Assembly: GCA_012522435.1 (NCBI GenBank)
Contig: JAAYKK010000083.1
Location: 1-33,799 of the forward strand
From: Clostridiaceae bacterium
GTDB lineage: Bacteria; Bacillota; Clostridia; Saccharofermentanales; DTU023
Direction: 5' to 3'
Length of the DNA: 33,799 nucleotides
Shown here: piece by piece, positions 1 to 33,799 of the stretch
How positions within the stretch are numbered: position 1 is the first letter of the stretch
How the letters are laid out: the number at the start of each line of letters is the position of its first letter
Translations under genes and position numbers: made by a program
The notes under the pieces: generated by a model
What the model was told of the DNA's origin: nothing
Database searches by the model: none
Seen by the model: only the letters and a program-made list of their open reading frames with translations

Positions 1-70
1 AGTTGATCTGACGACAGATGTTAATATTAATTACCAAGATATCGCAAACGACTCTTGACTAGCTAGTAGA

Positions 71-829
71 TTATACGCAGGTGTATCCACCGTCAATCGG
101 GAGAATGGCTCCAGTTACGTAGGAAGCTTCTTCACTACCTAAGAAAATTGCACCGGCATTAAGTTCGCCCGCATTTCCATAACGTCCTAAAGGCACAGTC
201 ATTTTCATATATGCGGTGAATTCATCAGTATTCAGAGTTTCTGATGTTAATTCAGTCTCAAAATAGCCCGGGCAGATACAGTTGCAGGTAACATTATATT
301 TTGCCAATTCAGCAGCAACAGCACGTGTAAAGTTTACAACGCCACCTTTTGATGTGTGATATGCCACTGTATCAATTGCAGTATTACCTACTAAACCATA
401 CATCGAAGAGATATTGATAATACGACCGTAGTTAGCATCTTTCATATATTTGCCAAAGGCACGTGTGACATAGAATACGCTAGACATATCTGTCTCAATG
501 GTAAAATCCCATTCTTCGTCAGTCATATCCAATACTCCGGCATTTGCTGCAGAACCGGCGCAATTAACTAAAACGTCAATTTTACCCATTTCTTCAAAAG
601 CTTCAACTGCTGCAGCATTTACGCTTTCAACATCAGTAACATCACAACGAATAGGCAGACATTTGACACCTTTCTTCTCAATATTTTTTGCTAATTCTTC
701 AAGTTTTTCCAACCTTCTCGCCATGATAACCATATCAGCGCCTTGATCCGAATAAGCATCCGCCATTTGTTTTCCTAATCCTGATGATGCTCCTGTAATA
801 ACTACTACTCTTCCTGTGTAATCAAACAT
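71..829 (-). CDS. SDR-family NAD(P)-dependent oxidoreductase
   Basis: Classical short-chain dehydrogenase/reductase of 252 aa, the usual length. Seen: N-terminal Rossmann motif TGASSGLG (about residues 12-19), NCAG (usual NNAG) near 90, the catalytic Ser in NISSMYG near 142, and YHTSK (Tyr/Lys pair) near 160, ending in the common GAILPIDGGYT segment. Such proteins reduce ketones or oxidise secondary alcohols with NAD(P)H in the cytosol. Overall look is closest to gluconate 5-dehydrogenase or FabG-like enzymes, but the substrate cannot be read from the sequence. The ATG is preceded by GGAAG at a good distance. It lies 133 bp downstream of the B12/opine-dehydrogenase pair on the same strand, so it may act on the same substrates, but an AT-rich spacer with an inverted repeat separates them. 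Family certain; substrate unknown. Confidence 0.88.
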   Translation of the reverse strand: MFDYTGRVVVITGASSGLGKQMADAYSDQGADMVIMARRLEKLEELAKNIEKKGVKCLPIRCDVTDVESVNAAAVEAFEEMGKIDVLVNCAGSAANAGVLDMTDEEWDFTIETDMSSVFYVTRAFGKYMKDANYGRIINISSMYGLVGNTAIDTVAYHTSKGGVVNFTRAVAAELAKYNVTCNCICPGYFETELTSETLNTDEFTAYMKMTVPLGRYGNAGELNAGAIFLGSEEASYVTGAILPIDGGYTCV

Positions 830-873
830 TTTATCTTCCTTTCTACTAATGTTTCATATGTAAAATGTTTTGC

Positions 874-921
874 AATATATTAATTTAGTGAATATCATGT
901 ATTTTAATAAATTAATATATT
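874..921. repeat. 14-bp perfect AT-only inverted repeat before the SDR gene
   Basis: Arms at 874-887 and 908-921 are exact reverse complements, with a 20-nt spacer. It lies between the end of the cobalamin-binding protein gene and the start of the SDR gene. It could be an operator for the SDR gene or a weak transcript 3' end, but there is no GC core and no clean U-run. In a stretch this AT-rich a chance repeat is possible. Confidence 0.4.
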
Positions 922-962
922 TTACTAAAATTAATTGTATATGCACTAATTAAACTAATCAA

Positions 963-2870
963 TTAAGGTATTTCTTGATGCAAAGTTCTTTTTGCCGACC
1001 GAAGGTTGTCAACAGCTCTAGCTAAACGTTGTTCAATTTCTAGAATGCTACCATCAGCATCAACAACCTGCATTGATCCTCGGATCATTTTGGTTTGCCA
1101 ATTTATCGCATGATTAAACTTATCTTGATCACCCCAGAGATAGGGAACCGGAAAAAATCCTGAGGCAAATGCAAGATAGAAACCCTCAGGACTATAAAGA
1201 TCAGGAATGCTTTTTTCTAGAGCTTTGATTAAGAGTCTTGAATTTTGATAAAGATCCTCTTCCCGTTGATTCACTTCCGGATTTTTACTCTGATCATCTA
1301 TCAAACCTTTTAATCTTGCTTCTCGGTATTTTTCTATTGTATGTAAAGTGATTTGAATGCTTTCATTGATCACATCAGGAGTCGCTAAGTGTGAGGCTTC
1401 TGAATAACTAACGACATGTATTACATCGGGACTTGCCAGATTGCGAGGTTCAATATCATCCATCAGACAACTGACGGCAGCCAATTGTATTTTTGCTTGT
1501 TCCAAGTCAGGTTTGAAAAAATCTAAGCCTGCTCTTGGTTGAAAAACAATTCGAAAATTATCGTCTTCTAAAGAACGAACTAATCTTAATAAAGCTCTTG
1601 ATTTTGCAAGATCGTGAACACCCCAAGTACTTCTTGGTGTATTGAGCATATTTTGTAAAACAAAAGTTTTGATACCATAAAGCTTAGCCAATTTTGCAGC
1701 CAGATAAGCTACCACAATGTAAGTTAAATCATCTGCACCACGAAAAGCGAAATGATGTGAAACATTTGCTTCAAGAGGTTTATTAGTGGTTGCAATATAT
1801 TCAATAGTTTTGAAATGCTCTTTTAAGTTGGTATAAAGATCATAGGGTCCTCGATCATCAAGTTGATTGAACCACCATAAAGATAGTGCATGCCAAGAAA
1901 TATTGATTGTGTTTTCATACATTCTTGCTAACTGAGGAATATTTTTGGTACCGGCATAGGTCCGCATTAATAGAGGTCTTGCTTCTTCATATAAATAACG
2001 ATAATCTGCTTCGGAATTAACCGGAACACCGCCTCCATTTAACTTGCCTGACCAATTCTCAGCAAAATTGGACTGTGACAATTGAGAAGTCCCCAATGAT
2101 AAAATATCCAGCAAGCCTTTAGATGCTAGTTGTTTAATCCAGGATCCACATTCCAGAATTGCTTCTTCTTGTTTTTGTCCTGAATGATAAGGTCCTACAT
2201 GCGCTCTGATCAAAGGTCTTGTCTGGTGAGCGGATTGTTTTTTCGTAGCTTCCAGTCTCTTCAACAAAGTATCTTGACCGGTTCCAAATTCTAAATAATC
2301 ATTAGCTGATTTTGTGTCATAAGCTAGATATTCTTTTTTATAGATAACTTCTTCAGCAAATTGATGCAAATTATCATCATATTGGCTGACTTCTAGCATA
2401 TCTCGCGGAATAAGCTTAGCGGGCACTAACATCTTAGATAAGCTTTCAGCGATTGATTCCCCACCTTGAAAACAAGTAAAAATACCGGAGAAAGTTTTTT
2501 CAACTTTTCTACATGTTTCAGGTAAACCGCCAAAAAACAATAAATCAATTGGCCCATTTTGAAATTCTAAAAGACGCTCTTTTTTTAATTCTTCTAGGAG
2601 AAATCCCAACATATTAATTGCATCGGTATAATCTAAACGATAACTAATGCCTAAACGATTGATCTTGTTTTTTCGTAACCAATCTATAATCACTAATCTG
2701 GCAGAGCTGTCGTTGTAAAAGCTAAAAGCTTTTTGTATTCTTTCATCAGCTATCACAACTTCATAACCACATTCGGACAACAAACCTCCTGCGGTCTGCA
2801 AACCCATAGTATGAGCATCATTCGCCGGTTTGAGCAAACCGTAAACCGTCCTTAGATCAGACTGTCGCAT
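963..2870 (-). CDS. Cobalamin-binding mutase-like protein (B12 domain fused to a barrel domain)
   Basis: About 635 aa. The first ~140 residues carry the signature of base-off/His-on B12 domains (glutamate mutase S, methylmalonyl-CoA mutase type): D18-A-H20-T-M-G23 gives DxHxxG, with His20 the predicted lower Co ligand. It is followed by ISYRL near 75-79, FFGGLP near 110 and FQGGES near 133, matching the order of the S-L, GG and second glycine motifs. The remaining ~450 residues resemble the barrel subunit of glutamate mutase (GlmE-like; for example KLNGGGVPVNS and a VSHHFAFRGADD segment). A fused B12 domain plus barrel suggests a carbon-skeleton rearranging enzyme in one chain. The substrate is unknown to me. 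The gene overlaps the upstream opine-dehydrogenase-family gene. AGGAGG lies only 1 nt before the ATG at 2879 but 10 nt before the ATG at 2870, so 2870 is the better start. B12 binding is a strong call; the reaction is inference. Confidence 0.8.
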   Translation of the reverse strand: MRQSDLRTVYGLLKPANDAHTMGLQTAGGLLSECGYEVVIADERIQKAFSFYNDSSARLVIIDWLRKNKINRLGISYRLDYTDAINMLGFLLEELKKERLLEFQNGPIDLLFFGGLPETCRKVEKTFSGIFTCFQGGESIAESLSKMLVPAKLIPRDMLEVSQYDDNLHQFAEEVIYKKEYLAYDTKSANDYLEFGTGQDTLLKRLEATKKQSAHQTRPLIRAHVGPYHSGQKQEEAILECGSWIKQLASKGLLDILSLGTSQLSQSNFAENWSGKLNGGGVPVNSEADYRYLYEEARPLLMRTYAGTKNIPQLARMYENTINISWHALSLWWFNQLDDRGPYDLYTNLKEHFKTIEYIATTNKPLEANVSHHFAFRGADDLTYIVVAYLAAKLAKLYGIKTFVLQNMLNTPRSTWGVHDLAKSRALLRLVRSLEDDNFRIVFQPRAGLDFFKPDLEQAKIQLAAVSCLMDDIEPRNLASPDVIHVVSYSEASHLATPDVINESIQITLHTIEKYREARLKGLIDDQSKNPEVNQREEDLYQNSRLLIKALEKSIPDLYSPEGFYLAFASGFFPVPYLWGDQDKFNHAINWQTKMIRGSMQVVDADGSILEIEQRLARAVDNLRSAKRTLHQEIP

Positions 2871-3942
2871 CGGGGTCATCCCTCCTCACAAGCTTCTGCA
2901 AGATATCAGAAAATTCAATTTCCCGCAGGTATCTACCTCTTTCTCGAAAATTCTCATGCATTAACTTAGACGCCAGTTCAATGATTAAACCGGTATAACT
3001 CATATCAAGATTGAGTTTTTTGCCTAAAGCTTCCAGAGGAACTAATCCATATGGAATATCTTCATAAATATAACGATGTTTTAAAGTTGTAGGAGCATAT
3101 ATTTCAGAATATGCGTCTGTATTTTGAATTTTTTCATATAGATTATTGCCCAGAGATTTGTAACTGCGACTAACCCAATCACTTGTACTCTCGACCGGAA
3201 AATTCATAGCTTCGGATAAACGGATCCTCTCTCGATCCGTATTTTCCAAAAACTCTGCAATCCTGGGAGTTATCCCTTCATGATAATAAAGATAATTTGA
3301 AGATTGGTCTTCTGTTCGTCCACTGTTTAAGAGTAAAGGAGCACAATGTAGAATCATACCAACATTGCCAATGGAAGTTTGTATCATAGATGTAGCGGGT
3401 TGAAAATGTTTTTGTAAATCTAAAGGCAACCTTGAACAAATTTCCTGATTGCTCAGTTCACCCAGACCGGCTAAGTAAACAGCTTCTTTTATCGCATATA
3501 AATGGGTTCGATCCTCAGAAATTTTTCTACAAGTATGAAATACTGTTTGAGCTTCAGTAATAATCGGCTTAGATAAATTGCTACCCTGATTATAGTAATG
3601 GTCAAATTCAATTGCACCGCATGTTCTGCCGGGACTCAAGATGACAATTGCATCAGTTTGTAATGATTTGCTAAATTGGAACGCTAACTCGCGATGAGAA
3701 AATGCAGGCGTAGTAACTATCACAAGTTCAGGTTCTGCTAAAGCTTGATTCAAATCGGATGTTGCTTCCTTGATCTGAGCTTCCCCTTCAATTTGACCCT
3801 CGATAAAGATTTTTTTTGTTTGTTTGATCTTTTTTATATTATCTTCTGTGCGATTCCAAAGAATAATTTCATGACCTGCAAGTGCTAAATCAGCTGCCAT
3901 TGTTAAACCTGAATTTCCGGCACCTATTACTGTAATTTTCAT
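2857..3942 (-). CDS. NAD(P)-dependent opine/octopine-dehydrogenase family protein
   Basis: 361 aa. N-terminal Rossmann domain with GAGNSG (residues 7-12) and a basic residue after the second strand (WNRTEDN), compatible with NADP(H). The C-terminal half is the octopine/nopaline dehydrogenase domain, with N193-VGMIL-H199 where the family has its catalytic His. Family members reductively condense an amino acid with a 2-keto acid, or the reverse. The ATG follows AGGGGA at a good spacing. Its 3' end overlaps the B12-mutase gene by 14 nt (23 nt if the upstream ATG of that gene is used), so the two are almost certainly translated from one mRNA. That coupling suggests one protein makes or consumes the substrate of the other. 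A true opine substrate is not shown; other 2-hydroxy or amino acids are possible. Confidence 0.83.
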   Translation of the reverse strand: MKITVIGAGNSGLTMAADLALAGHEIILWNRTEDNIKKIKQTKKIFIEGQIEGEAQIKEATSDLNQALAEPELVIVTTPAFSHRELAFQFSKSLQTDAIVILSPGRTCGAIEFDHYYNQGSNLSKPIITEAQTVFHTCRKISEDRTHLYAIKEAVYLAGLGELSNQEICSRLPLDLQKHFQPATSMIQTSIGNVGMILHCAPLLLNSGRTEDQSSNYLYYHEGITPRIAEFLENTDRERIRLSEAMNFPVESTSDWVSRSYKSLGNNLYEKIQNTDAYSEIYAPTTLKHRYIYEDIPYGLVPLEALGKKLNLDMSYTGLIIELASKLMHENFRERGRYLREIEFSDILQKLVRRDDPDATV

Positions 3943-4247
3943 ATTATTCCCCTATAATCTCTAATGTCTGACATAATTTAACGTCTCATTCTGTTGAAAA
4001 TACGTTAATCATGACTCTTCAGTGCACTTCAAACCAGCTCGAGTTTATAGCAAACAAAAAGTACCCAATAATGACAAAATAAATATTTAACAATAATAAA
4101 AGTTTGAAACAAAAAATGTTTCAGAATTGATCAATTGTTCAGATTGCTTCTTTTACTGTCAACTGAATGTTGTTTTAACTGTACGAATAAGTTTACCATG
4201 AACCACTATAACAAGTCTAATCTGACATACATTTGATTATTAAGAAT
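3943..4247. other. 305-bp intergenic stretch upstream of the opine-dehydrogenase-like gene
   Basis: No coding region is visible on either strand. It should contain the minus-strand promoter of the opine-dehydrogenase/B12 pair and the 3' end of the pyrophosphatase transcript. A B12 riboswitch was looked for because of the downstream gene, but its conserved boxes are not there. Apart from the hairpin listed at 4105-4123 and a 12-bp AT palindrome at about 4126-4137, nothing stands out. Confidence 0.5.
4098..4123 (-). terminator. Weak hairpin, possible pyrophosphatase terminator
   Basis: TGAAACA (4105-4111) and TGTTTCA (4117-4123) form a perfect 7-bp stem with a 5-nt loop. On the minus strand it is followed by AACTTTTATT. 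The stem is AT-rich and the U-run imperfect, and it lies about 125 nt after the pyrophosphatase stop codon, so this is a modest call. Confidence 0.4.
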
Positions 4248-5915
4248 TTAAATACTGCCCTCTCTTAAATACAAAAACAGTTTGGGCACAACTTGGTTTT
4301 TTCTTGAAACAATTCCTTCTTGAAATGTATTTTTTTCTCCGTCTGCATTAGGAAAAATCAGAGGCAAAACATCTTTTCCCGGTCCCGCAGCATAAAAGAC
4401 CGAGCCGTTATCTCTGGCTGAAGTAAACATTATGAGCCAAAGATAAGCATTTTTGTTGGCGGCATATTGCTCCATCACCTTGACTAATTCTTCTTCCAGA
4501 GCATTAGTCTCGTTCAGGCGATACATTGTATATTGTGAGATAATAATATTTCGTTCTGCAACAGTATAATTCTTTACATCAAATTCCAACAATTTGCCGA
4601 GATCTTTTAATAAATCTACCGAGCTTGCTTTAAATATATCTCGAGCTAATAAATCAATATTTTGCTCAGCATACTCTGCTAAATGTTGAGCAATCTTTTT
4701 ATCTTCTTCGGTTGTTGTCGGAGATTTGAAATTCAAAGTATCTGCAATAATTGCTGACAATAACAATCCCGCCACATCCCAATCCGGTTTTACGTTCTGC
4801 TCAATAAATAGTTTAGCAATAATGGTTGCTGTTGCACCTAAAGGCTCATTTCTAAAAGAAACCGGTTTATCTGAAGTCAAATCTCCTAGACGATGATGAT
4901 CAATAATTTCTACTATTTCTGCCTTTTCAATATTTGGTACGGACTGAATTGCTTCATTATGATCAAGTAACACAAAACGACGTTTGGGAGCATTAAGCAA
5001 GCGATATCGTGAAGTTAAGCCCATAACCCGATTCTCCTGATCGACAATCGGATATGCACGGTGTCTGGTTCGCATCATTTTGGCTTTTGCATCCTCAACA
5101 AATTCCTGCTCATTGAATACAACTAAATCTTTCCCCATGATTAATTGGACGGGAATAGAATAATATAAAAAACGGCTGGTATTCATAGCACCGTGACCGG
5201 AGAGAATTATAGCGCATTGATTTTTCTTTGCTTCATTCAAGACCATAGGTGCAATTTCTTTGGTCCAGACTAAAAGCAGAACAGCAGCACCTTTACGAAT
5301 AGCCTCCAGTTGAAAGTTAGTATCGTTTCCCATAATTACAATACGATCTTCTAAATCATAAAACTTCAAATTATTTGCTGATAAAGCAAGGATACTAACT
5401 TTACCGTTATGATGAGACTTAGCAGGAGCATAATATAATTTACCGTCAATTGCTCTGGCAATATTTTCGATAGGAGTTTTAGCCAAGAGATCAATCGATC
5501 TTGATGTATCATGTAAAACCGTTTCGCCAATTGAAGAATTAGTTACTATACCTAATAGGCGGTCTCTTTTATCTTGTACAGTAAATACCTTATGTTGTTC
5601 ATCGAAACGTTGAATAACATCGCGCAGCATAGAATCCTTAGACACTCTGTTTGAGTCATCCATCACGGTTTCATCAAGCTGTGACCTTGCATCCTTGATT
5701 CTTAAGGGAAAAGGTTGATTAAACTTCTTTAATAAAAATTTGGACTCGCTCGAGAGCTCATCCAAATAGCAAGCCACAACATTATATCCTTGTTTTTGTT
5801 TGAGGTGAGCATAACCTATTGCAGAAGCAATACTGTCAGTATCGGGATGGCGATGACCTACAGCATAAACAATGCCCCCGCCACCATATTCTCTGTACAA
5901 ATAATCTGTAGACAT
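4248..5915 (-). CDS. ppaC: Manganese-dependent family II inorganic pyrophosphatase with CBS and DRTGG domains
   Basis: Hydrolyses pyrophosphate to two phosphates in the cytosol. 555 aa, far longer than the ~310 aa of a plain family II enzyme, because a regulatory block is inserted. Seen: the DHH-type metal motif GHRHPDTDS at residues 20-28, then CBS (about 85-135), DRTGG-like (about 140-245) and CBS (about 255-310), then DHNE near 333, DHHRLGD near 355, and a C-terminal DHHA2 domain. Characterised clostridial CBS-PPases of this layout are inhibited by AMP/ADP and activated by ATP or diadenosine polyphosphates; that this copy behaves so is inference from the domains. ATG with AGGGAAATC upstream. 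It appears monocistronic, with the tRNA terminator just upstream and a possible terminator downstream. Confidence 0.93.
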   Translation of the reverse strand: MSTDYLYREYGGGGIVYAVGHRHPDTDSIASAIGYAHLKQKQGYNVVACYLDELSSESKFLLKKFNQPFPLRIKDARSQLDETVMDDSNRVSKDSMLRDVIQRFDEQHKVFTVQDKRDRLLGIVTNSSIGETVLHDTSRSIDLLAKTPIENIARAIDGKLYYAPAKSHHNGKVSILALSANNLKFYDLEDRIVIMGNDTNFQLEAIRKGAAVLLLVWTKEIAPMVLNEAKKNQCAIILSGHGAMNTSRFLYYSIPVQLIMGKDLVVFNEQEFVEDAKAKMMRTRHRAYPIVDQENRVMGLTSRYRLLNAPKRRFVLLDHNEAIQSVPNIEKAEIVEIIDHHRLGDLTSDKPVSFRNEPLGATATIIAKLFIEQNVKPDWDVAGLLLSAIIADTLNFKSPTTTEEDKKIAQHLAEYAEQNIDLLARDIFKASSVDLLKDLGKLLEFDVKNYTVAERNIIISQYTMYRLNETNALEEELVKVMEQYAANKNAYLWLIMFTSARDNGSVFYAAGPGKDVLPLIFPNADGEKNTFQEGIVSRKNQVVPKLFLYLREGSI

Positions 5916-6020
5916 GATTTCCCTAATTTCTGATTAATTTATTATCTATGTAAACATAAATTTTAACATAAACAACTAATCATAACCATGTTTTCGAGTT
6001 CTTACCGACATTCTGAATTG

Positions 6021-6055
6021 AAAAAACCTCGAAACAAAATTCAGTCTCGAGGTTT
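6021..6055 (-). terminator. Rho-independent terminator of the tRNA operon
   Basis: On the minus strand, AAACCTCGA and TCGAGGTTT (6024-6032 with 6047-6055) form a 9-bp stem with a 14-nt loop, followed by a U-run. It begins five bases after the CCA end of tRNA-fMet. Confidence 0.88.
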
Positions 6056-6059
6056 CTTA

Positions 6060-6135
6060 TGGTTGCGGGGGCAGGATTCGAACCTGCGACCTCCGGGTTA
6101 TGAGCCCGACAAGCTACCAGCTGCTCCACCCCGCG
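6060..6135 (-). tRNA. Initiator tRNA-fMet (CAT)
   Basis: 76-nt cloverleaf including an encoded CCA end (6060-6062). The anticodon CAT sits in a loop on a stem with three G:C pairs (CGGG/CCCG). Position 1 is C and position 72 is A, so the first acceptor pair is mismatched. Both features mark a bacterial initiator rather than an elongator tRNA-Met. The T-arm GGTTCGAATCC is intact. Confidence 0.95.
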
Positions 6136-6221
6136 ATATATTAATTGATCGATTCTATCTTCTGCTTATTAACTAAGTTCAAATTGGAATCTACACTTGA
6201 TCGAGAACAAACTTTTTTATT

Positions 6222-6310
6222 TGGTGCTCGTGGCCGGACTCGAACCGGCACGAATGTTTAAGTTCGACGGATTTTAAGTCCGTTGCGTCTGCCAGTTCCG
6301 CCACACGAGC
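6222..6310 (-). tRNA. tRNA-Leu (TAA)
   Basis: 89 nt with encoded CCA. The acceptor stem GCTCGTG/CACGAGC is perfect, the anticodon loop CTTAAAA gives TAA, and a long variable arm typical of class II leucine tRNAs is present. The T-arm GGTTCGAGTCC is intact. It is the first gene of a two-tRNA transcript with tRNA-fMet. Confidence 0.95.
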
Positions 6311-6340
6311 GTTTGGCTTGCTCTCTTTTAGTGCTTAACT

Positions 6341-6369
6341 ATACTAGCACTGGATTTTTTATTTGTCAA
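6341..6369 (-). promoter_or_regulatory. Promoter of the tRNA-Leu/tRNA-fMet operon
   Basis: On the minus strand TTGACA (6364-6369) and TAGTAT (6341-6346) are separated by exactly 17 nt. TGC directly precedes the -10 (extended -10). This is a perfect -35 and strong stable-RNA type promoter, about 25 nt before the tRNA 5' end. Confidence 0.85.
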
Positions 6370-6425
6370 ACTAAAAATAAATAATATTAACGTTTGAAAA
6401 TTGTCACTTTCTAATAAATTTATCG

Positions 6426-6466
6426 TTGACAATTCTGAATCACTTAGTAAAATATGAATGATTCAG
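6426..6466 (+). promoter_or_regulatory. birA promoter with overlapping inverted-repeat operator candidate
   Basis: TTGACA (6426-6431) and TAAAAT (6448-6453) with a 16-nt spacer form a good promoter. Exact 8-bp arms CTGAATCA (6435-6442) and TGATTCAG (6459-6466), 16 nt apart, bracket the -10 box. Arm length and spacing resemble BirA operators, which are widely spaced palindromes, but the arm sequence is not the usual BirA consensus. Autoregulation by BirA is an inference. Confidence 0.65.
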
Positions 6467-6504
6467 CATACATTATAGATAATAAGTTTAGAAAATCTCA
6501 AAAT

Positions 6505-7509
6505 ATGAGTGAACAGAATAAACAAAGTAACAATCAAATTGACAGATTTGTATTACGTCATTTAGAAGCCAATTCAGGGAAATGGATTTCCGGAGCTGAC
6601 TTAGCTGAACAAGTAAATGTCAGTCGCAATACGATCTGGAGAATAATCAAAAAACTCCAGGATACAGGTTATGCTATCGAATCTGTAACCGGTCGCGGAT
6701 ATCAATTAAAAAATGATCAGGATTTACTTTCGGAATATGGAATTATCTTAAATCTTAACAATCCTAGTAATTATCAAATTGAGATCTTAGGCACAGTTGA
6801 CTCAACTAATAATATTTTAAAAGAAAAAGCTCGAGCCGGATATCCTGCAGGAACATTAATTGTGGCTAATGCGCAAGAATCGGGTCGTGGACGCCGAGGT
6901 AGAGATTTCTTTTCACCACCGGGAACAGGGGTTTATTTCAGTTTGTTAATCAGACCGGATCACAATTTTAATCCCGGACAAAAAAGTCCTGCCTTAGCTG
7001 CAGTAGCTCTTTCATCCGCTATTGATAAAATTTTAGATAAAACCTCCGGGATCAAGTGGGTTAACGATATTTATTTAGATCAAAAAAAGGTAGCAGGCAT
7101 CCTCAGCGAGGCAGAACTGGATTTTGAAACTGCCAGCATCGCTTATTTGGTAATCGGGGTTGGGGTTAATGTTTATCAACCACAAACTGACTTTCCTTCT
7201 GAACTAAAACATACTGCTTCTGCACTTTTGCCTTCAACTCAGCCCAAAGCGGGATTAAGAAATAAATTGATTGCGGAATTCTTAAATCAATGGGAAATCC
7301 TGGCTAAACCTGAGCAATCAATGCAAGCTCTTGAAATTTTCAGAAGTAAATCTATACTGACCGGAAAAACTGTCAATATTTGGCACAACCATAACAAGAT
7401 AGTAACCAAAGTATTAGACGTCAATCAGGAATTCGAGCTGGTAGTAGAGTTAAAAGACGGTTCAATTCAAACCATTAATCACGGTGAGGCAACTCTTCAT
7501 AGTAACTAA
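6505..7509 (+). CDS. birA: Bifunctional biotin-protein ligase / biotin operon repressor
   Basis: Makes biotinyl-5'-AMP from biotin and ATP and transfers biotin to a lysine of acceptor carboxylases; with its N-terminal domain it also represses biotin genes. Seen: winged-helix domain (about first 65 residues, with VSRNTIWRIIKKL as recognition helix), the biotin/ATP loop GRGRRGRDFFSP, KWVNDIYLDQKKVAGIL, and a C-terminal SH3-like domain. An ATG at 6454 is in frame but abuts the -10 box and would lie upstream of transcription. The ATG at 6505 gives 334 aa, normal for this class, and is preferred although it lacks a clear ribosome site. It is followed by bioY 42 nt downstream, a biotin-uptake partner. 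No biotinylated enzyme is in the window. Confidence 0.93.
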   Translation: MSEQNKQSNNQIDRFVLRHLEANSGKWISGADLAEQVNVSRNTIWRIIKKLQDTGYAIESVTGRGYQLKNDQDLLSEYGIILNLNNPSNYQIEILGTVDSTNNILKEKARAGYPAGTLIVANAQESGRGRRGRDFFSPPGTGVYFSLLIRPDHNFNPGQKSPALAAVALSSAIDKILDKTSGIKWVNDIYLDQKKVAGILSEAELDFETASIAYLVIGVGVNVYQPQTDFPSELKHTASALLPSTQPKAGLRNKLIAEFLNQWEILAKPEQSMQALEIFRSKSILTGKTVNIWHNHNKIVTKVLDVNQEFELVVELKDGSIQTINHGEATLHSN

Positions 7510-7551
7510 TAATTAGTTTTAAATTAAAATAAAAAATAGAAAGAAAAAACA

Positions 7552-8118
7552 ATGTTAAATTCTAAATTCACAATCAGACAAATGACCATCACTGCTTTAA
7601 TGGTTGCTACCTTAATTGTTTGCAGCCAGATTGCCTTTAATTTGCCGGGAGGCATTCCGGTTACCATGCAAACGTTCGGAATTGCTTTGATCGGATTTCT
7701 CCTAGGTACAAAACTCGGTACGATTGCAGTCGGAGTTTATTTATTAATCGGCTTAATTGGCTTACCGGTATTCTCAAATTTTGGATCCGGTCCCGCAAAA
7801 CTACTCGGCCCGACCGGCGGATATTTAATCGGCTTTTTACCGATGGTACTCCTGATCGGTTTAGCAATTGATTTGTTCAATAAGAATGAAACATCCGGTA
7901 GATTTGTCTGGCTATTTGTTCTGCCTTCAATTGGTTTAGCAGCTTGCCACCTCTTAGGTGTCGTTTGGCTATCGGTCGGCACTGACATGTCTTTTTTAGC
8001 TGCAGCTGCTGTCGGTTCGATTCCTTTTATTATCAAAGATATTGCTTCCGTGATCTTGGGCTATTTCATTGCCCAAATCCTGAGCAAGCCATTGAACAAA
8101 GTTCTAGTTAAAGCTTAA
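7552..8118 (+). CDS. bioY: Biotin ECF transporter substrate-binding membrane protein BioY
   Basis: 188 aa integral membrane protein with about six hydrophobic segments, the S-component fold of energy-coupling-factor transporters. Typical BioY features seen: GGIPVTMQTFGIALIGFLLG near 32-50, then LGPTGGYLIGFLP near 84-97. It binds biotin at the membrane and needs the shared EcfA/EcfA'/EcfT module, which is not encoded here. It lies just behind birA on the same strand with no terminator between, so it is likely co-transcribed and under biotin control. Its last 11 bases overlap the end of the convergent flavoprotein gene. Together with birA it suggests biotin scavenging rather than synthesis. Confidence 0.93.
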   Translation: MLNSKFTIRQMTITALMVATLIVCSQIAFNLPGGIPVTMQTFGIALIGFLLGTKLGTIAVGVYLLIGLIGLPVFSNFGSGPAKLLGPTGGYLIGFLPMVLLIGLAIDLFNKNETSGRFVWLFVLPSIGLAACHLLGVVWLSVGTDMSFLAAAAVGSIPFIIKDIASVILGYFIAQILSKPLNKVLVKA

Positions 8119-9172
8119 TCTTATTAATGCTCTGAACACCGGATTTCATAATTATTTTTCTGGTCCAAGCTGTATAAAGAAAATCGCGTTTTATCATTTT
8201 CCCTAATAATTTAAATCGTAAAACACGCATTTTCTTTTTATATGTTTTAAATATTTGATCAGCGTTTGTCCCAATTTGAAAAGCTTCAGCTAATTTCAAG
8301 CCGCTTTCAAAAGCATAGCTGAATCCTTCAAAAGAGCTGGCACTGATTAATCCTGCTGCCTCGCCGATCAAATATACACCCGGCTTGCCTAGAACAAAAT
8401 CGCGCCACCCTTTCGGCTTCATAACTTGACAAGCCTCGGTTTTTATCGGTTCACCTAAAATATAATTCTGTGATTTGCAAAATCTTCTTTTCTGTTTTTC
8501 AAAATTTTCTCGACTATGTTGAGGCGAAAAAGCACCTCCATAAATTAGATGATCATCTTTATGCATCAACCATGAGCATGCTTTACTGGTTTGAGAATCA
8601 AAAATACAATAGTATATAGGTTTTTTCTTTTCTGGATTGGTAAACCATTGCTGAATCGCTAAATAATAATCAATCTTATTATCAAAAAATGATTTACGGA
8701 CTATTGAATTTGCTCCTTCAGCACCTACTAATTGTTTACAAATGACTTTACTCAACTCAGAACCATGTTTAATAGATAACTCGAAATTGCTACCGATTTG
8801 GACAATTTTCAAACACTTTGCTTTAACATAATCTACCGATTGCGGAACAAGAGAAATCAGCCATTGATCAAATTCATATCTGTCCATATTTAAATAGAGT
8901 CGGAAATAATCTCGCTCTAGATTTTGAACCAGATCGATTGTTTTAACAGAAAAAATCTGGGGTTCAACTAAGACTGATTTAGGTAAACTTAAGTCAAAAC
9001 TAGCCAATACCTTTTGCGCATCAGGTGACAAGAGACCGCCACAAGGCTTGGTAGATCTTTTAATTTGACCATCAAGAAGGATAATCTTCAAATCAGGTCT
9101 GATTTCTGCCAGAATACGAGCAAAAGTTGAGCCTGCCGGTCCGGCACCGATAATTCCTATGTCATAAATCAT
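8108..9172 (-). CDS. Geranylgeranyl-reductase-family FAD-dependent oxidoreductase
   Basis: 354 aa. N-terminal FAD-binding motif IIGAGPAGSTFA (residues 7-18), KPCGGLLS near 42-49 (the CGG motif of FixC/geranylgeranyl reductase relatives), MDRYEFDQWL near 107, the second FAD contact GAEGANS near 150, and GVYLIGEAAG near 266. Members saturate isoprenoid double bonds or hydroxylate/reduce other lipids; the substrate here is unknown. It begins 23 nt behind the histidine kinase gene with AAGGAAAG before the ATG, so it is probably the last gene of the two-component/ABC transcript. An IspF-like gene sits at the upstream end of the same run, which may hint at an isoprenoid substrate (inference). Family call good, function open. 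Confidence 0.82.
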   Translation of the reverse strand: MIYDIGIIGAGPAGSTFARILAEIRPDLKIILLDGQIKRSTKPCGGLLSPDAQKVLASFDLSLPKSVLVEPQIFSVKTIDLVQNLERDYFRLYLNMDRYEFDQWLISLVPQSVDYVKAKCLKIVQIGSNFELSIKHGSELSKVICKQLVGAEGANSIVRKSFFDNKIDYYLAIQQWFTNPEKKKPIYYCIFDSQTSKACSWLMHKDDHLIYGGAFSPQHSRENFEKQKRRFCKSQNYILGEPIKTEACQVMKPKGWRDFVLGKPGVYLIGEAAGLISASSFEGFSYAFESGLKLAEAFQIGTNADQIFKTYKKKMRVLRFKLLGKMIKRDFLYTAWTRKIIMKSGVQSINKIKL

Positions 9173-9195
9173 TTGGCAATCTTTCCTTTTTCATT

Positions 9196-10158
9196 TCAAA
9201 TAAGAGGAAAAAACATATGTAAATAAAATATATTTTGCTCGAGCTTCGCCTTTATCTCAACATCCATTTTATCAAGCAAACGTTTGGCGATAGATAAGCC
9301 CAGGCCGGTCGAACTATTCTGTCTAGCCGGATCAGCTTTATAAAACTTATCGAATAAATTGTCTATGTTTAGTTGAGAATCAGGCTTCAATTGATTAGAA
9401 AATTCAAGTAATGCTACTTTCATTGAATTTTCAGCTTTAGAAAGTTTATTGCCATCACTCAACATTTCCTCAACCGGGTAATTGTTTATCACATCTAATT
9501 TGATTTTCAGATTACCCGCCCCATGAAGTAATGCATTTTGTAAAACATTTTGTAAAACTCGCTCTAAAGCATTGGGATTAGCCTTAATTTTTACATCTTC
9601 TACCGGTAATTCAATTTTAGGTTCGATCTGATTCTGTTTGAAAATTTCATAAAAAGAAAATAAGTTGTGAGCCAAAACTTCACTTAGATTAATTTCTTGT
9701 AATTCCAAGCTGAATGCATCCTGCTCCAATTTAGCATAGGTAAATAGCTCATCTAGAATTCGGGTTAATCCATTTATTCTTTCTTCCATAATTGCCAGGT
9801 ATTGCATTTGTTTCTCAGGATCATTTGTCTGTTGTAGGAGTTGCAAGTAGCCATTGAGTGAAGTCAAAGGTGTGCGAATGTCATGCGAGAGACCGGCTAT
9901 CGTATCTTTGGCAGCCGACTCTTCACGCAACAAACTAATTTGTAAGCTATGCGTATTATCAATATGTCGATTAATTTGATCAGCTAATTCCAAAATCTGT
10001 TTGTTTTTCAATTCACTGGTTAAACGTAAACGGCTCTGTCTACCATCCAAAAATTTTATTTGATCTCCAAGTTCTTTTATTTGACGCAAAAGTAGCCATA
10101 GATAAAAACCTATGGCTAAGCAACAGATAAATAAAATGCTAATAACAAGGTATGCCAA
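9196..10158 (-). CDS. Sensor histidine kinase with one N-terminal membrane segment
   Basis: 320 aa. One hydrophobic helix at residues 3-24, then a short coiled region, HisKA with LSHDIRTPLTSLNGYL (phospho-acceptor His92), then HATPase with the N box NALERVLQNVLQNALLHG and G box STGLGLSIAKRL. No extracellular or PAS-type sensor domain is present, so the signal is probably read inside the membrane or through the neighbouring ABC permease. Start is a TTG with a well placed AGGAG; no better ATG is near. It is 22 nt behind the permease gene, and its likely partner regulator is at 12214-12885, with the ABC genes between them. This resembles two-component systems controlling antimicrobial-peptide or lantibiotic efflux pumps. 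Confidence 0.9.
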   Translation of the reverse strand: MAYLVISILFICCLAIGFYLWLLLRQIKELGDQIKFLDGRQSRLRLTSELKNKQILELADQINRHIDNTHSLQISLLREESAAKDTIAGLSHDIRTPLTSLNGYLQLLQQTNDPEKQMQYLAIMEERINGLTRILDELFTYAKLEQDAFSLELQEINLSEVLAHNLFSFYEIFKQNQIEPKIELPVEDVKIKANPNALERVLQNVLQNALLHGAGNLKIKLDVINNYPVEEMLSDGNKLSKAENSMKVALLEFSNQLKPDSQLNIDNLFDKFYKADPARQNSSTGLGLSIAKRLLDKMDVEIKAKLEQNIFYLHMFFPLI

Positions 10159-10180
10159 ATTATCTCCTATAAGCTATTTG

Positions 10181-11101
10181 CTAATTAACATCTTTCCTTT
10201 GGAGAACTAAACAGCTACCACCTAATGCCAGAACCATAAGCACCAAGCAGACTATAGTTGCCCGAATCAGGTCGGTATTTCCTGAATTCATGTTAATACT
10301 ATCAATATTACCGATTACAGTGTAATTGCTCAATGCCCATTCTCCGCTAAAGTCAAAGATTTTTTTCAATAAATCTGTCAGTAAACCCCAGATCATTTTA
10401 TTGAAAACTGTAACATAGAGTAATCCACTGACTAAAACAACAGATAAATGTCTGGTCAAAGTTGCTAAGAACAGTATTATCGCTAAGAAAGCAATGTGGA
10501 AAACTAAGTGAAAACCGATTATTTCAAATAAGTTTCCCCAATTTACAATTTTGAATTTTTCACTAAAAACCATATTAATACCGATGCTTAAAGTAGCAGT
10601 CGCTACAATAAAAATCACAATTGAATAAGATATACCAACAATAAATTGAGCAAAAATGAAACCGGTACGATTTCTTTTCATACCCAAGAAATTCTTCACA
10701 TAACCATTTCTATAAGGTGCTGTAAAAAACATTGCTGCAAAAATAATGATAAAGATTAAGATACCCCGGCCTGTGAATTGCTCTAACAGTAAGTCTTCAC
10801 CGGTTCCCAGATCAAAACTTCCATCTCCGGCATTAAATTGGAAATCAATATTCTGATTGTGGTTTGCAGCATTGGTTATTTTATCATCTGTATTACCATC
10901 TTCAGTTTCTGTGAGTTCAGAATTGATTTGTTCCGGTAATGATTGATTTTGCATTGTTTGCATATTTTCTTCTAATATTTTAATACTAAAATCCCAAAGG
11001 AACATAAACATAGTCAAGATCAAAACAACAGACAAGAGGATAATATAAGTAGATTTCTGTTTGGTTAAACGTCGCAATTCCATTCTAGTTAAATTAAACA
11101 T
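10181..11101 (-). CDS. ABC-2 type transporter permease
   Basis: 306 aa from the ATG at 11101, which has GAGGTG four bases upstream and overlaps the ATPase stop by 8 nt (an ATG further upstream in the same frame is unlikely). Six hydrophobic segments are visible. Between TM1 (about 20-42) and TM2 (about 115-135) is an external loop of some 70 residues rich in Asp, Glu and Asn with very few basic residues. The rest is a compact membrane domain ending LGGSCLVLQRKDVN. It forms the channel for the adjacent ATPase. Exported substrate unknown; the acidic loop would suit a cationic peptide, and LanE/LanG or BcrB-like roles are plausible (inference). Confidence 0.85.
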   Translation of the reverse strand: MFNLTRMELRRLTKQKSTYIILLSVVLILTMFMFLWDFSIKILEENMQTMQNQSLPEQINSELTETEDGNTDDKITNAANHNQNIDFQFNAGDGSFDLGTGEDLLLEQFTGRGILIFIIIFAAMFFTAPYRNGYVKNFLGMKRNRTGFIFAQFIVGISYSIVIFIVATATLSIGINMVFSEKFKIVNWGNLFEIIGFHLVFHIAFLAIILFLATLTRHLSVVLVSGLLYVTVFNKMIWGLLTDLLKKIFDFSGEWALSNYTVIGNIDSINMNSGNTDLIRATIVCLVLMVLALGGSCLVLQRKDVN

Positions 11102-12032
11102 ATGGCACCTCATTCTGCATCGGTTGATTTGCATAACCGGTTAACTGCAAATAATAATCTTCTAAAGTATTTTTATGTACCGTTAAAGACTCTATTGGTA
11201 TTTCATTTTGGGCTAAAGTTAACGCAATATCTCCCGTACGATTAACTTCTTCATAGATGTAAATTTCATTTTCGGAAATTAATTGATAATCCATAATATT
11301 TATTTGATCTAAGGCAACCACTGCTTGTGAAGCTTGAGGGGTAATCAGTTCAATACGATCGCGACTTTTTTGTTCCAAATCCGAACGGTTGATTTCTTCA
11401 ACCAAACGTCCTTGGTCAATAATACCGAAGCGACTCGCCAATCTAGCCAATTCACCTAAAATATGACTGGAGATGATAAAAGTAATACCTTCTTCTCTAT
11501 TCAAGCTTTCAATAGTATTTCTAATTTCAACTATGCCCTGAGGGTCAAGACCGTTAATTGGTTCATCCAAAATCACCAAATCCGGATTTCCAACTAAAGC
11601 CAAAGCTATACCTAATCTCTGTTTCATACCCAAAGAAAATTGTTTGACTTTCTTCTTTCCGACTTCGTCTAAGCCTACTATTTCAAGAAGTTTTTTCTCT
11701 AATCCAGGCTCATTTTGTCCAATAGCCAGAGCTTTTAAACGCAAATGCTCAAAGCCCGTTAAATTAGGATAAATCCCCGTATTTTCGATTAAGCAACCTA
11801 TTCTAGGCATCACTAACTTGGCATCTAGCTCATCTTTTCCGAACAGAGAATATTTACCATCTGTAGGTCTTGCCAATCCGGCAACCATACGCATCAGAGT
11901 CGTTTTCCCGGCTCCATTTCTACCGATCAAGCCATAAATATCACCTTGTTTGATCAAAATTGAAACACTATCCACCGCTTTTTGCTTGCCGTAAATTTTA
12001 GTAATATTATTAGTTTCTAAAATTGTAGACAT
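11094..12032 (-). CDS. ABC transporter ATP-binding protein (BcrA/LanF-like)
   Basis: 312 aa. Walker A GRNGAGKT at 37-44, signature FSLGMKQRLGIA near 131-142, Walker B DLVILDEP near 151-158, and the switch His in SSHILGEL near 188. A ~90-residue C-terminal extension is typical of drug/peptide exporters of the BcrA/LanF/CcmA group. It powers the permease encoded directly downstream. A strong ribosome site (GAGGAG, 6 nt spacing) precedes the ATG. The 181-nt spacer between the response regulator and this gene holds its own regulatory repeats, so it can probably be transcribed apart from the regulator. Confidence 0.92.
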   Translation of the reverse strand: MSTILETNNITKIYGKQKAVDSVSILIKQGDIYGLIGRNGAGKTTLMRMVAGLARPTDGKYSLFGKDELDAKLVMPRIGCLIENTGIYPNLTGFEHLRLKALAIGQNEPGLEKKLLEIVGLDEVGKKKVKQFSLGMKQRLGIALALVGNPDLVILDEPINGLDPQGIVEIRNTIESLNREEGITFIISSHILGELARLASRFGIIDQGRLVEEINRSDLEQKSRDRIELITPQASQAVVALDQINIMDYQLISENEIYIYEEVNRTGDIALTLAQNEIPIESLTVHKNTLEDYYLQLTGYANQPMQNEVPYV

Positions 12033-12104
12033 TTTTGTCTCCTCATCTTTATTTATTTCTATTAAGTCAATAATTTGATCAATTCATGAGCAAAGAATTA
12101 ACTT

Positions 12105-12166
12105 AACTATATAATGCAATAAAGAAATTTAAACATCGCAAAGAATTGTTAAAGAAAGTATAAAGA
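12105..12166 (-). promoter_or_regulatory. 11-bp tandem repeat (response-regulator site candidate) and ABC-operon promoter region
   Basis: On the minus strand TCTTT occurs at 12162-12166, 12151-12155 and 12140-12144, three copies at an exact 11-bp period; a fourth at 12121-12125 is out of phase. A TATAG/TTATAT-like -10 follows at about 12108-12114 with no good -35, and the repeats end just upstream of where the -35 would be. Same-face direct repeats next to a weak -35 are the usual layout for OmpR/PhoB-family activators, and such a regulator is encoded directly upstream. Confidence 0.6.
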
Positions 12167-12213
12167 TTGTTTTTTAGCGATTGCTATTGTAAAAGATCAA
12201 TCTTGAAGAAAAA

Positions 12214-12885
12214 TCAATGTTTGAATTTAAATCCAATGCCCCAAACTGTTTCAATATATTCAACATCTGTGAAAGCATTGAGTTTTTTACGTATATTTGA
12301 AATATGTACATTAATAGTTTTGTCGCTACCAACATAATGTTCATCCCATGCATATTCATAGATATCCTGTTTTGTGAAAACTCGATCCGGATATTGCATC
12401 AACAAAGACAAAATTTTCAATTCTGAAACAGTCAAATTTAAATCATGTCCTTTGACCTCTGCTGTGTAATTTTCTTGATCTAAAATCAAATCTTTGTATT
12501 TAAGTAATTTGTGAGGTTTTTCAGTTTGAAAACGTTTGGAGAGAATATTGACTCTGGCCATCAACTCTTCAAGCGAAAAAGGTTTGGTCATATAATCATC
12601 AGCTCCATTAGTCAACAAATCTAATTTGGAATCCAGAGTATCTTTTGCAGAAAGCACCATAATAGGTGTATCTCGAACGGCTTTTAATTTGGGTAATAAA
12701 TCCTCTCCCGACAACCCCGGTAACATCAAATCTAAAAGAATCACACTATAGTCTTCGGCTTCAGCCAATAGTAAACCTTCTGTACCGGAAAAAGCTTGAC
12801 TGCAAACAAAGCCCGCTTGATCTAAAGCTTCTTTAATCAAATGATTAATATTTGTATCATCTTCAATGATTAGTATCTTCTTCAT
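12214..12885 (-). CDS. OmpR-family DNA-binding response regulator
   Basis: 223 aa. Receiver domain (1-115) with the acidic pair D9/D10, phospho-acceptor D52 in LLDLMLPG, Ser in LSAK near 79 and Lys in TKPF near 101. The C-terminal winged helix (about 125-223) ends with HISNIRKKL and VWGIGFKF. It starts 2 nt after the stop of the IspF-like gene with only a poor ribosome site, so it is probably translationally coupled to it. The matching kinase is at 9196-10158. The triple 11-bp repeat in front of the ABC genes is a likely target. Signal unknown. Confidence 0.94.
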   Translation of the reverse strand: MKKILIIEDDTNINHLIKEALDQAGFVCSQAFSGTEGLLLAEAEDYSVILLDLMLPGLSGEDLLPKLKAVRDTPIMVLSAKDTLDSKLDLLTNGADDYMTKPFSLEELMARVNILSKRFQTEKPHKLLKYKDLILDQENYTAEVKGHDLNLTVSELKILSLLMQYPDRVFTKQDIYEYAWDEHYVGSDKTINVHISNIRKKLNAFTDVEYIETVWGIGFKFKH

Positions 12886-12887
12886 AT

Positions 12888-13406
12888 CTATTCGCTTTCA
12901 TCTAAAGGAACAACAGAAATGATACAAAAAGATTCAATTCCCTTACCTTGTCCAAATTGGGTCAAGCCCTCGCCACTGGTTGCAGTAAGCATCACTTGTT
13001 CAGGTTTAAGATCTGTGATTTCTGCAATTGATTCTCTAATTTGATCAATATATGGTAAGAGCTTTGGTTTTTTCGCCTGTACGGTAAAACTGATATGCAA
13101 AATTTGGTAATCAAGCTCAACTAAATCCGCCAAAGCTAATTCTAAATAAGCTTTACTGTCCGTAATCCCATGCTCAAGGCACAATTCATCAGCCACTGCG
13201 CCCAAAATGGGCTTACAGGTAATCCCCGAGATGGCATTGGTTAAAGCATGCAAGAGGACATCGGCATCGCTATTGCCTAATAAACCGGGACAATTGTCAA
13301 TGGTTACCCCGCCTAAAATCAAAGGCTTAGAATCGTCTTGATCTACAAAGCGGTGGCTATCCTGACCTATAGCTTGGATGGAATAACATTTCATTTGTTG
13401 TGACAT
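12888..13406 (-). CDS. Divergent IspF-like protein (2-C-methyl-D-erythritol 2,4-cyclodiphosphate synthase family)
   Basis: 172 aa from the ATG at 13406, which has GGAGA with 7-nt spacing; a longer frame would run into the upstream methyltransferase. IspF closes CDP-methylerythritol phosphate to the cyclodiphosphate in the MEP isoprenoid route. Seen: IGQDSHRF (metal ligands Asp and His of the DxH motif), PLILGGVTI, GNSDADVLLHAL with the third metal-ligand His, and a C-terminal TATSGEGL...GQGKGIE that keeps the Glu but changes the usual T-T-E context. The His of the canonical HSDAD motif is Asn, and the usual GDIG...PDTD loop is replaced by ILGAVADEL. The metal site is therefore intact while parts of the nucleotide/phosphate site differ. 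It may be a lineage-specific IspF or a family member with another substrate. Confidence 0.75.
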   Translation of the reverse strand: MSQQMKCYSIQAIGQDSHRFVDQDDSKPLILGGVTIDNCPGLLGNSDADVLLHALTNAISGITCKPILGAVADELCLEHGITDSKAYLELALADLVELDYQILHISFTVQAKKPKLLPYIDQIRESIAEITDLKPEQVMLTATSGEGLTQFGQGKGIESFCIISVVPLDESE

Positions 13407-13434
13407 AATTTCATCTCCATTAGTAACTGATTTA

Positions 13435-14058
13435 CTATGAACATATTTTTTCGGAACATCTAATCGTATGATAACCTCCGGATTTATCAATTATTGAGAC
13501 ATTCAAAAACAATTCTTGTAAATACTTAAAGGCTGAGGCGGAACCCTGTTTTTTCTGGATCACTGTATAAAAAACACCTCTTTCAACCAGATTGTCAGCT
13601 ACTTCTCTAAACATACGATAATATACATTTTTGCCGGTACGAATTGGCGGATTAAGTAATGCCAGGTCATAGTTTATCCCTAGATCAGGCACACCGTCGA
13701 ATTCAGTAGCCATAATATTCAATTTATATTTTCTGGCATTTCTTTTAACCAACTCAATCGCTCTGGGATTGATATCAACTGCATGCCATCTTTGATCAGG
13801 AAATAACCTATTTAATACTATAGAGACTACACCGTAACCGCATCCTAAATCCAGACAGTTATCGACATCACCCTCATAATTTTTCAATTCCTTAATCACA
13901 GCTTTCAACATAACATCTGTTCCGTAATCAACTTTGTTACGGGAGAAAACCCCACGATCAGTATAGAATTCAAAATCTTGTTGAGCAATTGTATACTTAA
14001 TTTTTCTTACTTGATGCTCTAAATCTTGACTCGGTTTGAAATAATGTGACTGTGCCAT
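13435..14058 (-). CDS. Class I SAM-dependent methyltransferase, RsmC-like
   Basis: 207 aa. Starts HYF and has TDRGVFSRNKVDYGT near 33-47, the SAM-binding motif DLGCGYG near 69-75, DINPRA near 95, and the catalytic NPPIRTGK near 136-143. This pattern matches the small-subunit rRNA guanine-N2 methyltransferase fold (RsmC/RlmG-like), so the likely substrate is a guanine in rRNA. ATG with AAGG upstream. The gene is 28 nt upstream of the IspF-like gene and is probably the first gene of the run that continues into the two-component system. Confidence 0.85.
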   Translation of the reverse strand: MAQSHYFKPSQDLEHQVRKIKYTIAQQDFEFYTDRGVFSRNKVDYGTDVMLKAVIKELKNYEGDVDNCLDLGCGYGVVSIVLNRLFPDQRWHAVDINPRAIELVKRNARKYKLNIMATEFDGVPDLGINYDLALLNPPIRTGKNVYYRMFREVADNLVERGVFYTVIQKKQGSASAFKYLQELFLNVSIIDKSGGYHTIRCSEKICS

Positions 14059-14210
14059 AGTTTTACCTTAATCAATATCATTGGTTTTTCGTAATAAGTT
14101 ATCTACCATATAACCTATTAATTACTTAACAATTTTTTGATAATTTCAAAAAATCTACATTACATTATAACTCAACTTATCTCATTCCAAAACTCAAAAC
14201 TAAACCTGAC

Positions 14211-14786
14211 TTAATCTACATAATTGATAATCGCTCTGTTTTTACTCAAGGCTATCAACAATGGAAGCCCTAAACCGTAAATAACAATAGTCTGAGAAAT
14301 TGTTATTGAAAGCACAGTGGTTAGAATTGCACCAATAGATGGGGTTTTTGGCATTAAGAGAAATGGCAAGTATGTTCCGACAATTAACCCATTGAGGATG
14401 ACTGGTGGAAGCAAAGCAACTATTCTTGCTACATTTGCACGTTTGCCTAAGATCAAATTTTCGTCTTGTTGGCTTTGATTCAATTGTAAATATTGCCGCA
14501 AAGGTTTAGCTAAAATATATGTTGCACCGGCTGCCAATAAAGTTGTTAGACTGCCACCTAAAATATCGATTAATCCTAAATTCTGTGGATTAAAGAAATT
14601 CGCCAAAAGACAACCTAAAAAAACACCCGGAATTGTTGCCGGAACCAAAGCGGGCAAGACAGTCATGGCTTCTGCCAATCTAAACTGGATCATGCCGGAT
14701 GCAATTTGAGCAAAAGGCAAAGTAAATACTAAGTATAAGCCTGCCATAATACCGGCTAAAATTATATTAAAAAGTTTTTTGTTCAT
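14211..14786 (-). CDS. queT: QueT-type ECF transporter S component (queuosine precursor uptake)
   Basis: 191 aa from the ATG at 14786 with GGAGG five bases upstream; an in-frame TTG at 14798 would sit across that ribosome site and is rejected. Hydrophobic throughout, with the family hallmark IQFRLAEAMTVLPAL near 33-47 and GVFLGCLLANFF near 54-65. QueT proteins bind queuosine precursors (preQ1 or related bases) and rely on the shared ECF ATPase module, absent here. Upstream lies a leader with a strong terminator and a competing helix, the expected form for a ligand-controlled gene. It is the second ECF S component in this window after BioY. Confidence 0.85.
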   Translation of the reverse strand: MNKKLFNIILAGIMAGLYLVFTLPFAQIASGMIQFRLAEAMTVLPALVPATIPGVFLGCLLANFFNPQNLGLIDILGGSLTTLLAAGATYILAKPLRQYLQLNQSQQDENLILGKRANVARIVALLPPVILNGLIVGTYLPFLLMPKTPSIGAILTTVLSITISQTIVIYGLGLPLLIALSKNRAIINYVD

Positions 14787-14799
14787 TTCAACCTCCAAA

Positions 14800-14940
14800 G
14801 ATGAGAAACAGTCATCCGGAAACTAATAAAAAAAGCTAGAAACTTGACCGTAAAAACAGTGATCTCTAGCCCCTTCTGCTATTTTACATTTTCGGTCAAT
14901 AAGATCAAGAGACTTTCACGGTTTCACCGACCAGTTAAAA
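14800..14940 (-). promoter_or_regulatory. queT leader: attenuator, riboswitch candidate (class not recognised)
   Basis: On the minus strand the leader has a small CGGT-GAA-ACCG hairpin (14919-14929), then TTGACCG (14893-14899), then a terminator (14828-14870). TTGACCG is an exact complement of CGGTCAA (14844-14850), which lies inside the terminator directly before its right arm. That helix would enclose the left terminator arm, so antiterminator and terminator exclude each other. The 5' hairpin (TCGGT) can also pair with ACCGA of the antiterminator strand. A preQ1-responsive riboswitch is the natural guess from the gene; I do not see the class I consensus. Confidence 0.6.
14828..14870 (-). 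terminator. Intrinsic terminator in the queT leader
   Basis: GCTAGAGA (14863-14870) pairs over 8 bp (one G-U) with TTTCTAGC (14835-14842). An inner 4-bp hairpin lies in the loop, and a run of seven U (14828-14834) follows. It lies about 40 nt upstream of the queT start, so it acts as an attenuator; it also ends any read-through from the SanA-like gene. Confidence 0.85.
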
Positions 14941-14958
14941 TAATCACTCGGCCAATAA

Positions 14959-15579
14959 TTAAGGTTTAAGAATACCCTTGATAAAGTCCTTGTCACGAGC
15001 GAAAATTTCTCTGATTTCTCGAAAACATTGACCGGAAAGCGTACGTTGATCAGCAATGATACCATAACTTTCAAGTCCTAACTGATTAGCAAGATACACA
15101 GCACGATATAGATGATATTTTTGAGTGACCAGTAAAACTTTATCCAATTGATAGTTCTCTAAACAGCGTTGCACGCTTTCATAAGTCGATAAACCGTAAA
15201 TATCAAGTATAAGTGCATCCTCAGGCACATTTTTGTTTAAAACATACTCTCGCATTACTTTAACTTCATCATAGCCCTGACCATCTGCTGAACCATGACC
15301 ACTTAGTAGTAATTTAGAAACAATGCCTGCCTGATATAAAGCTGCTCCCATATCCAAGCGTTCCTTCAAAATCGGTGACGGCTTGCCATCACGTATCCCT
15401 GCTCCAAAGACCAAAGCACATTCATAGTTTTGTTCTGGCACATTTTCTAATGTGGCAATCTGATCGAAGGTTGTCGCAATAATATAAATGTTTGGTATTA
15501 TGATCAGTAAAAGCACAACTAGTATTATAATTAGCAATTTTATTAATTTGGATTTGGATTTAGATCTTGTCTTTTTCAC
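14959..15579 (-). CDS. SanA/YdcF-like DUF218 membrane-anchored protein
   Basis: 206 aa from a GTG at 15579, preceded by GAGGAG at 5-6 nt; a TTG 18 nt further upstream lacks such a site. A highly basic start (KKTRSKSKSK) is followed by one strong membrane helix (about residues 11-35), then an outside domain of the DUF218 (ElyC/SanA/YdcF) family: CALVFGAGIRDGKPSPILKERL near 57-78, LLSGHGSADGQGYDE near 91-105, STYESVQRC near 131, and KYHLYRA near 148. Relatives affect envelope integrity and vancomycin permeability; the enzymatic activity is not established. It is transcribed towards the queT leader. Confidence 0.85.
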   Translation of the reverse strand: MKKTRSKSKSKLIKLLIIILVVLLLIIIPNIYIIATTFDQIATLENVPEQNYECALVFGAGIRDGKPSPILKERLDMGAALYQAGIVSKLLLSGHGSADGQGYDEVKVMREYVLNKNVPEDALILDIYGLSTYESVQRCLENYQLDKVLLVTQKYHLYRAVYLANQLGLESYGIIADQRTLSGQCFREIREIFARDKDFIKGILKP

Positions 15580-15885
15580 TTTTGCTCCTCTACCCAAATT
15601 CTAATAGGGTATCTATTTGATAATACATCAATTTCCATGTAAACATGCTCAAAATTTAAGCTTTGACATGATTTTGTGCAAAGCGATTTTTGTGAAGCTA
15701 TATTATACAAAGTAGTTTCGTAGAGCGAATGGCAGCTATAATCTAATATCAATTATAATTAAACAGACTACAATATTTTAGTGGTTTATATATAAGTTTG
15801 GATATTAATCAGATACCGAAAGGTGATATCTCTATAGTGGTAAATTATGGGTATAGTTTTATCGCCGGATTACAGAGAAATAACA
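15580..15885. other. About 300 bp without a gene, between ileS and the SanA-like gene
   Basis: No plausible coding frame or tRNA is visible. It must hold the minus-strand promoter of the SanA-like gene, for which no clear -35/-10 pair stands out. One small hairpin with a GAAA tetraloop (GATACC-GAAA-GGT..ATC, about 15811-15829) is present. Otherwise nothing recognised. Confidence 0.45.
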
Positions 15886-15909
15886 AAAGACCGCTCTTTG
15901 GCGGTCTTT
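15881..15909 (-). terminator. Rho-independent terminator of ileS
   Basis: AAAGACCGC (15886-15894) and GCGGTCTTT (15901-15909) form a perfect 9-bp stem with a 6-nt loop. On the minus strand the U-rich tail TTTTGTTATTT follows. It lies about 47 nt after the ileS stop codon. Confidence 0.9.
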
Positions 15910-15955
15910 CGATTATCTTTATTTGAGTGTTCTATCAATAATAAGCTGATCTAAT

Positions 15956-18900
15956 TTAGCCAACAACTTCCATACCTAAAGTTAAATCCTTGCCATTGAT
16001 ATCAACAGTAGCTACATGAGCTACACCTTCCTTCAAAGGAGCCACTTCAATTGCTAAAACTTCCTCTTGAATAAGATCTCTGAATTTTTCCATCAATTGA
16101 CCTAAATCAGCATTATCTGCATAGTACAAATTTATCCGATCCGAAACTTCAAAACCGCTCTCGCGACGCATGTTTTGGATTTTAGATACAATTTCACGTA
16201 CATTTCCTTCATCAATCAAAGTAGGAGTTAATACTGTATCCAGAGCAACTGTCACACCGTGATCAGAAGCTGTGGCCAGCCCTTCCGCCTGAATAGTTGA
16301 AATTAGTAAATCTTCTTCCGTAAAAATTTCCGAACTACCTGCTATTTCAACTTCGATTTGGCCCTTCTCCTGTATGGCTTGATAAGATGCTCGACCATCA
16401 AGTGCTGCCAATTTTTGATTAACTTCCGGTAGATTCTTGCCGAAACGAGGACCTAATAAACGCAGTTGAGGTTTGAATTGATAGTCTTGCAATTCAGTTG
16501 CATCTGTAACCCATTCAACCTGTTTCACATTCAACTCATCAGCTACCAACGGAATATATTCTGCTGCCAATTTTTGTTCGCTGACAATTTGCATTTTAGA
16601 TAATGGCTGACGAATTTTCAGCTCTGATGTATTTCTAGCTGCTCTACCCAAATTGACCAGCTCTAAAACCAGTTTCATTTGATATTCCAATTCGGGATCG
16701 ATCAAATCTTCATTACAGGTTGGGAAATCAGCTAAATGAACACTTTCACGAGCGTCGTCAAAGAAATTGACTACCAGATTTTGATACATACTCTCGGTCA
16801 TAAACGGAACGAAAGGAGCCGATAATCTAGTCAAAGTTTCCAAAACAGTAAAGAGTGTCATGTAAGCATTGATCTTATCCTGTGTCATCTCTGAGCCCCA
16901 GTAGCGCTCTCTGGAGCGACGTACATACCAGTTAGATAAATCATCAACAAAATCTTCCATGATTCTGGTTGAACCTGTAATATCATATTTTGCCATTCTT
17001 TGATCTACATTCTTAACTAAAGTATTAAGACGACTTAAAATCCAATGATCCATTACACTTAATTTATCGTATTCCAGTTCATATTTGCTTGGATCAAATT
17101 GATCAATATCCGCATATAAAACATAGAAAGCATAAGTATTCCAAAGGCCGCTGATGAATTTACGTTTCACCTCATTGACCATTTTTGCTGAAAAGCGTGA
17201 GGGTAACCAAGGTTGGCTGTTTGTGAAAAAGTACCAACGAACGGCATCCGCTCCTTCTTCATCCAATATATCAGTTGGATCAACAACATTGCCAAGATGT
17301 TTTGACATCTTCCTGCCTTCTTCATCCTGAACATGCCCCATAACTATGCAGTTTTTGAAAGGAGAACTATCAAAGACTGCTGTTCCAATAGCCATTAAGG
17401 TGTAAAACCAACCTCTAGTTTGATCGACGGCTTCTGAAATGAAATCTGCCGGGAAAGTTTCCTCAAATAATTCTTGATTTTCAAAAGGATAATGATATTG
17501 TGCAAAGGGCATTGAGCCGGAGTCAAACCAACCGTCAATAACTTCCGGAACCCGGTGCATTTCTCCTTCACATTCAGGACAATTGAGAGTAACTTGATCA
17601 ATATACGGACGATGTAATTCAATATCCTCCGGACAATTGTCAGACATCTCTTTTAATTCAGCTATCGAACCAACCAGATGATCATAACCACAATCTTCAC
17701 AGCGCCAAACAGGAAGTGGTGTACCCCAATATCTCTCACGGGATAATGCCCAATCAATGACATTTTCTAAGAAATTGCCGAAACGTCCGGTACCTATTGT
17801 TGGTGGAATCCAATTGACTGTGCTGTTATTATCAAGCAAGTTTTCTCTCAGTTCGGTCATTTTGACAAACCAAGATTGACGAGCATAATACATCAATGGT
17901 GTGTGACAGCGCCAGCAAAATGGATAATTATGAGTGTTTTCCTCAATTTTTATCAATAAACAGCGTTGCTGTAAATTTTCAATTATCTGTGGATCAGCTT
18001 CTTTGAACATTAATCCTGCGAAATCTGTCGCTTCTTCAGGCATTGTTCCATCTTCATTAATAAACTGAACAAACGGTAAGTTATATTCGCGACCAACCCG
18101 AGCATCATCATCACCAAATGCAGGAGCCTGATGAACAATTCCCGTACCTTCATCTAACGTGACATAATTATCCATCACAACATAGAAAGCTTCTTTTTTT
18201 GATTTCTTGACAATCTCATCAGCATAAGGAAATAAAGGTGTGTATTTGATACCGACCAGATCTTTGCCCTGCATTTTTTCAATAATTGTATATTCTTCAC
18301 CCAATACTTGTTCAACTAATGAAGCGCCCACATAATAACGGACTTTTTTCTCCGTGCCATCGAGATCCTGCCCAACTTCAGCCAAAACATAATCTTCGTC
18401 CGGATGTACACACAAGGCTAAGTTAGAAGGCAAAGTCCACGGTGTAGTTGTCCAAGCAGTTAAATAAGTATCAGTCTCATCTTCAACTGCAAATCTGACA
18501 TAAACCGATGGCTCTGTAACATCTTCGTAGCCTTGAGCTACCTCATGACTGGATAAAGCGGTTCCACAACGTGGACAATACGGCACAACTTTATGTCCTT
18601 GATAGATCAAGCCTTTATCCCAGATTTGACGCAAAGCCCACCAACCAGATTCGATATAATCATTTTCATATGTGATATAAGGATTTTCCATATCGGCCCA
18701 AAAACCGATTCTTTCGGACATTTCTTCCCATTCAGTTTTATATTTCCAAACACTTTCTTTGCACTTTTTGATAAAAGGCTCAATTCCGTATTCTTCAATT
18801 TGCTCTTTACCGTCAAGACCCAAAATACGTTCAACTTCCAGCTCAACCGGTAAGCCGTGTGTATCCCATCCGGCTTTGCGGAATACATTCTTACCTTTCA

Positions 18901-19120
18901 TACTGTGATAACGTGGAATAACATCCTTAATAACCCTGGTCAAAACATGACCGATATGTGGCCTGCCGTTGGCAGTTGGCGGACCGTCATAAAAAACAAA
19001 GTTCTCTCCATCTTTTCGTAGTTCGGTCTGTTCATGGAATACATCCTTTTCTTGCCAAAACTCCGAAACTTTTTTCTCACGTTCAACAAAATCCAAAGAA
19101 CTATCAACTTTTGTATACAT
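15956..19120 (-). CDS. ileS: Isoleucyl-tRNA synthetase (type 2, long form)
   Basis: 1054 aa class I synthetase that charges tRNA-Ile. Seen: HIGH as PHIGHVL at 54-60, the Trp-rich editing-domain region with TAWTTTPWTLPSNLAL, zinc-type Cys pairs (CPRCG; CEDCG; CPECEGE), and KMSKHLGN as the KMSKS loop. The HIGH context GPPTANGRPHIGH, the length and the C-terminal block after residue 900 (LIDEGNVREIVSKIQNMRR) mark the eukaryote/archaea-like IleRS2 group, which as a class tolerates mupirocin. It starts 12 nt after the leader ends and is under T-box control. A separate terminator makes it a single-gene unit. Confidence 0.97.
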   Translation of the reverse strand: MYTKVDSSLDFVEREKKVSEFWQEKDVFHEQTELRKDGENFVFYDGPPTANGRPHIGHVLTRVIKDVIPRYHSMKGKNVFRKAGWDTHGLPVELEVERILGLDGKEQIEEYGIEPFIKKCKESVWKYKTEWEEMSERIGFWADMENPYITYENDYIESGWWALRQIWDKGLIYQGHKVVPYCPRCGTALSSHEVAQGYEDVTEPSVYVRFAVEDETDTYLTAWTTTPWTLPSNLALCVHPDEDYVLAEVGQDLDGTEKKVRYYVGASLVEQVLGEEYTIIEKMQGKDLVGIKYTPLFPYADEIVKKSKKEAFYVVMDNYVTLDEGTGIVHQAPAFGDDDARVGREYNLPFVQFINEDGTMPEEATDFAGLMFKEADPQIIENLQQRCLLIKIEENTHNYPFCWRCHTPLMYYARQSWFVKMTELRENLLDNNSTVNWIPPTIGTGRFGNFLENVIDWALSRERYWGTPLPVWRCEDCGYDHLVGSIAELKEMSDNCPEDIELHRPYIDQVTLNCPECEGEMHRVPEVIDGWFDSGSMPFAQYHYPFENQELFEETFPADFISEAVDQTRGWFYTLMAIGTAVFDSSPFKNCIVMGHVQDEEGRKMSKHLGNVVDPTDILDEEGADAVRWYFFTNSQPWLPSRFSAKMVNEVKRKFISGLWNTYAFYVLYADIDQFDPSKYELEYDKLSVMDHWILSRLNTLVKNVDQRMAKYDITGSTRIMEDFVDDLSNWYVRRSRERYWGSEMTQDKINAYMTLFTVLETLTRLSAPFVPFMTESMYQNLVVNFFDDARESVHLADFPTCNEDLIDPELEYQMKLVLELVNLGRAARNTSELKIRQPLSKMQIVSEQKLAAEYIPLVADELNVKQVEWVTDATELQDYQFKPQLRLLGPRFGKNLPEVNQKLAALDGRASYQAIQEKGQIEVEIAGSSEIFTEEDLLISTIQAEGLATASDHGVTVALDTVLTPTLIDEGNVREIVSKIQNMRRESGFEVSDRINLYYADNADLGQLMEKFRDLIQEEVLAIEVAPLKEGVAHVATVDINGKDLTLGMEVVG

Positions 19121-19148
19121 ATTTACTCCTTAAAGCAATTTTAAACAT

Positions 19149-19446
19149 AAAAAAAGCGCCTTCTCTGCGGGGCGCAAATTGCACGGTACCACCCGTTTTC
19201 ATAAACCTCAATGTTTATCTCATTTTCCATAACGAAGGACTGATTAACAGCGGTCGGTTCACCTTACTAGCCGGACTCTTTTTTCAAAGTGCAACTGATT
19301 TAAGCTGTTGCTTGCCGGATGTTCAGGCTCACTGCTCAAGGATGATTTTCATTAAAGCAGAGAAACGGAGCTTACACCATCCTCCATTCGCTATATTCTC
19401 CAACGCCTCAATTACTGTTCCTATCAAAGCATTTAATTTAATTGTC
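19149..19446 (-). promoter_or_regulatory. T-box leader of ileS
   Basis: About 300-nt untranslated leader. The core T-box sequence GGGTGGTACCGTGCAA is at 19179-19194 (minus strand), directly followed by the terminator GCGCC/GGCGC with a seven-U tail (19149-19175). Upstream is a long Stem I region; ATC triplets at 19341-19346 are candidate isoleucine specifier codons on its 3' side. Uncharged tRNA-Ile should bind the specifier and the TGGT bulge and stabilise the antiterminator, switching ileS on when isoleucine charging falls. T-box certain; exact specifier position likely but not folded. Confidence 0.93.
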
Positions 19447-19451
19447 GCTAT

Positions 19452-19480
19452 ATTATAGTCAGAACAGTTTGATAATGCAA
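19452..19480 (-). promoter_or_regulatory. ileS promoter
   Basis: On the minus strand TTGCAT (19475-19480) and a consensus TATAAT (19452-19457) with exactly 17 nt between. It lies between the acyl-CoA synthetase stop codon and the start of the T-box leader. Confidence 0.85.
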
Positions 19481-19520
19481 TTTATTCCCTTAATCTGTTT
19501 TCAGCTTCCAAAAAAATCAG

Positions 19521-21272
19521 TCATTCTGAATAATCTCTCATGATCTTCTTTGAAGTGTTCTTGCGGAAAGGTTCAGCGCGTAAAGTTACTTTTTTAATTC
19601 TCTTGTAGATTGGTTGCTCTTTATTCTGCTCTTTGACCAAACCCTGAATCAAAGCAAAGATTTCTTCTTCTGAAGCATCTTTTTTACCCAGAGCTTCCTG
19701 AACCCCTTCTTCATCCGGGAAAACTTCTACCACGACATCAACATCACCGTTTTTTCCATCTACACTGCTCACAACAGATTCTGCAATCTCAGGATTACGG
19801 TTTAATAAAGCTTCCAACTCTTCAGGGAAAATATTCTTGCCATTCTTTGTGACAATTACATTCTTTTTTCTACCGGTGATGATTAAGAAACCGTCTTTAT
19901 CCATATAGCCATAATCACCCGTATAAAACCAACCATCCCTTAAAGTTTCGGCCGTCAATTCTTCGTCATCATAGTAACCTAACATCAGATTATCTCCCTT
20001 GGATCTGAACTCTCCGATACCGTCCTCATCCGGCTCAAAAATCTCAGCCGTAGTTCCCGGTAAAGGTAAACCTGCTGATTCATGACGATAAAATACGTCT
20101 CGGTTCAAAGCCAAAATCGGTCCACATTCAGTTAAACCATATCCTTGAACAGCCAAGAAACCAAAATCATTAAGATCTTTCAAGACTTGAGGGTCAATAG
20201 CCGCACCTCCTGCTATTAGCAAGCGCATATGTCCGCCCAAAGCAGCATGGATGTCTTTGAAAAGTTTTTTACGTAAATCGATGCCGATTTTTCGTAAACC
20301 ACGAGTTAATTTCAGAGCAAATTCAACAGTTTTTCTTTTTCCTTGTTTGTCGATATTTTTCCAAATTCGCTTATGTAAAGCTTCAAGGATCAAAGGAACT
20401 GCCAAAATGAGGGTAGTTTTACTTTCAGCCAAATTATCTGTCAAATAACGCAAGCCTTCCAATTCCGCAACGGTGTTTCCGCGATAGGTTTGACAAAGAA
20501 AGCCACAAGTACATTCATATGTGTGATGTAAAGGTAGAACAGATAGCGCTATATCATCACCAACATAAAGCATTGAAGACATTGCCATCAAATTAGTGCA
20601 AATCGATTTATGTGTGTGCATTACAGCTTTTGATCTGGCAGTAGTTCCGGAAGTAAAAAGTAAAATACGCATTTCTTCCGGGTCAATCTCACAATCTAGA
20701 AAATTCCTATAGCCGTCAGCTAAAAGTTGTTCGCCTTCTTTCCTGATATTTTCCCAAGAATATTCTAATGGTAATCCTTCACCTAACTCTCTGAAAGTAA
20801 AAGGTTCAACTTCGTTTTTGTAATGATCCATCAGGATCATGGTCTTAATCGACTCCAGCCCTTGAGCAGCTTTTAAAGCATTATCTCTCATTGTGGAAGA
20901 ATAAACCAAAACAGAAGTTTTAGATCTTTCAAGCATTGAACGGATTTCATAAACAGGAAGTTCTTTGTCCAAAGGAACAATAATACCCATCCCGGTCACT
21001 GTTGCCATATATGTCACATACCATTCATAACGTGTCTCAGCAAGTATTGCTACTCTGGTATCGGATATAACACCCATTTCAGTTAATCTGCTACCTAAAG
21101 CATCAATATCTTTCCCGTATTGCTTGAAAGTCACCGGAACATATGGTTTGCCTATAGCAGGTTTCGTCAAAAATGCTGCTCTGTTAGCGTATTCTTCTAC
21201 ACTGCCGCGCAACATATCACGCAAATCTTTGATCGGTCTGACATAATGTAATGGATAATTTTTTTTGTTCAC
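19521..21272 (-). CDS. AMP-forming long-chain acyl-CoA synthetase
   Basis: 583 aa ANL-superfamily enzyme that activates a carboxylic acid, probably a fatty acid, to acyl-AMP and then acyl-CoA. Seen: phosphate loop LLFTSGTTARSKAV near 204-217 (a variant of TSGTTGxPKG), LPLHHTYE near 246, GYGLTECGP near 374, TGDYGYMDKDG near 447, GRKKNVIV near 463, and the C-terminal catalytic Lys region FRKNTSKKIMR near 570. Start is GTG with GGAG at 7 nt. It is 33 nt behind the PfkB-family kinase gene with no terminator between, so they are probably co-transcribed. No lipid gene is adjacent, so chain length is unknown. Confidence 0.9.
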   Translation of the reverse strand: MNKKNYPLHYVRPIKDLRDMLRGSVEEYANRAAFLTKPAIGKPYVPVTFKQYGKDIDALGSRLTEMGVISDTRVAILAETRYEWYVTYMATVTGMGIIVPLDKELPVYEIRSMLERSKTSVLVYSSTMRDNALKAAQGLESIKTMILMDHYKNEVEPFTFRELGEGLPLEYSWENIRKEGEQLLADGYRNFLDCEIDPEEMRILLFTSGTTARSKAVMHTHKSICTNLMAMSSMLYVGDDIALSVLPLHHTYECTCGFLCQTYRGNTVAELEGLRYLTDNLAESKTTLILAVPLILEALHKRIWKNIDKQGKRKTVEFALKLTRGLRKIGIDLRKKLFKDIHAALGGHMRLLIAGGAAIDPQVLKDLNDFGFLAVQGYGLTECGPILALNRDVFYRHESAGLPLPGTTAEIFEPDEDGIGEFRSKGDNLMLGYYDDEELTAETLRDGWFYTGDYGYMDKDGFLIITGRKKNVIVTKNGKNIFPEELEALLNRNPEIAESVVSSVDGKNGDVDVVVEVFPDEEGVQEALGKKDASEEEIFALIQGLVKEQNKEQPIYKRIKKVTLRAEPFRKNTSKKIMRDYSE

Positions 21273-21305
21273 TATTGTTCTCCTATTCCTTATCGGTAAT
21301 ATATT

Positions 21306-22253
21306 TTAGATATTTAATTTTTCACGAGTTGCAATAATTTCTTGATAAGTCGGCAAGGATTCTATGGCTCCTTTTTGTTGAACACAATAATATCCGGAGA
21401 TAGCGCCCATCTTCATTGCATTTTCAAAATCAGACTTTATTAACTCACTAACATCTCTTTTCCCGGTTCGTAATACTTCTGCTAAAAACGCTCCCCAAAA
21501 TGCATCACCGGCACCGGTAGTGTCTACAACATCTGCCTTGATACCTTCTTGACGGATAGTCTCACCTTTAATATGACATCTAGAACCGTGTTCACCCAAC
21601 GTTTCAACAATCGCTGTTATATTATACTTCTTTAAAGCTTCTTGGATCGACATGCCGATCATCGGCACTTCTTCTTCTGAAACTTTTACTAGGTCCACGT
21701 AAGGAAGAACTGCCTGAAAAGCTTTTGCGCATGCATCAATATTATAATCCCATAACTGATCCCGATAATTGAGATCAAGGGTTACAATTTTACCTAGATC
21801 ATGAGCTGCTTTTAAGGCATAAACTGTTGTTTCTTTTGCAGAACCTCCTACCATAGAAAGAGTTCCTGAATTAAGCATTCTTACTTTTTCAATCTGCTCA
21901 ATCGGCAATTGTTCTTTGCTCATAAACATGTCGGCACCCGGTTTGCGAGCAAATGTAAAACTTCTATCTCCTGTATCACTTAAGGTGACAAAAGCTAAAG
22001 TTGTCGTTGCCTCAGATGTAAATTCAGGACATAAAAAATCTACATTTTCTGCGAAAAAAGTTTCGGCAATTAATTTGCCGAAATCATCATCGCCCACCAT
22101 ACCGCAGAAAGCTGACTTAAAGCCGTTACGACTTACTGCAACAGCTACGTTTGCAACTGCTCCTCCGAAATTAATACTCAATTCCCGGGGTCTACCCGTC
22201 GGAATAAAGTCGATCAGAACCTCGCCCAGGCTGATAAAATCATAATCTTTCAT
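21306..22253 (-). CDS. PfkB-family carbohydrate kinase, probable fructokinase
   Basis: 315 aa from the ATG at 22253, which lies 6 nt after AAGGAG; an ATG two codons upstream touches the ribosome site and a TTG further out is poorer. Ribokinase fold with LGEVLIDFIP at the start, NFGGAVANVAVAVSRNG near 27-43, FARKPGADM near 99, and the catalytic DTTGAGDAFWGAF near 244-256, where the Asp is the base. These features match fructokinases of Firmicutes, which make fructose 6-phosphate; a different ketose or deoxy-sugar cannot be excluded. It is the first gene of a likely two-gene unit with the acyl-CoA synthetase. Confidence 0.88.
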   Translation of the reverse strand: MKDYDFISLGEVLIDFIPTGRPRELSINFGGAVANVAVAVSRNGFKSAFCGMVGDDDFGKLIAETFFAENVDFLCPEFTSEATTTLAFVTLSDTGDRSFTFARKPGADMFMSKEQLPIEQIEKVRMLNSGTLSMVGGSAKETTVYALKAAHDLGKIVTLDLNYRDQLWDYNIDACAKAFQAVLPYVDLVKVSEEEVPMIGMSIQEALKKYNITAIVETLGEHGSRCHIKGETIRQEGIKADVVDTTGAGDAFWGAFLAEVLRTGKRDVSELIKSDFENAMKMGAISGYYCVQQKGAIESLPTYQEIIATREKLNI

Positions 22254-22391
22254 TTTCATCTCCTTATTTTGCAAACTCGCGTAAAGTACGTTGTGAACGC
22301 TGTTGAAAATTAATCAGAATTCATCAAATATAATTAATATGGTAAAGTTAAATCAAACTAATTGCAATATTCAAAGTTCGGTTAGGAGTTT

Positions 22392-23621
22392 ATGTTCAAA
22401 GATCAACAGCGCATCATTCTACATTGTGACTGTAACGGATATTATGCATCGGTCGAATGCTTACTTCGTCCTGAGTTAAAAGACGTACCCATGGCAGTAA
22501 CCGGTAATCCGCAAAACAGACATGGGATTATTCTGGCTAAAAATCAATTAGCCAAAGATGCCGGAGTCTTGACTGCAGAAACAATTATAGAAGCTAAAAG
22601 AAAATGTCCTAATCTGGTTTGCGTTAGACCACATCATGAACTCTATGCCGAATATTCAGTTAAATTAAATAACATTTACCTTGAATATTCAGATCGTGTT
22701 GAACCGTTTGGAATCGATGAAAGTTTTATGGATGTTACTCAAACTTGGCAGGATTTTGCTAATAGTCCAAAAGATTTTGCAGATCTGTTGCGCAACAGAA
22801 TCCGCCAAGACTTAGGCCTCACCATTTCAGTAGGTGTTTCTTATAATAAAATATTAGCTAAATTGGGTAGTGATCTGAAAAAACCTGACGCTACTACAGT
22901 AATTACAGAAAATGATCTTGAGAGTATAGTCTGGCCTTTAGATATTAGTAATTTGCTCTATGTGGGCAAAGTTACCGCAAAACGTTTAAGAGCGGTCAAC
23001 ATCAACACTATCGGCGAAATTGCCAAAACCGATCCTGAGTTTTTAGCCGTATATCTTGGAAAAATTGGCGAAAACCTAAGTATCTATGCACGCGGCTTAG
23101 AAAATAGTGAAGTACAAAAATATACTGAATTGGATGAAGCTAAATCAATCGGTAATGGACAAACCTTCAGTGAGGATCTTATTAGTTGGCCCAAGATCAA
23201 TCAGGGGTTGCAAGGATTAGTTGCTGAAGTAACTAACAGATTAAGGAAATCTAATAAGGTTGCCAATGTAATTCAGGTTCAACTAAAAAGTTCAGATTTT
23301 CAAGTCTTCTCTAAACAGACAACTTTGACAGAACACATTCAAAATTACGAACAAATCTGGCCTGTAGTTCAGCAATTAATTCAGGAATTATGGGATCAAG
23401 AAACTCCTATTCGTCTACTTGCTGTAACTGCCGGCGGCTTGGAAAATAAAGATCAAGTCTATACTCAAGTTTCATTTTCCGATCTCACTCTCAACAGTTC
23501 TGACGATTTTGATAAATCTGCCCCGGATAAAGAATTTGAGAAACAAAAGAAATTAAATAATTTGGTCTACAAACTCAATCAACAAATGGGCGGAGACTAT
23601 TTAAAATTAGGCACTGAATAA
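22392..23621 (+). CDS. dinB: Y-family DNA polymerase IV
   Basis: 409 aa translesion polymerase. Seen: LHCDCNGYYASVE near 10-22 (palm Asp with Tyr steric gate), FGIDESFMDVT near 106 with the catalytic Asp-Glu pair, SVGVSYNKILAKLGSDLKKP near 147, a helix-hairpin-helix-like region near 195-220, and the little-finger domain to the end. No obvious beta-clamp peptide was picked out with certainty. ATG with TAGGAG upstream. A TATAAT is at 22329-22334, but the nearest -35-like TTGAAA is 20 nt away, and no SOS box fits. It is divergent from the kinase gene. Confidence 0.93.
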   Translation: MFKDQQRIILHCDCNGYYASVECLLRPELKDVPMAVTGNPQNRHGIILAKNQLAKDAGVLTAETIIEAKRKCPNLVCVRPHHELYAEYSVKLNNIYLEYSDRVEPFGIDESFMDVTQTWQDFANSPKDFADLLRNRIRQDLGLTISVGVSYNKILAKLGSDLKKPDATTVITENDLESIVWPLDISNLLYVGKVTAKRLRAVNINTIGEIAKTDPEFLAVYLGKIGENLSIYARGLENSEVQKYTELDEAKSIGNGQTFSEDLISWPKINQGLQGLVAEVTNRLRKSNKVANVIQVQLKSSDFQVFSKQTTLTEHIQNYEQIWPVVQQLIQELWDQETPIRLLAVTAGGLENKDQVYTQVSFSDLTLNSSDDFDKSAPDKEFEKQKKLNNLVYKLNQQMGGDYLKLGTE

Positions 23622-23627
23622 AATAGA

Positions 23628-23657
23628 TGCTGAGCTAACTTAGCAAAAATGTTTTTT
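23628..23657 (+). terminator. Probable dinB terminator
   Basis: TGCTGAG (23628-23634) and CTTAGCA (23639-23645) form a 7-bp stem (one G-T) with a CTAA loop. A run of six T follows after six intervening bases, so it is weaker than a textbook terminator. Confidence 0.5.
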
Positions 23658-23677
23658 CACAATAATCATTTCTTGTT

Positions 23678-23706
23678 TTGTATCAACTAATAAACTAGGT
23701 TATTAT
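23678..23706 (+). promoter_or_regulatory. Promoter of the aminopeptidase gene
   Basis: TTGTAT (23678-23683) and TATTAT (23701-23706) separated by 17 nt, about 48 nt before the ATG of the leucyl aminopeptidase. No second gene lies between. Confidence 0.6.
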
Positions 23707-23753
23707 TGTTAGGGTAATGAATATAAATCACTTAATAATAGAAATGAGGAATT

Positions 23754-25202
23754 ATGCTTAATTTTAATTTTTATCAAACTGGAGGAATACCTACATTATT
23801 CAGCTCCGACCCGAACAACGAACAGATATTCAAATGGGCTCAAGAAAATACTTCTTTTAAAAATAAAAAAGCTGAAGTTTATTATCTACCTAATCCTGAA
23901 GCGACAGGTTCAATTTTGATCGGTCTGAATTCAGATCAAGATTTCACCTTAGATGATTTGCGCTTTTTAGGCTACAAAATTTACAATACAGCAATAGAAA
24001 ATAAAATTAGTGAGCTTGAGATAAAGATGCCTAAGATCAATGAAATGTGTAATAGACAAGTTATGCTCACATTAGCTGAAGGCATGTTACAAGCAACTTA
24101 TAAATTTGATCGTTATCTAACTAAAAAAGATGACCAATTAATAACAGACTTAACTATTAATTATACTCCTGAACACGGACCTCAAGAAAAAATGCAAGCT
24201 GGATTTAACCGTTTGCAAGATATGATGGAGGGTGTTTTCTTAGCAAGAGATCTGGTCAATCAAACTTCCAATTATATTTACCCGGAAACCCTTGCACAAT
24301 CGGCAAAAGAAAAACTTGAACCTTTAGGTGTGAAAGTTGATATCTACGATCTTGAACAAATTAGAGAAATTGGCATGAAAGCCTTTTTGGAAGTTGCCAA
24401 AGGTTCCGCTAAAGAACCTCGATTAATAGTCATGGAATATCAAGGCGACCCTGATTCAAAAGATTACACAGGTCTGGTTGGTAAAGGTGTAACCTATGAC
24501 AGTGGAGGCTATTCACTCAAACCTTCAACCGGTATGGCAGATATGCATTGTGACATGGGTGGAGCCGGAACAGTAATTGGTACCATGTATGCCCTGGCAA
24601 AAACAAAAGCCAAAGCCAATGTTTACGGCGTAGTTGCAGCATGTGAAAATTTAGTTTCCGGTACTTCCTTTAAGGTTGGAGATGTTATCAGTTCTTTATC
24701 CGGCAAATCAATTGAAGTTGATAATACTGATGCAGAAGGTCGTTTAACTTTAGCAGATGCCATATTCTATACGACTGAAAATTTAAAAGTTTCTCAAGTC
24801 ATCGACTTGGCAACTTTGACCGGTGCTTGCTTAGTAGCCCTGGGAGAAGAATACACGGGTGCTTTAACAAATGATCAAGAGTTTTATGGCTTATTTGAAA
24901 AAGCTGCGCATGAAGCAGGTGAAAAAGTCTGGTTATTGCCAAATGATAAAAAGATTGCCGAATACAATAAATCAAAAATTGCCGACATCAAGAATACAGG
25001 CGGTAGATTAGCCGGAACAATAACTGCCGGACAATTCGTAGGTGAGTTTGTGGCAAATGATATCCCTTGGATCCATCTTGATATTGCAGGAACTGCCTAT
25101 CTCAGTAAAGCCAATCAATACTTGCCTGAAAGAGCTACCGGCGTCCATGTAAAATCTTTGATTAATTTATTAGAACCAATTGATCAATGCAAAGCTGACT
25201 AA
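23754..25202 (+). CDS. pepA: M17 leucyl aminopeptidase
   Basis: 482 aa cytosolic two-metal aminopeptidase that removes N-terminal residues from peptides. Seen in the C-terminal catalytic domain: GKGVTYDSGGYSLKP near 243-257 (metal Lys and Asp, usually VTFDTGG), DMHCDMGGAG near 262-271, NTDAEGRLTLADA near 324-336 (metal Asp/Glu and catalytic Arg), and LTGACLVALG near 350. The N-terminal ~170 residues are divergent, as is usual for M17. TGAGGA precedes the ATG. It has its own promoter and a two-way terminator, so it looks monocistronic. Some M17 proteins also bind DNA; nothing here shows that. Confidence 0.93.
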   Translation: MLNFNFYQTGGIPTLFSSDPNNEQIFKWAQENTSFKNKKAEVYYLPNPEATGSILIGLNSDQDFTLDDLRFLGYKIYNTAIENKISELEIKMPKINEMCNRQVMLTLAEGMLQATYKFDRYLTKKDDQLITDLTINYTPEHGPQEKMQAGFNRLQDMMEGVFLARDLVNQTSNYIYPETLAQSAKEKLEPLGVKVDIYDLEQIREIGMKAFLEVAKGSAKEPRLIVMEYQGDPDSKDYTGLVGKGVTYDSGGYSLKPSTGMADMHCDMGGAGTVIGTMYALAKTKAKANVYGVVAACENLVSGTSFKVGDVISSLSGKSIEVDNTDAEGRLTLADAIFYTTENLKVSQVIDLATLTGACLVALGEEYTGALTNDQEFYGLFEKAAHEAGEKVWLLPNDKKIAEYNKSKIADIKNTGGRLAGTITAGQFVGEFVANDIPWIHLDIAGTAYLSKANQYLPERATGVHVKSLINLLEPIDQCKAD

Positions 25203-25222
25203 GATCTGAAAGTCTGAAATTT

Positions 25223-25280
25223 AAAAGCACTCTTTTTAATAATTAACTCTATAAAGTTCAATCCTAAAATGAGTGCTTTT
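25223..25280. terminator. Two-way terminator between pepA and the dehydrogenase gene
   Basis: AAAAGCACTC (25223-25232) and GAGTGCTTTT (25271-25280) are exact 10-bp complements. The loop is an unusually long 38 nt. T-rich sequence follows the stem on both strands, so it can serve both convergent genes. Confidence 0.7.
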
Positions 25281-25303
25281 TAAATTAATAATATTATTCT
25301 AAA

Positions 25304-26257
25304 TTAGACATCTTTGGTAACTTCTATTACTTTTCGAACCGCTTCTGCAGATTCTTTAAGCAAAGCCAATTCATTCTTCGGTAATTCTAACTCAAGAATT
25401 TTTTCAACACCTCTTTTACCTAGAATGCAAGGTAGATTAACTACAACGTCTGAAATACCGAATTCACCATCCAAGACACATCCGACTGTTCTAATCGTAT
25501 TCTCATCATGTAACATTGTAGTACATAGCTCATTTGTAGTAATGCCAATACCGTAATAAGTAGCACCTTTTCGCTTGATGATTTCTGCACCTGCTCTTTT
25601 GGTTTGCAGAGCTATGTCCTCACGTTCTTCTTCAGTAAACGTAATCCCGGAAACCTTACAATACTCATCGATCGAAAATCCTGCAATTTTGCTAAATTCC
25701 CACGCCGGAAATTGAGATTCACCGTGTTCGCCTAAAATATAAGCGTGAACATTTTTCATGTCGATATTGAATTTATCTGCAAGTAAAGTACGTAAGCGAA
25801 TGCCGTCCAGAACTGTACCCGAACCTACAACTGTACCCCGAGGAAGTCCTGTCCATTTACTAACATGATAAGTTAAGACATCGACCGGATTGGAAACTAC
25901 CAAAATTATTCCGCCATCGTAATATTTCATAATACTACTACTCATAGCTTTAGCAATTTGACAATTTTTTACCGCAAGATCAAGCCTGGTCTCTCCTGGT
26001 TTTCTTCCTGCCCCGGCGGTTAAAACAATAATGTCACAACCTTTGACATCGGGATAGTCTCCTACACGAATATTCATTTGATTGAGAAAAGGTAAACCAT
26101 GAACAATGTCCATTACCTCACCCTCAGCACGATCTCGATCAATGTCAATGATCACCAATTCATTGCAGGTATGCTTAATTGACATTACGTAAGCAATGTT
26201 AGCACCCACTTTACCCGCACCAATGATTGCGATCTTTTTTCCTTTTATTACTCTCAT
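25304..26257 (-). CDS. ldh: L-lactate/malate dehydrogenase family protein, probable L-lactate dehydrogenase
   Basis: 317 aa NAD-dependent 2-hydroxy-acid dehydrogenase. Seen: IGAGKVGANIAY near 12-23, DIDRDRAEGEVMD near 38-50, the substrate loop AGAGRKPGETRLDL near 81-94, VVSNPVDVLTY near 121, GSGTVLD...RLR near 147-156, and the catalytic GEHGES near 178. The frame is LDH-like (PGETRLDL). The specificity position that is Gln in textbook LDHs (Gln102) is Arg here, as in malate dehydrogenases, although some clostridial enzymes called LDH also seem to carry Arg. So pyruvate/lactate is the first choice and malate is possible. Strong GGAGG before the ATG. Single-gene unit by context. Confidence 0.88.
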   Translation of the reverse strand: MRVIKGKKIAIIGAGKVGANIAYVMSIKHTCNELVIIDIDRDRAEGEVMDIVHGLPFLNQMNIRVGDYPDVKGCDIIVLTAGAGRKPGETRLDLAVKNCQIAKAMSSSIMKYYDGGIILVVSNPVDVLTYHVSKWTGLPRGTVVGSGTVLDGIRLRTLLADKFNIDMKNVHAYILGEHGESQFPAWEFSKIAGFSIDEYCKVSGITFTEEEREDIALQTKRAGAEIIKRKGATYYGIGITTNELCTTMLHDENTIRTVGCVLDGEFGISDVVVNLPCILGKRGVEKILELELPKNELALLKESAEAVRKVIEVTKDV

Positions 26258-26395
26258 GGCTTTCCTCCAAAGTTGCTAATTAAACAAAAATTTTTATTTT
26301 AATAAGATTATTATGAACAATCACACTTACATCTATCTTAGGCATTATTACTCAAACAGACAAGTTAAATAAACTAATTAATCTGTTTATAATAT

Positions 26396-27877
26396 TCATA
26401 AAAAATCTTTCTTGCGTTCTATTAATTCATCAATTCGTTCAATGTAATTTAATAAGTTTTTCGGATTGTAAAGTCTCTCAACCCTATCCCCTTCGACTAT
26501 TTTTGTAGTGGAACCGCTACCTAGACCAATCACTGAAATCCGGTCGCTCATCATACCGACATTATAAATACAAGCATGATCTTTTTTAGCAAATCCAATA
26601 TTTTCTAGACCTCCTCGTACATTTTTTTGTCGATAGAGATAATATGGCTCGTAGTCATGATTTTGCAAAGATGTGATCGCCTGTAAAAACGCACTACCTA
26701 ATTCAGGATCGGGAAAGCGCAATTTCAAATAATGGTCCGGAGAAAATTGTTCAAGAAATGCCGAACGCTTTAAAGCCATTGTATGAATAGTAATACTCTC
26801 CGGATTCAATTTTAGTATTTTATCCAAGGAAGATAAAAAGTCAGCTCCGTATTCTCCAGGTAAGCCTAAAATCAAATCCATGTTTATTGATCTGAAGTTA
26901 TGATTCCTGGCTAACTCATAGGCTTGATATACTTGTTCTACATTATGACCCCGTCCAATTCTGTTCAAGGTTTGATCAAACATAGTCTGAGGATTAATGC
27001 AGATCCTAGCATTTGGAAAAATTTTAATAGCCGAAAGTTTAGTTTCAGTAATCGAGTCCGGTCTACCGGCTTCAACTGTAATCTCACAGTTTTTTGCACA
27101 CGGTACTTCAGCTTTAATGGCATGCATTAAAGCTGCAAAATCTTTTTCCGACAGTGCTGTAGGTGTTCCACCACCAACATAAATTGCTTGAAATAGTTTG
27201 TCTATTCGTCTAAAATATTTTGCTATTTCACGAATTTCCCTTAACAATGCTTTCACATACAAACTCAATTCAGACTTCAGATTAACTGCATCCTGGGTAA
27301 TAAAGCTACAATAAGCACAGCGTGTAGTGCAAAAAGGAATACCTATATAAAGCAATGGTAAATCGGGAACCATCTTATCTAAGATTTTCATTTCTCTAAT
27401 TGCCGTTTTTAAGGCAATCTCTACTTTATCTTCTGAAACATACCATTTCTCGATCAAATCTTGTTTGGTTAATAATCGATCTTGTTTGTTTTCTAAAAAA
27501 CTACGATAAACTATTTGAGTAGGCCTGATTCCGCTCAAAGATCCCCAGGGATAATCAATCCCTGTAAGTTTGCTTAATAAATAATAAGTTTGTCTCTTCA
27601 ACTCACGTCTGATCGCGGAAGGGATCACTTCTGTTTCAATTTTCAAATCTGTTTCAGCAATCCGGCTACTAACAAGGATTCTTGTTTGATCTGCAGTATC
27701 TCTCATCTGCTCTTTGCTCACCCTAGTTGATAAGCTCGAATATAAGACTAAATTTTGGCCGCTGGAATCTTCAATATAGATTGTTTGTTCTTCAGAGTTC
27801 TTGATCTTCAGAAAAAACATTCTTAATACTTCCGTAATGCTCTGAGACTGAGTATGATTCTGCAAAATTACTTTCAT
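26396..27877 (-). CDS. hemZ: HemZ-type radical SAM coproporphyrinogen III dehydrogenase-like protein
   Basis: 493 aa. An N-terminal ~165-residue region specific to HemZ is followed by a radical SAM core: PFCTTRCAYCSF near 177-188 gives CxxxCxYC for the 4Fe-4S cluster, then YVGGGTPTALS near 233, NMDLILGLPGE near 334, and a HemN-like C-terminal part. HemN-type enzymes oxidatively decarboxylate coproporphyrinogen III without oxygen; HemZ function is less firmly proven, and some relatives are heme chaperones. It starts 6 nt after the small DUF3784-like membrane protein gene and is the last gene of a three-gene unit. No other heme gene is in the window. Confidence 0.88.
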   Translation of the reverse strand: MKVILQNHTQSQSITEVLRMFFLKIKNSEEQTIYIEDSSGQNLVLYSSLSTRVSKEQMRDTADQTRILVSSRIAETDLKIETEVIPSAIRRELKRQTYYLLSKLTGIDYPWGSLSGIRPTQIVYRSFLENKQDRLLTKQDLIEKWYVSEDKVEIALKTAIREMKILDKMVPDLPLLYIGIPFCTTRCAYCSFITQDAVNLKSELSLYVKALLREIREIAKYFRRIDKLFQAIYVGGGTPTALSEKDFAALMHAIKAEVPCAKNCEITVEAGRPDSITETKLSAIKIFPNARICINPQTMFDQTLNRIGRGHNVEQVYQAYELARNHNFRSINMDLILGLPGEYGADFLSSLDKILKLNPESITIHTMALKRSAFLEQFSPDHYLKLRFPDPELGSAFLQAITSLQNHDYEPYYLYRQKNVRGGLENIGFAKKDHACIYNVGMMSDRISVIGLGSGSTTKIVEGDRVERLYNPKNLLNYIERIDELIERKKDFL

Positions 27878-27883
27878 AATAGA

Positions 27884-28204
27884 TTAACTAAACATTCCTT
27901 CATTATATTTTTTCTGAGCATAATATATAATGCCCAGACCGACAATAAAAGTCAGTCCAAATAAAATCCAGCCATAAGCTCTCTCAGTTAAATAATTGAT
28001 AGTTCCTGTTGCCAATATACCAAAACCGATTAATATAATTGCCTTACCAATGTATTGTGTGTAAATTTTTCTATCTTTTTTCGACACATTTTGATAATGA
28101 TAACTATGGATTAGATTAATTTTTTCTTTTTTCCAAATTAAAATACCCTGTATAATAAACAATAAACCGATCACTACAAAAAATATTAGAATCCCTAATG
28201 GCAT
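27884..28204 (-). CDS. Small DUF3784-like membrane protein
   Basis: 106 aa with three hydrophobic segments (about 3-23, 52-69 and 75-95). Between the first two is a basic/polar stretch with HSYHYQNVSKKDRKIYTQYIGK, which fits DUF3784-type proteins of Firmicutes (a GYN..S..E/D..Y-like motif). No function is known to me. Excellent ribosome site GAGGAGGAG before the ATG. It sits 26 nt behind the acyltransferase gene and 6 nt before hemZ. Confidence 0.75.
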   Translation of the reverse strand: MPLGILIFFVVIGLLFIIQGILIWKKEKINLIHSYHYQNVSKKDRKIYTQYIGKAIILIGFGILATGTINYLTERAYGWILFGLTFIVGLGIIYYAQKKYNEGMFS

Positions 28205-28230
28205 TAACTCCTCCTCATCTTTTATAGATA

Positions 28231-29022
28231 TTATCCAATAATTCTTCTCCAGATCCAGATCAGAGCAATCAGGATCGGTTGATGTACTGCATAGATAATT
28301 AGAGCTCGTCTACCCATCAAAGCTAACGGTTTAAATATCTTCCCGGTACAATATTGTTTTTTCACTACACCTTGAGGATAAATTATTTTCCCCAATGCGT
28401 TTCCTATAAAGAAACAGCCGCTATAAGGTATGAGAGGTAAATAATCCAGCATTCCGGGAACTTCAGGTCTGAGATAACCTATACCAAAAGGCAATAACCA
28501 GGGAGTACCTTGGCGACTTAAATCAAAAGCTTCAAATATGTTCGGGATAAAAAAAAGAATTAAAAAACCAAGCGATATGAAAATAACAAGCTTGGCTTTC
28601 TCACTTATTTTTGATTTCTCCAGCCATGCACTGAGCAAAGTACAGAGCGCTAAGCAATGAATAACTTGCCACAAAATATAAAAATCTGTTTTCAGCATAA
28701 CAGAAATTAGGCTTGTCACTAGAGTTAAACCAAGTGCGATTAAAGCCAGTCTAGACGCTCGTTTCAGATTGTTACGGGAAAAACTGCTGCTAATTCCGGC
28801 AACTCCCAGAAACAATATATATATTAAAGGATGATACGTGCTTTCCATGACAGGTCCGAACAACCAGCTGAAATAAGGATAGCCAAAAATATAGTGTATA
28901 TCGTACATCAAATGATGGCCTATCATTAATAAAACAGCAAAACCGCGTAGCACATCTAATTCAGTGGCTCTTTGTTTTTTTTGTACCCTATTCTCAGGTC
29001 TGTATTCAGGAGTTTCAATCAT
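28231..29022 (-). CDS. DUF1624/heparan-alpha-glucosaminide N-acetyltransferase-like membrane protein
   Basis: 263 aa multi-pass protein. Opens with a polar cytosolic start and RATELDVLRGFAVLLMIGHHLMYD near 18-40, the LDxLRGxA...H..YD signature of the HGSNAT catalytic-domain family. Six or seven hydrophobic helices follow, with GMLDYLPLIPYSGCFFIGNALG near 188-209 and RRALIIYAVHQPILI near 236-250. Relatives move acyl groups across the membrane to sugars; in bacteria the acceptor is generally unknown. First gene of the apparent operon with the DUF3784-like gene and hemZ. Ribosome site weak. Confidence 0.83.
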   Translation of the reverse strand: MIETPEYRPENRVQKKQRATELDVLRGFAVLLMIGHHLMYDIHYIFGYPYFSWLFGPVMESTYHPLIYILFLGVAGISSSFSRNNLKRASRLALIALGLTLVTSLISVMLKTDFYILWQVIHCLALCTLLSAWLEKSKISEKAKLVIFISLGFLILFFIPNIFEAFDLSRQGTPWLLPFGIGYLRPEVPGMLDYLPLIPYSGCFFIGNALGKIIYPQGVVKKQYCTGKIFKPLALMGRRALIIYAVHQPILIALIWIWRRIIG

Positions 29023-29384
29023 CTTTTATTTCTCAAGCGTAATTCTATTTGCTATTTTAATTTATTAATCTCGCCGCAAAAATCAATTAATACTGCTTCA
29101 ACATTTTTACATAAAACATTAGTTAAAGAAAGCTTCCTCACAAATATTCACTATATTGCTAAATCATTAAGAAGATTGATCAAAGAGAAAATTGCAGAGA
29201 TTTGTCAATGACTAGATCAGCAAATAACAGATTATGGACCATTTAAGCAGAAAGATTTTTGTATACCGGTTATCAATAAGAGAGATAATACATCGCCAAA
29301 GTTAACAATAAAAAAGTCGACATAGCGTAGCGCTATGCCGACTTACAGCTTATATATTTACTTGTTTTCAGCTATTATCAGAGT
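29023..29384. other. 362-bp spacer between ppdK and the DUF1624 gene
   Basis: Contains the ppdK terminator (29307-29344) and should hold the promoter of the three-gene DUF1624-hemZ unit; a TTGACA occurs on the minus strand at about 29212-29217 but has no convincing -10 at the right distance. No gene of credible length on either strand. Confidence 0.45.
29307..29344 (-). terminator. Rho-independent terminator of ppdK
   Basis: Arms 29314-29327 and 29331-29344 form a 14-bp stem (one G-U) with a 3-nt loop. On the minus strand a TTTTTTATT tail follows. It begins 40 nt after the ppdK stop codon. Confidence 0.93.
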
Positions 29385-32006
29385 TTAGCGCGGATTTTTG
29401 ATCTGCGCTTGAGCAGCTGCTAATTTAGCAATTGGCACTCGATATGGTGAGCAGGAAACATAGTCAAAGTTTAAACTATGACAATATTCAACAGCACCCG
29501 GATCTCCACCATGCTCTCCGCAAATACCGAGCTTAATGTCGGCTTTACCTTTGCGTCCTTCTTCAGCAGAAATTTTCATCAAGCGTCCAACGCCTTCTAA
29601 ATCCAGATGTGCTGTTGGATCTGCATCGTAAATACCACGTTGAATATAAGTATCCAAGATTTTACCGGCATCGTCACGTGACAGTCCGTAAGACATTTGA
29701 GTCAAGTCATTTGTACCATAACTGAAGAAATCAGCTTCTTTAGCAATCTTTTCAGAAGTTAAAGCAGCTCTAGGAATCTCAATCATAGTTCCGACATGAT
29801 ATTCAAGTTCTTTACCACTATCGGCGATTAATTTGTCTGCTGTAGCAACGATTACATCTCTGAGGAATTCGAATTCCTTAACATCACCAATTAAAGGTAC
29901 CATTATTTCAGGAATAATCGGTTGTTCTTCGGTTGTTTGAGCTAATGCAGCACCAATAATAGCTGCTGTTTGCATTTCAGCAACTTCCGGATAAGAAATC
30001 GCCAAACGACAACCTCTATGTCCGAGCATCGGATTTACTTCTTCCAGAGATCTAATTTTAGATTTCAGATCATCTAAGTCTAAGTTGAGATCTTTCGCTA
30101 ATTGCTCAATCTCTTCTTCTTCCGTAGGTAAGAATTCATGTAGAGGTGGATCTAAGAGACGAATCGTCACAGGTCTTCCAGCCATCACTTCAAAGATACC
30201 TTCAAAGTCAGCTTGTTGGACCGGTAATATTTTATCTAAAGCAGATCTTCTCTCTTCTTCTGTATCTGCAACTATCATGCGACGGAAAGGTAAAATACGA
30301 TCTGCTGCAAAGAACATGTGCTCAGTACGAGTTAAACCGATTCCTTCAGCACCCAGTTCTATTGCTACTTGAGAGTCTTCCGGTGAGTCAGCATTTGTTC
30401 TAACTTTAAGTACTCTGATTTCATCAACCCAATCCATAATGGTCTGCATATGATCAGAAATAGTAGCTTTAACAGTTTCTATTTCACCTGCATAAACAAA
30501 TCCGGTTGAACCGTCTAGTGAAATTTTATCACCTTCATGATAGGTTACACCCTCAATGACCATGTAGTCTTCATCTTCACTGATATTTACTGCAGCACAG
30601 CCTGCAACACAGCAAGTTCCCATACCACGTGCAACAACAGCAGCGTGCGATGTCATTCCGCCACGTACGGTGAGTATACCTTCGGCAGCATGCATTCCTT
30701 CTATATCTTCTGCCGAAGTTTCATCACGAACTAAAATTACCGAATTACCTTTTTCAGCTTCAGCACTTGCATGTTCAGCTGTAAATACAATTGAACCTGT
30801 AGCAGCTCCGGGTGAAGCAGGCAAACCTTTGGCAATTGGTTCAGCAGCAGCTAATTTTTCTTCATCAAATTGTGGATGTAATAATGAATTAAGCTGATTC
30901 GGATCAATTGTCATCAAAGCTTTTTCTTTGGTTACAAGTCCTTCTTCAACCATTTCTACAGCAATTCGTAAAGCAGCTTGTGCTGTTCGTTTACCACTTC
31001 TGGTTTGTAGAACAAACAATTTACCGCGTTCAATTGTGAACTCAAGATCTTGCATATCTCCATAATGCTTCTCTAAAACTTCACCATAGTCTTTAAACTC
31101 TTGATATAATTCAGCAGACTGATCTTTTAAGTGTGAAATCGGTTCAGGAGTACGAACTCCGGCAACAACGTCTTCACCTTGTGCATTCATCAAATATTCT
31201 CCGTAGAGTTCATTTGCACCGGTTGCAGGATCTCTGGTAAAAGCAACACCTGTTCCGCATGTGTCATCCATGTTACCATAAACCATTTCTTGAACATTAA
31301 CTGCTGTTCCCCATTCACTTGGGATATTGTTCATACGGCGATAATAAATTGCTCTGTCGTTATTCCAAGAACGGAAAACTGCTGTAATTGACAACAATAA
31401 TTGCTCAAATGGATCTGCCGGGAAATCATTGCCGGTCAGCTCTTTATACATAGCTTTATAATCGGCTACAATATTATCCAGATCATCAGCTGTTAAATCC
31501 GTATCTAGTTCAATGCCTTTTTCTTCTTTTACTGTATCGAAGATTCTTTCGAAATTAACTTTGTCGATTTCCATCACAACATCGCTGAACATCATAATAA
31601 AACGACGATAACTATCTAAAGCAAATCTACGGTTGTCAAACAAATCTGCCAGACCTTCTACCACTTCATCGTTTAAACCCAAGTTTAAAACTGTGTCCAT
31701 CATTCCGGGCATTGAAGCTCTCGCGCCTGAGCGAACGGATACTAATAATGGATTCTTCGGATCACCAAAAGTTTTCCCACTATTCTTTTCCAATTTTGCC
31801 ATTGAATCCTTGATTTCTTGTTGGATTTCATCAGCAATCTGCTCACCATCTTGATAATAGCGAGTACATGCATCGGTTGTAACGGTAAAACCGCCCGGTA
31901 CAGGTAAGCCCAGATTAGTCATCTCTGCTAAGTTGGCGCCTTTACCGCCAAGTAGCTCACGCATCGTAGCATTACCTTCTTCAAACATATAAACAAATTT
32001 TTGCAT
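29385..32006 (-). CDS. ppdK: Pyruvate, phosphate dikinase
   Basis: 873 aa, the normal length. Interconverts PEP + AMP + PPi and pyruvate + ATP + Pi. Seen: N-terminal ATP-binding domain with LLGGKGANLAEM near 18-29 and DTCGTGVAFTRDPATG, the swivelling phosphohistidine domain with GGMTSHAAVVARGMG near 450, and the C-terminal PEP/pyruvate barrel with GTNDLTQM, then CGEHGGDP, which holds the catalytic Cys. The ATG at 32006 is 5 nt after GGAGGTG; an in-frame GTG at 32012 lies inside that ribosome site and is rejected. In fermentative anaerobes PPDK lets glycolysis use pyrophosphate. It has its own terminator, and the spacer to glyS contains a second one. Confidence 0.97.
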   Translation of the reverse strand: MQKFVYMFEEGNATMRELLGGKGANLAEMTNLGLPVPGGFTVTTDACTRYYQDGEQIADEIQQEIKDSMAKLEKNSGKTFGDPKNPLLVSVRSGARASMPGMMDTVLNLGLNDEVVEGLADLFDNRRFALDSYRRFIMMFSDVVMEIDKVNFERIFDTVKEEKGIELDTDLTADDLDNIVADYKAMYKELTGNDFPADPFEQLLLSITAVFRSWNNDRAIYYRRMNNIPSEWGTAVNVQEMVYGNMDDTCGTGVAFTRDPATGANELYGEYLMNAQGEDVVAGVRTPEPISHLKDQSAELYQEFKDYGEVLEKHYGDMQDLEFTIERGKLFVLQTRSGKRTAQAALRIAVEMVEEGLVTKEKALMTIDPNQLNSLLHPQFDEEKLAAAEPIAKGLPASPGAATGSIVFTAEHASAEAEKGNSVILVRDETSAEDIEGMHAAEGILTVRGGMTSHAAVVARGMGTCCVAGCAAVNISEDEDYMVIEGVTYHEGDKISLDGSTGFVYAGEIETVKATISDHMQTIMDWVDEIRVLKVRTNADSPEDSQVAIELGAEGIGLTRTEHMFFAADRILPFRRMIVADTEEERRSALDKILPVQQADFEGIFEVMAGRPVTIRLLDPPLHEFLPTEEEEIEQLAKDLNLDLDDLKSKIRSLEEVNPMLGHRGCRLAISYPEVAEMQTAAIIGAALAQTTEEQPIIPEIMVPLIGDVKEFEFLRDVIVATADKLIADSGKELEYHVGTMIEIPRAALTSEKIAKEADFFSYGTNDLTQMSYGLSRDDAGKILDTYIQRGIYDADPTAHLDLEGVGRLMKISAEEGRKGKADIKLGICGEHGGDPGAVEYCHSLNFDYVSCSPYRVPIAKLAAAQAQIKNPR

Positions 32007-32062
32007 TCGCACACCTCCGTGATTATTATTGCATTGTGTATTTTGTAATTAATTGTATGAAT

Positions 32063-32102
32063 AAAAAAAACCATACTATTATTATCTAACAACAGTACGG
32101 CT
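32063..32102 (-). terminator. Terminator between glyS and ppdK
   Basis: On the minus strand AGCCGTACT (32094-32102) pairs over 9 bp (two G-U) with AGTATGGTT (32069-32077), and a run of eight U follows. It lies about 155 nt after glyS and 56 nt before the ppdK start. It may be the glyS terminator or an attenuator in a ppdK leader. Confidence 0.8.
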
Positions 32103-32111
32103 TATAAATAA

Positions 32112-32249
32112 CTAAAATCTATCTTTATAGGGACTAACAATTTTGATAGTTCTTTTTCTCATAAATTCAGATTCAGCTCGTTTTATATAATTATATTTAG
32201 TGCTAAAGCCTGTCGGGTCAGCACTATATCCACTAAAGAATTTTACCAT
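32112..32249 (-). CDS. Possible 45-aa basic small protein (unrecognised, doubtful)
   Basis: An intact ATG-to-TAG frame of 45 codons begins 8 nt after the glyS stop codon and ends just before the terminator at 32063-32102. The predicted peptide has about ten Lys/Arg against four Asp/Glu, no membrane segment and no motif I know. There is no Shine-Dalgarno site near its ATG; translation would have to come from coupling to glyS. The DNA also contains a 7-bp hairpin (TAGTGCT/AGCACTA, 32198-32226), so it may be untranslated structured RNA instead. A frame this short can be open by chance. Confidence 0.25.
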   Translation of the reverse strand: MVKFFSGYSADPTGFSTKYNYIKRAESEFMRKRTIKIVSPYKDRF

Positions 32250-32257
32250 TTTGACTA

Positions 32258-33649
32258 CTAATAGTCAAATTTATCCTCAAAGTACTCAACCAGTTCAGTA
32301 ATTGGCAAACGCACTTGTTCCATGCTATCTCTGTCTCTGACAGTTACCATCTTATCTTCAAGTGAATCAAAATCGTAGGTCACACAATAGGGTGTTCCTA
32401 CTTCATCATGACGGCGATATCTTCTACCAATTGATTGACGATCGTCATACTCACAAACAAATTTTTTAGTAAGTAATGAATAGACTTCTTCGGCCTGTTT
32501 AGAAAGTTTGCCTGATAAAGGTAAAACAGCAATTTTCACCGGAGCCAATACCGGATGTAAACGTAAAACAGTTCTCTTGCTGCCGTCCGGCAATTCTTCC
32601 TCGTCATAAGCATTGCATAAGAAGGTTAAAAACATTCTATCTACTCCGAGTGAAGGCTCTACAACATAAGGGATATATTCTTCATTCGTATGCGGATCAC
32701 GATAATATAAGTTCTTGCCGCTGTGTTCAATGTGTTGTTTAAGGTCAAAATCAGTACGATCGGCAATACCCCAGAGTTCTCCCCAACCGAAAGGGAACAA
32801 GAATTCAAAGTCGGTTGTTGCTACAGAATAGTGAGACAATTCATCCGGACCATGATCGCGCATGCGCAAGTCTTCTTCCTTAACACCTAAATCCAAGAGC
32901 CATTGCCAGCAAAAATTTCTCCAATACTCGAACCATTCCAAGTCTGTTCCCGGCTCACAGAAAAATTCTAACTCCAACTGTTCAAATTCACGTGTTCGGA
33001 AAATGAAGTTCCCCGGCGTGATTTCATTTCTGAAAGATTTACCAACTTGGCAAATACCGAAAGGAATCTGTTTACGTGAAGAGCGTTGTACATTTTTGAA
33101 ATTAACGAATATTCCTTGAGCTGTTTCAGGTCTCAAATATATTTCAGATTGTCTGTCTTCAGTCACACCTTGAAATGTCTTGAACATCAAGTTGAATTGG
33201 CGAACATTGGTGAAATCTTTTTTACCACAATTGGGGCAAGGAATTTCATTATCAGCAATATATTCGCTCAATTCCTCATTTGACCAACCTTCAACATTTT
33301 CAGTCGTATCTCTTTTTTCATTGAAATCATCAATTAAATTATCCGCTCGGAAACGATTACGGCATTCTTTACAATCAATTAAAGGATCTGAGAAACCGGC
33401 TACATGACCTGAGGCCTCCCAAGTACGAGGATTCATCAAAATTGCAGCATCTACTCCGACATTATAGGGATTCTCAGTGACAAATTTTTTCCACCAGAAA
33501 TTTTTGATATTATTTTTGAGTTCAACACCATATGGACCATAATCCCAAGTATTGGCCAACCCGCCATAAATCTCAGAGCCCGGGTAAACAAAACCGCGAT
33601 TCTTCGCCAAATTGACAATTGTCTCCATGGATTTATCCTGTGCTTTCAT
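32258..33649 (-). CDS. glyS: Glycyl-tRNA synthetase, homodimeric type
   Basis: 463 aa class II synthetase that charges tRNA-Gly. Seen: [24 protein letters not shown] near 13-36, two Cys pairs CKEC near 93 and CPNCG near 138 suggesting zinc, motif 2 region [18 protein letters not shown] near 218-235, motif 3 region [11 protein letters not shown] near 353-363, and the C-terminal anticodon-binding domain. This is the alpha2 (GlyQS/GRS1) type, not the alpha2-beta2 type. ATG at 33649; a second ATG seven codons in has AGGA at a better distance and remains possible. No T-box fits in the 80-nt upstream spacer, unlike ileS. Confidence 0.96.
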
Positions 33650-33731
33650 AATATCTATCTTTCTCCCTTTAATTTTGATTCTATTTTAATTGTTACCTTC
33701 GATATTTTATTTTATTAGATTCTATCTAAAA

Positions 33732-33799
33732 CTATTCTTCCTCTTCTTCACCCATACCGGCACTTTGATTAACAATACGCAAGAACTGTTCTGCCAGAT
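33732..33799 (-). CDS. C-terminal end of an unidentified protein (cut by the window edge)
   Basis: The last 22 codons of a minus-strand frame, entering at the window end and stopping with TAG at 33732-33734. The tail reads ...FLRIVNQSAGMG followed by five Glu. That acidic end and the orientation, upstream of glyS, are all that can be seen. I do not recognise the family from this piece. The 82-nt distance to glyS with no terminator would allow co-transcription. Confidence 0.55.
   Translation of the reverse strand, partial: LAEQFLRIVNQSAGMGEEEEE

Follow-up and report, generated by a model that had tools for sequence, protein, structure and literature searches.

We found that an opine-dehydrogenase-family gene (ODH) and a gene predicted to code for a B12-binding domain fused to a glutamate-mutase-type barrel (MUT) form an overlapping pair that is co-conserved far beyond chance. 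The pair was examined in a window, meaning the whole stretch of 33,799 nucleotides of Clostridiaceae bacterium contig JAAYKK010000083.1 that was analysed, and in the genomes of its relatives; by computation we could show which domains the proteins contain, what fold MUT has, that the B12 His and Gly and the catalytic residues of ODH are conserved, and that the two genes are inherited together. The two proteins probably act as a two-step module of an adenosylcobalamin (AdoCbl)-dependent radical mutase and an NAD(P)H-dependent C-N oxidoreductase, which would make an unusual amino acid for the cell envelope.

Organisation of the gene pair

The following features were assigned in and next to the pair:

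2857..3942, minus strand: ODH, opine-dehydrogenase-family gene, 361 aa (PF02317 and CENDH 1bg6 matches, invariant catalytic residues)
963..2879, minus strand: MUT, predicted B12-domain and glutamate-mutase-type barrel gene, 638 aa (from ATG 2879) or 635 aa (from ATG 2870)
2430..2846, minus strand: predicted N-terminal B12-binding Rossmann domain of MUT, approximately residues 12-150 (PF02310, model)
2802..2819, minus strand: D21-x-H23-x-x-G26 base-off cobalamin motif of MUT (alignment of 36 members)
966..2225, minus strand: predicted TIM barrel of the glutamate-mutase type in MUT, with the C-terminal extension, approximately residues 219-638 (hhalign, Foldseek)
2881..2886, minus strand: AGGAGG ribosome-binding site for MUT, within the 3' end of ODH (sequence)
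71..829, minus strand: short-chain dehydrogenase (SDR), downstream of MUT

Translation of MUT from ATG 2879 gives 638 aa and an overlap of 23 nt with ODH. The AGGAGG box (2886-2881) lies 1 nt ahead of this codon and 10 nt ahead of ATG 2870, and since this spacing favours the latter, MUT likely starts at ATG 2870 (635 aa, 14-nt overlap). The overlap of 14-23 nt reported in the initial annotation was thus correct for the two possible starts, as was its remark that no B12 riboswitch is nearby: a cobalamin riboswitch was looked for near the pair and none was found in the whole window. Two cobalamin riboswitches were present elsewhere in the genome. Promoter and terminator scans gave signals no better than those of shuffled sequences. 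The SDR gene is separated from MUT by a 133-nt AT-rich gap and adjoins the pair only within the window's genus; its membership in the pathway is doubtful. Two tRNA genes were also observed on the minus strand (6063-6310), upstream of a pyrophosphatase-like gene (4248-5915).

Co-inheritance of MUT and ODH

We searched 398 Bacillota-type genomes, drawn evenly from the phylum, with a profile of 14 MUT relatives (A1), and ODH matches with E <= 1e-30 were counted as strong. MUT was detected in 86 of the 398 genomes (roughly a fifth). A strong ODH was present in 85 of these 86, against 24 of the 312 genomes without MUT, and in 81 of the 86 the two genes lay within 3.6 kb of each other. The remaining five MUT genomes had no adjacent ODH, and at least one of these cases was at a contig end. 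Among close relatives, ODH was found in all 17 genomes with MUT and in 1 of the 22 without it, and at the loci of these relatives it was located immediately upstream of MUT. The same order was found in two rumen MAGs labelled Prevotella/Prevotellaceae, with an ODH only about 30% identical; the pair is adjacent across two phyla. Pairwise MUT and ODH distances were also correlated (r = 0.84, a value reached in 0 of 2000 permutations; r = 0.74 within the short clade), a correlation that partly reflects species phylogeny. The plasmid search recovered no copy of the pair. Co-conservation, whose absence the initial annotation would have taken as a refutation, was therefore borne out across genomes.

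It seems very improbable to us that the two genes are linked while their enzymes serve different metabolites or regulation. A common operon is not in itself proof of a common pathway, and the five MUT genomes without an adjacent ODH would fit such hitch-hiking, but the near-complete co-occurrence, the joint presence or absence in close relatives and the adjacency in both phyla argue against it.

For comparison, proteins over the MutE cut-off were found in 78 of 299 genomes in the same kind of even Bacillota draw; a few of the proteins counted belong to the MUT family itself. The MUT family is thus nearly as common in such draws as MutE-type proteins.

The opine dehydrogenase

ODH matched PF02317 (E 5.2e-40) and was similar over its full length to CENDH (PDB 1bg6, E 9e-52). 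Its Rossmann GxGxxG motif corresponds to residues 7-12 and the Octopine_DH helical domain to residues 183-328. Residues N193, H199, R290 and D295 were invariant in all 44 aligned ODHs and line up with the CENDH catalytic set, whose catalytic roles we take from general knowledge of the family. Judged from its sequence, ODH is a catalytically intact opine-dehydrogenase-family enzyme, and N30-R31 after strand 2 suggests NADPH rather than NADH as its cofactor. We also observed a second opine dehydrogenase clade in relatives, unlinked to a B12 mutase (L133:3831-4913, L134:4899-5999 and L135:3150-4613). By eye, the second-clade gene adjoins an ATP-grasp-like gene in L133 and L135 and lies near CRISPR-Cas genes in L134.

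Domain architecture and fold of MUT

Searches of Pfam, NCBIfam and PDB with the single MUT sequence gave nothing useful: the mutase barrel had no Pfam match and the B12 domain was hit only at E = 0.095. The profile of the window's own clade had no match in PDB. Because single-sequence searches were nearly blind, the barrel was identified through relatives and structure. Several short-type relatives scored above the Pfam cut-offs of B12-binding as well as Met_asp_mut_E, and hhalign matched a 36-member alignment (A3) to 24 true MutE proteins across 344 columns (E 8.2e-6); the window's clade alone matched MutE weakly (E 0.044). The AlphaFold (AF2) model of MUT (pLDDT 89.3, pTM 0.90) found glutamate mutase GlmE (1cb7_B, E 6e-10) as its best Foldseek match in PDB, followed by ornithine 4,5-aminomutase (5e-9), lysine 5,6-aminomutase (1.6e-8) and then the isobutyryl-CoA mutase IcmF. 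The glutamate-mutase-like barrel proposed in the initial annotation was accordingly recovered by three routes, namely Pfam on short-type relatives, hhalign and Foldseek, and no non-mutase family aligned better. On this sequence and model evidence we assign to MUT, in one chain, a Rossmann domain that binds B12 and, after it, a barrel of the glutamate-mutase type.

Most of the 86 MUT genomes carry a short type of about 550 aa. The long subfamily, to which the window belongs, has diverged from the short type, with which it shares 30% identity on average; its members are about 75 aa longer and have the canonical DxHxxG motif. In one relative (L083; G276:C7:82471-84341) the mutase was split into two overlapping ORFs of 395 and 244 aa, by a frameshift or a genuine subunit split. 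Finally, the f36 genomes G168, G212, G315, G390 and G438 had strong ODH matches and no match to the MUT family; divergent MutE-like proteins (PF06368, E ~1e-60) were found in G168, G212, G390 and G438, and weakly matching 558-aa frames in G315 and G390. These genomes possibly hold a further orphan GlmE-like family.

The B12 domain

PF02310 was detected in 13 of the 14 members of the A1 profile at E < 1 (best 8.2e-5), and strands and helices alternate in the N-terminal region of the MUT model. The motif residues are D21, H23 and G26 when counted from ATG 2879, and D18, H20 and G23 when counted from ATG 2870. The D18-x-H20-xx-G23 motif of the initial annotation was therefore confirmed in MUT itself. 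Across homologues the HxxG part is kept, all 36 aligned sequences having both H23 and G26, and the Asp is lost from most short-type relatives. Overall, this position was Asp in 19 and Cys in 17 of the 36 sequences: Asp was invariant in the long type (15/15), and Cys occupied it in 17 of the 21 short-type members. With Cys in place of Asp (e.g. L036:1480-3141), the lower-ligand motif is unusual among B12 domains.

AdoCbl can be formed by the window's organism, since its genome encodes a CobA/BtuR adenosyltransferase, a finding that is permissive only for the use of AdoCbl by MUT.

The predicted active site

In glutamate mutase, R66, R149 and E171 of GlmE hold the glycyl part of the substrate, and R100 and Y177 hold the acrylate part (PMC10947579). 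With both the A3 and A4 alignments, hhalign placed GlmE R66 on MUT H227 and R149 on Y308; with A3 only, R100 fell on Q269. At the arginine claw R66/R100/R149, the MUT family thus has H, Q and Y, invariant or near-invariant. Two invariant arginines, R225 and R306, lie two residues upstream of H227 and Y308 on the same strands. G229 is aligned to G68 of GlmE, the residue that holds the adenosyl group through its backbone. The positions of E171 and Y177 had no reliable alignment in the MUT family. Because the arginine claw is replaced by H227/Q269/Y308, the substrate-binding site of MUT appears from the alignments to be rebuilt relative to GlmE, with the adenosyl-holding G229 kept.

Two assignments to known enzymes were rejected. 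MUT is not a glutamate mutase proper, as R66/R100/R149 are not kept. Nor is it a PLP aminomutase: the PLP-lysine of B12 aminomutases sits in their B12 domain, and no Lys was conserved in at least 29 of the 36 members among MUT residues 1-398.

Genes surrounding the pair

GlmL is an accessory protein of glutamate mutase. GlmL-family proteins adjoined the pair at four loci (L069, L070, L079 and L080); the L079 protein scored above the NCBIfam cut-off for the GlmL equivalog. In two genomes (L081 and L100) GlmL was fused to the MUT C-terminus. The MutL matches of the GlmL-type proteins reached E 1e-144 to 1e-168. The MUT-GlmL (MutL) fusions (L081:7306-11007 and L100:1739-5383) are 1214-1233 aa long and have ODH upstream; oligopeptide-ABC-transporter-like genes were observed nearby. 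In the window's own genome nothing was over the GlmL cut-off.

These associations bear on whether MUT could instead be a B12-dependent methyltransferase, with a corrinoid domain and a methyl-donor barrel and no radical chemistry. Taken alone, the B12 domain leans weakly to NCBIfam methyltransferase corrinoid proteins (MtgC, pyl_corrinoid, MtaC), and a 2009 paper compared the family with COG5012 (PMC2667541). We nevertheless consider this reading improbable, because the barrel matches are AdoCbl mutases, with BHMT reaching only E 3e-3, and because GlmL adjacent or fused to MUT favours glutamate-mutase-like B12 chemistry over methyl transfer.

Amino-acid ligases recurred, in unrelated families, at one to three genes from the pair:

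Asparagine synthase (AsnB): 6 loci (L067, L071, L072, L075, L091, L102)
Ddl-like ligase: 6 loci (L080, L084, L093, L094, L096, L098)
MurD-type ligase: 2 loci (L079, L093)
ATP-grasp ligase, inside surface-glycan clusters: 3 loci (L030, L031, L076)

Ligases were tested by HMM in L091 and L071 (AsnB), L080, L098 and L094 (Ddl), L093 (MurD), and L030 and L076 (ATP-grasp); the remaining ones were assigned by sequence clustering. No ligase neighbour was found next to the window's own pair or the pairs of its genus. In the two rumen MAGs (L030 and L031), the pair is surrounded by genes for a DegT aminotransferase, flippase-like and glycosyltransferase-like proteins and the ATP-grasp ligase, which suggests that it was transferred from Bacillota and is used in glycan decoration.

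The ligase neighbours make envelope biosynthesis the likelier role than fermentation. A catabolic module, as in ornithine and lysine fermentation, would use an aminomutase to shift an amino group and a dehydrogenase to deaminate the product oxidatively. From general knowledge of that family, the Ora/Ord system has the same architecture (a B12 mutase, an NAD(P) dehydrogenase and a GlmL-like protein). The ornithine and lysine aminomutase barrels (OAM and LAM) are the next-best folds of the MUT model, and the nearest relatives of the window are labelled as Clostridiaceae MAGs. Against this stand the B12 domain of MUT, which has no conserved PLP-holding lysine, and the ligases and amidotransferases beside the pair, and we regard catabolism as unlikely.

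Proposed function

For the biosynthetic module that we favour, MUT would be a single-chain AdoCbl-dependent radical mutase with the glutamate-mutase fold, binding cobalamin base-off via H23. Inside the barrel, the 5'-deoxyadenosyl radical would remove a hydrogen from an amino-acid-like substrate, one of whose groups would then move to the adjacent carbon. ODH would act on a C-N bond of that metabolite, reducing or oxidising it in an NAD(P)H-linked step that either precedes or follows the rearrangement. We infer that the cofactor chemistry is that of AdoCbl and not of methylcobalamin, that the two enzymes act in sequence, as the initial annotation had also supposed, and that the direction is biosynthetic; the module would most likely make an unusual amino acid, which in other bacteria may be passed to cell-envelope ligases or amidotransferases (Ddl-like, AsnB, ATP-grasp, MurD-type). 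It is a more tentative suggestion that, in anaerobic Bacillota and some Bacteroidota, AdoCbl rearrangement and opine-type C-N chemistry might together place a new amino acid on peptidoglycan precursors, dipeptides or surface glycans. To our knowledge, AdoCbl radical mutases of known reaction are few, and the pair is a widespread candidate B12 pathway, with a good chance that either its B12 reaction or a cell-envelope amino acid made by it proves to be new.

Comparison with known systems

Zhang, Rodionov, Gelfand and Gladyshev (BMC Genomics 2009, 10:78; PMC2667541) predicted a B12-dependent family in 11 genomes, with an N-terminal distant B12 domain and "always adjacent" to a pfam02317 octopine/nopaline dehydrogenase. 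In several genomes the neighbourhood also included Ddl and asparagine synthase. The family was compared there with COG5012, and its barrel and reaction were left unassigned (PMC2667541). Our literature searches for a later function of the pair found only this prediction. The description of the pair as uncharacterised in the initial annotation therefore holds for its reaction, for which no assignment was found, but not for the pairing, which had been predicted in 2009 with the same neighbours.

MUT shares with the 2009 family the N-terminal B12 domain and the adjacent pfam02317 dehydrogenase, in the window as in 81 of the 86 MUT genomes. Ddl and asparagine synthase are near some short-type relatives too and absent beside the window's own pair, which belongs to the diverged long subfamily. 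The short type is very likely the 2009 family, as judged from identical gene context and not from sequences. New here are the assignment of the barrel to a fold and superfamily, the quantified co-occurrence, the GlmL link with its fusions and the active-site differences, together with the long subfamily that includes the window, the reach into rumen Prevotella glycan clusters and the recurrent amino-acid-ligase neighbours. With its fixed pair of genes, a fold that is now defined, an active site whose changes are mapped and neighbouring ligases, the module brings a 17-year-old prediction within direct reach of biochemical testing.

Among characterised enzymes, CENDH (N-(1-D-carboxyethyl)-L-norvaline dehydrogenase) is a full-length homologue of ODH with matching catalytic His, Arg and Asp. 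Ornithine 4,5-aminomutase and lysine 5,6-aminomutase share the B12 mutase barrel fold with MUT and, in the amino-acid pathways they belong to, also have an NAD(P) dehydrogenase as partner; unlike them, MUT has no conserved PLP-lysine in its B12 domain. Glutamate mutase (GlmS and GlmE, or MutS/MutE) likewise combines a B12 Rossmann domain with the same barrel fold, and some MUT members share its association with GlmL. In contrast to its separate B12-carrying S subunit, MUT is a single chain with the B12 domain fused N-terminally, and its partner is an opine dehydrogenase.
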